Source: Synechococcus sp. MVIR-18-1 (lineage in GTDB: Bacteria; Cyanobacteriota; Cyanobacteriia; PCC-6307; Cyanobiaceae). Taken from it: a DNA stretch of 64,000 bases. The stretch lies in the NCBI RefSeq assembly GCF_014279835.1, contig NZ_CP047942.1:992001-1056000 (forward strand), in the 5' to 3' direction. The position numbers and the translations under genes were made by a program. How positions within the stretch are numbered: the stretch's first letter is position 1; every line of letters begins with the position of its first letter. A model generated the notes under the pieces. The model had not been told where the DNA came from. It searched no databases and saw only the letters and a list, made by a program, of their open reading frames with translations. Below are positions 1-64,000 of the stretch, one piece after another.

Positions 1-112
1 GTGTTCTGCAGTGGGCATCCACGCCATAGGTGAAGTGATGGAAGGTTTGGCAGATCCGAGGTCCTTTCCAGCCCTCAAGCTCCAGCTCACCGACAAAGCT
101 CCACTCCTCCAT
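1..112 (-). CDS. Partial hypothetical protein, N-terminal end only
   Basis: An open frame on the minus strand starts at an ATG at 112 and runs off the left edge of the window. The visible 37 residues begin MEEWSFVGELELEGWK and continue through a His/Phe-rich stretch. The start lies 49 bases after the stop of the gene at 161-511 on the same strand, so the two may be co-transcribed. The frame is also open a short way upstream of this ATG without another ATG. I do not recognise a family from this fragment; a chance open frame is possible. Confidence 0.35.
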   Translation of the reverse strand, partial: MEEWSFVGELELEGWKGPRICQTFHHFTYGVDAHCRT

Positions 113-160
113 GCAGCGCCTTTTTAGTCCGCCTGTACTAACGCCGTGGAGATGCTGGGG

Positions 161-511
161 TCAAGCTGCTGTTCGCTTCCTCTCGCTTGCAAGGCGCGTT
201 CGCCTCAGCTCCAGTGCTGAATCTGAAATCGTCCTGATGATTTCCAATTCCCGCTTGCAGGCATGGCTGAATCCTTCGGCGATTTCATGTATTGGATCTG
301 ACTTCTCGTCCTCTTCGTATTTGCGGCTGATACTTGTTTGCTCTTCAAGCACCCACCAATTCCAGTATTCGTTTTGGTGCGGAGTTAGATCGTCAATCTC
401 GAAGGAGAGTTGGGCATCAAGCAGGGGGGTCACCAACAGTGCTGACTTCTCAAGCTTTTGAATTGTCTCCGGGCTGAGGAACTCGCTTGGTTCGTTCATT
501 CCTTCACCCAA
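161..511 (-). CDS. Conserved-looking hypothetical protein, 116 aa
   Basis: Soluble, acidic, mostly helical 116-aa protein with no signal peptide or membrane segment. It contains charged helices such as KYEEDEKSDPIHEIAEG and ends in a basic tail (ERKRTAA). An alternative start four codons later (MNEPSEF, ATG at 499) is equally plausible. I do not recognise the family. It probably lies in one transcript with the partial gene at 1-112. Confidence 0.65.
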   Translation of the reverse strand: MGEGMNEPSEFLSPETIQKLEKSALLVTPLLDAQLSFEIDDLTPHQNEYWNWWVLEEQTSISRKYEEDEKSDPIHEIAEGFSHACKRELEIIRTISDSALELRRTRLASERKRTAA

Positions 512-843
512 GCGGCTGAGGCAGCTGGGCTCAACCCCTTATGGCGAGGCTTGCACGATCGGGATCATCGGCAAGTCCGCACATTTTCTTAGGACTTCAG
601 ATCACCGTGCATCCGCTGCTGCCTGTTGACCAGCCAGCACTCACCGTTGGACTTCTCCTTTTATCTGGCGTAATCGGGTTGCTGCTGCCTCATCAGTGTT
701 TTTGGCTGGATTGCCCATTGCGTTGAGGCCTCTTCCCTCGAAAGGATGAGTTTTAGATCAACTGGGCAAGCCGGATGTTCGGATTAATACCACTGGTCTT
801 TGGCTGTGTAAGCGAGTATTGAGAAATTTCTGAACGCTTTTAA
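512..843. other. Intergenic stretch, no convincing gene
   Basis: A 61-codon frame at 541-726 on the plus strand is open but has low-complexity Leu/Pro composition and no sign of being a real protein. No RNA gene or repeat was recognised. The stretch must hold the promoter of the DUF3303 gene that starts at 844 and of the minus-strand gene that starts at 511. Confidence 0.5.
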
Positions 844-1143
844 ATGGCACGTTTCATGATCCAGTGGTGCGCTCCCGATCCCACCAGCGATGACTACACC
901 AAGGCGATTGTGGATTACATCAAGGGCGGCAAGCCAATGGATGAATTTGCCGGTTTTAAGTTGCTGGCGCGTCAGATCCATCCCCAAACCGGAGGAGGTG
1001 TGCTCCTAGTGGAAGCCGACAACCTTGCAGCAGTGCAGAAGCACACCTATCCCTGGACCAAAGGGCTCGGCGTCACGGCGACGATCACGCCTGGTCTCAG
1101 CGATGAGGAGTTTGTCGAGCTTGAGGAAAGAATGACCAGCTGA
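844..1143 (+). CDS. DUF3303-like small protein
   Basis: The 99-aa protein begins MARFMIQWCAP and contains the pattern of the DUF3303 family: an N-terminal beta strand, a central GFKLLARQIHPQTGGG segment, then a VEADNLAAV helix and a Thr/Ile-rich strand (GVTATITPG). These are small ferredoxin-like alpha+beta proteins common in cyanobacteria, with no established reaction. Length matches the family. The gene stands alone, facing the monooxygenase-like gene at 1225-1614. Confidence 0.8.
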   Translation: MARFMIQWCAPDPTSDDYTKAIVDYIKGGKPMDEFAGFKLLARQIHPQTGGGVLLVEADNLAAVQKHTYPWTKGLGVTATITPGLSDEEFVELEERMTS

Positions 1144-1224
1144 CAACCACACCGCGTTGGTGCAAGCAATCGACGCCCCGAATCTCGTCCCGGATTCAGT
1201 GATAGTGGAATTGATCTTGATTTT

Positions 1225-1614
1225 TTAAACCCTGCTGTAACCAAGCATGGTGGGGTAGATCTTCAGTGGAAGGCCGAAGGACTCCATCAGCTTTTTGCAC
1301 TCATCACCAACAGTGCCGTAAACCTCGATGCTGAACCCATCTCCTAATTCAGCATGTTTCTGCAAGTACTCCTGGACTGGAGGGTTGGACACGTGAGCGG
1401 CAAATGCTTGGTCATTTGCGTAGACCTCTGACCAAACAAATGCCTGTGGGTCTTCCGGATCCTGATCAAAGGTGTGATGCATCATTCCAGGCTCGGAAGC
1501 TTGAACAGCAGCGTCAGTCACACGGGCCAGCTCCAGATACCTGTCCACGCATCCCGGCTTCACATGGATCCGGGCCAACAGCATGAAGGGAGTGGTTTGA
1601 TCGAACGTCGCCAT
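1225..1614 (-). CDS. Antibiotic biosynthesis monooxygenase (ABM) fold protein, putative quinol monooxygenase
   Basis: The 129-aa protein shows the ABM dimeric alpha/beta-barrel pattern: FMLLARIHVKPGCVDRYLEL at the N terminus, then EPGMMHHTFDQDPEDPQAFVWSEVYANDQAFAAHVSNP, the hallmark Glu-Pro-Gly, Trp-Ser-Glu-Val-Tyr and Ala-His segments. Such proteins oxidise small quinols or have unknown substrates and act in the cytoplasm. The C terminus (about residues 95-129) extends past the core fold with a conserved-looking IYPTMLGYSRV ending. The gene converges with the DUF3303 gene. The substrate cannot be inferred. Confidence 0.82.
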   Translation of the reverse strand: MATFDQTTPFMLLARIHVKPGCVDRYLELARVTDAAVQASEPGMMHHTFDQDPEDPQAFVWSEVYANDQAFAAHVSNPPVQEYLQKHAELGDGFSIEVYGTVGDECKKLMESFGLPLKIYPTMLGYSRV

Positions 1615-1928
1615 TTTGAACCTTGGATTTTGGCAATCATCACAAGGCGCCCCGACGTTTCTGTTCTTTATGTAGCCAAACAGCCCGCCCTGTCAAAAAG
1701 GAAGGCTTAGGGCTCAGCGCTGAAAAATATTGTCTGGAATAGATGCAGTATCAAAATTCTCAGGCTTTGCCTCGCTCAGTAGAAGGAGACCACGCAGCTA
1801 CATCCCTCAATGACCGCAGCGGATGATTCCTGCCTCTAGATCAAGCATGGATTTCATGCCATTGAGGTGATGTCGTTTGGTTTTGGTAGGACAGTGACAC
1901 TGCCGCTCCTCCTTCTTTTTCGAGCAAT
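1615..1928. other. Intergenic stretch left of the mobile element
   Basis: No gene or RNA recognised. This is chromosomal flank; before integration it lay directly downstream of tRNA-Pro. The only structure seen is the terminator at 1929-1953. Confidence 0.5.
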
Positions 1929-1953
1929 AAAAAAGCCGCCCTGGGGAGGCGGC
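1929..1953 (-). terminator. Terminator left of attL (original tRNA-Pro terminator)
   Basis: On the minus strand a GCCGCC/GGCGGC hairpin is followed by a run of T. It sits just beyond the 44-bp tRNA-Pro fragment at 1986-2029, at nearly the same distance as a very similar hairpin is from the intact tRNA-Pro (14704-14728). It was probably the chromosomal terminator of tRNA-Pro before the element inserted. Confidence 0.7.
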
Positions 1954-1985
1954 AACTGAGCCCGTCAATGCAGACGTCTCGGGCA

Positions 1986-2029
1986 TCGGGGTGACAGGAT
2001 TCGAACCTGCGACATCCTGCTCCCAAAGC
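1986..2029 (-). repeat. attL: 44-bp fragment of tRNA-Pro 3' part
   Basis: Identical to 14763-14806. It covers the anticodon loop, T arm, 3' acceptor strand and discriminator base of tRNA-Pro, but the next bases (from 2030) do not continue as a tRNA. It is therefore the displaced 3' half of the original chromosomal tRNA gene and marks the left end of the element. The crossover site lies somewhere inside the identical 44 bp. Confidence 0.93.
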
Positions 2030-2133
2030 GGTTGCTCACCCTAGTAGGCAAGGGCTTTTGAAATATAGATCTCAGTCATAGACAGCATTCAGTGTTGCCT
2101 TCTGTCATCTGGTGTTATCTGCTGCTTGACGTT

Positions 2134-2153
2134 TTGCACACATCTTGCACACA
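2134..2153 (+). repeat. Tandem TTGCACACA repeat, left end of element
   Basis: Two copies of TTGCACACA (2134-2142 and 2145-2153) are spaced 11 bp start to start, one helical turn. An equally spaced pair lies near the right end (14669-14688). They are candidate arm-type binding sites for the integrase or its excisionase. The second copy overlaps the first possible TTG start of the integrase, so binding could also repress int. Confidence 0.7.
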
Positions 2154-3329
2154 ATTGGAGAGCAGGATGTCGCTAAGCAGTTGCCACGCATCAGTCAAAT
2201 TGAGCCTTGGGTGAAGCCCTTTAGGGACCAGATAAAGGTGTCTTGTGGTCCTGGTTGGAAGGTCCTGAATAGTCGTGGAACGATGCGACTTCAGGTCGTT
2301 GATGTGGGGTCAGTGATGCTCCCTTACGAGTGGACGCTGAAAGGATCAACGCAAGCCTTGCCTCGTATTCAGCAGATCTTTAAGCGTTGGGATGGTGGGC
2401 GCATCACCCTTACTGCTGCATCGCAAGTCGCCAACACAAGCAGTTCACATCAGAAACTCGATTTCACTCAGTTAGTTGATGCTTTTCAGAAGTTCGTTCC
2501 TTATGCAGGCGAGAAAACGTGGAAAGAGAATTACGTGCCTGTTCTCCGCAACTGCCGCGAGCAATTCAAAGACCGACCCCCAGTGGACGGTGAAGCTCTT
2601 TGTATGGCAGCACTGGCGCAATGGGAACAGGGCACAAGGATGCGACAAATCAGCCGCAGAGTCCTTTCCAAGTTCTTGGATTGGGCGGTGCAAAGGGGTC
2701 ACCTAAAACCCATTTACAGCCCACCTGCTCGTTTGCCTGAAACGTTGAAGCCAAAGCGGGTTGGGTTCCCACTCAGCGATGCACAAATCCTTTCCTTGAT
2801 TGAATCAATCCCTGACCCTCGCTGGCAGTTTGCTATTCAATTGCTTGCGGTTTTTGGGTTGCGTCCTGAAGAGTTGCGTTGGTTGCGAATCAAGGATGGT
2901 GCTCTTTGGTGCATCTATGAAAAATCAATGGGTGGCATCAAAGGTCAGAAAACAGAACCGCGTCGCTTGCATCCGTTGTTTGTCCGTGATGTTGACGGCA
3001 CGGCTGTTGATTGGAAGCTTCAGGCTCGTCTTCAAATCGGTGAAGAATTGCCTCCCCTAAGAACTGAAGGAAAAGGTGCTCAAGCTGTCACCTCATATCT
3101 GCGAAGACGTAAAACCTGGATGGCAATGATTGAGGAGGCAGACCATGCAGGTGAACAGCTCACGACTTATTCATTCAGGCATCGCTACGCCAAAGAAAGC
3201 CATACCAAGAACCTTCCTGTCGCCAACATCGCTGAGGCAATGGGACACACGATGGAAGTCCATCTCAAGAACTACGGCAGGTTCAAACCATCAGGAACAG
3301 GAAACCTTTATGCAGAGGTGAACGTTTAG
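2145..3329 (+). CDS. int: Tyrosine-type site-specific recombinase (integrase)
   Basis: Integrates and excises the element by recombination between attP and the tRNA-Pro attB. Up to 394 aa, the usual size of a phage-type tyrosine integrase. An N-terminal arm/core-binding region (about 1-205) precedes the catalytic domain. Visible catalytic residues are Arg240 in FGLRPEELRW, Arg335 in the TYSFRHRYA box, His358 in AEAMGHTM and the nucleophile Tyr367 in LKNYGRF. The first His of the usual HxxR motif is replaced by Tyr332. The first possible start is TTG at 2145, inside a TTGCACACA repeat; a later in-frame TTG (about codon 13) may be the real start. It lies 115 bp inside attL and reads into the element. 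Confidence 0.92.
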   Translation: MHTIGEQDVAKQLPRISQIEPWVKPFRDQIKVSCGPGWKVLNSRGTMRLQVVDVGSVMLPYEWTLKGSTQALPRIQQIFKRWDGGRITLTAASQVANTSSSHQKLDFTQLVDAFQKFVPYAGEKTWKENYVPVLRNCREQFKDRPPVDGEALCMAALAQWEQGTRMRQISRRVLSKFLDWAVQRGHLKPIYSPPARLPETLKPKRVGFPLSDAQILSLIESIPDPRWQFAIQLLAVFGLRPEELRWLRIKDGALWCIYEKSMGGIKGQKTEPRRLHPLFVRDVDGTAVDWKLQARLQIGEELPPLRTEGKGAQAVTSYLRRRKTWMAMIEEADHAGEQLTTYSFRHRYAKESHTKNLPVANIAEAMGHTMEVHLKNYGRFKPSGTGNLYAEVNV

Positions 3330-3438
3330 CGAGGAATGGAATGAATAATTTCTAGAAAACCCTTCTCACGGCAGCTCTTGCATGGGCATGCATCGTCATC
3401 CCAAACATCGCTTGGTAAGACTTAGGCAGGAGTCTCCT

Positions 3439-3870
3439 ATGGGGTCTGTCCTATGTCCTGCCGCCAGCTTTTGTTGGTCCACCTGTCCTACTAGTTGCTG
3501 CTTTCTGGGTGGCTCTGTTTGCTTGGGCGATATGGCGGCTTTGGAAGACGAACGGCTAAAAGAACAGTCTCAACCCAATGGGGAATCTCGCCAAACTTCT
3601 CTGATGTGGCAGCAGCAGCCTGATTACGCCAGATACAAAGAGAAGTCCAACGGTGAAGGCTGGCTGGTCAACAGACAGGAAGGGATGCTCCTTCAGATCA
3701 AGCCCGATACACCAACGCAACATGCTCAGTTCGTTTTGGTGAGCTATTACCGCTTGTCAGCTCGCATTGGGAAACCCATCAGGCAGCAAAGGATGCTCAG
3801 GCATCTAGGCATCGAGATGTGGATCAACTTGCAGAAGATCGGTTGGCAACGCTGCACGCCGCCCAATTGA
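3439..3870 (+). CDS. Hypothetical protein of the mobile element
   Basis: An open frame between the integrase and the outer-membrane protein array. The C-terminal 110 residues (from MAALEDERLKEQ, ATG at 3532) look like a soluble basic protein with segments WLVNRQEGMLLQIKPDTP and RMLRHLGIEMWINLQKIGW. The N-terminal part from ATG 3439 is Cys/Ser-rich and less protein-like, but that ATG has a good AGGAG ribosome site six bases upstream. The same DNA read one base over encodes a membrane-like peptide, so a frameshift or sequence change here is possible. No family recognised. Confidence 0.45.
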   Translation: MGSVLCPAASFCWSTCPTSCCFLGGSVCLGDMAALEDERLKEQSQPNGESRQTSLMWQQQPDYARYKEKSNGEGWLVNRQEGMLLQIKPDTPTQHAQFVLVSYYRLSARIGKPIRQQRMLRHLGIEMWINLQKIGWQRCTPPN

Positions 3871-3882
3871 CTTCTTGCAAAG

Positions 3883-3952
3883 CTGAAACTGCCTACTGCA
3901 ACGGGCATCTGCCATCAAAGCAAGTCATTCTGCGCTCAATAGATCCTTATCA
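3883..3952 (+). repeat. Leader repeat of the barrel cassettes (copy 1)
   Basis: Conserved 5' leader directly upstream of the first barrel gene. It shares the ACTGCCTACTGCA motif and the CTCAATAGATCCT segment before the ATG with the leaders at 8113-8185 and 6734-6799. In most copies the motif forms an imperfect CTGCC/GGGCAG hairpin. Confidence 0.7.
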
Positions 3953-5053
3953 ATGCAGAGTTCCTTGCGGCTGTCGTTATCGCTGAGTGGTGTTGCTGCA
4001 CTGGCACTCTCTAACGGCGCTGTGTTGTCTGCTGCTGCTCAAGACGTTGGCGGCGCAGAAGACCTCGGGGTGATGGAGATCAACCTCAAGGATGCAGTCA
4101 AGTTCAACTGGGGTTTTCAAGGCGCACTACAAGGAGCAGGCACGCCAAATCAAACAGGTATTGGTGGGTTCCTTCCGATAGCTGTAGGCGAGAACAGTGT
4201 GTTCTTTGCTGATGTTCTGCTCAATGCGAACTTTGCTGATTACGGCGGTAATAGCAGCATCGTCAATACAGAAGTTGCTGGTACAACAATCAGCACCTCG
4301 TCAAGGCTTGGGTATCGCTGGCTGAATAGTGACCGCAGCTGGATGTATGGCGTGAACGGCGGCTATGACAGCAGGCCGATGAATACAGGCAATGCTGAAA
4401 CAGGTGTCACGCTCTACGACAAGGAAAGTGCTTTCTTTCAGCAGATCGCAGCAGGTTTAGAAGCAGTCTCTGATACCTGGAACTTCAATGCTTATGCCTT
4501 GATCCCAGTTGGTGATACAGAGCAGCGCCTCAATGCGCGTTATTTCGGTGGGGCACTTGATACCTATGGCCTTGATGTTGGTTATTTCATCACACCAGAT
4601 CTCAATGCCTCAATTGGTTACTACTACCAAAGCGGTGATCTAGGAACAGCAGATGGTTCAGGCGTTCAGGTCGAGCTGGATTATCAGATCGCCTATGGAT
4701 TAACTGCTGGTATCAATGTTTCCTATGACGAAGCTTTTGAAACCAGAGTTTCAGGCAACATTGAGTATCGCTTTGGTAGCAATAGTTCAGCTGCAGAAAC
4801 CAAGAAAAAAGCATGGCAAAAGCCAACCATTCAAGCCTTATCTGAAAGCGTTAAAAACAGGAATGTTCGCGTTCATGATGCAACAGATCCACAGAATAGC
4901 TGCAAGATATTTAATCCGCTCGACGGCCGTCCTGTCGCAACATTTTTCGGGAGCCAATACAAGGCAACACTCACGGCGGGCACGGCGGGAAAGAGGCGTA
5001 GGTGGCACTGTAACCCAGGTAACCCAGGCAATGGCGGCTGGGAACCCGCTTGA
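3953..5053 (+). CDS. Inverse-autotransporter-like outer-membrane barrel protein, copy A
   Basis: 366 aa. A signal peptide (about 1-32, LSAAAQ) is followed by a beta-barrel (about 45-275) with the intimin/invasin-type pattern: ANFADYG, SSRLGYRWLNSDRSWMYGVNGGYD, FFQQIAAGLEAVSDTWNF, LDTYGLDVGYFITPDLNASIG and EAFETRVSGNIEYRFG. It should insert in the outer membrane and present its C terminus outside. A conserved linker (QKPTIQALSESVKNRNVRVHD) leads to a short tip of about 55 residues with two Cys and a CNPGNPGNGGWEP ending. It is the first of five tandem paralogs; barrels of A, C and D are nearly identical while the tips differ. Its own leader and terminator suggest a single-gene transcript. Family by motif pattern only; a porin of another family is the alternative. 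Confidence 0.85.
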   Translation: MQSSLRLSLSLSGVAALALSNGAVLSAAAQDVGGAEDLGVMEINLKDAVKFNWGFQGALQGAGTPNQTGIGGFLPIAVGENSVFFADVLLNANFADYGGNSSIVNTEVAGTTISTSSRLGYRWLNSDRSWMYGVNGGYDSRPMNTGNAETGVTLYDKESAFFQQIAAGLEAVSDTWNFNAYALIPVGDTEQRLNARYFGGALDTYGLDVGYFITPDLNASIGYYYQSGDLGTADGSGVQVELDYQIAYGLTAGINVSYDEAFETRVSGNIEYRFGSNSSAAETKKKAWQKPTIQALSESVKNRNVRVHDATDPQNSCKIFNPLDGRPVATFFGSQYKATLTAGTAGKRRRWHCNPGNPGNGGWEPA

Positions 5054-5096
5054 GTACAAGCCCATCTAGGATCTAATATCTCATCAAAACTCGCTT

Positions 5097-5309
5097 AAAA
5101 GCAGCTAATTGATGGTTCAATACCTGGCACGATTTAGCAGAAATTAGATAAAACGAGATCGCTAAAATAAGGGTGTCAGCTAGGGACATTGCAGCCCGCC
5201 ACGAGCGGGTTTTTTATTGTCTAAATACTTATCGCAAAGCTGTAACTGCCTACTGCAGCGGGCAGCAGCAACACAAGCAGTGCACCCTTAGTTCATCTCA
5301 CAAAACCCC
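5097..5309 (+). repeat. Intergenic cassette repeat between copies A and B
   Basis: Holds the conserved 3' block (GCTAATTGATGGTTCAATAC, then TTAGATAAAACGAGATCGC and GGTGTCAGCTAGGGACATTG), the CCCGC/GCGGG terminator, and the next leader with ACTGCCTACTGCAGCGGGCA. Very similar blocks follow copies C and D, and partly matching ones follow B and E. Confidence 0.75.
5195..5216 (+). terminator. Rho-independent terminator after copy A
   Basis: CCCGC-CACGA-GCGGG hairpin followed by six T. The same hairpin occurs after each of the five barrel genes. Confidence 0.85.
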
Positions 5310-6410
5310 ATGCTGCGTCGTCTTTCCCTAGGGCTTTTGGCTTCTGCCATCTCTATTGCTGCTCTTCCTGCCATTGCTCAAGAGGACGGAAGTGCTGATG
5401 ACCTCGGGGTGATGAGCATCAGCCTTAAGGATGTCGTCAAGCCAACCCTTGGTTTTCAAGGGGCACTGCAAGGAGCAGGCACGCCGAATCAAGCAGGTAT
5501 TGGTGGGTTCTTGCCTCTCTCTGTTGGCGACAACAGCGTCTGGTTTCTTGATGTCCTCGCTAACGCCAACTTTGCTGACCGAGCTGGCGAGAGCAGCATC
5601 ATCAACACCGATGTTGCAGGAACAACAATCAGCACCTCATCAAGACTTGGTTATCGCTGGCTTAATAGCGACCGCAGCTGGATGTTCGGGCTGAATGGCG
5701 GTTATGACAGCCGCCCGATGAATTCAGGGTCGACAGATACAGGGATTGACGTCAGCGGCAAAGAAAAGTCAGTCTTTTTTCAGCAAGTTGCTGTAAATGC
5801 AGAGGCAGTTAGTAATAGCTTTAATTTTAATGCCTATGCCCTAGTCCCTGTTGGTGATACTCAACAACGATTGAATCCCTATTACGAATCAGGGGCACTT
5901 GATAAGTATGGAATCGATGTTGGCTACTTCATTACTCCTGACCTCAATGCATCAGTTGGATATTATTATCAGGCAGGCGATGCACCCTGCGACCAAGCTG
6001 GAGGCAAGAATCCTGATGGGTCTGGCATCCTTGGGAAATTAGGCTATGAAATTACAGACGGATTAACCTTAGGCGGGTCGATTTCCTACGACAATGCATA
6101 CCAAACCCGTGTTTTAGGTACAATAAGTTATCGCTTTTTTACAGAAAATCAAAGCAAAGCTGAGAAGGAAAAGTCCTCTAATATCCCAGTCATCAAATCT
6201 TTAACGCAAACACCATCAAATCGGAATATTTTTGTTCACGATTCTGGCTCCGGGTGCACACCTTCCGCAGATTCGCCATATCCTAACGGGTGCTTCCGTA
6301 GTCCGAACGGGATTGACGCTTGTAGGTGTAGACTTTATAGTGAATGCTGTACAAAGCAATGCACACCGTACGATAACGATCCAAATAAGCCCGGCGTGTG
6401 TACTGGTTAG
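5310..6410 (+). CDS. Inverse-autotransporter-like barrel protein, copy B, with cysteine-rich tip
   Basis: 366 aa. Signal peptide MLRRLSLGLLASAIS...AIAQ (about 1-23) and a barrel homologous to copy A (SSRLGYRWLNSDRSWMFGLN, LDKYGIDVGYFITPDLNASVG). It forms a second subtype with copy E, sharing their signal peptide and the SISLKDVVKP segment. After the linker (PSNRNIFVHD) the tip of about 53 residues has eight Cys, arranged C-x11-C-x9-C-x-C-x5-CC-x3-C-x11-C, containing CRCRLYSECCTKQC. The CC pair with flanking Cys fits an inhibitor-cystine-knot-like disulphide pattern, consistent with exposure outside the cell. Function unknown; a binding or effector role for the tip is inference. Confidence 0.85.
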   Translation: MLRRLSLGLLASAISIAALPAIAQEDGSADDLGVMSISLKDVVKPTLGFQGALQGAGTPNQAGIGGFLPLSVGDNSVWFLDVLANANFADRAGESSIINTDVAGTTISTSSRLGYRWLNSDRSWMFGLNGGYDSRPMNSGSTDTGIDVSGKEKSVFFQQVAVNAEAVSNSFNFNAYALVPVGDTQQRLNPYYESGALDKYGIDVGYFITPDLNASVGYYYQAGDAPCDQAGGKNPDGSGILGKLGYEITDGLTLGGSISYDNAYQTRVLGTISYRFFTENQSKAEKEKSSNIPVIKSLTQTPSNRNIFVHDSGSGCTPSADSPYPNGCFRSPNGIDACRCRLYSECCTKQCTPYDNDPNKPGVCTG

Positions 6411-6580
6411 TGATCAACTGATTTTACCATTAGTGTTTATATCTGTAGGATAGATTCAGTCTCAGCATGCCAATGCATACTCCACCCATAAGGACATATA
6501 GACCTGGTCAGTTGCGCCCCCAAATCTAATCCTAAAGCCCCTGCATTGACAGGAGTTTTTTATTGCTTCAATTACCCCAA

Positions 6581-6799
6581 AAGCCTACAAATCAGTTTGC
6601 AATATCTGGCACTATTGAGCAGAAATTAGATAAAACGAGATCGCTAAAATAAGTGTGTCAGCTAGGGACATTGCACCCAGCAGCCCGCCACGAGCGGGGT
6701 TTTTTATTGTCTAAATACTTATCGCAAAGCTGTAACTGCCTACTGCAGCGGGCAGCAGCGATCAAAGCGAAGCATTGTGCGCCCAATAGATCCTTCTCA
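6581..6799 (+). repeat. Intergenic cassette repeat between copies B and C
   Basis: Same order as at 5097-5309, with a diverged first part and conserved TTAGATAAAACGAGATCGC, terminator and leader. An extra CACCCAG is inserted just before the hairpin. The leader ends in CCAATAGATCCTTCTCA before the ATG of copy C. Confidence 0.75.
6684..6706 (+). terminator. Rho-independent terminator after copy B
   Basis: CCCGC-CACGA-GCGGG hairpin followed by a T run. Confidence 0.85.
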
Positions 6800-7930
6800 A
6801 TGCAGCATTCCTTGCGCCTGTCCTTATCGCTGAGCGGTGTTGCAGCACTGGCACTCTCCAATGGGGCTGTGTTGTCTGCTGCTGCTCAAGACGTTGGCAG
6901 CGCAGATGATCTCGGGGTGATGGAGATCAACCTCAAGGATGCAGTCAAGTTCAACTGGGGATTTCAAGGGGCACTACAAGGAGCAGGAACACCAAACCAA
7001 GCAGGCATCGGCGGGTTCCTTCCAATCGCTGTTGGCGAGAACAGTGTGTTCTTTGCTGATGTACTGCTCAACGCCAACTTTGCTGATTACGGCGGCAAGA
7101 GCAGCATCGTTAATACAGAGGTTGCTGGAACAACGATCAGCACCTCATCAAGGCTTGGGTATCGCTGGCTGAATAGCGACCGCAGCTGGATGTATGGCGT
7201 TAACGGCGGCTATGACAGCCGCCCGATGAATACAGGCAATGCTGAAACAGGTGTCACGCTCTACGACAAGGAAAGTGCTTTTTTCCAGCAGATTGCAGCA
7301 GGTTTAGAAGCAGTATCAGATAGCTGGAACTTCAATGCTTATGCCTTAGTTCCTGTTGGTGATACAGAGCAGCGCCTCAATGCGCGTTATTTCGGTGGGG
7401 CGCTTGATACCTATGGCCTTGATGTTGGTTATTTCATCACCCCAGATCTCAATGCCTCTGTTGGTTACTACTACCAAAGCGGTGATCTAGGAACAGCAGA
7501 TGGTTCTGGCGTGCAGGTAGAGCTGGATTATCAGATCGCTGATGGTTTAACTGCTGGCATCAATGTTTCCTATGACGAAGCGTTTGAAACCAGAGTGTCA
7601 GGCAACATTGAGTATCGCTTTGGTAGCAATAGTTCAGCTGCAGAAACGAAGAAAAAAGCATGGCAAAAACCAACAATTCAATCCTTATCTGAAAGCGTTA
7701 AAAACAGGAATGTTCGCGTTCATGATGCAACAGATCCAGATGGGACGTGCAAAATATATATCACGCAGGATTATAATTTTGGAGCGATTTATAAGGGGAG
7801 CCAAAGCCAAGAAATATCAATTACGTTCTACAGAACCAAAGCCATCCCAGTCCGGCCAGGGGCGTCCGGCATTGTAGCCCACTGCAACCCAGGCAACCCA
7901 AAAGTTGGCGGCTGGGAACCCCCTAAATAG
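6800..7930 (+). CDS. Inverse-autotransporter-like outer-membrane barrel protein, copy C
   Basis: 376 aa from ATG 6800 (MQHSLRLSLSLSG). The frame is open further upstream, but the signal peptide and leader match copies A and D, which sets the start. The barrel (about 45-275) and linker are nearly identical to copy A. The tip (about 311-376) is different: it keeps one Cys soon after VHDATDP, then a strand-rich segment (SQEISITFYRTKAIPVRP), and ends HCNPGNPKVGGWEPPK like copy A. The break between near-identity and divergence is sharp, just after the VHD motif. Confidence 0.87.
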   Translation: MQHSLRLSLSLSGVAALALSNGAVLSAAAQDVGSADDLGVMEINLKDAVKFNWGFQGALQGAGTPNQAGIGGFLPIAVGENSVFFADVLLNANFADYGGKSSIVNTEVAGTTISTSSRLGYRWLNSDRSWMYGVNGGYDSRPMNTGNAETGVTLYDKESAFFQQIAAGLEAVSDSWNFNAYALVPVGDTEQRLNARYFGGALDTYGLDVGYFITPDLNASVGYYYQSGDLGTADGSGVQVELDYQIADGLTAGINVSYDEAFETRVSGNIEYRFGSNSSAAETKKKAWQKPTIQSLSESVKNRNVRVHDATDPDGTCKIYITQDYNFGAIYKGSQSQEISITFYRTKAIPVRPGASGIVAHCNPGNPKVGGWEPPK

Positions 7931-7971
7931 TACTGACCCATCTAGGATTTAGCATCTCATCAAAACTCTCA

Positions 7972-8185
7972 TAAAAGCGGCTAATTGATGGTTCAATACC
8001 TGGCACGATTGAGCTGAAATTAGATAAAACGAGATCGCTAAAATAAGGGTGTCAGCTAGGGACATTGCAGCCCGCCACGAGCGGGTTTTTTATTGCCTGT
8101 TGAATAGCAGCAGAGCTGAAACTGCCTACTGCAGCTCTCATCTGCCATCAAAGCAAGGCATTCTGCGCTCAATAGATCCTTATCA
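7972..8185 (+). repeat. Intergenic cassette repeat between copies C and D
   Basis: Conserved 3' block from GCGGCTAATTGATGGTTCAA through the terminator, then the leader with AACTGCCTACTGCAGC and CTCAATAGATCCTTATCA before the next ATG. The block after C is almost identical to the one after D. Confidence 0.75.
8071..8091 (+). terminator. Rho-independent terminator after copy C
   Basis: CCCGC-CACGA-GCGGG hairpin followed by six T. Confidence 0.85.
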
Positions 8186-9403
8186 ATGCAGAGTTCCTTG
8201 CGGCTGTCGTTATCGCTGAGCGGTGTTGCTGCACTGGTACTAGCTGGCACTCCTTTGCTTCCTGCTGTTGCAGAAGAGAGTGCTGCTTTATTGCGGCAGC
8301 AGGAATACGACAAGCTTCTTGAGGAGAATGAACTACTCAAGCAACGCAATGAACAGCTAGAGGCTCAGATCAGCGGCTCTTCTCAAGGCAAAGACGATGC
8401 CTTTGATCTGCAGGAGATCAACCTCAAGGATGCAGTCAAGTTCAACTGGGGTTTTCAAGGCGCACTACAAGGAGCAGGCACACCAAACCAGACAGGTATC
8501 GGTGGGTTCCTTCCAATCGCTGTTGGCGAGAGCAGTGTGTTCTTTGCTGATGTGCTGCTCAACGCCAACTTTGCTGATTACGGCGGCAAGAGCAGCATCG
8601 TTAATACAGAGGTTGCTGGAACAACGATCAGCACCTCATCAAGGCTTGGGTATCGCTGGCTGAATAGCGACCGCAGCTGGATGTATGGGCTGAACGGTGG
8701 TTATGACAGCAGGCCGATGAATACAGGTGGAACTGATACGGGGATCATTGTCAGCGGCACAGAGAAGAGTGCTTTCTTTCAGCAGATCGCAGCAGGTTTA
8801 GAAGCAGTATCAGATACCTGGAACTTCAATGCTTATGCCTTGATTCCTGTTGGTGATACAGAGCAGCGCCTCAATGCGCGTTATTTCGGTGGGGCGCTTG
8901 ATACGTATGGCCTGGATGTTGGTTACTTCGTCACCCCTGAACTCAATGCCTCTGTTGGTTACTACTACCAAAGCGGTGATCTAGGAGAAGCAGATGGTTC
9001 AGGAGTTCAGGTCGAGCTGGACTATCAGATCGCTGATGGTTTAACTGCTGGTATCAATGTTTCCTATGACGAAGCTTTTGAAACCAGAGTGTCAGGCAAC
9101 ATTGAGTATCGCTTTGGTAGCAATAGTTCAGCTGCAGAAACCAAGAAAAAAGCATGGCAAAAACCAACCATTCAAGCCTTATCTGAAGCCGTTAAGCACA
9201 GGAATATCCGCGTTCATGATGCAGCAGATCCAGAAGCTAAGTGCAAGTTGTTTAATCCGTTCGACGGCAGGTTTATCAGTTCCTTGTCAGGGAGCCTTTC
9301 CGTACAGTACCTTTACCGTTCAACGGCGTTCGGAACAAGCAGCCATCCTGTCAAATATATCAATCATTGTAATAAAAATGGCGGCTGGGAACGCGTTAAA
9401 TAG
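8186..9403 (+). CDS. Inverse-autotransporter-like barrel protein, copy D, with N-terminal coiled coil
   Basis: 405 aa, the longest copy. The signal peptide matches A and C, but about 40 extra residues are inserted before the barrel: a heptad-type coiled coil (ALLRQQEYDKLLEENELLK then QRNEQLEAQI) and a Ser/Gly/Lys/Asp hinge. The barrel (about 85-315) and linker (QKPTIQALSEAVKHRNIRVHD) are nearly identical to A and C. The tip has two Cys and ends HCNKNGGWERVK. In classical inverse autotransporters the N-terminal periplasmic segment often mediates dimerisation or peptidoglycan contact; the coiled coil may do the same by oligomerising in the periplasm. Confidence 0.87.
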   Translation: MQSSLRLSLSLSGVAALVLAGTPLLPAVAEESAALLRQQEYDKLLEENELLKQRNEQLEAQISGSSQGKDDAFDLQEINLKDAVKFNWGFQGALQGAGTPNQTGIGGFLPIAVGESSVFFADVLLNANFADYGGKSSIVNTEVAGTTISTSSRLGYRWLNSDRSWMYGLNGGYDSRPMNTGGTDTGIIVSGTEKSAFFQQIAAGLEAVSDTWNFNAYALIPVGDTEQRLNARYFGGALDTYGLDVGYFVTPELNASVGYYYQSGDLGEADGSGVQVELDYQIADGLTAGINVSYDEAFETRVSGNIEYRFGSNSSAAETKKKAWQKPTIQALSEAVKHRNIRVHDAADPEAKCKLFNPFDGRFISSLSGSLSVQYLYRSTAFGTSSHPVKYINHCNKNGGWERVK

Positions 9404-9444
9404 TACTGACCCATCTAGGATTTAATATCCAATCAAAACTCTCA

Positions 9445-9663
9445 TAAAAGCAGCTAATTGATGGTTCAATACCTGGCACGATTGAGCTGAAATTAGATAA
9501 AACGAGATCGCTAAAATAAGGGTGTCAGCTAGGGACATTGCAGCCCGCCACGAGCGGGGTTTTTTATTGCCTACTGAATAACAGCAAAGCCACATACTGC
9601 CTACTGCAGCGGGCAGCAACAGTACAAGCGAAGCATTGTGTATTGAATTACACCATTACTCCC
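9445..9663 (+). repeat. Intergenic cassette repeat between copies D and E
   Basis: Conserved 3' block, terminator and leader. The leader upstream of E has the ACTGCCTACTGCAGCGGGCA motif but, like the leader of B, lacks the CTCAATAGATCC segment found before A, C and D. Confidence 0.75.
9544..9566 (+). terminator. Rho-independent terminator after copy D
   Basis: CCCGC-CACGA-GCGGG hairpin followed by a T run. Confidence 0.85.
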
Positions 9664-10827
9664 ATGCTGCGTCGTCTCTCCCTGGGGCTGTTGGCTTCTG
9701 CCATCTCTGTTGCTGCTCTGCCTGCCATTGCCCAAGAGGACGGCAGTGCTGATGACCTTGGTGTGATGAGCATCAGCCTTAAGGATGTGGTCAAGCCCAC
9801 CTTTGGTTTTCAAGGTGCTTTGCAGGGTGCAGGAACACCTAACCAGGCAGGCATTGGTGGGTTCTTACCTCTCTCTGTTGGCGAGAACAGCGTTTGGTTC
9901 CTGGATGTCCTGGCTAATGCCAACTTTGCTGATTACGAGAACAACAGCAGCATCATGAATACGCAAGTTGCTGGCACCACGATCAGCACCTCATCACGGC
10001 TTGGATACCGCTGGCTGAATAGTGATCGCAACTGGATGTATGGGCTGAATGCTGGTTATGACAGCCGCCCAATGAATACAGGTGCAACTGATTATGGAAT
10101 TCCTTTATTTGGGACTGAGCGGAATGTTTTCTTCCAGCAGGTAGCCGTTAATGCAGAGGCTGTTTCAAATGATTGGAATTTCAATGCTTATGCATTAATT
10201 CCTGTCGGTGATACCGAGCAGATTCTGAATTGGGCTTTTGATGGGGGCGCACTCGATACTTATGGAATCGATGTTGGCTATTTCATAACGCCTGCACTTA
10301 ATGCCTCTGTTGGTTACTACTACCAGCAAGGCGATCTCGGTTCTGCAGATGGCTCTGGCGTTCTCGGACGAGTTGCGTATGAAGTCAGCAGTGGATTAAT
10401 AGCAGGAGTGAATTTCTCCTACGATGAAGCATTTGAGACAAGAGTTTCAGCTGATCTGAAGGTTCGCTTTGGTGGTGCAAGTACAACAGCACATCGCAAA
10501 GTTGTTCAACAACAACCTGTGATCAGTGCATTAACTATGTCGCCTGAAAACAGAGATGTACGAGTCCATGATAGCCTTTGGGGTGACATTAAAGGCGGCT
10601 TTGATGATGTCGCCGATGTCGCTGATGATGTCGCCTCGGGCGTAGAGGATGCCGCTGACTACACGGCTAGTGAGCTTCGAGCCATAGCACGAGCAGCAAT
10701 TAAAGAAGCCAGAATAGCTGCAAAAAACAGGGAACTCTTAGAAGACCTCGAAGGCGACGCAACAGAATTTGCCGAAGCCGCGGGTGAAGCATGTGTTGAG
10801 GGACTTTGCGAAGCTGCAGCTATATGA
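9664..10827 (+). CDS. Inverse-autotransporter-like barrel protein, copy E, with helical tip
   Basis: 387 aa from ATG 9664, chosen because it gives the same signal peptide as copy B (MLRRLSLGLLASAIS). The barrel (about 35-265) keeps all family segments (SSRLGYRWLNSDRNWMYGLN, LDTYGIDVGYFITPALNASVG, EAFETRVSADLKVRFG). After the linker (MSPENRDVRVHD) the tip of about 80 residues is unlike the others: Ala/Asp/Glu-rich and helical (DDVADVADDVASGVEDAADY, then AIARAAIKEARIAAK), with two Cys near the end (EACVEGLCEAA). It is the last and most diverged gene of the array. Confidence 0.86.
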   Translation: MLRRLSLGLLASAISVAALPAIAQEDGSADDLGVMSISLKDVVKPTFGFQGALQGAGTPNQAGIGGFLPLSVGENSVWFLDVLANANFADYENNSSIMNTQVAGTTISTSSRLGYRWLNSDRNWMYGLNAGYDSRPMNTGATDYGIPLFGTERNVFFQQVAVNAEAVSNDWNFNAYALIPVGDTEQILNWAFDGGALDTYGIDVGYFITPALNASVGYYYQQGDLGSADGSGVLGRVAYEVSSGLIAGVNFSYDEAFETRVSADLKVRFGGASTTAHRKVVQQQPVISALTMSPENRDVRVHDSLWGDIKGGFDDVADVADDVASGVEDAADYTASELRAIARAAIKEARIAAKNRELLEDLEGDATEFAEAAGEACVEGLCEAAAI

Positions 10828-10839
10828 AGCGTTCGAACC

Positions 10840-10887
10840 TTTAGATAAAACGATATAGCTGAAATAAGGTGTCATTTTTGGACATTG
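10840..10887 (+). repeat. Diverged 3' cassette repeat after copy E
   Basis: TTTAGATAAAACGATATAGC and GGTGTCATTTTTGGACATTG match the blocks after the other copies with several changes. No leader motif follows, so the array ends here. Confidence 0.65.
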
Positions 10888-10890
10888 AAC

Positions 10891-10912
10891 CCCGCCACGA
10901 GCGGGTTTTTTT
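10891..10912 (+). terminator. Rho-independent terminator after copy E
   Basis: CCCGC-CACGA-GCGGG hairpin followed by seven T. Confidence 0.85.
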
Positions 10913-11138
10913 ATTGCAGCGGGGAATGCTTTAAGCAGTTGCCCTCAACCAATGACCCTCGACACTCAGATGACGCTGGCTCTGCTTCAGGAGCTGTTGA
11001 TAGCAGTTGGCAAGTGTGCCAGTTGTGTCCAGCTCTTTTCGGGATCACTATCAATCGCGCATTGCCACTAGCTTTTCAATGATTGATCAACTGCCTTGAC
11101 CACAGTGACGCTGGACAGGCACAGCTAAGTCTCCTTCC

Positions 11139-11474
11139 TTATCGCTTCTGTTCAACACCAAAACCAGTTAATTCCGCTAACAACCTGATGGCACCAATTG
11201 CGTTGTTCTCCCTGCCCGATGCAACGCTATCCCGCGCGATCTGTTCAAGCATCTGAATCTTGCTAGCGAGCATGTCAGTGCGGTCGAGATCAACGAGATC
11301 GTCCTTCACTACATCCCTAGCTTCACGGATATAGAGATTGGCTGAATCTTCACTGAGCCCCCATCGCTGCTGAACATGGCGCTTTAGCTCACGTTGCGAA
11401 TAACCCTTGACGATCAGGTCAGCCAGTTCTTCTATGCGAGCTTTCTTTTCGACTTTGGTACATTTTTTTCCCAT
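11139..11474 (-). CDS. Small-terminase-like HTH protein
   Basis: 111 aa. A basic N terminus leads into a helix-turn-helix (about 14-52: ELADLIVKGYSQRELKRHVQ then WGLSEDSANLYIREAR), a middle helix (DMLASKIQMLEQIARDSV) and a C-terminal helix AIGAIRLLAELTGFGVEQ. This order and the 'gather, then LLAELTG' ending are typical of phage small terminase subunits, which recognise the packaging site. It is the last gene of the minus-strand block, 56 bp after the primase-helicase. Many phage satellites encode a lone small terminase to redirect helper-phage packaging. A plain HTH regulator is the alternative. Confidence 0.6.
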   Translation of the reverse strand: MGKKCTKVEKKARIEELADLIVKGYSQRELKRHVQQRWGLSEDSANLYIREARDVVKDDLVDLDRTDMLASKIQMLEQIARDSVASGRENNAIGAIRLLAELTGFGVEQKR

Positions 11475-11530
11475 GAGATCAGGCTAAATAGGTCAAAAGG
11501 AAGAGATGAAGGTGAACTGGTGACGAGCGA

Positions 11531-13807
11531 TCAGATTTCTTCGTCATCGTCGAACTCGTAGACGGGTGGACCTTCGGCAATTAATGCCTTGGCTTGTGCG
11601 CCGGAGATGGTGCGCTTGGTGACGTGTTGAAACTTGTTGGCGATCTGAACAGGCAACAAACCAGGGCTGTCTTTGACGATTTTCCAGAAGGCATCGGTGT
11701 GACCGTTCAAGGAGGGGGGAGAGAGAGACACCCCGGAAAGGTCTGGGGTGTTTTGTTGGAAGTCATTGCCTTCAGCTGTTGAAGGTTGGATGCACATTGG
11801 AAGTGTTGTTAGAAGTTCAGGAAGTAGTGGTGAACTACCTTCTTCACCTACTTCCAACATTTCTTCCTCTTTTATTAGGGGGTGTCTCTCTCTTGTTTGA
11901 ACCCCTTTCTCTTTTTGTGGCTTTTGTTGGAAGCTATTTCTGAACTCATGCGGCATGAAGTACAGACCAGCAACCCCTTGGCGTGGCTTTTGAACTAACC
12001 ATCGACGGCAAGCAGTGTCACGACCGACAGAGCTTCTGAGGGTGTTTCCTTCATCAGAAGAAAGCCCCATCAACTGTTCTGCATCACGAAGCCCGATGGG
12101 CTTCTCTTGCAGCTTCAAAAGGTTTTGAAACTTGGTCCGCCAGCTTTGGTCTGGAGCCATGTGACTCAGATCGGAATCAAGAGTCCAAGCCCAACCGTTT
12201 GGCAAGCCATCGATTAACTCAGTTCGCTGTAAGCGCAGCTGCCACAAGATGCTTGTCTCGCGCTTCTTGTCGGTCTGCAATGTCCGCAGCTCTTCATCAC
12301 CTTCAACGGCTTTGAGATTGAACAGACCCCACACACCAGCAGGGGTGTCTTTCGTCCCGCTGGCTTTACCTGCACCGTTGTTGTGGTGAATGATGATTCC
12401 AGACTTGCCGCAATCGTTGATGAACTTGGCAATTTTGCGAATCACCAGCTTTCCAAAGTCAGCATGGTTCTCGTCAACGCTCAGGCTGCGAGCAACAGCA
12501 CGAGCAGAGTCAACAATCACCAAGTCGACGTTGTTGCGAATCAGAAGCTTCAGTTGTTCAACATGACGTCCTTTTGCGAGGTCAAACGTCTTGCTAAAGA
12601 ACCAATCCTTACCGACTTCCAAGCCATCACAGAACTCACTCTTAGCCAGTCCAATTGCTTTGACGCGTCTACCAAAGGTGCCGCCTTCTTCAAGTTGCAG
12701 GATTAAGGGAACACCTCTCTTGACGGGGAAGCCAAGGAAGTCGGTTCCCATTGCGACGGCTGCCGCGATGGAATAAGCGAACAATGATTTCCCTGTTCCT
12801 GGGTCAGCGCTGATAACGATGGTTTCTTCCTTCGGCAGCAGGAACGGAATCACCCAACTGCCATCGATGTCGTCATCACCTTCAAGGTCTTCGGCTGAAC
12901 CAAGGAAACCGTTTTCAGTAGTTCCAGCTCTGTAATCGTCGATGTCAGCCAATAGCTGACTCATTTTGACTCGCAGTTTGGTTGCAAGAACGGAACAGGT
13001 GGCGTCAACAGTCTCAACATCGTTTATTTCAGCGAGTGCTTTTATCAGACGTTTCCGTTCTGCTGGTGTGTAGCTGCGCTTCAAATCACCTTCATGCGTA
13101 AGTAAAGATGCAGGCAAGGGCCATCCTTCAACCTCAGCAGCGGCTAAGAGGTCCTCTAAAGCCTGTGCGCCATGACGAACAAGGAAATCATCGGCTCCAT
13201 TCTTTCTGCCATCAGGTTCGCTTGGAAGCTGGCAACGATAAGGACGAGCGCCACGATTACGGGTCCATTTACCAATGTCGCCTGCTGCTTCATCAACGCT
13301 GATGTTGTCTTCAATATCAGAATCAAACAGGATGATGACCTTGCGACCACGCATCGGAATTGCCTTTAGTTCAGGCAGCAAACGGGTGTCATTTTCTGAT
13401 TCCCATTTACCGGTTTCGTCGCGACGGTCTCTGGTATTCCAAGTTCCAGTTAGCCCGACAAAACAGAACCCAGTTGGGATGTGCTCGTAACAGCTATCAA
13501 CCTTGACTGGACCTTCGATAAACACCAACGGGACGCTGATGTTGTCGAGGTAGCCATCAGGCATCAACGGGCTGAAATAAGGTCGCGAACCACTTCCTTT
13601 TGGCGCTTTGAATTTGGGCTTACCTGTAGGGAACAAACGTCTGACGATGTAATCATCGCCGTTGCTGTCTATGTATGGCTTGCCCTCAGGGTCGAGGTAG
13701 CGAATACCAAGATGGCAGCCATCACTGAAATAATTGTTTTCAGGCAGCTCTGTTTTGACTCCTCTTTTTCTCAGGTATTCGACGTGATCTTTTCGGAGCT
13801 TTGGCAT
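11531..13807 (-). CDS. Primase-helicase (TOPRIM/DUF3854-like plus RecA-like ATPase)
   Basis: 758 aa from ATG 13807; a GTG one codon earlier is possible. The N-terminal part has DUF3854/TOPRIM features: PLVFIEGPVKVDSCYE, GLTGTW and ILFDSDIEDN (about 95-200). The middle (about 330-510) is an AAA_25/RepA-type RecA fold with Walker A SADPGTGKS, ILQLEEGG, Walker B LVIVDSARAV and IIIHHNN. The C-terminal 200 residues look like winged-helix and linker regions. It should start or support replication of the excised element. The ATG overlaps the stop of the upstream HTH gene in TGATG, implying translational coupling. Similar proteins are known from plasmids, satellites and integrative elements. Confidence 0.88.
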   Translation of the reverse strand: MPKLRKDHVEYLRKRGVKTELPENNYFSDGCHLGIRYLDPEGKPYIDSNGDDYIVRRLFPTGKPKFKAPKGSGSRPYFSPLMPDGYLDNISVPLVFIEGPVKVDSCYEHIPTGFCFVGLTGTWNTRDRRDETGKWESENDTRLLPELKAIPMRGRKVIILFDSDIEDNISVDEAAGDIGKWTRNRGARPYRCQLPSEPDGRKNGADDFLVRHGAQALEDLLAAAEVEGWPLPASLLTHEGDLKRSYTPAERKRLIKALAEINDVETVDATCSVLATKLRVKMSQLLADIDDYRAGTTENGFLGSAEDLEGDDDIDGSWVIPFLLPKEETIVISADPGTGKSLFAYSIAAAVAMGTDFLGFPVKRGVPLILQLEEGGTFGRRVKAIGLAKSEFCDGLEVGKDWFFSKTFDLAKGRHVEQLKLLIRNNVDLVIVDSARAVARSLSVDENHADFGKLVIRKIAKFINDCGKSGIIIHHNNGAGKASGTKDTPAGVWGLFNLKAVEGDEELRTLQTDKKRETSILWQLRLQRTELIDGLPNGWAWTLDSDLSHMAPDQSWRTKFQNLLKLQEKPIGLRDAEQLMGLSSDEGNTLRSSVGRDTACRRWLVQKPRQGVAGLYFMPHEFRNSFQQKPQKEKGVQTRERHPLIKEEEMLEVGEEGSSPLLPELLTTLPMCIQPSTAEGNDFQQNTPDLSGVSLSPPSLNGHTDAFWKIVKDSPGLLPVQIANKFQHVTKRTISGAQAKALIAEGPPVYEFDDDEEI

Positions 13808-14202
13808 CACCCTTGTCCCCCATCAACTAGTTGATCAAGGGTTGTCTCCTCGTAGATCTCGATGGCTTGTTGGAGATGCTTTAGTTCTGCGGCTCTACGT
13901 TCGTCTTCTTTGCGCACCGCTTCAACAGTCCGTCGACGCTGCATCTCCCGAATTGCAGGGATGCAATAGAGGACAGGTCCACCGATGGATCCTGTTGCAT
14001 AAACCCAATGCGTTCCAGGATCGAGCCTGCGCTCACGGCGCATATTTCTAAGGGTGCTGGGCTTTAAAGCCAAAAGCTTTGCGGCTTCAGGCTCATGCAC
14101 CCATTCAGGAATGTAGTTCCCTGCTCTTAATCGGTCCCCAGATTCGCTCGAAATAGGCGCGGATTTCTGGAGAGTCTTCTGGCTTAGATGCGTTGATGAC
14201 AT
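13807..14202 (-). CDS. Excisionase-like HTH DNA-binding protein
   Basis: Up to 131 aa. The central part reads EAAKLLALKPSTLRNMRRER, then HWVYATGSIGGPVLYCIPAI, the pattern of MerR-like/excisionase winged helix-turn-helix proteins. The C-terminal part is a charged helix (EAVRKEDERRAAELKHLQQA). It likely controls excision or element gene expression. From ATG 14202 it overlaps the upstream gene by 98 bases; that ATG has AGGAGG six bases upstream. A later GTG start (VHEPEAAK) would avoid most overlap. It is coupled to the primase-helicase by TGATG. Confidence 0.7.
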   Translation of the reverse strand: MSSTHLSQKTLQKSAPISSESGDRLRAGNYIPEWVHEPEAAKLLALKPSTLRNMRRERRLDPGTHWVYATGSIGGPVLYCIPAIREMQRRRTVEAVRKEDERRAAELKHLQQAIEIYEETTLDQLVDGGQG

Positions 14203-14494
14203 CTTGAGCCTCCTGCCTTAATTCGGCAGAGGGCCATCCTTCAGTTTCAAGAATTTCTATTTGAAGTGCTCGAAGAAACCCGTTGATCTTGTAATTCAAC
14301 AGATCCCCTTTTTTGCTTTCGCCTTTCATGTCTTCAAGACGGCAACCGACAGCGGTTTGTCTTCTGACAAACCTACGAGCCGCTACTGGATCAACATCCT
14401 TGGGGATGTTCAAACGTGATGCGCGCCGACATGCAATCGGCTTGCTCATGTAGGACTCCAGGGAGCCTTCAATCGGGCGTGGCTCAATCAGCAC
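14105..14494 (-). CDS. Hypothetical protein of the mobile element
   Basis: 129 aa, or about 114 if it starts at MSKPIACRRASR. Soluble and charged, with VDPVAARRFVRRQTAVGCRL, an Asn/Lys-rich segment and an acidic helical C terminus ending IWGPIKSRELHS. I do not recognise the family. It is first in the minus-strand block nearest attR, a position where satellites often carry a small regulator. The TTGCACACA repeats lie between it and attR. Confidence 0.6.
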   Translation of the reverse strand: MLIEPRPIEGSLESYMSKPIACRRASRLNIPKDVDPVAARRFVRRQTAVGCRLEDMKGESKKGDLLNYKINGFLRALQIEILETEGWPSAELRQEAQDVINASKPEDSPEIRAYFERIWGPIKSRELHS

Positions 14495-14638
14495 TTCAAA
14501 AGATTTGGTCTGATGGATGACGCGAGAGACGAAAACGGCGGTCCAGGGGCACTGATGCGGCTATTTCTGTCGGGCTCAATGAGCTTGTTATCAGTATGGC
14601 GAGGGTGCCCGTAGGTAGGGCGTAACGCTCGGAAAGTC

Positions 14639-14688
14639 GTGTGCAAAACCAGTCCCTCACTCAATGCTTTGCACACATTTTGCACACA
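14639..14688 (+). repeat. TTGCACACA repeats, right end of element
   Basis: Two direct copies of TTGCACACA (14669-14677, 14680-14688) with 11-bp spacing and one inverted copy (TTTTGCACAC on the minus strand, 14639-14648). The same paired motif is at 2134-2153. These are candidate integrase/excisionase arm sites; they also lie where the promoter of the minus-strand block is expected. Confidence 0.7.
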
Positions 14689-14703
14689 CCACCCTGCAGG
14701 CAA

Positions 14704-14728
14704 TAAAAAGCCGCCTTGGGTGGGCGGC
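14704..14728 (-). terminator. Terminator downstream of the restored tRNA-Pro
   Basis: GCCGCC/GGCGGC hairpin followed by T on the minus strand. It closely resembles the hairpin at 1929-1953, so the element brought its own copy of the tRNA 3' end plus terminator. Confidence 0.75.
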
Positions 14729-14762
14729 TCAGATGTCAGTGCAGGACTGACTTGTTTTGCAG

Positions 14763-14806
14763 TCGGGGTGACAGGATTCGAACCTGCGACATCCTGCTCC
14801 CAAAGC
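14763..14806 (-). repeat. attR: 44-bp repeat inside tRNA-Pro
   Basis: Perfect copy of 1986-2029. On this side it completes the tRNA-Pro gene, whose 5' half (14807-14836) is chromosomal. Confidence 0.93.
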
Positions 14807-14836
14807 AGGCGCGCTACCAAACTGCGCTACACCCCG
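14763..14836 (-). tRNA. tRNA-Pro (anticodon TGG)
   Basis: 74 nt without CCA. The acceptor stem CGGGGTG/CACCCCG, the D arm, the anticodon arm CCTGC-TTTGGGA-GCAGG and the T arm with GTTCGAATC are all intact. It serves as the integration site of the element at its left; the 3' 44 bases come from the element. Confidence 0.96.
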
Positions 14837-14914
14837 TAGCCCGCTCACTTTAAAGGAATGGGTTCTCCTTATCTCATCGATGCGTGTCTAAGCTGACAAA
14901 AAGCTTTTCCGGGC

Positions 14915-15298
14915 ATGTCCAATTCCTGGACCCCTGGCGCGGTTGATGCGTTAAGGCAGCAACACAATCTTCCTTTTGTCCGAACGGATGCGCAGGGGCA
15001 GGTGGTCGAGTTCAACGAACGCTTTCGCATTATTTATGGCTGGGACGATCGTTTAGTAGGGCAAACGATTGGGATGATCTTGCCCGCATCCTTCCGTGAG
15101 CTTCATCATGCAGGTTTCTCACGCTTCAAACTCACGGAGACCTCCAAGCTTGTCAATCATCCCCTTGAGCTGGCGACGATTTGTGGTGATGGAGCTGAGA
15201 TTCGTAGTGAACACTTCATCGTTGCTGAACGCTGTGATGAGGGTGGATGGAGCTTTGCGGCAACGCTGAGGCCCCTGGAAGGCCCCCATGCTTGCTGA
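14915..15298 (+). CDS. PAS-domain protein
   Basis: 127 aa made up almost entirely of one PAS fold: PFVRTDAQGQVVEFNERF, IYGWDDRLVGQTIGMILP, then HHAGFSRF and a strand pair ending SFAATLRPLEG. There is no output domain. The stop overlaps the start of the histidine kinase by 11 bases, so the two are co-translated; it may supply a sensor to that kinase. The ligand is unknown. Confidence 0.85.
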   Translation: MSNSWTPGAVDALRQQHNLPFVRTDAQGQVVEFNERFRIIYGWDDRLVGQTIGMILPASFRELHHAGFSRFKLTETSKLVNHPLELATICGDGAEIRSEHFIVAERCDEGGWSFAATLRPLEGPHAC

Positions 15299-16481
15299 AG
15301 ACAGCTTCTCAGGGTCAGCAGAAGCAGAGTCCAGAGCTCTGATTCAGCAGATGAGTCAGTCGCTTGGGCTCCTAAGAGTTGCATTCGATTCCACGGGTGA
15401 AGCGATGTTGATCGTCGACGAATCCTCTGCAGTGCGTTGGGCTAATCAGCAAGCTGCAGATCTTTGGGGAGGAGGAATCACATTGCAGATGGTTGGTAGG
15501 CCTCTTTCAGCCTTGCTGCAGTTTCATCACCTGGATCGAAGCCCCTTGGAGGATGAAGAGCCCAGTCACCCCTTACAACAAGCCCTATCTGCTGAAGGTC
15601 GTTCGTCCTATCTCATCCAAGCCCTATCTGCTCCTGCTACTGAAAAGATGCAATTGATCACACGATCGGTGAGTTGGCGTCAGATTATGCAAATGGATCA
15701 AAGCTTTGTTTTGCTGATTTTTCGTGATCTTGAACCCTTAGAGAAAGCCTTAGCAAGACAACGTCAATTTATCAATAATCTTGCTCATGAGTTACGAACT
15801 CCGCTAGCAATTATTACTGGCAATCTACATCGGATGAGGCGTAAAAAACAGTTTTCTGGCAATATTCAGCAATCTTTGTCTGATGCTACGGAGGAAACAC
15901 AACGCATTGGCGCTCTTGTTGATAATCTTTTGTTGCTTTCTGAGCTTGATACTGATTACCGCCGCTGGACGTTGCAAATCGATAGCTTGATGAATTTTGT
16001 CGATCGATGGATTGTCATGCTAAATCCTGAATCAAGAGGCTTGCTGCATATCGTTACGGTGAATGAATCTGATGACTACCGGGTTCAGCTGGATCAAGAT
16101 GCTTTTCATCTGATCCTCGATAACCTTCTCAATAATAGTCGTCGTTTTTGTCGTTCTCAGCCCTCAATAGAGATCCGCTTGGTTCAAACAGTGTCTCAGA
16201 TCCTCCTGCAATTCATAGATGATGGTCCTGGTATCAATAATGACGATCATTGCGTTGCAGTCTTTGAGCGATTTAACCGTATTGAGGAGCATCGAAATGC
16301 AGACATGACAGATGGAAGTGGGCTAGGCCTTCCTTTGGTGAAGAGTTTGATGGAGGGAATGGGCGGGTCGGTAAGTTGTTCATCTGCCAAAGAACAAATT
16401 GGTGTAGGTCGTCAGGGCCTTGTTGTGACATTGTATTTTCCACGCCATAAATCATCGCTTGGGATGAAAAGCTCTATTTAG
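15288..16481 (+). CDS. PAS-containing sensor histidine kinase, soluble
   Basis: 397 aa with no membrane segment. A PAS domain (about 30-145) precedes the dimerisation/phosphoacceptor helix with the H-box NLAHELRTPLA (His167) and the ATPase domain with the N-box LDNLLNNSRRF, G1 DDGPGI, F-box FERF and G2 GSGLGLPLV. It autophosphorylates and passes phosphate to a response regulator. It is translationally linked to the PAS protein upstream. Its 3' end overlaps the convergent response regulator at 16478-16831 by four bases; that regulator is a natural candidate partner. Confidence 0.92.
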   Translation: MLAEDSFSGSAEAESRALIQQMSQSLGLLRVAFDSTGEAMLIVDESSAVRWANQQAADLWGGGITLQMVGRPLSALLQFHHLDRSPLEDEEPSHPLQQALSAEGRSSYLIQALSAPATEKMQLITRSVSWRQIMQMDQSFVLLIFRDLEPLEKALARQRQFINNLAHELRTPLAIITGNLHRMRRKKQFSGNIQQSLSDATEETQRIGALVDNLLLLSELDTDYRRWTLQIDSLMNFVDRWIVMLNPESRGLLHIVTVNESDDYRVQLDQDAFHLILDNLLNNSRRFCRSQPSIEIRLVQTVSQILLQFIDDGPGINNDDHCVAVFERFNRIEEHRNADMTDGSGLGLPLVKSLMEGMGGSVSCSSAKEQIGVGRQGLVVTLYFPRHKSSLGMKSSI

Positions 16482-16831
16482 AGATAACGCTCGAGCAATT
16501 CAGGTAGTAGCTCAAATAAGTCTGGTTTTAGAATGTAGTCACGAGCGCCAAGCGCCTTAGCTTCGCTGCGTTTGTCGTCTTCATTAAAAGCAGTGACGAC
16601 TACAACAGGCACAACATTAAAGTGCTCGTTCAGCCGTTGTAGGCAGGTCATGCCGTCCATTTTCGGCATCATTAAATCGAGTAAAATTAAATCAATCTGT
16701 CGTTGATCTAAGAGTTCCAGTAATGCTTCCCCATCTGAACAAACGACAGCTTCAACCCCCTCGTCAATCAATTCATCTCGAATCAATTCACGTAACCGTG
16801 GATCATCGTCAACTACGGCGACGCATTTCAT
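16478..16831 (-). CDS. Single-domain response regulator (REC only)
   Basis: 117 aa. Complete receiver domain: acidic pocket VVDDDP, phosphoacceptor Asp in LILLDLMMPKMDG, conserved Thr in VVVTAF and Lys in ILKPD. There is no DNA-binding output, so it acts by protein contact, like CheY-type regulators. It lies tail-to-tail with the histidine kinase. Confidence 0.92.
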   Translation of the reverse strand: MKCVAVVDDDPRLRELIRDELIDEGVEAVVCSDGEALLELLDQRQIDLILLDLMMPKMDGMTCLQRLNEHFNVVPVVVVTAFNEDDKRSEAKALGARDYILKPDLFELLPELLERYL

Positions 16832-16904
16832 AGATTTCCTGATCCAAGGGGCTTTGACCTAAAACCATTAAGAAAGAATGGAGAAAGATGTAGCTTTGAA
16901 CAAA

Positions 16905-16976
16905 TGGGTCGCCTGAGATTCGAACTCAGGACCAATCGGTTAAAAGCCGAGTGCTCTACCGCTGAGCTAGCGACCC
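16905..16976 (-). tRNA. tRNA-Lys (anticodon TTT)
   Basis: 72 nt without CCA. Acceptor GGGTCGC/GCGACCC, D arm with AGCTCAGCGGTAGAGC, anticodon loop CTTTTAA and T arm with GTTCGAATC are all visible. No integrated element is seen next to it. Confidence 0.96.
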
Positions 16977-17071
16977 GCCGCATGGGCATGCCAATCAGGC
17001 ACCTGTGGAGGTTATCACTCAGCGATCCATGAGCAAGATATTTGCCCCCCGCACTGATGACCCCGTTAGGA

Positions 17072-17620
17072 ATGAACAGCTTTTGGCCTCACCCGTCTAT
17101 TGCTGCGGATGCCTGGATTGCACCAGGAGCCGTGCTGATGGCAGATGTGACTGTGAGTTCTGGGGCCAGCATTTGGCCAACGGCCGTTGCGCGTGGAGAT
17201 ATGGCACCCATCTTTATCGGTGCCCGCAGCAATATTCAGGATGGAGCTGTTTTGCACGGGGATCCAAATTTCCCGGTTCACATTGCTGAAAACGTGACGA
17301 TTGGACATCGAGCGGTTGTTCATGGCGCCTTGTTGGAGGCTGGTTGTTTGATTGGTATCGGTGCCGTTGTGCTCAATGGCGTCAAAGTTGGGCGTGGAGC
17401 GCTCGTTGCTGCAGGGTCTGTCGTCACGAAGGATGTCCCAGCCCAAATGCTTGTGGCTGGTGTGCCCGCCAAGGTGAAACGTGAGCTGAGTCAAGAAGAG
17501 ATTGAGGATCAATGGCAGCACGCACACCACTACGCCGAGCTAGCGGCGCAGTGGTCTCAATTGCTGCAAAACCAAACGGACTGCCCACTGTTGATCCCGG
17601 CTTCTCCCGACTGTCCTTAA
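17072..17620 (+). CDS. Gamma-carbonic-anhydrase-like left-handed beta-helix protein
   Basis: 182 aa from MNSFWPHPS; a start ten codons earlier is possible. Hexapeptide repeats form a left-handed beta-helix (IAPGAVLMADVTVSSGASIW, ARSNIQDGAVLHGDP, AENVTIGHRAVVHGALLEAG, IGIGAVVLNGVKVG). Three His that could bind metal are in VLHGD, IGHRA and VVHGA, as in gamma-carbonic anhydrases. A helical tail follows. Relatives include CcmM-type domains and the ferripyochelin-binding/PaaY family; carbonic anhydrase activity is not certain. psbY follows 27 bases downstream. Confidence 0.88.
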   Translation: MNSFWPHPSIAADAWIAPGAVLMADVTVSSGASIWPTAVARGDMAPIFIGARSNIQDGAVLHGDPNFPVHIAENVTIGHRAVVHGALLEAGCLIGIGAVVLNGVKVGRGALVAAGSVVTKDVPAQMLVAGVPAKVKRELSQEEIEDQWQHAHHYAELAAQWSQLLQNQTDCPLLIPASPDCP

Positions 17621-17647
17621 ACTCAAAAGGCTTTTGTAGATGAACTC

Positions 17648-17770
17648 ATGGACCTTCGGCTCGTGCTCGTGGCTTCTCCGATCCTTTTGGCACTTGCCTG
17701 GGCTGGGTTCAATATCGGTCGTGCTGCTGTTGGTCAGCTGCAGTTGATGATCAAACGAAGCCGGGCTTGA
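17648..17770 (+). CDS. psbY: Photosystem II protein Y
   Basis: 40 aa beginning MDLRLVLVASPILLALAWAG and ending in a basic tail KRSRA. It has one transmembrane helix and closely fits the small PSII subunit PsbY, which sits at the edge of PSII near cytochrome b559. It lies between the gamma-CA-like gene and trmFO. Confidence 0.9.
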   Translation: MDLRLVLVASPILLALAWAGFNIGRAAVGQLQLMIKRSRA

Positions 17771-17813
17771 TCGTGATCGATAGGGTTGAGTTGAGTTCTC
17801 GATCCCATCGTCC

Positions 17814-19193
17814 TTGAGCGAACAGTCTTCGGTTGTTGTGATTGGTGCTGGTCTTGCCGGTACTGAAGCTGCTTGGCAGGTCGCAAAAGCAGGTGTTCCC
17901 GTCACGCTCTGGGAAATGCGTCCGATCAAGCGGTCGCCTGCCCATCACAGCTCTGAGTTCGCTGAACTTGTTTGCAGCAATAGCTTTGGAGCTCTCAGCA
18001 GTGACCGTGCAGCAGGTTTATTGCAGGAAGAATTAAGACGTCTTGGATCACTTGTGATCCAAACGGCGGATCATCATTCCGTTCCGGCGGGTGGGGCTCT
18101 CGCTGTCGATCGTGGCCGTTACAGCGCTGCACTCACGTCTCTCCTAGATGAGCATCCCTTGGTGACGATTCGTCGAGAAGAGCAGCTAACGCTTCCTGAT
18201 CCTGATCAGATCACCGTGTTGGCCACAGGTCCTCTCACCAGTGAAGCGTTGGCCGATGATTTACGCGCGTTCACCGGCCGAGACGATTGCCATTTTTTCG
18301 ACGCGGCCAGTCCGATCGTTGAAGGTGAAAGTATCGATATGTCCAGGGCTTTTCGGGCCAGCCGCTACGACAAAGGCGACGCCGATTACATCAATTGCCC
18401 GATGGATCGAGACCAGTTTCTGGCATTTCGAACGGCTCTCTTGGAGGCCGAACAGGCCGAACTCAAGGACTTTGACCAAAACAGTGCCACTTTTTTCGAG
18501 GGCTGCTTGCCAATTGAAGAGTTGGCCCGTCGTGGGGAGGACACGATGCGTTATGGGCCGCTCAAGCCCATTGGTTTGTGGGATCCGCGCTGGGGAGACG
18601 TGACTGATCGTGATGTGCGCCGCGCAAAACGGGCCTATGCCGTTGTGCAATTGCGACAGGAAGACAAGGACGGTCGACTCTGGAATCTCGTGGGTTTCCA
18701 GACCAATCTCAAGTGGGGGGAACAGAAACGGGTGCTGCGTTTGATCCCAGGCTTAGAGCAGGCCGATTTCGTTCGTTTTGGGGTGATGCATCGCAACACC
18801 TTTTTGGAGGCACCAGAACTATTGGAGCCAACTCTCCAGTTCCGCCGCCGCCTTCATCTGCTTGCCGCCGGCCAAATCACAGGCACTGAGGGCTATGCCG
18901 CCGCTGTTGCCGGAGGCTGGTTGGCTGGCACAAATGCAGCACGGTTGGTTCAGGGGCAAGACCCGATTCAGTTGCCTCACACCACGATGATCGGAGCACT
19001 CACCCATTTCATCAGTGAGGCACCATCGGGCAAATTCCAACCGATGCCTCCAAATTTCGGCTTGATGCCTGAACTTCCGGAGCGCATTAGAGATAAACGC
19101 GCCCGTTACGGCGCTTACCGCGACAGAGCTTTGGCAGATCTTCAGCGAACCATTGAGAAGAGCCAGGTCGCTCATGTCGCTTGCACCGCTTAA
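17814..19193 (+). CDS. trmFO: Methylenetetrahydrofolate-tRNA-(uracil-5-)-methyltransferase TrmFO
   Basis: 459 aa with a TTG start. It makes m5U54 in the tRNA T loop using methylene-THF and FAD. The N-terminal FAD-binding [14 protein letters not shown] box ([15 protein letters not shown]) and [19 protein letters not shown] are hallmark TrmFO segments. [20 protein letters not shown] and the C-terminal [18 protein letters not shown] also fit. Length is normal. Cytoplasmic. Confidence 0.95.
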
Positions 19194-19470
19194 GGCACGA
19201 CAAATTGAACGGCGTTCGCAGCACTCGACTCGCTCTAGAAAACTTGCTGGCCGGATTGTCGTGTTGGCTGCTGGACCTCACCGTGATGCAGGCAGGGCGC
19301 ACGGCTTTTGTGGTGGTGTATCTCCCCCGAATCAACCGATGGATGGCGCTGCCATCGATTTGATCCGAGAACGGATTGAGGAGCGTTGCCGTGAGCTCTT
19401 AGCCATGCCAGTGCGATCAGAGGTGATTTTGACCGCTACCCCTCCCTTCTCCACGACCGGAGCCTCCTAG
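19174..19470 (+). CDS. Possible small protein or decayed gene after trmFO
   Basis: A 98-codon frame ([12 protein letters not shown]) overlaps the end of trmFO. Its second half ([19 protein letters not shown]) is helical and protein-like, the first half is not. In a neighbouring frame the first half reads [20 protein letters not shown] and [11 protein letters not shown], which looks more like protein. This suggests either a frameshifted gene or a chance frame. No family recognised. Confidence 0.3.
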
Positions 19471-19501
19471 GGTCTGGTTCGAAGCATGAATCGGCGCTCC
19501 G

Positions 19502-21037
19502 ATGCCTGACTGGGACGTAATCGTGATCGGATCCGGGATCGGTGGCCTGGTCACAGCATCACAACTGGCTGCCAAGGGAGCGAAGACCTTGGTCCTCGAG
19601 CGTTATCTGATTCCTGGGGGATCTGGAGGCAGCTTTCGGCGGGAGGGATACACCTTCGATGTGGGTGCTTCGATGATTTTTGGATTTGGAGAGAAGGGGC
19701 ATACCAACCTGCTAACCAGAGCCCTGGCCGACGTTGGTCAGCGCTGCGCGACGGTTCCTGACGCTGTGCAGCTCGAATATCACCTGCCAGATGGTCTCAC
19801 CATGGCCGTGGACAGGGACTACGACGACTTCATTACGCGAATGAGTGCCCGTTTTCCCCATGAAGCCAAGGGGATTCGCGCGTTTTACGAGACCTGCTGG
19901 CAGGTGTTTCGTTGTTTAGATGCGATGCCATTGCTCTCTTTGGAGGATCCGGCCTATCTCGCAAAAGTGTTTTTTAAGGCCCCACTTGCTTGCCTTGGTT
20001 TGGCTCGGTGGCTTCCCTTCAATGTTGGTGATGTGGCCAAGAAGCACATCAAGGATGAGAATCTTTTGCGTTTGATCGATATGGAATGTTTCTGCTGGTC
20101 GGTGATGCCAGCAGATCGCACACCCATGATCAATGCCGGAATGGTGTTCTCCGATCGGCATGCCGGTGGCATCAACTATCCGAAAGGTGGCGTGGGTGTG
20201 ATCGCTGAAAAACTCGTGGCTGGCCTGGAGGCCAATGGCGGCGAAATTCGCTACAAACATCGCGTGACCAACGTGTTGATTGAACAGGGTCAGGCCGTTG
20301 GGGTTCGCCTTGCTAATGGGGAGGAGCTGCGGGCCAAGCGGATCGTGAGCAATGCCACGCGCTGGGACACCTTCGCTGGGGAAGGTTCAGCACAGTCCAC
20401 TCTGGTTGGCCCTGAGCACACGCCAGCCGCTGAAACCACTTGGCGCAAGCGCTACCAGCCTTCATCCTCATTCCTGTCTCTCCATCTCGGCGTTGATGCC
20501 TCGGTGGTTCCCAAGGGTTTTCATTGCCATCACCTTTTGCTTGAAGACTGGGCTGAGATGGAAGCGGAGCAAGGCGTGGTGTTTGTGTCGATGCCATCTC
20601 TTCTGGACCCTTCTTTGGCTCCAGCTGGACGTCACATCTTGCACACCTTTACGCAGAGCGATATGTGCCATTGGAAGGGGCTCTCTCCATCGGCTTATGC
20701 CGAGAAGAAACAGCACGATGCTGATCGCTTGATCGATCGTTTAGAAGCTCTCCTTCCTGGCTTGAAGAGCGCCATTGAATTCAAGGAAATTGGGACGCCC
20801 CGCACGCATCGGCGCTTCCTTGGTCGTATGGGCGGGAGCTACGGACCGGTTCCAGCGAACCGACTCCCTGGATTGTTGCCGATGCCGTTTAATCGCACCG
20901 GTTTGAAAAATCTGTATTGCGTTGGTGATTCTTGTTTCCCCGGCCAAGGGCTCAATGCCGTGGCTTTTAGTGGTTATGCCTGTAGCCACCGAATCGGGGC
21001 CGATCTTGGCCTGAACCCTTGGTCTCTCCCAGCTTGA
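19502..21037 (+). CDS. crtH: Carotenoid (prolycopene) isomerase CrtH
   Basis: 511 aa. It converts poly-cis lycopene to all-trans lycopene. An N-terminal FAD dinucleotide fold VIVIGSGIGGLVTASQLA, then YLIPGGSGGSFRREGYTFDVGASMIFG, the family segments GGINYPKGGVGVIAEKL and FKEIGTPRTHRRFLGR, and the C-terminal FAD contact NLYCVGDSCFPGQGLNAVAFSG are as in CrtISO/CrtH. Length is normal for the family. It acts at the membrane. Confidence 0.93.
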   Translation: MPDWDVIVIGSGIGGLVTASQLAAKGAKTLVLERYLIPGGSGGSFRREGYTFDVGASMIFGFGEKGHTNLLTRALADVGQRCATVPDAVQLEYHLPDGLTMAVDRDYDDFITRMSARFPHEAKGIRAFYETCWQVFRCLDAMPLLSLEDPAYLAKVFFKAPLACLGLARWLPFNVGDVAKKHIKDENLLRLIDMECFCWSVMPADRTPMINAGMVFSDRHAGGINYPKGGVGVIAEKLVAGLEANGGEIRYKHRVTNVLIEQGQAVGVRLANGEELRAKRIVSNATRWDTFAGEGSAQSTLVGPEHTPAAETTWRKRYQPSSSFLSLHLGVDASVVPKGFHCHHLLLEDWAEMEAEQGVVFVSMPSLLDPSLAPAGRHILHTFTQSDMCHWKGLSPSAYAEKKQHDADRLIDRLEALLPGLKSAIEFKEIGTPRTHRRFLGRMGGSYGPVPANRLPGLLPMPFNRTGLKNLYCVGDSCFPGQGLNAVAFSGYACSHRIGADLGLNPWSLPA

Positions 21038-21093
21038 ATCGATAGCAGCACCATCGGGATTTCGCGCTAAAGGTGGTTGTCTGTGCTTAGGGT

Positions 21094-21399
21094 TTGGTCT
21101 CTGTAAAAACGCCCATCGTGGAGCCCACTCCTCCCAGCGCCGCTGAATTGGCTCGCTATCTCGAGAGCAGGGAGGAGCTGAGTAAGCCTTGGATGCTGCA
21201 GATGTTGCGCTTGGCCAAGCTCAAGGAAACTCGCGGCAGCATGAGCCAAGAGGATTACATGTGCAGCATTAGGCAGGCACACTCCGATCTCATGCGCTTG
21301 GGGGAATTCTGGAAAGGTCGAGAGGCGGAGGTTTTTTCTGGGGTGTATCTCTCCAATGATGTGATCGAGCCCCTGCCTGGCTCTTCGGAGGATCGATGA
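21094..21399 (+). CDS. Conserved hypothetical protein, 101 aa
   Basis: 101 aa from TTG 21094; GTG 21118 is an alternative start (VEPTPPSAAELARY). Helical, charged, with LSKPWMLQMLRLAKLKETRG, MSQEDYMCSIRQAHSDLMRL and a LGEFWKGREAEVFSG segment. I do not recognise the family. The stop overlaps the start of the next gene by ATGA, indicating a two-gene operon. Confidence 0.7.
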   Translation: MVSVKTPIVEPTPPSAAELARYLESREELSKPWMLQMLRLAKLKETRGSMSQEDYMCSIRQAHSDLMRLGEFWKGREAEVFSGVYLSNDVIEPLPGSSEDR

Positions 21400-21941
21400 A
21401 CGAAACCAACCATCGTTTTCAACTCTCCCCGTTGATTCGCGGGACGTTGATCACCGTTTACTTAGCTCTGGTACTGCCGTTACCAGCCCTGGCACCTGAA
21501 TCTTTGAGGTTGTGGCTGCTTGCCGCTGTTCCCATGGGATTGCTCATTGTGTTGGCGATGCTCAGCGAACAAGTCACCGTGACCAACTCTGGAATCACTG
21601 TTGGTCACCCTTCCTGGTGTAGCTGGTTGCTGCGTCGTGGTTGGAGCCTGAACTGGACCGAAATGAAAGCGCTCGTTCCTGTGGGGACGAGTCAAGGAGG
21701 GAAAGTGTTTTACATCACAACCCACGATCAGAGCCAACGTCTGCTTCCACAGCGACTTGAACATTTTGATCGCTTTCTCGATCTCATTCAATCCCAGAGC
21801 TCATTGCGAACAACGGGCGTTGGCAGATTGACACCCCCATGGACCTATCAACTGCTGGCTTTTTTGGCGGCTTTGATGCTTGTTGGTGAGCTGTCCGTAG
21901 CGTTTGCTGTGCAGCAGGGATTAATTATCGTCCCCTCATGA
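21396..21941 (+). CDS. Membrane protein with PH-like middle domain
   Basis: 181 aa. Two N-terminal membrane segments (GTLITVYLALVLPLPAL and LWLLAAVPMGLLIVLAML) precede a beta-rich cytoplasmic region (about 60-135: VTVTNSGITVG, LNWTEMKALVPVGTS, VFYITTHD) resembling bacterial PH domains. A third membrane segment is near the C terminus (LLAFLAALMLVGELSVAFA). It is coupled to the 101-aa gene by ATGA. Function unknown. Confidence 0.75.
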   Translation: MNETNHRFQLSPLIRGTLITVYLALVLPLPALAPESLRLWLLAAVPMGLLIVLAMLSEQVTVTNSGITVGHPSWCSWLLRRGWSLNWTEMKALVPVGTSQGGKVFYITTHDQSQRLLPQRLEHFDRFLDLIQSQSSLRTTGVGRLTPPWTYQLLAFLAALMLVGELSVAFAVQQGLIIVPS

Positions 21942-22162
21942 TTCGAATGACCTAGAGAACGAAGAGACTCAAGCTAAAACTTATTTTGTATCGTCAAAAT
22001 TGAATCATTTTAAGAGATTTAAGCTGTTCCAATGATCTAATGTTTTTGACCCAGTTTTAACTAACGGCACTGATAGCAAATCGTGGAGATCATCGCCACA
22101 TTTAAAAGTACGAGGCTGCCTGCAATAACAAAACTAGTCATGGATTTTGATCAGTGACAGCT

Positions 22163-22321
22163 ATGCCATTGGACTCAGAGATTATGTGTATAGCATTATT
22201 TTTTTCTACTCCTAGCCATGGTTATTCCACTCCAGCTGCTGGATCACAAGCAATTAAATCTTTTCTCAAATCTTTTGTCCGTTTCGTTTTAGGTCGAGAC
22301 AACCTCAAAACAGCTGTTTGA
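22163..22321 (+). CDS. Possible small protein, 52 aa
   Basis: Open frame beginning MPLDSEIMCIALFF and ending in a basic helical segment KSFLKSFVRFVLGRDNLKTA. The surrounding 550-bp gap (21942-22498) has no other gene. The second half is protein-like, but there is no other support. Confidence 0.3.
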   Translation: MPLDSEIMCIALFFSTPSHGYSTPAAGSQAIKSFLKSFVRFVLGRDNLKTAV

Positions 22322-22421
22322 ACAAGCAGAGTGCAGAAAGGGGTCTTGCTATTACAAGGGTCCCTTCGCTTTTATAGAGCCCAACCCTGATCTGGATCGC
22401 AGTCGCTCAATGCATTCCGAT

Positions 22422-22461
22422 GGGGCAATTTGATTGTTGGATCTACGTAATCGATTGCCCC
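22422..22461. other. Long stem-loop downstream of the response regulator
   Basis: GGGGCAAT and ATTGCCCC pair around an inner GATT/AATC stem. It lies about 40 bases past the stop of the minus-strand regulator gene. No T run follows on that strand, so it may be an mRNA-end structure rather than a terminator. Confidence 0.45.
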
Positions 22462-22498
22462 TGTTACGTTTTGTAAACTGCCATCACATCATCGACCG

Positions 22499-23263
22499 TC
22501 AGTCCCTGATGTTTTCAAGACTGAATCGGTAGCCCTGCTGGCGAACGGTCGTGATACCTCCCCCATCTCCTAGCCCTGCTTGCTCAAGTTTGCGCCGCAG
22601 TGTGAGCACTTGGGTGTCAACGGATCTGGGACCTCCACTGAAGGGGGGCCAGGCCATGCGGAGCAATTCCTGACGACTCCGCACCATTCCGGGTGGCATC
22701 AACAGGGCGCAGAGCAAGGCGAATTCCCTAGGGCTCAGCTCAACAGGCTTCTCGCGCAGGGTGACCTGTCGCAGCAGGAGATGAACTTCTAAGGGCCCCA
22801 CGCTGACGCGCTCCTGAAGGCCGCTGTGGCCGCGTTTAAGCAAGGTGCGACAGCGTGCAGCAAGCTCTTCAAGCCCGAAGGGCTTGCGGAGCACATCGTC
22901 AGCTCCGTCATCAAGAAGTCCTACGACCGGCTCAGCACCGGTACGAGCGGTTAAAACGATGACAGGTGCGCGCAATTGCTGGGCCAAGCGCAAAGCAGAA
23001 CTTTGCTCGAGGAGCTCAGCGCAAACCAATAAATCAGGAGATTGGTCTTGGCAAAGCTCCTGAGCTTCAGCAGGGGATGAAACCGCTGCCGTCAGGTGAC
23101 CGTCTTGACGCAGACGTTGAACCAGAACAGTTCGCAGCGTGGGATGGGGCTCAACCACTAGAACCCTGAACGGTTCTCGAGGCTGACCTGCAGACGGCAC
23201 AAATTGTGAGGTGGAGACCAAGTCAGGACTGTTGTCCAGAAGGTCCCGGGATGATGAGGTCAC
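22499..23263 (-). CDS. OmpR-type response regulator with atypical receiver
   Basis: 254 aa. The receiver-like domain (about 30-150) keeps the conserved Thr (VIVLTARTG) and Lys (LRKPFG), but the acidic pocket reads VVEPHP and the expected phosphoacceptor segment reads PDLLVCAELLEQ, with Ala where Asp should be. A winged-helix OmpR/PhoB DNA-binding domain follows (ELSPREFALLCALL, RSRQELLRMAW, SVDTQVLTLRRKLE, TVRQQGYRF). It probably regulates transcription without normal phosphorylation. No kinase gene is adjacent. Confidence 0.9.
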   Translation of the reverse strand: MTSSSRDLLDNSPDLVSTSQFVPSAGQPREPFRVLVVEPHPTLRTVLVQRLRQDGHLTAAVSSPAEAQELCQDQSPDLLVCAELLEQSSALRLAQQLRAPVIVLTARTGAEPVVGLLDDGADDVLRKPFGLEELAARCRTLLKRGHSGLQERVSVGPLEVHLLLRQVTLREKPVELSPREFALLCALLMPPGMVRSRQELLRMAWPPFSGGPRSVDTQVLTLRRKLEQAGLGDGGGITTVRQQGYRFSLENIRD

Positions 23264-23339
23264 ACAGCAGGGAAAACCGCGCTTACGCTAGTACTAATCC
23301 ACAGCTTGCTGGTAGCAGAGGCTGCAGCTCACACTAAAG

Positions 23340-23612
23340 ATGACATCCCTTCAGCATCCGGAAGCCATTCGACACTTCCAATCGCTGTGCGATGCCTGTC
23401 AAGAGCTAACCACCAGATATCACAGCCCATCTGAGCTGAGGCTGTATGCCGATGGGTATTTGCATGCGTTGAGGCGCAGTAGTGCACTGGAAACGCGCGA
23501 AATGGCTCGCCTTGAGTCGCTTGTTGAGCGGTGGATCATGGACCCATCAAGCTTCATTGGGCCCGATGGGGACGTCAGCACGCTGTACAGCCATCCCCAT
23601 CGCGATTGGTGA
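23340..23612 (+). CDS. DUF6761-like small conserved protein
   Basis: 90 aa with the pattern SELRLYADGYLHALRRSSAL then REMARLESLVERWIMDPSSF, matching a small helical protein family conserved in cyanobacteria (DUF6761-like). Soluble; function unknown. It is divergent from the response regulator across 75 bases, so the two may share a control region. Confidence 0.75.
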   Translation: MTSLQHPEAIRHFQSLCDACQELTTRYHSPSELRLYADGYLHALRRSSALETREMARLESLVERWIMDPSSFIGPDGDVSTLYSHPHRDW

Positions 23613-23647
23613 GAATAAATCTCTGGATGAGATCGAATCGCTCAGTT

Positions 23648-23971
23648 TTAGCTGGCGAGCTCGATCTCGAGCTTTTCCTTTAGCTCGCCGCTGTTGTACA
23701 TCTCGATCAAGATGTCGGATCCACCCATAAATTCCCCTTTGACATAAATCTGAGGAATCGTGGGCCATTCTGAGAAATCCTTGATGCCCTGACGAATTTC
23801 CATGTCAGACAACACATCAAAGGTCTCAAAACTCATGCCGAGGGCATTGAGAATTTGCACGACATTGTTTGAAAAGCCGCACTGAGGCATTAATTTTGTG
23901 CCCTTCATGAACACAAAAATTGGACTGGACTGGATCAGCGTTTGAATGCGCTCTTTCGTTTGGGAATCCAT
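23648..23971 (-). CDS. grxD: Monothiol glutaredoxin, Grx4/GrxD family
   Basis: 107 aa. The single-Cys CGFS active site (KGTKLMPQCGFSNNVVQIL), the cis-Pro segment WPTIPQIYVKGEFMGG and the DILIEMYNSGEL tail are diagnostic. It carries a bridging [2Fe-2S] cluster with glutathione and acts in iron-sulfur transfer and iron sensing. The bolA gene lies 45 bases upstream on the same strand; Grx4 and BolA are known partners. Confidence 0.95.
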   Translation of the reverse strand: MDSQTKERIQTLIQSSPIFVFMKGTKLMPQCGFSNNVVQILNALGMSFETFDVLSDMEIRQGIKDFSEWPTIPQIYVKGEFMGGSDILIEMYNSGELKEKLEIELAS

Positions 23972-24016
23972 GGATCAAAAATGGCTTAAGAAGATGAGGG
24001 CGTAGCGAGCCAATGT

Positions 24017-24250
24017 TTAGCCAGGCGTGGAAGTGGTGAGCGCTAAGGCATGAATCGCCTCACTCGCAAGATCTTCACGCAAAGCGCCATAGACCAATTG
24101 GTGCTGTTTGATTCGGGTGAGACCCTCGAATTGTGCAGACACCACAGTCACCTGAAGATGATCTCCACCTCCTGTGAGGTCTTCCACTGACACTTGAGCA
24201 TCTGGAAGAGCTCGGCGAATCGCCGAACTCACAGCCTCTGACTGAACCAT
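24017..24250 (-). CDS. bolA: BolA-like protein
   Basis: 77 aa from [20 protein letters not shown], the family's usual length; the frame is open upstream to 24289. The class II KH-like fold is visible: [36 protein letters not shown] and the C-terminal [11 protein letters not shown]. His in GGGDH and KQHQLV can bind a [2Fe-2S] cluster with the glutaredoxin encoded next door. Confidence 0.92.
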
Positions 24251-24318
24251 GCAACGCGGGATTGAACTGAGCTGATGCTGGCAGATCAACGTCGTGAATG
24301 ACTCCTGTGGATCACTTC

Positions 24319-24858
24319 TTATTTGGCTGATTTCGCCCCAGCGAAAGGAGTTTCTACAAATCCCAGCTCAATCAAGCTTTGATAGGCCTTCTGACCTTCG
24401 CTGCTGGCCGGAGTCATCAGACGGACGACCTCAACAAGAACTGGAACTGCAACTTCTGGCTGATTTTGCCGTCTGAACAAAGCGGCCAAACGCAAATTGG
24501 CTTGAGCCAAAAGGGAGAGCGCTTCTCGACCTTTGGAATCCATCTCCCTTGGAATACGTGCATCTAGACCTCTGAAAGCACCGCTGAGATCTCTGTAGAA
24601 AGCCAGAAGCTGCTTTGCAGCAGTCCGGGCACTGTCGTAATCGGTCTTGGCTTGATCGAGATTTCCTGATGCCACTGCGGCATCGCCGCGATTGAGAAGG
24701 CTGCGGACAGCAGCAACATTGAAACCAGCACCGCTTGAAGCCAGTACTTTGCTCACAGAGGAGTTGGTTCCATCTGAAGACTGAGCCAACACCTGCACGG
24801 GAGCAGCAGCCAAACCGGCCAAAAGGGCTAAGGCGGTGATGGTGAGACGGGAACGCAT
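24319..24858 (-). CDS. Exported helical repeat protein
   Basis: 179 aa. Signal peptide about 1-25 ([21 protein letters not shown]). The rest is helical with TPR-like spacing: [57 protein letters not shown] and [18 protein letters not shown]. Such periplasmic or thylakoid-lumen proteins are common in cyanobacteria; function unknown. It lies between bolA and the acyltransferase on the same strand. Confidence 0.8.
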
Positions 24859-24884
24859 GAACTGAGCAGGACAGTGGGCGGACT

Positions 24885-25583
24885 TTAGTGGCTTCTTAGC
24901 GGTCGGCCTACCGCTTCTCGGGCCGCTTGTTCAGCCGTATGCATTCGATCTGCTAATTGCTGACTCATATGAGCTGCAGCTTCCCTCCCTGTTCCATCGG
25001 CTAAGAGGGGGGCTTCGAAGCAGATTGCAGCACTACTAGAAGCTGGGGGACTGGCCTCGCTGTAGGCGATCCCTACGGGAACAACGCTGACAGGAATTCC
25101 ATTGGACTTGGACAGCTGGGCAAGACGAACCAGTCCCTGCCTTAAGCGGATTGGTTCATCGGTGCGGTTGATTCGCCCCTCGGGAAAGACCACAACCTGC
25201 TGACCAGCCGCTAAAAGATCGATGGCATAACGAAGCGACGTCAGGGTCGGACGTCCTTGGTCTACGGGAAAGCAGCCGAGTCGATAGAGAAACCAGCCCT
25301 GAAGTCCTTCCATTTCGCTCCGCGTCACCATGAAGCGGCAATCACGGCCAGTAATGCGTCGCCCCGTTGCCATCGGCAAAATCAGGGCATCCCACCGGGC
25401 TCGATGGGTCGGGGCCAGAAGCACAGGCCCTTCCTTGGGCAGATGATGAGCTCCAATGACATGACGCTCTCGGAAATACCAAGGCAATGCAAGGTCTTGC
25501 GTAAACAACATCGCAAGCGATGACCAGAATGGGTTCATTGCTGAACCCAAGACTTCACCTCTAGTTTTCAGAGCACTGCCCAC
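24885..25583 (-). CDS. 1-acyl-glycerol-3-phosphate acyltransferase-like protein (PlsC family)
   Basis: Up to 232 aa; a start at MNPFWSSLAML (residue 16) is likely. PlsC motifs: block I THRARWDAL (HX4D), block II RSEMEGLQGWFLYRLGCFPVD, block III VVVFPEGRINR and a later VPVGIAYSEA. It transfers an acyl chain to a lysophospholipid or related acceptor at the membrane. The acceptor is not certain. Confidence 0.88.
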   Translation of the reverse strand: MGSALKTRGEVLGSAMNPFWSSLAMLFTQDLALPWYFRERHVIGAHHLPKEGPVLLAPTHRARWDALILPMATGRRITGRDCRFMVTRSEMEGLQGWFLYRLGCFPVDQGRPTLTSLRYAIDLLAAGQQVVVFPEGRINRTDEPIRLRQGLVRLAQLSKSNGIPVSVVPVGIAYSEASPPASSSAAICFEAPLLADGTGREAAAHMSQQLADRMHTAEQAAREAVGRPLRSH

Positions 25584-25716
25584 GGCTAGATAGCGCTGTC
25601 CTACAGGGTTGGAATTTAGGTTGCCTCAGTCTCTGTATCGCGGAAGCTTGGGCAGTTAGAGCGGCGTCTCGCTTGCAGACCACCCGCGCATAAAATTAAA
25701 TCTTTGGACGAGGGTT

Positions 25717-26466
25717 GTGGCCAGTCTCGGGGTCAACATTGATCACATTGCCAATGTTCGGCAAGCCAGGCGCACGGTCGAACCTGATCCTGTGCCAATG
25801 GCTTTGATGGCGGAGTTGGGTGGAGCCGATGGGATCACGATTCACCTCAGGGAAGATCGCCGTCATATCCAAGATCGCGACTTAACCCTCTTACGCCAAA
25901 CGGTTCGGACTCGTTTGAATTTGGAAATGGCTGCAACCAAGGAGATGGTGGAGATTGCGCTGCGAGAGCAACCAGACATGGTCACCCTGGTGCCAGAACG
26001 GAGAGAGGAAGTCACAACGGAGGGTGGCTTAGACGTCCGTAGTCAGTGCACGAGCTTGTCTTCTGTGATCGATACCCTCCAGAGCAACGACATTCCTGTG
26101 AGCTTGTTCGTGGATCCAGATCGAAACCAGCTGGAGGCGTGTCAGCAAAGCGGCGCTCGTTGGGTTGAACTCCATACCGGACGTTTTGCGCAGGCCAGCT
26201 GGAGGGAGCAACCCATGACCTTGGCACGTCTCATCGAGGCCACGGAACAAGCGCGTTCGATGGGATTGCGGGTCAACGCAGGCCACGGCTTGACCTATCA
26301 AAATGTGGAGCCCATTGCTGCAATTCCAGGAATGGAAGAGCTCAATATTGGGCACACCATCGTGGCCCGGGCTCTGTCTGTGGGTTTGCAAGAAGCGGTG
26401 AGAGAGATGAAGAGCTTGGTTCAGAATCCCAGACGTGACCCCTTGTTCGGAAGCAGTAGCTCATGA
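25717..26466 (+). CDS. pdxJ: Pyridoxine 5'-phosphate synthase PdxJ
   Basis: 249 aa with a GTG start. It condenses 1-deoxyxylulose 5-phosphate and 3-amino-2-oxopropyl phosphate to pyridoxine 5'-phosphate. TIM-barrel signature: [14 protein letters not shown] at the N terminus, [68 protein letters not shown] and [13 protein letters not shown]. Its stop overlaps the next start by ATGA. Confidence 0.97.
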
Positions 26467-26783
26467 CCACACATCATTTTGTTGCAGCCAGTACTCGCTT
26501 CTTGACAGAAGAAGAACCCCTTGAAGAAGTGCTTAAAGAAAGACGCAGGCATTACGGCGAACAAGGCAAGGAGATTGACTTTTGGCTTGTGCGCAATCCA
26601 AGTTTTCTGGATGCACCTGAATTGTCTGAGATCAAAGCGAAGGTGCCACAACCTTCAGCCGCAGTCGTTTCTACAGACTCCACCTTCATTACATTCATGA
26701 AGTTGCGTTTGGAATATGTTGTGGAGGGGCAATTCGATGCTCCAACTGATTCCATTCCAAACCCTCTTGCGGAAACACATTAA
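26463..26783 (+). CDS. DUF2488 / MgPME-cyclase-complex family protein
   Basis: 106 aa with [60 protein letters not shown], the signature of DUF2488 proteins. These are annotated as associated with the Mg-protoporphyrin monomethyl-ester cyclase of chlorophyll synthesis. Coupled to pdxJ by ATGA, a link that recurs in cyanobacteria. Confidence 0.88.
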
Positions 26784-27172
26784 AGGATTCGGTTAAGTCT
26801 GCTTCCAAAGGACGATGACTAACCAGATTGCTAATGAAAGTGATGTTCGTTTCGGATATATATGAGACGTAATCTGTATAGAAATAGGGATACGTGAGGT
26901 AGGTCAACTGATTCTAAATAGAACGCTTGAAGCGCATTCATTGATGTCTGCTTTCAGGCATTTTTGAAAAGTTGATTGTTTTTCTTTGAGCTTGATCGGC
27001 TAGATTATTCTTATTGATTGTCTGGCTAGGGATTGTATTGGCAGTTAGATGGTTAGGGGGGATTTTGTATTGGATATCGCTGTTTTCGTTAAAAAACTCG
27101 AAAATGCGTAAAACCCCGCACGATTGGGATCAATTTTAGTTGTTGCGCTAATGAAACAATGTTTTAATTCTA
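26784..27172. other. AT-rich intergenic stretch
   Basis: No gene, RNA or repeat recognised. It opens the looser accessory-like region that continues to about 33 kb. Confidence 0.5.
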
Positions 27173-27358
27173 ATGGTAAGGCTATTTCTTAAAATCTTGA
27201 CATCGGCAATGGTGATTCGACTTCCTTTGCTTGCAGCCATCTCTGCTTTTGTTTTAGCAGTTGGCCTGGCAGCGGCATCCAATGCTCACCAGGAACTCTT
27301 GAAGCGTCAGCTCTGTTGTGAAGGCTGTCCAGTTGATTTCAAGGTTTGTGAGTTTTAG
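27173..27358 (+). CDS. Small exported Cys-containing protein
   Basis: 61 aa. A hydrophobic helix (VIRLPLLAAISAFVLAVGLA, about 14-34) acts as signal or membrane anchor and is followed by NAHQELLKRQLCCEGCPVDF with four Cys in the last 14 residues, a possible metal or disulphide motif. No family recognised. Confidence 0.45.
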   Translation: MVRLFLKILTSAMVIRLPLLAAISAFVLAVGLAAASNAHQELLKRQLCCEGCPVDFKVCEF

Positions 27359-27610
27359 ATCGATTGGTCTGTGCTTAATCGTTGCGAACTAGAAAAGATG
27401 GCTTTCAGAATCTAGAGCTTGATTTCATGGCGACATGATTTTTCAATCATGTGCAAATCTTTTTCTTCTTGATCTGGTCGTTTCTATTGTGTGGCTATCA
27501 AAGATATACAGTTCTGGCGCTGATGTGAATGGAATGAGGGATAGATATGACCCCCAGCGAGCTGTGATAGTGCCGATGCGTAATAATGAGAAAGGTATAC
27601 AGAGCCTCTA

Positions 27611-27817
27611 GTGGAGTTTAGTCGCAGGGACATTATTCAAGCTCTATGCAATGAATACAAACATTTGTTTAAAGATGCTTATGATCCAGGGGTCGATTTG
27701 TCGTTTGAAGAGTATCAATCAGAGATGGAAGCAAAAACTCTTGAAGAGCTGATTAGGGAAACCTCAACAGATAATGAGTTCTACACCATCGATGACTTTA
27801 TGAAGCGTTATGGATGA
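27611..27817 (+). CDS. Small acidic hypothetical protein, 68 aa
   Basis: GTG start at 27611. Soluble and acidic: FSRRDIIQALCNEYKHLF, DLSFEEYQSEMEAKTLEEL, EFYTIDDFMKRYG. The composition is that of a real folded helical protein. Family not recognised; small proteins of this kind are frequent in marine Synechococcus accessory regions. Confidence 0.55.
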   Translation: MEFSRRDIIQALCNEYKHLFKDAYDPGVDLSFEEYQSEMEAKTLEELIRETSTDNEFYTIDDFMKRYG

Positions 27818-28563
27818 TCGAAGCATGGGATTGTCTTGGCTTGCATTCCAAGCTCTCGCTCTTTTGCTGTTTCAACAGATCGATGCCTCCATTACGGCTC
27901 CTTTGCTGTCGCTGTCTTTTGCACGATGAACGGCAGCTCTCTTGATCCGGAAGACAGCACAGACGCTGGCACCTCGCTTCAAAGTCGTTAGTAATACGTT
28001 GGTTGCAGCATCCATTGATGCAGATCAGTATCGCCTCAGCACAGCCCATTGGTACCTTGATTCGCGAAGGCGAGCACCAGCCATTTAAGGCGTCGGCATG
28101 TCCAATTCGGGCACTTGATTATGACGAATCCCAGATGAGGGATGACGACGTGATTAGGCATCAACAGCGTTCAGAAGTGGAATACGACTGCTAAATTTGT
28201 GTATTGGTTTTGATCGTTCGGGTGTTGATTCAGAGAGATTTAGAATTTTGCTATAGCTCTTATCAGCTCAGCATAAATTGCTACTTCGGATAGTGATTCA
28301 TCTTGTTAATAGCATTAAAGCGGTTTTTAATTGCTAGACACATCATGCCGGATTAATTCATGTTCTTGTGCATTGAACTTGTTTAAATGTACTCATGGAT
28401 GCTTACTTTTATTCTAGGTCCGCATGCACCTTCTAAGCCGAAAGCCCAATTCAATTGATTCGGTTCACAGCAGCAAGCACAGACATAATTAGTCATTAAT
28501 CACTCTCTTTCTTGTCATACACTGGTTGGAGAGCGCTTCAGAATAGGCATCCAAGCAACTGAG
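27818..28563. other. Intergenic stretch with only weak small frames
   Basis: A 48-codon frame starting with TTG at 27942 (contains APRFKVVSNTLVAASIDADQ) is protein-like but unsupported. The 63-codon frame at 28003-28194 is in another frame of the same DNA. No RNA gene or repeat seen. Confidence 0.4.
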
Positions 28564-28743
28564 ATGATGCCTGTTTTGCCCAAGCTCACGCTCAAGGAAG
28601 AGCGTCAAGAACTTGTAAAAAAAATGGCAATGCCCTTCAAAGAAGAACCGAATTACCTGCAAACAAAACAATCATTTTCTTGTTTTGTTTCTCGTATGTC
28701 AGCTCCAAATGTTCTGCATTGTCTTGCTGTGATGGATGGCTAA
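28564..28743 (+). CDS. Possible small protein, 59 aa
   Basis: Frame MMPVLPKLTLKEERQELVKK, then MAMPFKEEPNYLQTKQ, ending NVLHCLAVMDG. Charged N-terminal helix, plausible composition. The opposite-strand frame covering the same DNA looks like a shadow. No family recognised. Confidence 0.4.
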   Translation: MMPVLPKLTLKEERQELVKKMAMPFKEEPNYLQTKQSFSCFVSRMSAPNVLHCLAVMDG

Positions 28744-28919
28744 TCGTTGCCTTTCGCATCTTTTTGTCTCTAAGTGGTCGTTTCTTGATCCAAGTTGGTA
28801 TCAATGAGGGTTCTGATCAATATCGGCCAAGGCTCTCGGTGGCATAGCTGTTATGCCACTAATCTCTTGTTGAGAGGATTAAGATGAGACTCCTTAGATT
28901 TTATGCGGCTAACGATTTG

Positions 28920-29315
28920 ATGCAGCAACTCACTTGGATCCAATTTGATTGGGCGGTGGAGACAATCACTGCACGCTATGTCTCTCATTCATTCTCTGGT
29001 GTTTATGGAGTTCCGCGTGGTGGAGTTTGCTTAGCAGCGGCCTTGAGTCACTCGCTCACCCTTCCCTGGCTCTCAGAGCCAAAAGACGGATGTCTTGTTG
29101 TGGATGATGTGTATGAAACTGGCCAGACTTTGTCCTCGATTCGTGATCAAGTTGATGCCACTTTTGTGGTTTGGATGAGCAAAGTTCCTCCAGAATGGTG
29201 GAATGCTGCAATAACAACCTCACCCGATGAATGGTTGGTCTTTCCTTGGGAGAAAGTAGCGTTTGCGGCAGAGGATGAAGCTCGCTATCGGGCCTCAAGA
29301 TCCAAGACTCCCTAA
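28920..29315 (+). CDS. Phosphoribosyltransferase-like protein
   Basis: 131 aa from MQQLTWIQFDW; a start 12 codons earlier is possible. GVYGVPRGGVCLAAALSHSL and the PRPP-binding loop CLVVDDVYETGQTLSS are typical of type I phosphoribosyltransferases. The C-terminal WEKVAFAAEDEARYR is seen in PRTases of the xanthine/hypoxanthine type. It likely joins a base to PRPP. The nucleoside deoxyribosyltransferase gene follows after eight bases, forming a nucleobase salvage pair. Confidence 0.8.
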   Translation: MQQLTWIQFDWAVETITARYVSHSFSGVYGVPRGGVCLAAALSHSLTLPWLSEPKDGCLVVDDVYETGQTLSSIRDQVDATFVVWMSKVPPEWWNAAITTSPDEWLVFPWEKVAFAAEDEARYRASRSKTP

Positions 29316-29323
29316 GACTTTTC

Positions 29324-29791
29324 ATGACATCGAAAACGATTTACCTCGCCTCTCCATATGGGTTCTCTGCACAATGCAAACGTCTCTTGCTTCCAGAGTT
29401 TGTTGCTGCTCTGTCCCATTTAGGCCTCATGGTCTGGGAGCCATTTGAGCGCAATGGGCATGTCGACACCACCAAGCCTGGATGGGCATTTCGGGTGGCC
29501 CAGCAATGCATGCAGGATGTTCGAGACGCTGACGGAGTTTTTGCCATCGTGAATGGAACCCCTCCAGATGAAGGGGTGATGGTGGAGGTTGGAGCTGCTT
29601 ATGCACTCAATAAGCCTGTTTTCCTGTTCCGTGATGACTTTCGCCGTTGCACTGATTCTGATCAGTACCCTCTCAACTTGATGCTGTTCGCCGGGTTGCC
29701 TGAAACCAACTGGGATGAGATGGTATTCAATTCAATTGATTCGATTAAAGATCAAGGAAGTGCTTTGGGACAGTGGGCTCAATCAGGTTGA
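29324..29791 (+). CDS. Nucleoside 2-deoxyribosyltransferase-family protein
   Basis: 155 aa. TIYLASPYGFSAQCKR at the N terminus, DADGVFAIVNGTPPDEGVMVEVGAAYALNKPVFLFRDDFR in the middle: the Asp pair and the catalytic Glu in the GVMVEVG segment are those of the NDT family, which swaps bases between deoxynucleosides. It is in one operon with the phosphoribosyltransferase upstream and overlaps the convergent DUF3598 gene by 13 bases. Confidence 0.85.
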   Translation: MTSKTIYLASPYGFSAQCKRLLLPEFVAALSHLGLMVWEPFERNGHVDTTKPGWAFRVAQQCMQDVRDADGVFAIVNGTPPDEGVMVEVGAAYALNKPVFLFRDDFRRCTDSDQYPLNLMLFAGLPETNWDEMVFNSIDSIKDQGSALGQWAQSG

Positions 29792-30405
29792 TCAATCCAT
29801 TCGTTGGCCAACGGGGTAAGCGCTCCTGCAGCGTTGTACTGACGCAGGATTTGATGTGTGATCCCATGGTGATCGCACCAGCGAATGCCACAGCCTGTGA
29901 TGTCTCCTTGTTGGCGATCTCTGGGGTCAATGAATAGTTCTACGCCTGGTTCTGGTTGCCAAATCGAATACGATCCAAAGGTTGATGATTGGCAGTGAAG
30001 TGGCTGCGATGGACTGACTTGATCTGTGCCTTTTTTTGTTTCGACGACATAAATGACGCGATCCAGTCTGCTTACACCATGGCGAACGATCATGCGCCGA
30101 CGTTGTTGTTGATTGACAACACAAAGCTCTGCTACCCAGCTCCATGGCGTGATGTAATCGGGACCTGTTGACCAGTCTCCCGTCTGGGTGACTTGCATGG
30201 TTGGAGGTAACGATTCAAAATTCATTGACTGCTGACGACCACTCTCTGTGTAAGTCAAACATGTCTGAATGATGCCCTCAGTTTCCTCTACTTCAAGAGA
30301 TGTGGAAAAGCGTTCCTGTTCTTTGGCAGTGTGATCTAGCCTGATAAAACATCCTTGCCAATGCCCACTATTATGCAAGAGCAATATGTTTCGGGGATCG
30401 TTCAT
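29779..30405 (-). CDS. DUF3598 family protein (lipocalin-like)
   Basis: 208 aa. NSGHWQGCFIRLD, ETEGIIQTCLTYTESG, the GDWSTGPDYITPWSWVAELC region and RRRMIVRHGVSRLDRVIYVVE fit the cyanobacterial DUF3598 family, a predicted beta-barrel related to phycobiliprotein lyase (CpcS-like) lipocalin folds. No role established. It converges with the deoxyribosyltransferase gene. Confidence 0.75.
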   Translation of the reverse strand: MNDPRNILLLHNSGHWQGCFIRLDHTAKEQERFSTSLEVEETEGIIQTCLTYTESGRQQSMNFESLPPTMQVTQTGDWSTGPDYITPWSWVAELCVVNQQQRRRMIVRHGVSRLDRVIYVVETKKGTDQVSPSQPLHCQSSTFGSYSIWQPEPGVELFIDPRDRQQGDITGCGIRWCDHHGITHQILRQYNAAGALTPLANEWIDQPD

Positions 30406-30485
30406 AGGGAGGGGGGTAGAGTGTTAATAATCACCATTAATGTAGATTTCTATAATCTGTTTTGGCGTTCTTTGTTTTCTGTTGA

Positions 30486-31067
30486 TCAGGAAAGTCCCAT
30501 AATTTTTTTATAGGCAGGCCTTTCACGAGTGGCTTGGATCAGTGATTCCACAGCGGGATATGCGCCTAAGTCCTCGTTCGGAAAGAATAACTTGATATAT
30601 GCCAAGTAAGATGAGATTGCGCAATCAGCAGCGCCCCACTTATTATTGATGAAATACCCTTTAGCGATTTCTGAATTGAGTTCGGCTAAAAGTCGAGGCA
30701 ATATCTTCGCTTTTTGATCGGGAACGAAGATTGCAAATGCTAATGTTGAATTTGCAAAGTGTGTCCATTGGCTGATTAACGATCGATCGCCAGGTCTTAG
30801 GATTTCAGCTCCGTGATGCTCTGCTAAGTGCAACAGAATAGCGCCTGATTCGAATAAGATAAGAGGTTGATTATTGGTATCGAGAACGGAATCATCTTTC
30901 ATTGCTGGAAGTTTTCCGAATGGATTAATCGCCAAAAAATCATCTTTTAGATGTTGACCGTTAGCCAAAGAGAGTTCTACGAGTTCGTAGGGTATACCCA
31001 TTTCTTCCATGTACCAGCGGGGCATGGATGCACGCGTTTGTGGTCCGCCGTAAAGGATGATTGCCAT
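30486..31067 (-). CDS. Glutathione S-transferase
   Basis: 193 aa. N-terminal thioredoxin fold ILYGGPQTRASMPRWYMEEM, cis-Pro in FLAINPFGKLPAM and the glutathione-binding LFESGAILLHLAEHH; then the all-helical domain with WGAADCAISSYLAY and a YPAVESLIQATRERPAYKK ending. Normal length for cyanobacterial GSTs. Substrate unknown. Confidence 0.9.
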   Translation of the reverse strand: MAIILYGGPQTRASMPRWYMEEMGIPYELVELSLANGQHLKDDFLAINPFGKLPAMKDDSVLDTNNQPLILFESGAILLHLAEHHGAEILRPGDRSLISQWTHFANSTLAFAIFVPDQKAKILPRLLAELNSEIAKGYFINNKWGAADCAISSYLAYIKLFFPNEDLGAYPAVESLIQATRERPAYKKIMGLS

Positions 31068-31325
31068 CGCTGATGAGGTTTTCGATTCTCTTGCAATATT
31101 AGTTGATGGAAGGTTTTATTCGCTGGTTTCAAACTGTTGATACGGACTGATATCTTTGTCTTTTGTTTTCATATGTAGATAATTGATGATTAATTCATAC
31201 AAGCTTTGTTTTGTATTTTATTAAACCGGGGCGTTGTTGGCAAGTCTTATGAATTCCCCTAGCTTGGGGGTGCGGCTTGCTGGTTTGCTGATGCACGTTG
31301 ATGCTACGTGACTCTCAATGTTGAG

Positions 31326-32333
31326 TTAAGTTGATAGGCTCTCACGCAACTTTTGATCTATTAGATTTTTGCTAAGGGTCCATAGCTTTTCTGCAAGTTG
31401 TTCGTTACTGGCTTCATCGCTGGGTTCCGCCTCTTTAAAAAGATGATGTCCAGGTCTGATCAATTGATTGCTCATGTATCGGAATCCACTCTGCTCGTAG
31501 CTATCTCCATCGGCTAGTTCTGCAAGTAGGGAGCCTGCTTTTTGTAGTGTTTCTGTCAGTCTTAGCAAATCTCTTGCGACGAAACTGAAGAGCGCAAGGC
31601 CGACGGGATTTTGTTGTCGACTTGTTCTAAAAAATCCGCCGCTTCCTTTGGGAATGACCAGGCCTGGACTCCATGCCAACACGGGTATCTCTTCTCCCCT
31701 TTGCTTGAGTTGGTTGGCAAGATGTCGTCCCATCAGGATATTGCAGAGTTTGCTGTCTTTATAGGCTTTGTCGGCATCAAAGATCTTTTGGCCATTGAGC
31801 ATGGCGATGCTTTCATGCGGCCTTAATCCCTCGAGAGCACCAAGTGTGGCAGGTTGACCAACCCGTCCTCCTCCGCTGTTCGGATTGTGCACTTCTGAGC
31901 TCGTAATCACCAGTCTTGGTCTTTTGCTTTTTTGTAGTAATGGTAATAAACGCATGAGGATGAGTTGATGGGCAAGGTGATTGATGCAGAACGTTTCTTC
32001 TATTCCTTGTTTTGTAAATTGTGGGTTTCTGATTCCAACATTTTGAATCCCTGCATTAAGAATTAAAGTATCAATCGGCTCATTAATCTGAAGGAGTCTG
32101 CTGCAACCAGTTTCAATCTCTACAAGATTTTTAAGGTTGATCGCTATTCCTTTTGCTGTTGTTTGTTTTGGTTCACTTGCTGATAGTGCCTTGACTGTTT
32201 CCGTGCATCGCTCTTCTGTACGACAGAGGAGTAAGAGTTGATGCCCTCTTTGCATCAACTGTTTACTTGCCTCCAGTCCGATGCCAGAACTTCCTCCTGT
32301 GATTAGGATTCGACGCGATAGTTCATGCTTCAT
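31326..32333 (-). CDS. Short-chain dehydrogenase/reductase, LPOR-like subgroup
   Basis: 335 aa. NAD(P)-binding TGGSSGIGLEASKQL, NAG motif LILNAGIQN, catalytic Ser in LVITSSEVHN and the Tyr-Lys pair in KAYKDSKLCN, the last shared with light-dependent protochlorophyllide oxidoreductase. The C-terminal AGSLLAELADGDSYEQSGF also resembles LPOR-type SDRs. It lacks other LPOR features, so a retinol-dehydrogenase-like SDR of unknown substrate is more likely than chlorophyll synthesis. Confidence 0.85.
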   Translation of the reverse strand: MKHELSRRILITGGSSGIGLEASKQLMQRGHQLLLLCRTEERCTETVKALSASEPKQTTAKGIAINLKNLVEIETGCSRLLQINEPIDTLILNAGIQNVGIRNPQFTKQGIEETFCINHLAHQLILMRLLPLLQKSKRPRLVITSSEVHNPNSGGGRVGQPATLGALEGLRPHESIAMLNGQKIFDADKAYKDSKLCNILMGRHLANQLKQRGEEIPVLAWSPGLVIPKGSGGFFRTSRQQNPVGLALFSFVARDLLRLTETLQKAGSLLAELADGDSYEQSGFRYMSNQLIRPGHHLFKEAEPSDEASNEQLAEKLWTLSKNLIDQKLRESLST

Positions 32334-32427
32334 TGAGGTGTTTATTTAGCTAAATATTGGGCTTATAAGTTTTGGTGTATCCGTTAACCCTTTCTGCAAG
32401 TTGTTTGTTCATTCCTTGTTGATGATT

Positions 32428-32667
32428 TTATTGCTGTGGAATGCGTTCCCACCATGATGGCTTTAGGAATGTGTCTTCGCGGTCTGTCTCTATTAGGTCA
32501 CCGTTATTGAATTGATCAAAGTCATGGGGGTGAATGTCAAATCCTTTTTCTTTGGCAATGTTGCATTGATCATCAACGTCAGCGCACTGACTTGACGCGC
32601 AGAGCGCTTTCAAAGTCGCATCCGCTTTGATCGCATTGGCAAGGTCGATGACGGCCTGAGCGGACAT
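32428..32667 (-). CDS. Nif11-domain protein
   Basis: 79 aa from MSAQAVIDLANAIKADATL; the frame is open to 32706. The helical start and CNIAKEKGFDIHPHDFDQF match the Nif11 domain, found in cyanobacterial proteins and in leaders of ribosomal peptide natural products. There is no GG cleavage site or core-like tail and no modification enzyme nearby, so a precursor peptide role is not supported. Confidence 0.7.
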   Translation of the reverse strand: MSAQAVIDLANAIKADATLKALCASSQCADVDDQCNIAKEKGFDIHPHDFDQFNNGDLIETDREDTFLKPSWWERIPQQ

Positions 32668-32884
32668 TGGCTTTTTGTATGTACTTCTCCTTGCTAGCGC
32701 CGACATTCGCCTTTTGGGTTGCTTGACGCTTGATCGGATGTTCCCGTGAAGGATCTGTTTACAACCTCTAGCCCCTTTGAGTTCCAGGGAAGGCGTTGCT
32801 CCTGATGGTTCTCAGCATTTCGTTGCGTTGATGACGTTCGGCTTGCGGTGTTGCTATGCCAAAGTCAGTCATGGTTTGGAAGCG

Positions 32885-33235
32885 ATGAAAGGACTGCGCT
32901 TGGCACTCTGCGTCTTGCCCTTCCTGAGTGGTGGTGTGGTCTACGCCGACTCCATTTCTTCCTCGATGATTCAATTGCAGGTTGGTCAGCCGATTCGCGC
33001 TGCCGATGCATCGTTGTTGGCATCTGGTTGGTTGCCAAAACCCGATCCAGCCATTGAGGGCCTTGAGCAGGATTCATCTGGACCAACACTTCCTGCCCTC
33101 TCGTCCTGTTCTGGCACTGGAATTGGCTTTTGTCGCTACGACTATGCCCGTGACCGACAGAGGCTTTCGGTGGTCACGGTTCCTTCACCTTCGTCAGATG
33201 TGTCTGGATTGGTGCAGCGTTGGTGGATCGAATAA
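32885..33235 (+). CDS. Small exported protein
   Basis: 116 aa from MKGLRLALCVLPFLSGGVVYA (signal peptide, cleavage near YADS). The mature part includes MIQLQVGQPIRAADASLLASG, a Cys pair (SSCSGTGIGFCRYDYA) and VVTVPSPSSDV. Family not recognised. Confidence 0.65.
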   Translation: MKGLRLALCVLPFLSGGVVYADSISSSMIQLQVGQPIRAADASLLASGWLPKPDPAIEGLEQDSSGPTLPALSSCSGTGIGFCRYDYARDRQRLSVVTVPSPSSDVSGLVQRWWIE

Positions 33236-33238
33236 TTT

Positions 33239-33475
33239 TTAGCCAATGGCGTTTGTGAGCCGGAGCGTTCCCCAAAGATCGAAGACGCAAAAGATCACCC
33301 CGATCACGATTAAGTCCCAGGCTCGATGACGGATAGCCCACGGAGCCAGAAATATCTCAGCAATTCCGTGAAGGGCTGTTCCTAGAGCTACGTACTCGAG
33401 CACGAGCAATCCGTGTGCCAGCAGGAACAACCCGCTGGCAGCGAAGCGCATCAACACTCGCCAGGAGGTAGACAC
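33239..33475 (-). CDS. Small integral membrane protein, 78 aa
   Basis: Two hydrophobic segments (FAASGLFLLAHGLLVLEYVA and LIVIGVIFCVFDLWGTL) separated by a basic loop (APWAIRHRAWD). No family recognised. Its stop is three bases from the stop of the convergent exported protein at 33235. Confidence 0.65.
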   Translation of the reverse strand: MSTSWRVLMRFAASGLFLLAHGLLVLEYVALGTALHGIAEIFLAPWAIRHRAWDLIVIGVIFCVFDLWGTLRLTNAIG

Positions 33476-33580
33476 AGCGTTTGCGAAACAGATTCAAACC
33501 TTACCGGTCTTTATTCCTGCGTTGTTCTCCTCTCGCATTAATGGGTACTGTTGAGAAGAGTTATTCCGGTGCAGACGCTA

Positions 33581-34027
33581 ATGGCCTCGTTGCCAGTTCC
33601 GGTTGAAGGGCCTCTTGAGCGTGGGTTGCACCAGGACGGCAGGCGTTTAACGCCACAGAGGCGCTTGATTCTCGATCTTTTTGAACAAATTGGCGGGGGC
33701 ACTCACCTCAGCGCTGAAGATGTCCACCGCTTGCTGGTCGATTCGAAGGCGCGGGTTTCATTGGCGACGATTTACCGGACGTTGAGACTCTTGGTTGAAA
33801 TGGGATTTCTCCAAGAGCTCGAACTCAGTGATGGGGGCCGTCGTTTTGAGCTTTCAAGCGGTGATCATGGAGATCATCATCATTTAATTTGCGTTCGCTG
33901 CGGCCGCACCGAAGAATTTGAAAGCACTCCCGTACTTGAGGCTGGCCGTGAAGCAGCCAAGCGTTTCAACTTTGAATTGATCGAATCGAGTTTGACTGTT
34001 CGCGCCGTTTGTCCTAACTGCCTGTGA
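33581..34027 (+). CDS. Fur-family metalloregulator
   Basis: 148 aa from MASLPVPVEGPLE; in-frame TTG 33551 and GTG 33569 lie upstream. Winged helix LTPQRRLILDLFEQ, HLSAEDVHRLL, VSLATIYRTLRLLVEMG and the metal region GDHGDHHHLICVRCGRTEEF, with a second Cys pair CPNCL at the end. The two CxxC motifs form a structural Zn site as in Fur/PerR/Zur. Which metal or peroxide it senses cannot be told from sequence alone. Confidence 0.9.
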   Translation: MASLPVPVEGPLERGLHQDGRRLTPQRRLILDLFEQIGGGTHLSAEDVHRLLVDSKARVSLATIYRTLRLLVEMGFLQELELSDGGRRFELSSGDHGDHHHLICVRCGRTEEFESTPVLEAGREAAKRFNFELIESSLTVRAVCPNCL

Positions 34028-34501
34028 TCATGGATCGCTTGATGGATGCTCCGAGCAGGGCATCCAGAAGTCACCCATCGCGTGGGCACCTTTGCAGCCT
34101 TGAGCAGTGGCCTGTGCTTCCGCTTCGGCCCTGGTGGGGTAAGCCATGAACCTTGGGTCATCACCCTCCTGATGCTGGTTTGGCTGGCCATGGTTATGCC
34201 GGCTGTGGTCTGTTGTGCTCTTGCCTAATTGCACAAGGCCCATGCTCATCGGTCCTGCTGTCCAAACGCCCATGGTGTTAACCCCGATCGCCAGCAGTCC
34301 CATCCCAACGACTGACAGGTTGATCACGCCCATCGCAACGACCCCGATCGAGACCACTCCCATTGGAACCACCCCGATACAAATCACCCCCATTGGCACA
34401 ACTCCAATGGAGACGGTTCCAAGTGGAGCAATTCCGATTGCGAATTTCTTTGGCTTCGTGCCGCAGTGTCCCCCGTTGGTCTTTGGGTCTGAATCAATCA
34501 T
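34028..34501 (-). CDS. Gly-hydrophobic repeat protein with DUF3721-like C terminus
   Basis: 157 aa. Residues about 22-95 form roughly seven ten-residue repeats of the type SIGVVPMGV-x, with Gly at fixed spacing, suggesting a solenoid or membrane-embedded beta structure. A His-rich linker (DHSRHNHGQPNQHQEGDD) leads to a DUF3721-like end with YPTRAEAEAQATAQGCKGAH and FWMPCSEH. It abuts the fur-like gene tail to tail with no gap. The Cys/His-rich part could bind metal; this is inference. Confidence 0.75.
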   Translation of the reverse strand: MIDSDPKTNGGHCGTKPKKFAIGIAPLGTVSIGVVPMGVICIGVVPMGVVSIGVVAMGVINLSVVGMGLLAIGVNTMGVWTAGPMSMGLVQLGKSTTDHSRHNHGQPNQHQEGDDPRFMAYPTRAEAEAQATAQGCKGAHAMGDFWMPCSEHPSSDP

Positions 34502-34556
34502 TGATTAATTATTACTGCTCTTGTGGCAAGCAGAAGGTTCCGTCAATCTGGTGAGT

Positions 34557-34820
34557 ATGGACCTTTCTGGCGTTTCAGGCTTTCACGAAATTATCGTTCT
34601 CACACCCCGCGGATTCGAAGAGGGGTTGGATGCGGTTATGGCTGTGCGGGAACAACGCACAGTTTTGCTCAACCTCTCAGAGATGGAGGCGAAACTTGCT
34701 CAGCGCACCGCTGACTTCGTTTCAGGGGGCGTCTACGCCTTACAGGGCCAAGAGCGACGTGTGGGAGAGCGGGTGTTGTTATTCGCGCCGGCGTCTGTTG
34801 ACATTGATCAGCTCAGTTGA
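34557..34820 (+). CDS. SepF-like core protein
   Basis: 87 aa from MDLSGVSGFHEII; TTG 34521 is an alternative start. EIIVLTPRGFEEGLDAVMAV, RTVLLNLSEMEAKLAQRTADF, GGVYALQGQERRVGERVLLF is the SepF/DUF552 core that polymerises and aids the division ring. It lacks the N-terminal membrane-binding helix and linker of full-length SepF, so it is a short paralog rather than the main division protein. Confidence 0.75.
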   Translation: MDLSGVSGFHEIIVLTPRGFEEGLDAVMAVREQRTVLLNLSEMEAKLAQRTADFVSGGVYALQGQERRVGERVLLFAPASVDIDQLS

Positions 34821-35790
34821 GCGCCCCACTACAGCTGGAGCCTCCTCCAGCCGTGCATCCGAAACAGTGAGTGTCAACAGCAATTGGCTGGTTGTTGATG
34901 GGTTCAGTTTGATGTAGGAGCTCATCCAGGGTCTTTGCTCCAGAACGCACAGGAAGGCCTAACTGTTGATTGAAATCGCAGTCGAACAGAGTTCCGGTCC
35001 AGCTGACACTGATCAAACTTCTGCACATCACGGAGTTGAGGTTGGTGTCACGATGCGCTTGATGAAGCAAGGAGTAATAAGTCTCCAGCTCGCCCCGAGC
35101 TTTCAACGTTTGAGCAAATCTCTGGATCGGCATGTTTGTGATTGTTAATAATCTACTGAAATGAATGCCATGATTCTGCAATAACTTTTCGCGATATAGG
35201 AGTTCAAGTTCGCCTTGCTCTGGTGGTAGTTGTGCGCCTGAAGGATTGAACACTAAATCCAGTTCAAGCTTGCTATTGGGAAGTCCGTAACCAAGTGCAT
35301 TTAAGCTTTGTAGTCCAGAAATGCTGCGCTGAAATACACCCAACCCTCGCTGATTATCCACTCGCTCCTCTTCAAAACAAGGCAAAGAGGCAACGACTTT
35401 CACTCCTTCATTGGCCAAAAATGCAGCCAAGTCTTCTTGGCCAGGCTCTTGCAGGATCGTGAGATTGCAGCGATCAATCACTTGAACGCCAAGGCCCCGT
35501 GCATCGTGCACGAGGGATCGGAATTGAGGATGCAGTTCTGGCGCACCCCCGGTTAAGTCCAGGCAGTTGAGGTTCAGTTTCTGAAGAACCTTGGGAATGA
35601 GATTGATCTGTTCTTCCTCCATCATTTCCGTCCGCCACGGTCCCGCATTCACATGACAATGGCTGCAGCTTTGATTGCAGCGGTAACCGAGATTGACTTG
35701 AAGCGTTTCAAGTTCGCCACGGTTCAGTGCAGGGAATCGGTTTGTGCTTTGTCGGTGTTGCTGCTCAGTCGCTTGGGAGATGGAGGTCAA
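34813..35790 (-). CDS. arsS: Arsenosugar biosynthesis radical SAM protein ArsS-like
   Basis: 325 aa. Radical SAM cluster motif RCNQSCSHCHVNAGP (CxxxCxxC), LDLTGGAPELHPQF, and the C-terminal Cys-rich segment CFGCTAGGGSSCSG typical of the ArsS (DUF3641) family, which joins adenosyl to methylated arsenic en route to arsenosugars. No arsM is visible in the window. It overlaps the SepF-like gene by eight bases tail to tail. Confidence 0.85.
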   Translation of the reverse strand: MTSISQATEQQHRQSTNRFPALNRGELETLQVNLGYRCNQSCSHCHVNAGPWRTEMMEEEQINLIPKVLQKLNLNCLDLTGGAPELHPQFRSLVHDARGLGVQVIDRCNLTILQEPGQEDLAAFLANEGVKVVASLPCFEEERVDNQRGLGVFQRSISGLQSLNALGYGLPNSKLELDLVFNPSGAQLPPEQGELELLYREKLLQNHGIHFSRLLTITNMPIQRFAQTLKARGELETYYSLLHQAHRDTNLNSVMCRSLISVSWTGTLFDCDFNQQLGLPVRSGAKTLDELLHQTEPINNQPIAVDTHCFGCTAGGGSSCSGALN

Positions 35791-35988
35791 GGTGAAGGGG
35801 GTAGAGAAGTGCTTGCTAATCCTTATGAATCAAAACTTTATCTTTTGGCAGCAGGGGTATGGGTGTGGAACTAGGCCCATCTTGGATCGGATGACTCTCT
35901 CTTGAGGTCCTGCTTTTTTGATTCGTAGTGCTGATGTGATCAACATCTTTCATGCTGTGAGCCTTCAATGCATTCATCAGGCAAAGCA

Positions 35989-37182
35989 TTATTGAGGCAA
36001 CGTTTTAAACCAATCCACATACTCTTCTGGACCCCCTTTCACGAGGCAGTCAAAACGAAGTGGGTCGTCTGGATCGCTCACTCCAGACAGCTTGCTGTCG
36101 CTCAAGTTGGGGCGATCGACTTCACCATGGCTGCTATCAACAAGAACAACACGGGCTGGGCGGTTATAGCTTGCGCCTAGTTGTTGAAGAAGGGTCAGAA
36201 ATCCTCTGTCACTTCCTCCTCTCAGCCAACCATCACCTGACGGGCAGGGCGTGGACGTTACGGTGTCACCGACTCCAACCAGCATGGGAATGGCATCCCG
36301 CTCAATCTGCTGATGACAGAGATCCAGTAGGGCTTGATGGTCGTGGGGGGCGGTGCGCACATTAAAGGTGTCACCGAGCGGCGCTGTCCCGGTTTTCTGA
36401 GCGATGTGGCGATTGATAAGCACCAGCAATCCCACTTCTTTAATGGCTCCCTTCAGCATGAATTGGATGTCAGTGGTGCCTACATCCCCAGGTGCTGCCG
36501 GTTTGATTCTTTCTTGACCAGTGGAATCATGTCCCAGGTTTGGGGCGACATGCAGAAAAAACGACGTGGGTAGTCCAGCCGTTGCTGCGGCTGACATCAG
36601 GGAATCCATCAAATCGGACAACATCAGTTGCAGCTTTCTCTGCCGCTCTACATCTCCTTTGATTCGACTGAACAAACTGTTCAGGTTGATGGTTGGAGAG
36701 ACCTGGGTATCAAGAATCGCGAGCTTGAGCTCTTCTTCGAGTGCTTGGCCCTGCAACTCTGGCAAGACTTGACTCAATTTTAAGCGCAACAGATCTCCCA
36801 TCTGTTGAGGCACGGATTCCAGAAAGCTCATTTCCTCATCGCTGACACCCGGGTGTGAGACCACCCCAAATCGATCTTGAAATTGAACCCCACCCGCGGC
36901 AAGTCCTGGCAAGTAGAGGCCTTCGCGTTGTGCCTTCTCGTTGTCGCCCAGAGCTTGTTCAACCAGTCGGTTCACACCACGGCGGCCCTCGTGCTCTCCG
37001 TTGGTCAGCACACTGAACTGGTTTTGCATGCCTGCAGCAGCTTTCACATAGTCAGCGCGAAGACGGCGTGTGAGTGGATCTTTAACGAGGGGCATGCAAA
37101 CTCCGTCGAGGTCTTGCACGATCAGCAAGTCTGTCTCCGCCCTCATTTCGTCGCGGAGTGCATCAAGGCTTAGTGGTGCCAT
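35989..37182 (-). CDS. stpA: Glucosylglycerol 3-phosphatase StpA
   Basis: 397 aa. DLLIVQDLDGVCMPLVKDPLTRR, FSVLTNGEHEGRRGVNRLVEQ, GLYLPGLAAGGVQFQDR, FFLHVAPNLG, GTTDIQFMLKGAIKEVG and VGVGDTVTS closely match cyanobacterial StpA. It dephosphorylates glucosylglycerol phosphate to the compatible solute glucosylglycerol. The catalytic Asp pair is in QDLDG. It is divergent from a GpsA-like gene that may supply glycerol-3-phosphate. Confidence 0.92.
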   Translation of the reverse strand: MAPLSLDALRDEMRAETDLLIVQDLDGVCMPLVKDPLTRRLRADYVKAAAGMQNQFSVLTNGEHEGRRGVNRLVEQALGDNEKAQREGLYLPGLAAGGVQFQDRFGVVSHPGVSDEEMSFLESVPQQMGDLLRLKLSQVLPELQGQALEEELKLAILDTQVSPTINLNSLFSRIKGDVERQRKLQLMLSDLMDSLMSAAATAGLPTSFFLHVAPNLGHDSTGQERIKPAAPGDVGTTDIQFMLKGAIKEVGLLVLINRHIAQKTGTAPLGDTFNVRTAPHDHQALLDLCHQQIERDAIPMLVGVGDTVTSTPCPSGDGWLRGGSDRGFLTLLQQLGASYNRPARVVLVDSSHGEVDRPNLSDSKLSGVSDPDDPLRFDCLVKGGPEEYVDWFKTLPQ

Positions 37183-37301
37183 TGTTTGAAACGATGTCCT
37201 TGCAGGAGTTGTGGAGGAGTTTGATAGCGAGATGAGCTGGGGTAGCGCAGATCTCCTGTGTGGGCTGAGTGGCTTTTAATTCTGTCCATTGAGGAGACAA
37301 C

Positions 37302-37508
37302 TCAAGCTGGTCCCATGGCTTTGCGATAGGCGGGACGACGCTCAACCTGTTTGATTGTTGCTTGGATTGATGGATAGGGCGCTAGATCGATGTGGGGAAA
37401 CATCAAAGGCACGAGATCGCTCCAGCTGCAGAGCTTGTAAGGGCCCGTGTGGGTTCTCATCTCGAACATCGCGCCTGGCCAGGCCTTCTTTAGTGTTGGG
37501 GTGTGCAC
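37302..37508 (-). pseudogene. Remnant of a glutathione S-transferase C-terminal domain
   Basis: The frame ends with DLAPYPSIQATIKQVERRPAYRK, the final helices of a GST, preceded by only about 20 related residues (SWSDLVPLMFP). The thioredoxin-like N-terminal domain is missing. Its 5' end overlaps the start of the GpsA-like gene on the other strand. Similar to the end of the full-length GST at 30486-31067, but not the same sequence. Confidence 0.6.
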
Positions 37509-37520
37509 AGTGGTGGGTTG

Positions 37521-39050
37521 ATGGAGACGGTGCTGGATAGCAACTCATTTTTTTCACCGTCCCTTGATCGGGACGCCATCCACCGCCGAATATTGGAGCT
37601 GGAGAAAGGCAAGGTTGGCCTCTACAGCGTGGGGCTCTATCCCGCCTCCCTGGCTTACAACTGCGCCATGCAGAAGAACAGTGAGGGACACCTGTTGCTG
37701 GCTCCTCGCCCAGGTCGGGACTTGCTTGGAGCGTTTCCCGACGATGTGATTGATGGCATGGACGAAGTCCATGTTGCAACGATTGAGGCTATGGCCACGC
37801 ACGAGCTTGCTGGCAACCGTGTGACCAACTCCTTAGCCGACCTGCTCATGCGCTGTGAGTTGGTGATTCTCAGTGCTAACAGCAATCACGTTGAGGATGA
37901 TCTGCGAGAGGCTTGCCGGCTGCGTGCGGAGCTCAACAGAGAACAGGTGGTGATCGCTTGTCTTGCAGGCTCCTTTGGGCATGACCAAATTGCCAATGAG
38001 TCCTACGTGCTTTGCGAAAAAGAGCCCAATTTGGCTTTTTTCTCAGGCTTTCATCGTCATGGAGCCTTGCGAAATCCTCTGGATAGTTTTACGGCCAATT
38101 TCTGTCATCCCAATGCCTTAACGGCTTTGTTGGGTGCGCGTTTGCTTGATCGTCTGTCGCCGAATATTCAGGTTTCACCGGGTGTTCACAACGTGGAGGG
38201 CCAGTACATCAAGGCGGCTAAAAATATGGCATCTGTGTTTGCCGGCTTTGGCTATTCATTCCACAAACAAAATCCAGGCGTTCTGCCCACCTTGCTGACG
38301 CTTCTCTTGGATCAATGCCTGGATCAGGCCGCTACGGTCTCGATGGCACGACGCGATCGTCAACGGCTTTATAACCGTCAGCCGTTTTCACTCACTGAAC
38401 TGGGATATGGGGTCCCGAGAATCGAAGCGGCCCTTGTGCGTGAGGGAGATATGGAGAAAGTTCGAGATCACACCTTTGCCCAGCTCACGGCGATGGTTGC
38501 TGATGTGCGAGGCAGCATGATGATGCCTGTTTCAGGTAAGCCAACGCGGAATTTTCAGGTTGGTCAGGTGCTCTCAGACCATATGCGTCTTGAGCAGCGC
38601 TGTCCTGAAAGCATGGAGGAATTGGAAGGGTGGTGTGAAGCTGCCGGTTTACGCAAGGGTGGCTTAGAGGGATTGAAGGCATTGCGTTATTGGCCGCAGA
38701 TTGCACGTAAATATTCAATTCCGGTTCATGATGCATCCATGATTAATTTGCTCTATATGGCTATTTATGGGCGCCAAGCAACCAAAGATGTTGCTTTTTC
38801 AGTCATGACAGATAGCCGTCAATTATCTACTTATTGCCAGGAATCTGTGCGACCTACCCATAGCCGTCGTTACGCTGAGGCTTTGCAGAATCTGGATATG
38901 CCTGAAGCCATGGATCTCATTGTTAATGCCGTGATTGCTGATAACGCCCGACGCTTAATTCGAGGCGATTCAGGCCTAGAGGATATGGAGGTTGATGATG
39001 ATCCTCCTGCCTACCTCCGTGCCATGAATGTGATTGAAAATGCGCTTTAA
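37521..39050 (+). CDS. Predicted NAD(P)-dependent dehydrogenase, GpsA-like
   Basis: 509 aa from ATG 37521 (METVLDSNSFF); ATG-like starts six codons earlier exist. The first half resembles a Rossmann dehydrogenase (KVGLYSVGLYPASLAYNCA, LLMRCELVILSANSNHVEDD); the second half has the helical pattern NVEGQYIKAAKNMASVFAGF, similar to the substrate domain of glycerol-3-phosphate dehydrogenases. Longer than GpsA. Divergent from stpA. Family assignment is tentative; the gene itself is clear. Confidence 0.8.
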   Translation: METVLDSNSFFSPSLDRDAIHRRILELEKGKVGLYSVGLYPASLAYNCAMQKNSEGHLLLAPRPGRDLLGAFPDDVIDGMDEVHVATIEAMATHELAGNRVTNSLADLLMRCELVILSANSNHVEDDLREACRLRAELNREQVVIACLAGSFGHDQIANESYVLCEKEPNLAFFSGFHRHGALRNPLDSFTANFCHPNALTALLGARLLDRLSPNIQVSPGVHNVEGQYIKAAKNMASVFAGFGYSFHKQNPGVLPTLLTLLLDQCLDQAATVSMARRDRQRLYNRQPFSLTELGYGVPRIEAALVREGDMEKVRDHTFAQLTAMVADVRGSMMMPVSGKPTRNFQVGQVLSDHMRLEQRCPESMEELEGWCEAAGLRKGGLEGLKALRYWPQIARKYSIPVHDASMINLLYMAIYGRQATKDVAFSVMTDSRQLSTYCQESVRPTHSRRYAEALQNLDMPEAMDLIVNAVIADNARRLIRGDSGLEDMEVDDDPPAYLRAMNVIENAL

Positions 39051-41698
39051 TCAATCATGATCAGTTTGTTGGCAACAGATTTGTAGGGATCAGGATCGCA
39101 ACTCAGAACAATGACCTGAAGCCCTCTTGAGACGGCTTGTTGCAACATCTCCAACACTCCCTCTAAGCGTTGAGCATCAGTATTGGCGAAGGCGTCGTCG
39201 AAGAGCAGGGGAAGGCATCCCCCATGCCGTTCTTTAAGGGTGTCAGCAATGGCGATACGTAGGGCAGCATTCAGCTGTTCTTTCATTCCACCGCTTAGCT
39301 GGTCAAAGGCAAACAGAGTCCCCTCACGCTGTAGGCCGAGTTGCTGCAGACCGTCCTGTGGGTCGTAATGGATTGAACAGCTGTCTGTTGGGTTTCTCAG
39401 TAAGGGTTGAAGGACTTGATTGATGTTGTGCTTCAAAGGAGTGGAATAACGCTGAGAGAGATCACTGCGAGCTTGTTGAAAACGCTGGAGTAGATGGCTA
39501 CGGGCGCGGACCAAGAGCGCTTCTTGCTGTTCAGCTTGCGTTGCTAATTCAAGCTTTGCGGAAGCTTCTGCCACTGCTGAATGGAGATCACTTTGTCCTA
39601 GAGAGTTGCATCGCTCTAAGAGTGCACCACGCTGGACTCCAAGCTCATGACGTTGCTCGGTGAGCTGATGTTCTTGGCGATCAAGCCTCTCTAATTCTAG
39701 CTTTGGATCGCTATTGCCTTGGGCTGGATCAAGTTGCTGAAGGGCCTGAATATGTGCTTTTAATGTCAGCTGTTGAGATGTCAAGGTTTCGATTGATCGA
39801 GCGAGTTCTTCCTGAGATCCCACCTCTTGTTCAAGCGATTGATGTTGCCTTAAGCGTTGCTCTTGCTCTGTTTTTAGACGTTCTTGCTGGAGGCGCTTTT
39901 GCTGCCATTGTGTCTGTACTTTGTCGTGCTGAACTTCAAGCTCTCGAACTTGTTTTTGATGGGTTTCGCTTTCATCTTTCAACATTCGGTAGCGAATTCG
40001 GCATTGTTCAAGTTCTTTCTCATGATCTAAATCTTGTTTTAGGTCTCCGGATGGAAGGCCTTGGTTGAGTGTCTCTAACTGGAGTTGCAACTCGTCGAGG
40101 TTGGGAGCTTTTTGGTCTGGAGGAAGGACGAGTTGTTTGAGTTGGGCTTTTAAGAGCTCTTGTTGTTGGAAGAGAAGGTTGCGTTGTTCGCTGCGTTGTT
40201 GAGCCTCCTCCACCGAGCTTGCGTTCCAAAGCTTTAATCCAGCTTTTAAAGCGATTTGCAGAGACTTTTGTGCGTGCTCGAGTGAAGCCAGTCCTGTGCC
40301 TTCGCCGGGGCTGACCTTGAGGCGTACATGTTTTCCAACATCAATCCGGAAGACACCTGCTTGATTACACGATTCACCTTCCTTTAGATCGGAGCCCTCA
40401 ATTGAAATGGTCTGATCTGCAGATTCCACCAGGATGGTGGATGCCATGCTTTCGATGCGGATGGCTAGGGCCCGAAGCTCCTCTTGCGTTTTGTTCAGTT
40501 GTTGAAGATCTTGAGCGCTACCGCCCTCGATCGCGTTGAACGCAGTGATGAGTTGTTGGTGTTGTTCGGTTAAGCGTTGGCGCTCCTCATCTTCGCGACT
40601 AAGCCTTTCAAGGCGTTGTTGAAGTTCATCGCGGTCTTTTCGTTGTCTCAGCAAGAGACCCTGTTCTTCCAGGGCCTGTCTTTGTTGCTCGAGTTCTGCC
40701 GTTCGGTGCTGTGCCTCTTTGATTTGGTTGCTTTCCGCGTTGTAGGTCGTCTCAAAGTCTTTGAGTTCACGCTCCAAGCTGGCCAAGTTGCCTGCGCAGG
40801 CCGTGCTGTCAGCCAACAGCTTGCGAAGAGCGGCGCAGCTTTTTTCGAATTGTTGTTGTTGGAGAGTGAGTGGCTTCAATTGTTGCAGCGCTTCTTGCTG
40901 CTGAAGCAAGCGTTGGCGCTGCCGTCGCTGCTCCGGTAACCGCTCCAGTTCCAGGTTGTTCAGCTTCGCTTCAACCCGATCGAGTTCCTCACATGACAAC
41001 TCAAATGCCTTCAGTTGCTCAAGGCTTGCCGTGTGATGCTCCTTGGCTGCTTTAAGAGCCTCTTGACGCTTCCATAGTTCGCTTTGCTGACGGACGCCTC
41101 GCGTGCTCAAGCTTTCAGACACGAGCCGTTCGAGTTCGGAGTGAACGCGTTGATCCAATGGCGATTGCAACGATTGCTCAGCCTGTTGTTCCAAGCACTC
41201 GATCAAAGTATTGAGGTCGTAGTGGTCATGGCTGAGGCTCAGCAAGTCGCGACCCGATTCACCCTGCTTTACCCAAAGATGGGCCCAGCGGCTGGGCAAG
41301 GTTTTATTCACCTGTCTGCTGTTGAGGATCTCGTCAACGCCGAGTAGGTGGGCTAGTTGATCCTCAGCGGCTGATCCAATCAGGGCCACCTGCCCCTGGG
41401 CTTCCAATTGGGTGGTGCCACTGGGACCGCTGAAGCGTTTGAGAAGGGTCCAGTGCTGTTCGCTTGTTTCAAATTCCAGCTTGATTTGGGGATGGCCAGC
41501 ATGGAGTTGGGAGCGCAGGTCCTGCGCTGCTGTCCCACTGGATGCAGCACGGACAAACAGCGTTCGATGCAGAGCCTCGACCAAGGAACTTTTGCCGCTC
41601 TCATTGGCTCCGCCAATGACCGTTAACCCTGGATCAAAGTCCAGAACCAGTTCTTGATGGCGGCGAACGCTGGAGAACTCACTGCGAATCAGCCGCAT
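39047..41698 (-). CDS. SbcC/YhaN-like SMC-type ATPase
   Basis: 883 aa. N-terminal Walker A TVIGGANESGKSSLVEALHR, long coiled coils (about 170-720), and the C-terminal signature LSGGMKEQLNAALRIAIAD plus Walker B CLPLLFDDAFAN. It pairs with the nuclease encoded just upstream to process DNA ends. It has no CxxC anywhere in the coiled coil, so the zinc hook of Rad50/SbcC is missing; this fits YhaN-type relatives. The start overlaps the nuclease gene by 10 bases; the stop overlaps the GpsA-like gene. Confidence 0.9.
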   Translation of the reverse strand: MRLIRSEFSSVRRHQELVLDFDPGLTVIGGANESGKSSLVEALHRTLFVRAASSGTAAQDLRSQLHAGHPQIKLEFETSEQHWTLLKRFSGPSGTTQLEAQGQVALIGSAAEDQLAHLLGVDEILNSRQVNKTLPSRWAHLWVKQGESGRDLLSLSHDHYDLNTLIECLEQQAEQSLQSPLDQRVHSELERLVSESLSTRGVRQQSELWKRQEALKAAKEHHTASLEQLKAFELSCEELDRVEAKLNNLELERLPEQRRQRQRLLQQQEALQQLKPLTLQQQQFEKSCAALRKLLADSTACAGNLASLERELKDFETTYNAESNQIKEAQHRTAELEQQRQALEEQGLLLRQRKDRDELQQRLERLSREDEERQRLTEQHQQLITAFNAIEGGSAQDLQQLNKTQEELRALAIRIESMASTILVESADQTISIEGSDLKEGESCNQAGVFRIDVGKHVRLKVSPGEGTGLASLEHAQKSLQIALKAGLKLWNASSVEEAQQRSEQRNLLFQQQELLKAQLKQLVLPPDQKAPNLDELQLQLETLNQGLPSGDLKQDLDHEKELEQCRIRYRMLKDESETHQKQVRELEVQHDKVQTQWQQKRLQQERLKTEQEQRLRQHQSLEQEVGSQEELARSIETLTSQQLTLKAHIQALQQLDPAQGNSDPKLELERLDRQEHQLTEQRHELGVQRGALLERCNSLGQSDLHSAVAEASAKLELATQAEQQEALLVRARSHLLQRFQQARSDLSQRYSTPLKHNINQVLQPLLRNPTDSCSIHYDPQDGLQQLGLQREGTLFAFDQLSGGMKEQLNAALRIAIADTLKERHGGCLPLLFDDAFANTDAQRLEGVLEMLQQAVSRGLQVIVLSCDPDPYKSVANKLIMID

Positions 41699-42882
41699 GA
41701 AGCCTCCTGATCCCCGGCCTCTTCCAGCACAATCCTGCGCAGCTCGAGCATCGCTTCTTCGAGCATGGCTCGATCGATGTCGTTGTGTTCAGGGCCTTGG
41801 GCACTGTTGTCATCGAGCTCAGTCGCAAGATCTTTGCTGATGCCCTTTATCAAGGGTGCATCGTCGCGTTGCAGAAAGGTTTGAAATTCTCCTGGCTCCG
41901 GTCTTCGACGGGGCAATCCGCGGATTCTGAGGTGGAGGAGTTGTTGATCCAAATCCTGCAAGTGCTGTTGTAGCTGTTGGTGCCCTTGAAAAGACAGTTG
42001 GCCGCTTAGCTCAACTCTCAAAAGATCTTTGCCTACCTTTCGCTGCACACAGGATTCGATCGTCTCTTTAAGGCGTTGAAGATCTGCCCCACTGCTCACC
42101 TTGGCTTCGATCCTGTGCCAGGACATGGCACCTGTTGCAATCGGAGTGACCTCAGGAATGTCTTGCCGTTTCAGGTCAACAAGAAGGACTTGAGAACGCT
42201 GATCATGATCAGTTGTGGGAAAACGATCGGGTTCAGGAGTGCCGCAATACCAAGCGCGCGGATTCAGTTGGGTTAGAGCATGCCAATCACCCAGAGCGAT
42301 GTAGTCCACCTCCTCTGCAGGCCATCGATCGTGATGCAATTGGTTGACCTGCCCTTCTGCGCCAAAACCTTGTACCGAGCCATGGGCGAGTACGACCCTG
42401 GGCTGATCGTGGGGCAAAGAACTCCAGTTCAGGGAGTCCAGCCAATCTGCGGGGCTACGACTGTCTCTTTGACGTAGCAACGGGCAAGGGAGCAGCACCA
42501 TTTCTGCAATGACCTGAGGCTCTGCTTGAAGCAAGAGCTGCAAATTGGGGCAGCGTTCCCGCATTTGACGTTGCACATCTCGGCGCTGCCAGATGCCACC
42601 GGCTCCTCCATGGTCATGGTTTCCAGGAATCACGAGCACAGGGCAGGGGATCGAAGCGATGGCTTCCATCACCTCCATCACTACCGCTGGAGCCACAGTG
42701 CTCGAGTCGAATAGATCACCGGCCACCATCACGGCATCGACGTTTTGATCGCTGGCTGCTGCAGCGATACGTGAAACGGCATTGACCCGTTCTTGCTGAA
42801 GACGGGCCCGTTTTTGAGGATCCTCAATCCAGTGATAAGGCTTGCCGATTTGCCAGTCAGCAGTGTGAAGAAAACGTGGCAC
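41689..42882 (-). CDS. SbcD/YhaO-like metallophosphoesterase (DNA repair nuclease)
   Basis: 397 aa from GTG 42882 (VPRFLHTADWQIGKP), chosen because longer starts overlap the divergent kinase gene. Metal ligands in HTADWQIG, VMVAGDLFDS, VIPGNHDHGG, VVLAHGSVQG and ALGDWHAL follow the SbcD/Mre11 order. It cuts DNA ends and hairpins together with the ATPase downstream. Confidence 0.9.
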   Translation of the reverse strand: MPRFLHTADWQIGKPYHWIEDPQKRARLQQERVNAVSRIAAAASDQNVDAVMVAGDLFDSSTVAPAVVMEVMEAIASIPCPVLVIPGNHDHGGAGGIWQRRDVQRQMRERCPNLQLLLQAEPQVIAEMVLLPCPLLRQRDSRSPADWLDSLNWSSLPHDQPRVVLAHGSVQGFGAEGQVNQLHHDRWPAEEVDYIALGDWHALTQLNPRAWYCGTPEPDRFPTTDHDQRSQVLLVDLKRQDIPEVTPIATGAMSWHRIEAKVSSGADLQRLKETIESCVQRKVGKDLLRVELSGQLSFQGHQQLQQHLQDLDQQLLHLRIRGLPRRRPEPGEFQTFLQRDDAPLIKGISKDLATELDDNSAQGPEHNDIDRAMLEEAMLELRRIVLEEAGDQEASCG

Positions 42883-43003
42883 CGTTGCTGATCGGGTGGT
42901 CTGACCCCATGCTGCCGCTTCCCGGCTCTTTTTCCGCACACTCTGCGCTAGCGGATCTGTAGATACACGGCATTGTTTCGTGTTGAGTCTCATGCGATTC
43001 GTC

Positions 43004-44158
43004 ATGGCCGATGCCAATACCAGGCTTTATCCATCGCTTGACGCGATCGCAGGTCTGTTTCATCCGCCCGAGCAAATCAGCTCGATTGACACGCTGGGAT
43101 CTGGAAACGTGAATGACACGTTCTTGGTGTCTTTGACTGCGGATGCGGACTGTCGGGCCTTCGTGATGCAGCGTCTGAACACAAGTGTGTTCGAAAAGCC
43201 CGAGCTGGTCATGCGCAATTTGCTTGCCCTTGGTTCGCATGTACAACAACGGTTGGCGACGGATCCACCTGAATTGGCTGGACGGCGTTGGGAAATTCCA
43301 ACGGTTCTGCCAACGCGCCACAGCGAAGGCCATTGGGTTGAGCACAACGGAGAGTTTTGGCGCTCGATCTCCTATATCGGAGCTGCTACCACAAGTGATG
43401 TGATCCGTGATGCTGGGCATGCGCGCGAGCTGGGGTATGGACTGGGGATGTTCCATCACCTCATCAGTGATTTACCGACTTGCGACTTAGCAGACACCCT
43501 TGAAGGCTTTCACATCACTCCGAGCTATCTCAAGCATTACGACACTGTTTGCCGCGATCAATTCGAGAGGCTTGAGAAACGGTTATCACTCGATCCGCGG
43601 CTGAAACGTGCGCTTGATTTCGTGGAACGTCGCCGCGACTGTGTGGATGTGTTGGAAGTTGCCTGTGCTCGTGGCGAACTGCAACGCCGACCGATTCATG
43701 GAGACCCCAAAATCAACAACGTGATGCTTGATGAACAAAGTGGTCTTGCTGTGGGATTGATCGATCTCGATACGGTTAAGCCCGGTTTGGTTCACTACGA
43801 CATCGGAGATTGCCTGCGTTCTTGTTGCAATCCTCTTGGCGAAGAGACCTTGCAGGTTGAGTTGGTGACGTTCGATCTCAACCTTTGTCGGGCGATTCTT
43901 GAGGGCTATCTGACGATGGGTCGATCCTTTCTTTCCGACCAGGATTTTCGCTATCTACCAGACTGCATTCGTCTGATTCCGTTTGAGCTTGGGTTGCGCT
44001 TTTTAACCGACTACCTGGATGGCGATCGTTACTTCCGAACAGATCGGCCTTCTCATAATTTGGATCGAGCCTTGGTGCAATTTGCGCTCACTCAATCAAT
44101 CGAAGCCCAAGAGGATGACCTCCAGCACATGATTCTCGAACTTTCAGGAGCGAGCTGA
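43004..44158 (+). CDS. Aminoglycoside-phosphotransferase-fold kinase
   Basis: 384 aa from MADANTRLYPSLD; in-frame starts at 42980 and 42992 exist. GSGNVNDTFLV is the nucleotide loop, HGDPKINNVMLDE the catalytic loop and GLIDLDTVKPG the metal-binding motif of APH/choline-kinase-like enzymes; sugar kinases of the NahK type share this pattern. It likely phosphorylates a small sugar or alcohol. Directly followed by the DOMON-like gene. Confidence 0.85.
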   Translation: MADANTRLYPSLDAIAGLFHPPEQISSIDTLGSGNVNDTFLVSLTADADCRAFVMQRLNTSVFEKPELVMRNLLALGSHVQQRLATDPPELAGRRWEIPTVLPTRHSEGHWVEHNGEFWRSISYIGAATTSDVIRDAGHARELGYGLGMFHHLISDLPTCDLADTLEGFHITPSYLKHYDTVCRDQFERLEKRLSLDPRLKRALDFVERRRDCVDVLEVACARGELQRRPIHGDPKINNVMLDEQSGLAVGLIDLDTVKPGLVHYDIGDCLRSCCNPLGEETLQVELVTFDLNLCRAILEGYLTMGRSFLSDQDFRYLPDCIRLIPFELGLRFLTDYLDGDRYFRTDRPSHNLDRALVQFALTQSIEAQEDDLQHMILELSGAS

Positions 44159-44743
44159 ATGTCGCGCCATCCCGTGATGGTCCGGCAGGTTTGCCCGCTC
44201 CTTCCTCAAGACCCCCAAGAATCCCCTGATCTCCTGCTCAGTGCTGAGTTTGTCTGGCGTGAGGGGGGCATTCTTGAACTCAGCTACAACCTTCGGCCGG
44301 CTCAGCGTGATGGAGATTTGCTTGCTGTTTCGCTGCCTTCGATTCAGCCATCGTCCGTTCCAATGCAGGGTGATCGCCGCGATGAACTTTGGAAGCACAG
44401 TTGCTTTGAGGCGTTCATCGGTGTGCCTGGCTCTCAGCAGTACTGGGAATTCAACGTATCGCCCTTAGGTCACTGGAACCTTTACAGCTTTGAGCGCTAC
44501 CGACAGGGTGGCTTTGGGTTGGTTGAGGCCTTGCCACCCTCCGTAACTGTGCGACAAACGCGATGGGACTGCCGTTGTGATGTGGTCTTGGATTTACGTC
44601 CCTGGTGGCCGATTGAGGGCATGCCAGAACTCGGTTTGACGATGGTTGTGGAGGAAATCAATGGTCGTCTCAGCTACTGGGCTCTCTCCCATCCAGGAGA
44701 CGCTGCAGACTTTCATGACCGTCGCAGCTTTCTGATCTGTTGA
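44159..44743 (+). CDS. DOMON-like domain protein
   Basis: 194 aa starting at the base after the kinase stop. DELWKHSCFEAFIGVPGSQQ, YWEFNVSPLGHWNLYSFERY and LSYWALSHPGDAADFHDR match the DOMON-like beta-sandwich family found near MurB-like proteins and in cyanobacteria. It may bind sugar or haem; role unknown. No signal peptide. Confidence 0.8.
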   Translation: MSRHPVMVRQVCPLLPQDPQESPDLLLSAEFVWREGGILELSYNLRPAQRDGDLLAVSLPSIQPSSVPMQGDRRDELWKHSCFEAFIGVPGSQQYWEFNVSPLGHWNLYSFERYRQGGFGLVEALPPSVTVRQTRWDCRCDVVLDLRPWWPIEGMPELGLTMVVEEINGRLSYWALSHPGDAADFHDRRSFLIC

Positions 44744-44762
44744 TGGATTGTCCACGATTTAG

Positions 44763-45773
44763 ATGATGACTTCAGTCCGCCGCCTACTGATTTGTCTTCC
44801 GCTGCTTGTGGTCCCCCTGGCCTTGGGCTGCAGGCGCTCACCTGCACTCCAGTCCACCCCGAAACAAGAGCAGGACGCCTCTAAACAGGAGGTTCTTGAA
44901 CAGGTTGAACCAGCGGATCTTGCGCTTCCGTCGCTCCCTACAAGGTCAGATCTTCCCCGCTCTCCATCGGGAGCGCACTATCCGCTGTTTTTGGCCAACC
45001 CCGATCAGCTGGCTCAATTGTTGTCAGAGATTGAGCTTGCCATTCGCAACCCCGACGTCTCTTCAGAGGCCATTCCCTCCCTTGCTCATCAGCAGCAGGT
45101 GATCTATCGGGTGTTGTCGCATCGCTCTGCTCTCGCCGACCAGGTTCGATCGAAGCTTGATGACCGTTGGCGCTGGGTGTTTGATCAGCACATCGCAGCT
45201 CGTCGCTCGTTTCTTGCCATGCATCGTGGTCCGGCTTCATCCAGGCTTCCTGCTTGGCGTATCCAGACCCCGGCTCCTCCCGATCAATTGCTCAAGGCTT
45301 ATCGAAGTGCTTCAGCAGCTACAGGGATTGATTGGGAGGTGTTGGCTGCTGTGAATTTGGTCGAAACGGGAATGGGTCGCATTGATGGCATTTCCGTCGC
45401 CAATGCGCAAGGGCCGATGCAATTCCTACCCACGACCTGGACGGAGCCTGGGATTGGCCGTGGTGGTGACATTCGCGATCCTTGGGATGCCATCCATGCG
45501 GCTGCGCGTTATTTGGTTCGTCGTGGAGGCCTTCAGGACATCCGAAAAGGACTCTGGGGGTACAACAACAGCGATGACTACGGCAAGGCTGTGGTTCATT
45601 ACGCCGACCTGTTGAAACGGGATCCTCTCGCCTATCGCGGCTTGTATCACTGGCAAATTCACTACGCCTCTTCGGCCGGTGATCTCTGGCTTCATGAGGG
45701 CTACAACCAGCCACAGCCCACCGATGTCTTGCAGTATTTGCGTCAGAACCCGCACAGCCGTCCTGCAGGTTGA
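44763..45773 (+). CDS. Lytic transglycosylase lipoprotein (SLT domain)
   Basis: 336 aa. Lipoprotein signal LLVVPLALGC (Cys23). The SLT fold is at about 180-300: IDWEVLAAVNLVETGMGR with the catalytic Glu, ANAQGPMQFLPTTW and GYNNSDDYGKAVVHYADLL. It cleaves peptidoglycan in the periplasm. It starts 19 bases after the DOMON-like gene and may be in the same transcript. Confidence 0.9.
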   Translation: MMTSVRRLLICLPLLVVPLALGCRRSPALQSTPKQEQDASKQEVLEQVEPADLALPSLPTRSDLPRSPSGAHYPLFLANPDQLAQLLSEIELAIRNPDVSSEAIPSLAHQQQVIYRVLSHRSALADQVRSKLDDRWRWVFDQHIAARRSFLAMHRGPASSRLPAWRIQTPAPPDQLLKAYRSASAATGIDWEVLAAVNLVETGMGRIDGISVANAQGPMQFLPTTWTEPGIGRGGDIRDPWDAIHAAARYLVRRGGLQDIRKGLWGYNNSDDYGKAVVHYADLLKRDPLAYRGLYHWQIHYASSAGDLWLHEGYNQPQPTDVLQYLRQNPHSRPAG

Positions 45774-45837
45774 GGTCTAGAGACTGGCGTGATCGCCTTT
45801 GACCTCTACGATTCCGATCAGATGAAGGCTGAGCTCT

Positions 45838-46542
45838 TTGGCTAAGGAATTGACGCATCGGGCCGATGAGCTCAAGACCCTTGGCTGGTCCACGGATGAA
45901 GTGGCCCGATACGCCGAGCTTTGGGACTATCGCCAGCGTTGGGGAGCAATGAACCTCGAACGCGAGGATCGTTTGTTCCTGCGTAAGGCTGAAGCCGCAC
46001 TTCCCGCGATTGTTTCGGGCAAGGCTGCAGCGAAAAAGGCGATCAACGAAAAGTCGTATTACCGCTGGATCTGTTTTCACTTGGAGGCGATGGATGCGGC
46101 TGAGGCCGGGTACGCCTTGCCCCAAGGGTCCCGTGGCGCATGGCCGATCTTGCTGGAGGAGGAAAGACGTTTGCTCGATTACTACCAGCCAGTTCTTGGT
46201 CTTCCCGACACCATCAAAGCCAAAGCTTTTGATGCGATCCGCGAAGAATTCGCGGCACAGGCTGGCCCACTTGCGGCTGCAGATGGTCAGACGAAGAATT
46301 ACGACTTCATGTCTGCACTAAAAGAACTCAAGGCCCAAGAGAACAGCAAGTGGCGTCATCTGCGCGAGCAAGAGGGTGACCAGCCCTATCCAGTGCTCAG
46401 TGCTGAAGCGGCAGGCTCTTTCCGATCGGAAGTGCGCAGTCGTTTTGGCCCCCTGATGCGTGAGACGCTTCCATCCCTTGCGGAGACTGAAAAACCGGCA
46501 CCTGACGACAATTGGAGCGCCTCAACGGAAGTTGCGAGCTAG
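45838..46542 (+). CDS. Conserved hypothetical protein, 234 aa
   Basis: TTG start at 45838 (AKELTHRADELKTLGWSTDE). Soluble helical protein with VARYAELWDYRQRWGAMNLE, EDRLFLRKAEAALPAI and YYRWICFHLEAMDAAEAG. I do not recognise a family. It precedes metY by 24 bases on the same strand. Confidence 0.75.
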   Translation: MAKELTHRADELKTLGWSTDEVARYAELWDYRQRWGAMNLEREDRLFLRKAEAALPAIVSGKAAAKKAINEKSYYRWICFHLEAMDAAEAGYALPQGSRGAWPILLEEERRLLDYYQPVLGLPDTIKAKAFDAIREEFAAQAGPLAAADGQTKNYDFMSALKELKAQENSKWRHLREQEGDQPYPVLSAEAAGSFRSEVRSRFGPLMRETLPSLAETEKPAPDDNWSASTEVAS

Positions 46543-47889
<1,347 letters not shown>

Positions 47890-48061
47890 GTAGGGGAGAG
47901 GCGGTTGGTCACTTGGAGCCCAAGGCCAAGGTGATCCACCGCCGTGGGGTCACTGGCATAAGCCTTGGCTACGTTGAACAGACAACACCTTGCATAGAAA
48001 AAGTCGCTCGTCATTGCAAACATGATGAATAAAACTCACTCAGTGGAAGGGATCTGAGCTG

Positions 48062-48955
48062 ATGGCACTGATACTTCCTAGGAATTATCACAAGATCACC
48101 GCTGTTGAACGGAACCGGATCTCTTGGATTGAACCCGAGCAAGCCGAGCGTCAAGACATTCGACCTCTGCGCATTGGCATTCTCAACATCATGCCCTTAG
48201 GGAAGCAGTACGAATTCAACCTGCTGCATCCTCTGGGTCTCTCGGTTCTTCAAATTGAACCGATCTGGATTCGCCTCCAATCGCATGCGTACCGAAGCTG
48301 GGATCAAGGCCATCTCAACCAGCACTATGTGAGCTGGGAAGAAGCTCAGTCACAGCGTCCATTGGATGGATTAATCATCACCGGTGCTCCAGTGGAGCAC
48401 TTGGCATTTGAGGACGTCACCTATTGGCCCGAATTGGTTGAGCTGATCAACGAGGCGCGTCACTCTTGTGCCAGCACACTCGGCCTCTGTTGGGCTGGGT
48501 TTGCTCTGGCTTATCTCGCAGGAGTGAATAAGGTCACGTTCGATCGGAAATTGTTTGGGGTGTTTCCGATGCGAAGTCTTGTTCCTGGTCATCCCCTGAT
48601 GGGAACCCAGGATGATCAATTTCTCTGTCCTCAAAGCCGTCATGCGGGATTACCGGACGCGGCGATGGAATCGGCGCAACGCCAGGGTCGATTGAGGCTT
48701 CTCGCCCATGGAGAGAAGGTGGGGTACACCATTTTTGAGACGCCAGATCAGCGTCAGCTCATGCATCTTGGCCATCCCGAATACAACGTTGGCAGGCTGC
48801 AGGCGGAAATGGAGCGCGATCTCGCTCGTGGCGATGTTCCGCCGCCGGAAAATTTTGACTCTGACCACCCGAGAACGCTGTGGCGTTCCCATCGTAATTT
48901 GCTATTTCAGCAGTGGTTATGGTTCTGCTATCACCGCGTCAGCCTTCAGTCCTGA
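48062..48955 (+). CDS. metA: Homoserine O-acyltransferase MetA
   Basis: 297 aa. RPLRIGILNIMPLGKQYEFN, GLIITGAPVEHLAFEDVTYW, the nucleophile Cys in LGLCWAGFALAYL and the His/Glu in LMHLGHPEYN are diagnostic of MetA. It activates homoserine with succinyl- or acetyl-CoA; which one cannot be decided from sequence here. The product feeds MetY encoded just upstream. Confidence 0.94.
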   Translation: MALILPRNYHKITAVERNRISWIEPEQAERQDIRPLRIGILNIMPLGKQYEFNLLHPLGLSVLQIEPIWIRLQSHAYRSWDQGHLNQHYVSWEEAQSQRPLDGLIITGAPVEHLAFEDVTYWPELVELINEARHSCASTLGLCWAGFALAYLAGVNKVTFDRKLFGVFPMRSLVPGHPLMGTQDDQFLCPQSRHAGLPDAAMESAQRQGRLRLLAHGEKVGYTIFETPDQRQLMHLGHPEYNVGRLQAEMERDLARGDVPPPENFDSDHPRTLWRSHRNLLFQQWLWFCYHRVSLQS

Positions 48956-49263
48956 ACAGGACAAGCAGCTTTTTGCGTTGTTGTTTCAATGGGCCTTGTT
49001 TCGATCGGCCGCTGAGCAGCATCGCGATTGAGTTCCCGCTCCAAGGCGGCAATGCGTCTCTCTCTAAGGCAGTGCCGACAGCCTCCTGTGGTTTGGAGAT
49101 GCTTCTCAGGCGTGATGTTGATCAGTTGGACCGGATGGTGGTTGCAGCGAATGTTGACCGGGCTCTTGTAGCTGCGGTATTTGATCTCTGAATAATCGAA
49201 ATGATCACCGAAACGCTCACGCGCTCGTTTGAGAAATTCCGATTCCGTGATACGAGCTGCCAT
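48946..49263 (-). CDS. Zn-ribbon-like protein of the DUF723 type
   Basis: 105 aa. The pattern FLKRARERFGDHFDYSEIKYRS, then VNIRCNHH, ITPEKHLQTTGGCRHCLRER, resembles the DUF723 and related Zn-binding, endonuclease-associated domains. The Cys/His set (CNHH...CRHC) can hold zinc. It overlaps metA tail to tail by 10 bases, and its start overlaps the first possible start of the AlkB-like gene. Confidence 0.65.
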   Translation of the reverse strand: MAARITESEFLKRARERFGDHFDYSEIKYRSYKSPVNIRCNHHPVQLINITPEKHLQTTGGCRHCLRERRIAALERELNRDAAQRPIETRPIETTTQKAACPVQD

Positions 49264-49348
49264 GAGAAGAATGTATGGGGTGTTGCCTCGAAGTCTTCGT
49301 CTCTGTTATGGCTCTTTACTGGTTTGTTTCAGACAAGACCCACGATCG

Positions 49349-49936
49349 ATGAGTTGGAACCATCGCGTTGGCTGGCTTGAACCGCAGGCTTCGGCTTACT
49401 GGTTTGATCGGTGTCAGAAACAGATTGTCTGGGAGCAGCCCCAAGTTCGGGTGTACGGAAAAGTCCACCGTGTGCCGAGATTGTCAGCTTTTCTCGCAGA
49501 GGCTTCGGTGTCTTATCGCTACAGCGGTGTGATTCATCGCGGCCAGGGCTGGCCCGATTGGTTTATGCCCTTGCTTGAGCAGGTGAATCAAAGTTGTTCT
49601 GCTCAATTCAATGGTTGCTTGTTCAATTTCTATCGGGATGGAGACGACCGCATGGGGTGGCATGCCGATGACGAACCGGAGATTGATGCCAGATGTCCAA
49701 TCGCATCGCTTTCTTTTGGTGCCACTAGGGCGTTGCAGTTTCGTCATCGCCAGAGCCAGAGCCGAGAGCAATTAGCCCTTGCGGATGGAGATTTGCTGGT
49801 GATGGAACCTGATTGCCAACGGTTATGGATGCACGCCCTTCCGGTTCGCAAGAGGGTACGCACGCCAAGGTTGAACCTCACGTTCCGAGTCTTTCTTCCA
49901 ATGTCTTCAGCAGCACAGCCCAAATTGGCACCGTGA
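49349..49936 (+). CDS. AlkB-like 2-oxoglutarate/Fe(II) dioxygenase
   Basis: 195 aa from MSWNHRVGWLEP; in-frame ATGs at 49229, 49262 and 49271 lie upstream. FNGCLFNFYRDGDDRMGWHADDEPEI contains the HxD iron ligands; the second His is in LWMHALPVRK, followed by Arg residues that bind 2-oxoglutarate (RTPRLNLTFR). SLSFGATRALQFRH also fits. It repairs alkylated bases by oxidative demethylation. It overlaps the convergent transporter gene. Confidence 0.9.
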   Translation: MSWNHRVGWLEPQASAYWFDRCQKQIVWEQPQVRVYGKVHRVPRLSAFLAEASVSYRYSGVIHRGQGWPDWFMPLLEQVNQSCSAQFNGCLFNFYRDGDDRMGWHADDEPEIDARCPIASLSFGATRALQFRHRQSQSREQLALADGDLLVMEPDCQRLWMHALPVRKRVRTPRLNLTFRVFLPMSSAAQPKLAP

Positions 49937-50726
49937 TTAGCGCCATGAGGGTGCTGCGCCAAATCAGCTGTGCTGCTGCAGTGCTGTCTGCCTGCTCTGT
50001 TTCTGCCATTAAGAGCACGGAAATAGCAGTGGGGGCGGCAGCTTGTAGGACCAAGGCCTGACGCGCGAAAGCGCTGATGGGAAGGATCAGGCTGAGTCCC
50101 AAGACGAATGCAGGAAACAGCAAAAGTTTGCAGCCCAGAGCAGCATTCAAGGTTTTGAGCTGAGCGCTTTGTGTTGCTTCTGTCTGCGATGGAGTTGATC
50201 TCGAATCTGAAAGGCCTGCAAGTCGCATGCCCACAACGATTAAGGCCAGCACGATCACAACCCTTGACGGCATCCACAGTGCGGCTGTGATGGTTGCTTG
50301 CCATGGTGTTGCCATCACAAGCAAGGCGCCCAGGAGTCCTCGTGAGGCAGGACTGGAACTGAGGTGGTTGATCAACACACGCCAACGCTGCGGATGAGCC
50401 GCCTGCTGTGATCCTGCAAGCCAGATCGGTCCGAGCCCCCAGGCCAGGAGCGTTGCGCCGAAGTCGTAGCCGATGCTGATCGATAGGGCTTCCGGGGGGA
50501 GTAAGGCCAGCGCGACCGGAATCCCGAAATAGGCTGTATTGCCAACGCAACAGCCCAGTTGAAGTGTGGGCGAGAGCAGCTGATCACCAGCTCGACGCCA
50601 ACGTCTGAGCATCATCAGCATGGCCATGATGACAACCGCCGCTATGGCGGCTGTGCTGAGCAGGGAGCTGTTCAATCCACCCTTCAACAGCAAGCCCATC
50701 AGGCTGATGGGAACGCCATAGCGCAC
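49878..50726 (-). CDS. Auxin efflux carrier (AEC) family permease
   Basis: 282 aa from the only canonical start, GTG 50726 (RYGVPISLMGLLLKGG). Hydrophobic throughout, about nine membrane segments, with LGCCVGNTAYFGIPVALALL and PTAISVLLMAETEQAD typical of AEC transporters. The frame stays open upstream to about 50869 and encodes LVELIPGLLGGYLLGRFKPG, which belongs to the first AEC helix, but has no ATG, GTG or TTG. The real start is therefore probably a rare codon upstream, or the gene is damaged. Confidence 0.85.
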   Translation of the reverse strand: MRYGVPISLMGLLLKGGLNSSLLSTAAIAAVVIMAMLMMLRRWRRAGDQLLSPTLQLGCCVGNTAYFGIPVALALLPPEALSISIGYDFGATLLAWGLGPIWLAGSQQAAHPQRWRVLINHLSSSPASRGLLGALLVMATPWQATITAALWMPSRVVIVLALIVVGMRLAGLSDSRSTPSQTEATQSAQLKTLNAALGCKLLLFPAFVLGLSLILPISAFARQALVLQAAAPTAISVLLMAETEQADSTAAAQLIWRSTLMALITVPIWAVLLKTLEERLGT

Positions 50727-50873
50727 TAGTGGGGTTGCTAATGGCTTGACCCACCCTGGTTTGAAGCGTCCAAGTAAATATCCACCAAGTAGGCCTGGAA
50801 TGAGTTCAACCAGGAGGCGAAGAATCGCGATGTCTGCCAGATCTCGGTAGAGAATAGGAATATTCGCGATGAT

Positions 50874-51125
50874 GTGCCAAAGTCACAGCTGTCCCATGAC
50901 AGGTGCTCAGTGGCTGTTTCGGCTCCTTTCTGTTCCATCCCCCAGAGAGTGGAACGGCTCAGTGAAGCCCTGCAAGCTCAACGTGAGCGTCTGCAGGAGC
51001 GGTTGGCTGAGCAAATTCATAGCCTCCCCGTTGGCAATGAAAGCTGGCTGCAAACCGAAAGAGAGCTCGTCGCTGCTGAGCGAGCCCTGCACCAGTTGGA
51101 TGGCCGTTGTCAATTAGTCATTTGA
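50874..51125 (+). CDS. Small coiled-coil hypothetical protein, 83 aa
   Basis: GTG start at 50874. Helical C-terminal half: [20 protein letters not shown] and [15 protein letters not shown]. Cytoplasmic, function unknown. It overlaps the 3' end of the ABC ATPase gene on the other strand. Confidence 0.55.
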
Positions 51126-51853
51126 TTGAGGAAGCGCCTGCTGCGGTCTTCTTTGGCATGGCTGAAAAACGTCTTTGAGTCTGAAAGTTCAACTACTTTT
51201 CCTGCATCCATAAACAGCACCCTGTCAGCGACTTCACGGGCAAATCCCAGCTCGTGTGTGACGACCACCATGGTCATTCCCGCTGAGGCCAGCGTGCGCA
51301 TGGCATCAAGCACTTCCTTGACGCGTTCTGGATCGAGAGCACTTGTTGGCTCATCGAACAACATCACCTCTGGATCCATCGCTAAGGCTCTGGCGATCGC
51401 TACGCGTTGTTGCTGCCCTCCGCTGAGCTGGGCAGGGCGTTTCATGGCCTGATCAGCAATCCCCATTTGGCTTAATAGCGACATCGCCCTGAGCTCCGCC
51501 TCTTTTTTCTGCATTTTTTTGACGCGGATTGGTGCCAGCGTGATGTTGTCGAGGATGGAGAGGTGGGGAAACAAATTGAACTGTTGAAAGACCATTCCAA
51601 CCCTGCGCCGGATTCGTTTGATCTGTCGTTCGTCTTGGTTGGAATCCAGCTGAATCCCGACAATTTCCAACTGACCTTCATCAATGCTTTCCAAGCCATT
51701 AAAGGTGCGGATCAAGGTGCTTTTTCCTGAACCAGAGGGCCCCATGACCACAAGAACTTCACCAAGGTTGACGCTGAGATTCACCTCATCAAGAGCGCGA
51801 TGATCGTCGGAGTAAGACTTACTTATGGATTGCGCGTGAATGGCGATGGACAT
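51110..51853 (-). CDS. Polar amino-acid ABC transporter, ATP-binding protein
   Basis: 247 aa from [16 protein letters not shown]; the frame is open to 51913. Walker [15 protein letters not shown]-loop [11 protein letters not shown], signature [16 protein letters not shown], Walker [14 protein letters not shown] and the His switch VVTHELGFA, all as in GlnQ/AapP-type ATPases. It is the last gene of the importer operon reading down from 55384. Confidence 0.93.
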
Positions 51854-51878
51854 AGATGTTGTGGAGGTACGAGCGGTC

Positions 51879-52907
51879 TTAGGAGCTAGTGGATAAGTAA
51901 CCTTGACGTTCAATGCGCTTTGCTAAGAGGGCCATCCCTGAACAGAGCAACCAATACACACCGGCGAGCCATACATAAACCTCAAGATGACGGCCGATGT
52001 ATTCAGGATTTGCGAGCAAGCTTCTGCTAATTCCCAACAGTTCTATCAAGCCGAGAATGGCCATCAAGCTGGTGTTTTGCAGCAATCCGATCGCTTGGTT
52101 GGTTAGTGCTGGAACAGCAATTCTCATTGCCTGGGGAAGAATGATCAGTCTCATTGTGAGAGACGCATTGAGTCCGAGGGCCGCGGCCGCTTCCGCTTGT
52201 GTGGGTGGGATGGATTGCAGTCCACCACGCACATCCTCTGCTACGTATGCCGCTGCAAATAGAGCAAAAGCCATCACAGCTCTGAATACTCTGTTGATTT
52301 CCATCTCTACCGGGAGGAAGAGCGGTAGGAGCAATTGCCCGAAGAACAGCACCGCAATGAGGGGGACTGCACGCATGAGGTCGATGTAAACGCGGCAAAG
52401 CATCGCGACCAAACCCAAATTGGATGTTCTGCCGATCGCAAGGCCTATCCCCATGGGCAGGGCTAAGAATCCACTCGCTGTGGTCAGCAGCAAGGTGAGG
52501 GTCAGGCCCCCCCAGGCGCGAGTCGGCACGGCTTGGAGGTTGGCGGATCCAGCAAGCAGAACCACTCCTGCGGGCACCATCAAGATCCATGCCCAGGGAA
52601 GCAAAGGTTGGAGGCGTTTCAGTGGTTGTGGCAAGTGATCACTGGCCAAGGTGGTGATCGTTAGCACCAGGAGAGCGGCCATCCAAACCAAAGGCCTCCA
52701 GCGTTGATCAGCGGGATAGCTGCCAAAGGCATAAAGCGGGAGGTTGTGGGTGACGACTCGCCAATCAGCTCCGGTGATCAGCCAGGATCCTGTTGACCAG
52801 ACAGCCCAAAGAATCAAGCCGAGGATGAAAACACTGAAGGCAGCCTCAATTGGTTTGTGCTGCCAACGCCGGTAGTGCTGTTGCCGAGGTTTGAATTGGC
52901 TCGCCAT
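51879..52907 (-). CDS. Amino-acid ABC transporter permease, AapM/NatH type
   Basis: 342 aa from [12 protein letters not shown]; the start overlaps the stop of the HdeD-like gene in TAATG. Several membrane segments; the EAA loop [20 protein letters not shown] and [20 protein letters not shown] are typical of the longer permease of general L-amino-acid importers. Confidence 0.9.
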
Positions 52908-53410
52908 TAGCTGGCGGCAGGGGGAGCATCCGTGGGCTTGAGCAAGTTCAAGGCGGAGAGGAAAAGAGACACGCCAAAGATGGTCCCTAAAGCCCAAAGG
53001 CTGTCAGAGGGCCATTCGATCACTAACAGCAATCCGAGGACGGCAGTCACGATTCCGTCCACCACGACAAGACCACGCGCTGATGCATTGGAACTAGCTC
53101 CTGTTGCTAATTCCATTAACCCTTCAACGAGCAAGAGCACACCGGCAAACAGCGTGAGGCTGATTTCGCTGTCGATCGGGTCGATCAGAATGAAGACCGC
53201 ACCACCGATATAAAGCAGCCCTGACAAGCCCTTAAAGAGTTTGCCTTGATTGTTTGGAATATCTCCAATCCGAAGCAGTTGATTGAGCCCTGCAACGAAC
53301 ACAATCCCGCCTAAGCCAATGGTGAGAAGGGTTGCTGATGCAAAGGGCAGCAAAATCGCTGCAATAGACGCCACAATTAAAAAGACCGCGGCGATACGAC
53401 GAGTATTCAT
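52907..53410 (-). CDS. HdeD-like membrane protein
   Basis: 167 aa. Six hydrophobic segments in pairs, with GLSGLLYIGGAVFILIDPID, SLTLFAGVLLLVEGLMELAT and LWALGTIFGVSLFLSALNLL, as in HdeD (DUF308) proteins. It sits between the two permease genes of the amino-acid importer and is coupled to the downstream permease by TAATG. Confidence 0.85.
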   Translation of the reverse strand: MNTRRIAAVFLIVASIAAILLPFASATLLTIGLGGIVFVAGLNQLLRIGDIPNNQGKLFKGLSGLLYIGGAVFILIDPIDSEISLTLFAGVLLLVEGLMELATGASSNASARGLVVVDGIVTAVLGLLLVIEWPSDSLWALGTIFGVSLFLSALNLLKPTDAPPAAS

Positions 53411-53435
53411 GAAAGCGAACTGTGACGTCTTCAGT

Positions 53436-54335
53436 TTAATGATTGTGCTGGCTTCTTAAAACAGCTCGGTTCAACAGCTGCATCCCACCATTAATGAGCA
53501 AGTTCAAGAGTAGAAAACTCAGCAAAAGCAGCAAAAATCCTTCCATCGCTCGTCCCGTTTGGGTGATGGTTGTGTCACTCACCGAGTAGAGATCGGCGTA
53601 GCCAACGGCAATGGCCAGGGTGCTGTTTTTTGCCAGGTTCAAATATTGACTACTGAGTGCTGGCAAGATTGCAGGAAGAGCCTGGGGCAGGACGATTCGG
53701 CGTAGGCCGAGGCCTTCTGTCATGCCAAGACTTCGGAAGGCTTCCCACTGGCCGCGGGGGACTGAATCGAGGCCACCGCGAACCACTTCTGCAATGGAGG
53801 CTCCTGTAAACACGCTGAGCCCGAGGAGGACAGCTGCAAACTCCACACTGAGCGTGACTCCCAGCAAGCTGATGCCTTGATTGGAGAGGTGGATCAAAGC
53901 TCCCAGTGGTGAAAATGGCTCTGAAGGAAGTCCCAGGAAGGCAACGAAATACCAAAACAGAAGCTGCAATAGAAGAGGGATCTGACGAATGAATCCCACG
54001 TACAAAGCTGCTAACTGCCGCAATAACGGATTCAGGCTCCGGCGAGCAGCACCGGTGGTCACGCCCAGCAGAGTTGCCAGCACAATCCCTGCAACGATCA
54101 CGCGCAAGCTGTTCAGCCATCCCATCAGCAGGGCCCAGGCTGTGCTGTCTGAAGATTGATAAGGAAGGGGGTGCTCACTGAGCGCGAAACCTGCCGGTCT
54201 CCAAAGCCAATCAAAACTGAGGCCTAGGCCTGTTCGAATCAGATTAACGGCGAGATTATTGATCAGAATCCCCATCACCGTGAGGAGCCCAACCACAATG
54301 ATGACCTGCCACCACCAGCGTTTTGAACGATTCAT
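53436..54335 (-). CDS. Amino-acid ABC transporter permease, AapQ/NatG type
   Basis: 299 aa. Membrane segments plus VGFIRQIPLLLQLLFWYF and the EAA loop AFRSLGMTEGLGLRRIVLPQ, typical of the first permease of general L-amino-acid importers. Its start overlaps the stop of the binding-protein gene by four bases. Confidence 0.92.
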   Translation of the reverse strand: MNRSKRWWWQVIIVVGLLTVMGILINNLAVNLIRTGLGLSFDWLWRPAGFALSEHPLPYQSSDSTAWALLMGWLNSLRVIVAGIVLATLLGVTTGAARRSLNPLLRQLAALYVGFIRQIPLLLQLLFWYFVAFLGLPSEPFSPLGALIHLSNQGISLLGVTLSVEFAAVLLGLSVFTGASIAEVVRGGLDSVPRGQWEAFRSLGMTEGLGLRRIVLPQALPAILPALSSQYLNLAKNSTLAIAVGYADLYSVSDTTITQTGRAMEGFLLLLLSFLLLNLLINGGMQLLNRAVLRSQHNH

Positions 54336-55384
54336 TGGAATGGGGGTGAGGTCAGTACGCCTCCATTCCTATGGAGATGATTGAGGCCTCTTGGTATCGG
54401 AACGGCACTCTTAGATCCGAGATGCCGATCATAAATCTCACCGTAATGACCTACTGCTTTGATCACTTTGACAATGAAATCGTTGTTTAAACCTAGTTTT
54501 TGGCCTAGATCGCCTTCTACGCCAAGAAAACGCCTTAGTTGTGTGAGTTCAGGACGACGTTGGGCTTCTTCAAGCTTATTTTCGATGTTCGCTTGTGTAA
54601 TGCCTAATTCTTCTGCAGCGATCAATGCATAGATCACCCAGCGCATCGCATCCGCCAGGCGCTGATCACCTCCTGCAGCTAGTGGAGCAAGGGGTTCTTT
54701 GCTCAAGACTTCAGGGAGAATCACATGTTGCTCTGGTTTGTTAAAACCGGATCTGGCCGCGGCGAGCTGCGAGCGATCGGATGTCATGGCGCTGCAGCGA
54801 CCTTGGAGGTAGCCCGCGATGACTTGATTGAGATCCTGATACTTAATGGGTTTGTAATCGATGCCTTTGGCCTGAAAGGCATCGTTGAGGTTTTGCTCGG
54901 TCGTGGTTCCTGAGCCCACGCAGATGGTTTTGCCTTTGAGGTTGTTGAGATTGGAGATCCCACTGCTGCGCTTAACCAGGAGCCCTTGCCCGTCATGAAA
55001 AACAACAGGAGCAAAGCTGACGCCATTACCTCCCGCAGCATCTCTGCTGAGGTTGAAGGTGGTATTGCGGGATAGGAGATCAATTTCTCCGGTACGCAGT
55101 GCAGTGAATCGTTCTGGAGCGGTTAGTGACCTGTATTGCACCTGATCTGGGCTGCCAGTAAACGCTGCTGCAAAGGCTCGACAGATGTCCACATCAAGTC
55201 CAGCGAAGGATCCATCCCTTTGCAGAAAACTAAAGCCTGGAATCTTGCCGCTGACTCCGCAGCGAAGCTCGGTTCTCCTTTTTATGAGATCGAGTCTTGA
55301 GGCGCCGCCCTCCCCAAGCGTGGCACATCCATTCAAAATGAATAAGAAAGAAACCAGTGGCAGTGCAAGAAGACGGACTCTCAT
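54332..55384 (-). CDS. Amino-acid ABC transporter substrate-binding lipoprotein, AapJ/NatF type
   Basis: 350 aa from MRVRLLALPLVSFLFILNGC, a lipoprotein signal (Cys20); the frame is open to 55477. Family segments: RTELRCGVSGKIPGFSF, GLDVDICRAFAAAFTG, RFTALRTGEIDLLSRNTTFN and KGKTICVGSGTTTEQNLND. It captures polar amino acids in the periplasm. First gene of the importer operon. Confidence 0.93.
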   Translation of the reverse strand: MRVRLLALPLVSFLFILNGCATLGEGGASRLDLIKRRTELRCGVSGKIPGFSFLQRDGSFAGLDVDICRAFAAAFTGSPDQVQYRSLTAPERFTALRTGEIDLLSRNTTFNLSRDAAGGNGVSFAPVVFHDGQGLLVKRSSGISNLNNLKGKTICVGSGTTTEQNLNDAFQAKGIDYKPIKYQDLNQVIAGYLQGRCSAMTSDRSQLAAARSGFNKPEQHVILPEVLSKEPLAPLAAGGDQRLADAMRWVIYALIAAEELGITQANIENKLEEAQRRPELTQLRRFLGVEGDLGQKLGLNNDFIVKVIKAVGHYGEIYDRHLGSKSAVPIPRGLNHLHRNGGVLTSPPFQ

Positions 55385-55495
55385 CTGATTGTTTCTGGTA
55401 GGGAACAAGTGTGTCAGAGCTCGTTCATCAGGGCTGATCGTTCTTGTCAACACAGAGAACTGGTTTAGCGTTCGCAAATGTTCGTGAATAGCTCG

Positions 55496-55819
55496 ATGAC
55501 GCGAACGCTGTTGGGATCTGCCCTGGTTTCAGCTCTAATTTTATTTGGAATCGTTCCTCCAGCACTGGCTTGGAAAGAAACTGATCAACAGGCTTATTAT
55601 AATAAAATGTCTCTCCTTAAAGTAATGCTTGAAGGGGCTCGAATCAGGGCTGTTGAAACGAATGATTTGCAGACACTCTGTCTCATTATGAGCATCGGAA
55701 ACGACGTAACTGTTCGTTATGTCGAGCTCAATCCGAATGACGTTGAGATCAGCAATCGTCTCGACGGCATGCGGAATGACATGACGGCTTGTTTGGCACT
55801 CCTCTACAGCAAGGAATAG
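55496..55819 (+). CDS. Small exported protein, 107 aa
   Basis: Signal peptide TRTLLGSALVSALILFGIVP with cleavage near ALA-WKE. The mature part is helical (YYNKMSLLKVMLEGARIRAV, DVEISNRLDGMRNDMTACLA) with two Cys. ATG 55478 is an alternative start. Family not recognised. Divergent from the amino-acid importer. Confidence 0.65.
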   Translation: MTRTLLGSALVSALILFGIVPPALAWKETDQQAYYNKMSLLKVMLEGARIRAVETNDLQTLCLIMSIGNDVTVRYVELNPNDVEISNRLDGMRNDMTACLALLYSKE

Positions 55820-55838
55820 TCATCAGGCGGATTCAGGC

Positions 55839-57440
55839 TTAACCATGACCGCCCTCAGGTTGGCTCCCGATTCTTTCAAAAAGGTTCAGGCTTTCTTTGT
55901 TTAAACCTTCAACGTTTACGACGGAGCCACCAAGTCTGAGTTTGCGTATGAGTTGGTTGAGAGCCCCAACACCACTCTGGTCCCAAATGTGTGCCTGACT
56001 CATATCAATGGTGATTCTGGCTGGATGATCGTGAATGTCAAATCCCTGTAGGAAATAAATCTTGCTCACAAAGAACAATTGGCCGCTAACCACATAGCGG
56101 CTCTCATCTTCACTGATTTTAATTGCTTCGACGCGAATGACTTTTGCGACTTTGCGGCTGAATAAAACACCTGCAAGAGCCACTCCGGCTAGCACTCCAA
56201 GAGCAAGGTTGTGGGGAGTGGTGAGCATGGTGACTGCAAACGTCATCACCATCACGGCAGTGTCACTTTTCGGGATATTTCGAATGTTTCTCAAGCCAGC
56301 AACATCAGCTGTACTGACCGCGATTCCAATCATGACTGCAACTAGAGCTGCCATGGGGATCTGCTTAAGCCAAGCACTGGCAAGTAAAATCATCGCCAAA
56401 AGGCTGATTCCTGAAGACAGTGTGGAGAGGCGTGTTCGTCCACCGTTATCGATGTTCATGACGGATTGCCCCACCAACGCACAGCCAGCCATTCCTCCAA
56501 ATAAAGAGGAAACGATGTTTGCTATTCCTTGGCCTTTCGCTTCAGTATTCTTGTTTGAATTGGAATCAGTTCTTTCGTCAAGAATGTCTTGAGTGAGGAA
56601 TGTTTCCATCAAGCCAACCAATGAGATCGATAAAGCTGTCGGCAAGACAATCCCAAACGTCTGTAGATTAAAAGGAACTCTTTGGTTGCTCACATCTCCA
56701 AAAGGAAGATTGAACATAGGGAGACCATTGGGGAGTTTGCCAAGATCTTCTACCTTGGGAATATTTAAATCCGGAAATACTGAGCTTAGCCCCATGCTGA
56801 TGGCTGTAATTACGATGATGGCTATCAGCTGGGAAGGAAGGGCGCGTGTGATGCGTGGCAGACCATAAATAATGACAAGCCCAAGCAAAACGAGCGGCCA
56901 AATAACTGCCATTTGGCCTCCAGTCAGAGCCTGTATCACATGGTCATGTCCCGCTTCCCCAAAATGAAGATTGATTCCCAATTGCGGAAGTTGAGCCTGA
57001 AAGATTAATAAAGCAAGAGCATTTACAAATCCGCTTAAGACACCTAGAGGCACGAACCTCATCTGATAAGCCAGGCGCAAGTAACCCCAGAGAATCTGAA
57101 AGACGCCGGTGAGAATGCCTGCTGCCATCAAGTAGGCCAGCCCCAGTCCCTCCCCTCTCGCATTTCCTGTCGCCACCAATCCGGTCATCAACAGGGCCGT
57201 TGATCCCGTAGCAGAGGTGATCATCGCCGTTCGTCCACCGACGAAGGCAATCGTTATGGAGAGACAAAAGGCTCCAAACAATCCAACTCTTGGATCTACG
57301 CCTGCAATCCCAGAGAACGCGATCGCTTCTGGAATCATGGCGAAAGCCACGACTAGCCCAGAGAGGACATCGCGTCTCGGATTGCTGAACCAGTTCTGAA
57401 GTCCCATTGCGGGAGAGGAAGCCATGGGCGTCAGTGCCAC
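55839..57440 (-). CDS. SulP-family anion transporter with STAS domain
   Basis: 533 aa. About 11 membrane segments: [68 protein letters not shown]-like [17 protein letters not shown]-terminal STAS domain (about 445-525: [20 protein letters not shown]) completes the family layout. Substrate could be sulfate or bicarbonate; the sequence is not obviously BicA. Confidence 0.9.
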
Positions 57441-57461
57441 TTTCTTTTCAGGGACCGTATC

Positions 57462-58754
57462 TCAGAGCGGTGGCAGTAACCCATAGGGATCATGATGTGA
57501 CTTCAAATGTTTAAGGCCTGGAAGCCAGTCTTGAAAGGCGTCATTGAGTTCTGCCTTATGGCAGGGCAGGTGTGGATGGATCTGTGTGAGGTGCACTCCA
57601 GGGCAGGATTCAGTGAGGATGGTGTTGGCATGAAATAGCCAATCCAGTGCTTGTTCTCTCCCCTTTGGATCACCGGCGCTCCAGGCTGCGGTGACCCATG
57701 GTTTCCAAATTGCATCGCGATGAATAAAAGATGTGCGTGACACTGGAATCTGAGAACTCATCCCTCCAAGTTGTTGGGCACTGATTTGGCATCTGGGGTG
57801 AGGACGCCCGCGTATGAGTTGATTCAGGTCTCTGAGGAGTGAGGGCACGCGTTGGCCCCAGGCTGGACCGAGCCTGCTACTGACTTCGCTGTGGATGCGC
57901 CCCTGGGCAGCGGTGGATGTCGCCAAAGCTCCAAATAGAGGCTGAGCATGTTGGCCAGGCACGATGGTCATGCTGGATTCAGAGCAGTGGCCCAGCAGCG
58001 TTTTTAGTGTCTCCACCGCTTTGATCGCTGCAGGGTCATTGGCGCTACAAGCGATGAACAGTTCAATGTTTTCGTTCCAGGCCCACTGCAGGCTGGCGCT
58101 GTGCTCCCACTGTTCCGCCGCCTCAATGGCGATTTCAAGTTGCTGAACGCTGCATACACTCCGCCAAATCACTAAGGGTGTGAGTTTCTGAGTCCGCAGT
58201 CGGATCGCAGTGACAACAGCCAGGAAGGGAGCGGCACCGAGCAGTCCTTTCCACTGCTGATGTGTTTCGTTCTTACTAGCTGTTCCAGGGCTTGCAGGGT
58301 TGGTCGGCGCTGAAAGGTCAAAGATGTTGCCGTTTCCCCAGACACCTCGCAGACCCACAATGTGATCCATGGCTAGGCCCTGTGATCGGCTTAAAGGTCC
58401 AATTCCACCTGTGAGAACAAAGCCACAGCCCGGAACGGTGGAAAGGCCAACCGGGATCGAGCGTCCATGAATTTGCAGACCGCTTAACACCTCGGCCATG
58501 GTGAGCCCGGCCCCAATCTCCACCTCATCTCCTTCTTCGCTGATGATCAGCTGGCGATGGCGCGCTCTTAAGTCGAGTGTCCAAAGCCCATCTGCAGCAC
58601 AGCGACTGCTGGTGCCCCCTGCGCAAACCAATAAGGGTGTTGGCTGGATCCCTTGGCGTATCAGATTGGAAAGATGGATGGCATCAGTGGAGATCCAACC
58701 CGTTGGCTGTGAATCGTCGGCCATTGGATTCCAAAGCGCAGCGAGCTTTGTCAT
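57462..58754 (-). CDS. FAD-linked oxidoreductase
   Basis: 430 aa from MTKLAALWNPM; ATG 58772 is an alternative start. The FAD-binding type-4 fold is visible: LLVCAGGTSSRCAADGLWTL, EVEIGAGLTMAEVLSGLQIH, RSIPVGLSTVPGCGFVLTGG and GLAMDHIVGLRGV. The C-terminal part contains LTESCPGVHL. It may oxidise a sugar or hydroxy acid; substrate unknown. Confidence 0.85.
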   Translation of the reverse strand: MTKLAALWNPMADDSQPTGWISTDAIHLSNLIRQGIQPTPLLVCAGGTSSRCAADGLWTLDLRARHRQLIISEEGDEVEIGAGLTMAEVLSGLQIHGRSIPVGLSTVPGCGFVLTGGIGPLSRSQGLAMDHIVGLRGVWGNGNIFDLSAPTNPASPGTASKNETHQQWKGLLGAAPFLAVVTAIRLRTQKLTPLVIWRSVCSVQQLEIAIEAAEQWEHSASLQWAWNENIELFIACSANDPAAIKAVETLKTLLGHCSESSMTIVPGQHAQPLFGALATSTAAQGRIHSEVSSRLGPAWGQRVPSLLRDLNQLIRGRPHPRCQISAQQLGGMSSQIPVSRTSFIHRDAIWKPWVTAAWSAGDPKGREQALDWLFHANTILTESCPGVHLTQIHPHLPCHKAELNDAFQDWLPGLKHLKSHHDPYGLLPPL

Positions 58755-58848
58755 GTTGTGGCTCCCAAGCAAGCTGGTGGTCGAGGCAAGACCATCCGGC
58801 GCGATTCAACAAGGCCGAGGATAGTGTCGTGGGAGTGGAACGAACCGA

Positions 58849-59964
58849 GTGAGTTCAGATCCGAGTGCGCCGCAGCCATCGCCCTATGGCGTCTTGATTT
58901 GCGGCCATGGCAGCAGGAATCGCTTAGCGGTTGAGGAATTCGAACGTCTCGCGATCGGTCTGCGCCGGCGCATGCATCCGATTCCTGTTGAACACGGGTT
59001 TTTGGAATTTGCTAATCCAATCCTTAGGGATGGTTTAGATCGCTTAAGAGAGCAAGGAGTGGAGCGGGTGCTGGCGATTCCGGCCATGTTGTTTGCGGCA
59101 GGCCACGCCAAAAACGATATCCCTTCGGTGCTGAATACCTACAGCGCTGAAACGGGCTTGGAGATTGATTACGGCCGAGAACTCGGTGTTGATCGCTTGA
59201 TGATTGCAGCGGCAGGCGCTCGGATTCAAGACGCGTTGGATGCCAATTCAGATGTTCCTCTATCTGAAACCATGTTGGTGGTTGTTGGACGGGGGTCATC
59301 AGATCCCGATGCCAATTCCAACGTTGCGAAGGTTGCGCGAATGTTGGTGGAAGGTTTTGGCTTCGGCTGGGGCGAAACCGTGTATTCCGGTGTGACGTTC
59401 CCGCTGGTGGAGCCAGGGCTGCGGCATGTGGTGCGCCTTGGTTTTAAGCGCATCATCGTGTTTCCTTATTTTCTGTTTTCTGGGGTTCTGGTGACCAGGA
59501 TCCGCCAGCACAGTGAACGCGTCGCTAACGATCATCCCGAGGTGGAATTTCTGCATGCCTCCTATCTCGGAGACCACGCAAGGGTGCAAGACACGTTTAT
59601 TGAGCGGGTGGATGAAGTTCTCGGTGGTGAGACAGCGATGAATTGTTCGCTCTGTAAATACAGAGCCCAGGTTTTGGGTTTTGAAACCGAGGTAGGCCTA
59701 GCCCAGGCCAGTCACCATCACCACGTGGAGGGATTGACCGATGGCTGCGATCTGTGTGAGCTCGAATGCACCGGGGCCTGTCAGCCCGATGGTGTGCCAA
59801 TTCCACTGGGGGGTGGGCATCAGCCTCATACGCATGGAGACCATGCTCACGAGCATCCCCACGACCACGGCCATCATCCCTACCCACATGCAGAACATCC
59901 TTTAGGTCCAAGCACCCTTCGTGGTCGCAGTGCGGATTCGAAGAGGGATGCTCCTGAATCCTGA
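58849..59964 (+). CDS. cbiX: Sirohydrochlorin cobaltochelatase CbiX, long form with Cys/His-rich tail
   Basis: 371 aa with a GTG start. Two tandem chelatase halves: GVLICGHGSRNRLAVEEFER and LVVVGRGSSDPDANSNVAKV, with metal-binding His in VEHGFLEFANP and AGHAKND. After residue 260 comes AMNCSLCKYR, an MxCxxC motif as described for the Fe-S cluster of CbiX, more Cys (CDLCELECTGAC) and a His-rich tail (THGDHAHEHPHDHGHHPYPH). It inserts Co2+ into sirohydrochlorin for cobalamin-type cofactors; sirohaem ferrochelatase is the alternative. Confidence 0.9.
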   Translation: MSSDPSAPQPSPYGVLICGHGSRNRLAVEEFERLAIGLRRRMHPIPVEHGFLEFANPILRDGLDRLREQGVERVLAIPAMLFAAGHAKNDIPSVLNTYSAETGLEIDYGRELGVDRLMIAAAGARIQDALDANSDVPLSETMLVVVGRGSSDPDANSNVAKVARMLVEGFGFGWGETVYSGVTFPLVEPGLRHVVRLGFKRIIVFPYFLFSGVLVTRIRQHSERVANDHPEVEFLHASYLGDHARVQDTFIERVDEVLGGETAMNCSLCKYRAQVLGFETEVGLAQASHHHHVEGLTDGCDLCELECTGACQPDGVPIPLGGGHQPHTHGDHAHEHPHDHGHHPYPHAEHPLGPSTLRGRSADSKRDAPES

Positions 59965-60358
59965 AGAACTCTTTCTGCAACTCAGTTTCTTCATGAATTC
60001 GTCTCAGGCAAGTCCAAAGAGACTTGAAGTCATCAGTGAGGCTTATCAATCAACGACCAAGCTTATTGTTCGCTCTTTTTCCACAGAATTGGCGGAGTTT
60101 TCCACCGGCTTTTGGACGTGATCGTGGCTCGTTGCTCAGAGTCTGTGGTTTTTCGAATTTGGCTTCAATTGAACTTGACACCATCCTGCAAGCAGTACTC
60201 GGTTTGAAAAAACTGCTCCACGATCCTCGAAACCCATTGGGCTGGAATGATTCTCATCAGGGCTTCTCTCTGGTCCACCTGATTGCTTCGGCTTTGACGG
60301 CGACCCCCTCCATGTGTCTTTCTAGGTGTCATGCCCCTCTGAGGTTTTCCCCCACTCC
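59965..60358. other. Intergenic stretch
   Basis: Short overlapping frames only; no gene, tRNA or repeat recognised. Confidence 0.45.
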
Positions 60359-60649
60359 ATGAATCGATTTCATTTTGAACATTGTGATACTTCTGTCTCT
60401 GAATCAATCAGTGATGTTGGAATTTCCTTAGTGAGCATGGAAGCGGAAATCCCTGAAGTCCTATATCGCGGAATGAAAGATTTCATTGGATTAAATCCAT
60501 CTTGGGACCAATATCAACTTCTTAGTTCTGCAATTGCTCAATTTTTAGTTCAAAACGGTTGTACAGATCGAGCCGTCACTGAGCGTTATCTCGACGATCT
60601 TTTTATTCGCTCTCAGGTTGGAGCGCCTTCAGGCAAGCTCTCCTCGTAA
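60359..60649 (+). CDS. DUF2811 family protein
   Basis: 96 aa from MNRFHFEHCD; the core starts near MEAEIPEVLYRGMKDFIGLN (ATG 60437). NPSWDQYQLLSSAIAQFLVQ and CTDRAVTERYLDDLFIR match DUF2811, a small helical family of cyanobacteria. The end overlaps the GMC gene by 47 bases tail to tail. Confidence 0.8.
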   Translation: MNRFHFEHCDTSVSESISDVGISLVSMEAEIPEVLYRGMKDFIGLNPSWDQYQLLSSAIAQFLVQNGCTDRAVTERYLDDLFIRSQVGAPSGKLSS

Positions 60650-62261
60650 TTGCCATCATCGTCAAGGTTGGGCTTTGCCACGCTGATGTGGTCCAACACG
60701 AGCCATCAACGACCAACACGTTCGGACAGCGCCAGAGGCGATTCCAGGCATCCACAACACTGTGGTTCTCATCGCTGCCCATAGGAGCTCCACCCAGCTC
60801 ATGCACGTAGTAGCCAGGCGGAGGCGCACCTGCTTTCATCGCCTCCATGTTTCCAATAATGGGTTCGATCAGCGGCATCTTGATTAGATCGGTGAGAGGT
60901 TGAATCTCCCCGCCCCCCAGACCAATGGCCTCAGCCATCATCGAGTGCATGTGATCCACCATCGCTGTCTCGTTCTCTCCCCACCGGCAGCTGATATGGG
61001 GGATGGGAACTCCCCAGCTATCTACTGTTTCCGACAAGGTGACCCTGTTCTGAGCGGAGGGAAGAACTTCCCCATGACCAATCAGAAAACCCAAACGGCA
61101 GTTGGAATTCCTTTTTAACCACCAGGGTGGATCAAAGCGATTGATCGCTCCCCAAAGTCCATATCCCCTTGAAAACGGAAGAGCCTCAGGGCGTTGTGGT
61201 GGAAGACTTCCAAAGGGAAGGAAAAAACTTCCGGCCCCTGATAACTGGCTGGTGGGATCTAGGTCTTGGAGGGATTGACGGCCACTCCTGCTTGGCACTT
61301 GAAAGAAGCGGCAGGTTGAAACGTGATCCATCAAGTGACGCCCGAGGCTTGCTGAGGGATCTTGAAAGCCTCCTTCTGTTGCTGAGTGTTCTGAGAGCAG
61401 TAGAAATCGCAGGGAGGCGATGGTGGAAGCGCAGAGAACCACCAAAGCTGCCTCCAGCTCGATTCTCATCCCGCTGCCTTGATCAATGACAACGACTCCT
61501 CGTGCGCGACTTTGATCACGGTTCATCATCAGGCGTTCTGCCAGGTGCCCTGAGAGCACCTCCACGCGTCCAGTGGAGAGTGCTGTTTGGAGACTGCTGC
61601 CAGGACTGCTCGATGGCGGCCATGGACACTCTGCGGACGGTTGATGCACTGAAAAACCGCGCGAGTGAATCATCTCGATGTCTGCCGAGCCCTGGAGGTC
61701 AGCAGCAAGTTGTTGTTCCTCTGGGGTGAAACTTAGCGGCGTGGTGGTGCAACCATCTGGGAGTTGAGCGAGTCCATCTCTGTTGCCATGAATGGCAAAT
61801 TGCCGTTCCAGTGCGGAATAATGCGGGTCAAGATCTTGATGGCAAATAGGCCAGGATTGTCCTTGGCCATCACGCTCTGCAGCCTTGAATTCCAGATCAG
61901 AGAGTCGCAAGGTGATTCCACCCCAGGTCAAACTCCTACCTCCAACCTGGCGCCCTTGTGTCCATAAAAAAGGTTGATCTTTTGGAGTGGAGTAGGGATA
62001 GCGCCGCTCATCGGCATAGAGAAGTGGATTGTGTTTCCAATAGCCGGGATGCTGTGCCTGTTGTCGGTGCTGACCGCTGAGAAGGCCACGGATGCGTCGC
62101 ATGCTGTTGGTTGGTTCGCTCCCCAGTGCTGCTTGCGCGCTGAGATCGGGCCCTGCTTCCACCACCAAGACACGTACCCCTGCTTCAGCAAGCGTTTGGG
62201 CTGCTACACCACCGGTTGCACCTGAACCGATCACGATGGCTTCGAAGGGTTTCAGCGGCAC
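60603..62261 (-). CDS. GMC-type FAD oxidoreductase
   Basis: 552 aa. N-terminal dinucleotide fold VIGSGATGGVAAQTLAEAGV, GGRSLTWGGITLR, C-terminal GYYVHELGGAPMGSDENHSV with the catalytic His, and NVLVVDGSCWTTSAWQSPTL. Typical of the gluconate/choline/alcohol oxidoreductase group. Substrate unknown. Confidence 0.9.
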   Translation of the reverse strand: MPLKPFEAIVIGSGATGGVAAQTLAEAGVRVLVVEAGPDLSAQAALGSEPTNSMRRIRGLLSGQHRQQAQHPGYWKHNPLLYADERRYPYSTPKDQPFLWTQGRQVGGRSLTWGGITLRLSDLEFKAAERDGQGQSWPICHQDLDPHYSALERQFAIHGNRDGLAQLPDGCTTTPLSFTPEEQQLAADLQGSADIEMIHSRGFSVHQPSAECPWPPSSSPGSSLQTALSTGRVEVLSGHLAERLMMNRDQSRARGVVVIDQGSGMRIELEAALVVLCASTIASLRFLLLSEHSATEGGFQDPSASLGRHLMDHVSTCRFFQVPSRSGRQSLQDLDPTSQLSGAGSFFLPFGSLPPQRPEALPFSRGYGLWGAINRFDPPWWLKRNSNCRLGFLIGHGEVLPSAQNRVTLSETVDSWGVPIPHISCRWGENETAMVDHMHSMMAEAIGLGGGEIQPLTDLIKMPLIEPIIGNMEAMKAGAPPPGYYVHELGGAPMGSDENHSVVDAWNRLWRCPNVLVVDGSCWTTSAWQSPTLTMMAITRRACLKALQPESE

Positions 62262-62764
62262 AGCTCAAGCGATGACCTGTACTTAGTGTCCCTCTTCGCC
62301 CACTGATCTTTTGATCTGAGTGGATGTCTTTGGCCAGAGGCTTCTAGCAGCTGATTGAAAAGCCTCGGCTTGACAACCTTAACCGACTTGACTATTTATA
62401 AGTTTGATCAGGTTGGAGGCTTGCAATCGGTTGATCATGTTGCGCATATCTTGATCCAATTATTCAAAACTCTTTCAGTCTTCACTGTTGATAGTCCTGG
62501 TGGTTTGGAGATAAAATTATTGTGTCTAGTCCTAGCTTGAAGAGTATTTGTGTTCTGCTAGCTAGCCTGTTTCATGCCCTTGTGATCAGCGCGTGAAGCA
62601 CTTGTGTTGTTAATATTTCAAGGTTATTTTGCTTTGGAGTTGTGTTTTTTCAGAAAGTAATTTGCTTTTGATTCTTTTTTGAAGAGTTGGGAACCGCTGC
62701 TGGGCCTGGACCGCTAAGAAGTCTGCGATTCTTCGACTTTCAAAAAAATTGAAATTTCAGCCAA
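62262..62764. other. Intergenic stretch
   Basis: AT-rich, no gene or RNA recognised. It contains the promoter region of the GMC gene and ends at the tRNA-fMet terminator. Confidence 0.45.
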
Positions 62765-62793
62765 TAAAAAACCCCTCATTAAGAGGGGGTTTT
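62765..62793 (-). terminator. Terminator of initiator tRNA-Met
   Basis: CCCCTC/GAGGGG hairpin followed by six T on the minus strand, just past the tRNA 3' end. Confidence 0.85.
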
Positions 62794-62797
62794 GATT

Positions 62798-62874
<77 letters not shown>

Positions 62875-62927
62875 TTGACCTCAAAACTATACAACTTGGG
62901 GTTCGCAAGCCAGGGGATTGTGAGCGT

Positions 62928-63899
62928 TCACGCGCGTAGCTCTCCCTTCACTTCAAGTCGGACTCCTGGACCAATGATCAACATCTTGTCTTCCAGTTCG
63001 TCCAGGCTCCCTTGCGTGATCCAATCAAGTTGCCGCAGTAGATGGAGTGCTACAGCCTGTTTGGCACGGCGAGAGCCATCTTCCACCTTGATCGCCACAC
63101 CTAAGCCATCTCCCGTTCTGCTGAGGCACTGAATGCCCTCGGCGCCACCTTTGCTGATCACCTGTTGATGAGAGCGGGACATGAGCTCGGTATCGAAGCG
63201 GCCTTCTCCAGCAACAAGCTTGGGGTGGGCGAGCATGGCTCTGCTGATTTGCTCCAGCTCAGCATGGGTTGAGGAGCCGAGATGGGCGTAGAGCAAGGCC
63301 ATCTGGGAAAGTTGCAATAGCAGGGTGGGTGCACCGCAGTCATCGCGCTCTGCGACTAATTCCTCTGCGGGGAGCCCGAGAAATTCTCCGACACGTCGAT
63401 TGATCTCTTGCTGCAGTGGATGATCACCCTGGAGATAGCTCTCCAAGGGCCACCCCATTTTTCGTGATGTGGCAAGAAATGCAGCGTGTTTACCGGAGCA
63501 ATTGTGCTCCAGGGGACTGTGACCCCATGCTGGAATTGGGCACTGGAGAGAGTCCGTTTCTAGTTGGGCGTTCCAAAGCAGTCGGAAGGCTTCCCTGGCA
63601 TGCTCAGCCGTTCCGGCATGGGAGGCACAGCTAATGGCCAAACCGCGATCGCCAAAGTCATAGCTTCCAGAGGCGCCGCTGCTGAGGGCAGGCAAGGCTT
63701 GAAAAGGCTTTAGTGCTGATCTAACAAAAGATTCATGATCAGGCCGTCCGGCCTTCATCAGGATTCTTCCTTTTGAATCACAAACAACGGCATGCACCCG
63801 ATGGATGGATTCCACCGATGAACCTCGTTTCAGCACAACCTCAAAAGCAGGAGAGCCTGCATTTCTGGACGATCTGCCGTAGCCAGGAGGAAGTGTCAT
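62928..63899 (-). CDS. L-asparaginase of the thermolabile (PF06089) type
   Basis: 323 aa. AFEVVLKRGSSVESIHRVHA, GRPDHESFVRSALKPFQALP, AISCASHAGTAEHAREAFRL, HNCSGKHAAFLATSRKMGWP and RDDCGAPTLLLQLSQMALLY define the family, with the Cys/Ser-rich active region in CSGKHA. It hydrolyses asparagine. It may be in one transcript with the partial gene upstream (63933-64000). Confidence 0.92.
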   Translation of the reverse strand: MTLPPGYGRSSRNAGSPAFEVVLKRGSSVESIHRVHAVVCDSKGRILMKAGRPDHESFVRSALKPFQALPALSSGASGSYDFGDRGLAISCASHAGTAEHAREAFRLLWNAQLETDSLQCPIPAWGHSPLEHNCSGKHAAFLATSRKMGWPLESYLQGDHPLQQEINRRVGEFLGLPAEELVAERDDCGAPTLLLQLSQMALLYAHLGSSTHAELEQISRAMLAHPKLVAGEGRFDTELMSRSHQQVISKGGAEGIQCLSRTGDGLGVAIKVEDGSRRAKQAVALHLLRQLDWITQGSLDELEDKMLIIGPGVRLEVKGELRA

Positions 63900-63932
63900 A
63901 GAGGGAGTACTAGTGAAATAATGTCAGCGAAA

Positions 63933-64000
63933 TTAGAGAGCCTGACAGAGACTGGCTCCACCAAGAATGAGCCCCGTTGTTGTGGCCATGGCTCTGCCGA
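63933..64000 (-). CDS. C-terminal end of a gene running off the window
   Basis: A minus-strand frame from the right edge to TAA at 63933 encodes a hydrophobic end (GRAMATTTGLILGGASLCQA). It lies 33 bases upstream of the asparaginase start on the same strand. Too short to identify. Confidence 0.35.
   Translation of the reverse strand, partial: GRAMATTTGLILGGASLCQAL

Follow-up and report, generated by a model that had tools for sequence, protein, structure and literature searches.

The window analyzed here, a stretch of 64,000 nucleotides from Synechococcus sp. MVIR-18-1, carries on its forward strand five genes for related barrel proteins, each with its own C-terminal tip. Copy A (3953-5053) ends in a tip with two cysteines (CK...HCNPG...GWEPA), copy B (5310-6410) in one with eight, and copies C (6800-7930) and D (8186-9403) in tips with two each. 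The last copy, E, was recognized as an ORF with barrel-family matches and occupies positions 9664-10827; its frame of 387 residues (9664-10824) is open and is followed by a stop codon ending at 10827. The N-terminus, MLRRLSLGLLASAISVAALPAIAQ, looks by eye like a Sec signal peptide. It is followed by a predicted 12-strand barrel (residues 46-270, positions 9799-10473) and by a linker (residues 285-304, positions 10516-10575), which comprises a short helix and a conserved strand within NRDVRVHDS and was delimited using the structural model, the alignment with the intimin entry 4e1s and the conserved columns. The remaining 83 residues form an Ala/Asp-rich tip (10576-10824), which according to translation, homology searches and tip grouping is unique to copy E. 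The codons of its cysteine pair (C377 and C382 in the motif CVEGLC) are located at 10792-10809. No Pfam or NCBIfam family fits any of the copies A to E above its cut-off.

Copy D contains an extra coiled-coil-like stretch (8276-8395) between signal peptide and barrel. The same arrangement is found in two copies from Prochlorococcus MIT 0701 (L106 and L114), and the stretch is probably periplasmic in all three proteins. Copies A, C and D each have a similar out-of-frame ORF of 104-122 amino acids (4716-5069, 7563-7877 and 9057-9425) that overlaps with the 3' end of the barrel and with the tip; these three ORFs are probably a by-product of the conserved barrel DNA. The tip of copy B (6246-6407) and the tip of the barrel in L075 are both dense in cysteines, with eight each including a CC pair, and by eye show a knottin-like spacing; neither gave a match in Pfam or a convincing one in the PDB, and the best hit of the copy B tip among solved structures had an E-value of 0.45.

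A 12.8-kb element inserted at a tRNA-Pro gene carries the five copies as cargo. At the left end an exact 44-nt repeat of the 3' end of this tRNA gene marks the attachment site (1986-2029, forward strand), and the right repeat (14763-14806) lies inside the tRNA-Pro (TGG) gene itself (14762-14836, reverse strand). The element encodes a tyrosine recombinase (integrase; 2145-3329, forward strand), identified by PHROGs (8.8e-18) and below the cut-offs of NCBIfam and of Pfam Phage_integrase (18.9 bits versus 27.1), and a DUF3854/AAA_25 primase-helicase-like protein (11531-13810, reverse strand) found with Pfam and PHROGs. The tRNA-derived attachment repeat and the tyrosine recombinase mark the region as a tRNA-integrated mobile element. 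When the two flanks were joined and searched for as an empty site in 30 genomes, the own genome included, no match extended across the junction. In genomes G018, G023 and G026 a barrel is also located within about 4 kb of tRNA-Pro. The attachment repeat, the tyrosine recombinase, the replication-like protein and the cargo are features shared with tycheposons and tRNA-targeted picocyanobacterial islands, and the window element can be called tycheposon-like.

A repeat comparison revealed a conserved 3' block common to copies A, C, D and E. It begins with TAGATAAAACGA, contains the hairpin CCCGCCACGAGCGGG with an adjacent T run and is located at 10840-10917 (forward strand) after copy E. Copy B has a weaker version of this block further downstream. 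Since the GC hairpin and T run follow copies A, C, D and E, the tips are framed by conserved DNA. A conserved 45-nt leader starting with ACTGCCTACTGCAGCGGGCAGC was seen shortly upstream of every window copy (3888, 5245, 6735, 8121 and 9596) and could be a regulatory RNA or a recombination site. A DUF1651-type gene (3382-3870) lies just upstream of the first barrel, and 24 of the scanned loci, some of which overlap, contain genes of this kind.

The tip of copy E begins directly after NRDVRVHDS and contains 21 Ala, 21 Asp plus Glu and 7 Lys plus Arg. Among the 60 collected tips of at least 30 amino acids, copy E included, none has more Ala and none is more negatively charged (net charge -14 versus a median of +1). 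The codon-usage score is +0.18 in its own frame and negative in the other five, which supports coding in this frame only. The Ala/Asp-rich tip with two cysteines that had been described in an earlier note on this DNA is thus real. The same note had called the tip helical. AlphaFold2 does predict three helices (residues 309-327, 335-361 and 366-386), with low confidence throughout (means of 10-residue blocks from 64 to 32), so that the helical nature of the tip is a prediction only. The amphipathic moment of helix 1 is 0.53 compared with 0.19 for shuffled sequences and was not reached by any of 2000 shuffles; the value of helix 2 is not significant (P 0.086) and that of helix 3 is weak (P 0.04). 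The tip of copy A was modeled as strands, likewise with low confidence in a poor model (mean pLDDT 59), and the difference in secondary structure between the two tips may be real. The suggestion that the copy E tip is unlike the others therefore stands for its composition and charge, for its isolated position in the similarity grouping (a group of its own among 121 distinct tips) and possibly for the strand/helix contrast with copy A. It does not stand for the cysteines.

Searches for relatives of this tip were negative at several levels. There was none in its own genome; at the DNA level 31 genomes of the genus yielded the tip itself and matches of 18-32 nt only; and neither viral contigs of IMG/VR, 50,697 phage records, PHROGs nor Pfam contained a match. 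As a protein it had no convincing relative among 400 family genomes; apart from itself, six matches there are known by their scores, with E-values of 0.004-0.07 (the best with 34% identity over 63 residues). The hits among sequences of solved structures were proteasome subunits with E-values of 0.28 or worse, which we judged to be due to chance. An origin of the tip from a phage or as a separate domain, which the earlier note had proposed to look for, is without support in all of these collections, and the whole copy E protein also lacks a relative in phage records, plasmid records and IMG/VR. Homology of the tip to a normal C-terminus of the barrel family was looked for as well and was not found: beyond NRDVRVHD the collected copies share no common C-terminus.

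A search of PDB sequences with a profile of the barrel gave just two matches with E-values of 2 or worse, and for this reason a fold search was needed. Copy E was modeled with AlphaFold2 using an alignment of 31 rows. The best of five models had a mean pLDDT of 71.4 and a pTM of 0.64 (the other four had a mean pLDDT of 63 to 51) and shows the 12 barrel strands, a short helix (285-291) and a strand (301-305). Foldseek placed the beta-domains of invasin (4e1t) and intimin (4e1s) at ranks 1 and 2 and 5g26 at rank 3; we take 5g26 to be an intimin chain, in agreement with its residue numbering. Using VIA-align 2, Z-scores of 22.6 (4e1s), 22.6 (5g26) and 21.9 (4e1t) were obtained, with the next entry at 17.6. 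These alignments to intimin and invasin comprise 219-221 residues with an rmsd of 2.5-2.8 and span model residues 41-304, linker included. An ordinary porin-type barrel, our first guess, was dropped after both programs ranked intimin and invasin best. The predicted model thus has the 12-strand barrel of the intimin/invasin fold that characterizes type Ve secretion systems.

Profile matches to this class are weak. In the window only copy C matches Pfam IAT_beta, at 12.8 bits and below the curated cut-off, and its own genome contains no match above the cut-off. Among 31 aligned family members IAT_beta is the commonest weak Pfam match (6 members at E-values up to 0.1, the best 0.0095), followed by the barrel family OMP_b-brl with five, which is also the weak match of copy B. 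A bridging relative was found in genome G028: the 1379-residue protein encoded by L078:5559-9695 is related to copy E with an E-value of 3.2e-17, passes IAT_beta with 39.5 bits (cut-off 22.3) and continues into a right-handed beta-helix passenger. Ig-like (Big), lectin or LysM domains were not detected by Pfam in copies A to E. Since the window copies score below the IAT_beta cut-off and lack these domains, type Ve membership rests on the model fold and on this one relative. The missing Ig and lectin domains were not taken as excluding it, because Tsai and others, as far as the accessible part of their paper goes, include passenger-less cyanobacterial members (PMC3008723). From the fold match of the model and the bridging relative, the anchor appears to be a relative or variant of the inverse autotransporters (type Ve) and not a typical member. 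According to the model it shares with the beta-domains of intimin and invasin the 12-strand barrel, the linker helix, the strand at the linker end and a C-terminal extension in the position of the passenger. It differs from them in the variable tip of 2-107 residues, in which no Ig or lectin domain was found, in the many copies per genome and in the window copies falling below the IAT_beta cut-off.

The blocks of the linker have pLDDT values of 75, 79 and 57, and model residue 304 corresponds to chain residue 449 of 4e1s, where the alignment stops, which would suit a course through the pore. According to PMC13078405, the strand closing the linker of intimin makes a small sheet on the extracellular side and is required for protein levels and secretion. 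As the NRDVRVHD strand aligns with this intimin strand, we infer that the tip is placed outside the cell. An intimin-like barrel whose tip stays in the periplasm as a plug or envelope contact would agree with the short, Ig-free tips, with the export of intimin being driven by the folding of Ig domains (PMC13078405, in part) and with the periplasm as the place where disulfides form, a matter of general knowledge also touched on in the available sections of PMC3008723. However, the alignment of the conserved strand with intimin up to residue 449 and the hypervariability of the tips, which fits an outward position, make such a periplasmic location improbable, and we favor display at the cell surface.

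Searching its own genome with the copy E protein revealed eight copies, itself included. Matches were found in 28 of 99 genomes (own included) and, counted from the listing, in 22 of the 31 genomes of the genus; with fragments included, the largest count per genome is 19 or more. A wider search detected the family in 52 of 400 family genomes and 12 of 59 genera, again with the own genome included. Among the named hosts are Synechococcus UW140 and RCC307 and Prochlorococcus MIT 0701. Two contigs labeled as Verrucomicrobiales and Spirochaeta MAGs (L111 and L122) carry barrels that share 80-88% identity with a part of copy E; these contigs are probably misbinned picocyanobacterial DNA.

Most full-length matches to copy E stop at residues 303-318, and few reach 328-347. 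For a first set, 95 ORFs reaching residue 295 were collected and 76 were kept, which were complete, had a barrel score of at least 300, reached residue 302 and had distinct tips; of the 19 ORFs left out, five were cut by the end of the locus and 14 were low-scoring or short. A new set was taken from 40 stretches of 25 genomes, which represent part of the matches of the wider search (with a maximum of five candidates scored per genome). It comprised 54 barrel-like ORFs at a score limit of 200, seven of which were left out as incomplete or low-scoring, two of these reaching the anchor. In total, 123 complete copies carry different tips after the conserved NRDVRVHD strand, with 121 distinct tips in 98 similarity groups and many tips shorter than 20 residues. 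The statement of the earlier note that one anchor carries at least three unrelated tip types was therefore true and understated.

The boundary between anchor and tip is sharp. In the last four columns of the anchor the entropy is 0.1-0.45 bits, and over the first 20 positions of the tip it is 3.75-4.15 bits. The barrels have a median dN/dS of 0.18 (2505 pairs), or of 0.16 in 183 pairs with dS below 0.6, several of which carry unrelated tips; these ratios point to purifying selection on the barrels. The barrels of copies A and C are separated by a dN of 0.015 and a dS of 0.30, and between their common ends these two copies have very different tips. Taken together, the entropy jump, the low dN/dS and the comparison of A and C argue that tips are replaced and do not drift. 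In four loci (L053, L204, L207 and L208) barrel ends truncated at the 5' side, with tips of their own, lie inside contigs, and others lie at contig edges. They may be silent tip donors, but decaying copies would account for them just as well.

The tips are also distinguished by their cysteines. In the first set, Cys makes up 0.05% of barrel and 5.6% of tip residues; across the sets the values are 0.02-0.05% and 5.6-8.5%, respectively. Among the 76 tips, eight have no cysteine, two have one, 48 have two, three have three, nine have four, four have six and two have eight. Reduced to 59 groups, the same tips give 8, 2, 33, 1, 9, 4 and 2. In 2000 random draws with the cysteine rate of the tips, the 76 tips had a mean of 35 odd counts and never fewer than 22, compared with five observed. 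C-terminal segments of 278 other long ORFs of the same loci (not checked as genes) had 162 times no cysteine, 30 times an even and 86 times an odd number, and for seven other residue types, counted likewise in the 121 distinct tips, odd counts were commoner than even ones. Even the 14 low-scoring or short ORFs left out of the first set followed the rule (11 even, three without cysteine, none odd).

It had been stated beforehand that at least 80% of the tips of the new set would have even and at most 15% odd numbers. The 47 complete copies contain none (8), two (25), four (11) or six cysteines (3) and never an odd number; after removal of two Cys-free copies seen earlier, the 45 strictly new copies give 6, 25, 11 and 3, again with no odd count. 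In new-set tips of at least 15 residues the proportions are 35 of 39 even and 4 of 39 without cysteine, which bears out the prediction. Overall, 101 of the 121 distinct tips have an even, non-zero number, five an odd number and 15 none (80, 3 and 15 for the 98 group representatives), and 13 truncated or broken copies counted by eye gave 10 even, two odd and one without. The copy E tip with its CVEGLC pair obeys the rule. Cys-rich tips, which the earlier note had set apart, do not form a separate class, as most tips including that of copy E hold an even number, mostly two. From the even counts we infer disulfide-closed peptides outside the cytoplasm. Many of the 15 Cys-free tips are short, although the new set includes four of at least 15 residues; the Cys-free tips and some tips of 2-10 residues weaken the assumption that every tip is functional.

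The wide range in length and sequence and the near-absence of some tips would suit a barrel that works alone, as a channel or membrane structure, with tails that are unselected run-on after recombination. We had considered run-on tips early and dropped them after the cysteine statistics: no odd count among 45 strictly new copies, the enrichment of Cys in tips over barrels and the coding-like codons of tip E leave this explanation very little room. A conserved anchor with a variable, Cys-paired C-terminus, in some cases as Cys-dense as in copy B, is also what would be expected of short toxins or bacteriocin-like peptides presented for contact killing and diversified by an immunity arms race. 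The window copies, however, are arranged head to tail, and between a tip and the next copy there is no separate ORF of at least 80 amino acids, the size listed in this check (out-of-frame ORFs there overlap barrel genes). Moreover, six tips submitted to Pfam had no match, and many tips have fewer than 20 residues. We regard a toxin function as unlikely and retain the interpretation as interchangeable displayed tips.

In relatives of the window copies two types of neighboring genes recur. A Y1 transposase (Y1_Tnp 51-53 bits, cut-off 23) is called RAYT-like only, since it scores 65.8 bits with the NCBIfam RAYT equivalog NF047646 and does not reach the cut-off of 80. Of 79 barrels, 19 have it downstream at a distance of no more than 1.5 kb, always on the opposite strand and in most cases at 170-300 nt, some copies being fragments. 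Of 17 near-full copies in the genus, 10 lie within 1 kb of a barrel, compared with a rough expectation of 2% in G012, and two of the remaining seven adjoin a broken barrel (L047 and L129). Our literature search found no paper joining RAYT and Synechococcus.

The second type is a cassette of PqqD-like, acetyltransferase-like, sulfotransferase and HprK-like genes near barrels in L039 (5798-9452), L044 (twice), L070, L082, L085, L088 and L093 and near a barrel remnant in L129, often together with the convergent RAYT-like transposase. The transposase and the cassette are leads in relatives and are not part of the window element. PqqD-like proteins recognize peptide substrates in known systems. One could imagine that the tips are precursor peptides modified by the cassette before display, with the barrel in place of a leader. 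The PqqD (52.6 bits, cut-off 23.4) and Sulfotransfer_1 (61.4, cut-off 22) matches pass Pfam. A comparison by eye in the 31 genomes of the genus placed 9 of the 13 HprK-like matches no more than 5 kb from a barrel, and each of the eight genomes with HprK-like genes has barrels as well. On the other hand, every NCBIfam score of the cassette genes is below the curated cut-off, as are the Pfam scores of the kinase-like (HprK-like) and acetyltransferase-like genes. With barrel matches in 22 genomes of the genus and an HprK-like gene in just eight, most genomes with tips have no cassette; it is absent from the window element, and the linkage could reflect a shared insertion hot spot. As a general explanation of the tips, modification by this cassette has a low probability.

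We consider it likely that copy E belongs to a multi-copy family of type Ve-like proteins with short passengers, which displays interchangeable, disulfide-closed tips in marine picocyanobacteria and whose window copies are mobile cargo. The conserved barrel would sit in the outer membrane, the linker would thread its pore and, judged by the model match to intimin, the NRDVRVHD strand would mark the outer exit. The short C-terminal tip would be the passenger held at the cell surface, presumably closed by one or more disulfides. With the barrel kept by purifying selection and the tips exchanged as a whole, each genome would display a set of different peptides, in which copy E would contribute an acidic, probably helical tip with one CVEGLC pair. 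The window copies would travel with the element integrated at tRNA-Pro. The helical tip of copy E is accordingly probably one of about a hundred unrelated variants shown on the cell surface. As their most likely use, at a little less than even chances, we propose variable surfaces for recognition or evasion in encounters with phages, grazers or neighboring cells. A more extended proposal is speculative: the anchor may be multiplied by mobile elements and the convergent RAYT-like transposase, tips may be swapped as cassettes between the conserved DNA blocks and in some strains perhaps be modified by the PqqD/HprK-like/sulfotransferase genes, and the result may be an open-ended surface set for recognition or evasion.

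Prochlorosins combine a conserved leader with a variable core, which can be likened to anchor and tip. The accessible text of PMC10783134 describes them as picocyanobacterial products with hypervariable precursors and unknown function, as in the present family, but they are lanthipeptides from one promiscuous enzyme, whereas here an outer-membrane barrel stands in front of the variable part and even Cys numbers suggest disulfides. Among the intimin/invasin (Int/Inv) proteins the cyanobacterial ones form cluster E, which in the accessible part of the work of Tsai and others is said to possess the barrel only; the functions of such passenger-less barrels are called completely unknown there (PMC3008723). 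Cluster E is similar to our family in its host range, its barrel and its fairly uniform size, and may include it; the accessible sections describe it as barrel-only and, unlike the family analyzed here, mention no variable Cys-paired tips (PMC3008723). Our literature search, partial and of open papers, found no paper on such tips.

The even-Cys rule provides a simple way to find and test further members, and the anchor might serve as a natural scaffold on which disulfide peptides are displayed. In Synechococcus and Prochlorococcus, resistance to phages and grazers is commonly linked with the variable surface genes of genomic islands, and many of the displayed proteins are unnamed. With a fixed anchor and about a hundred unrelated tips, the family is a concrete candidate for such variable surface genes. 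It may also offer a use for the cyanobacterial intimin relatives described, in the accessible part of PMC3008723, as consisting of a barrel only.
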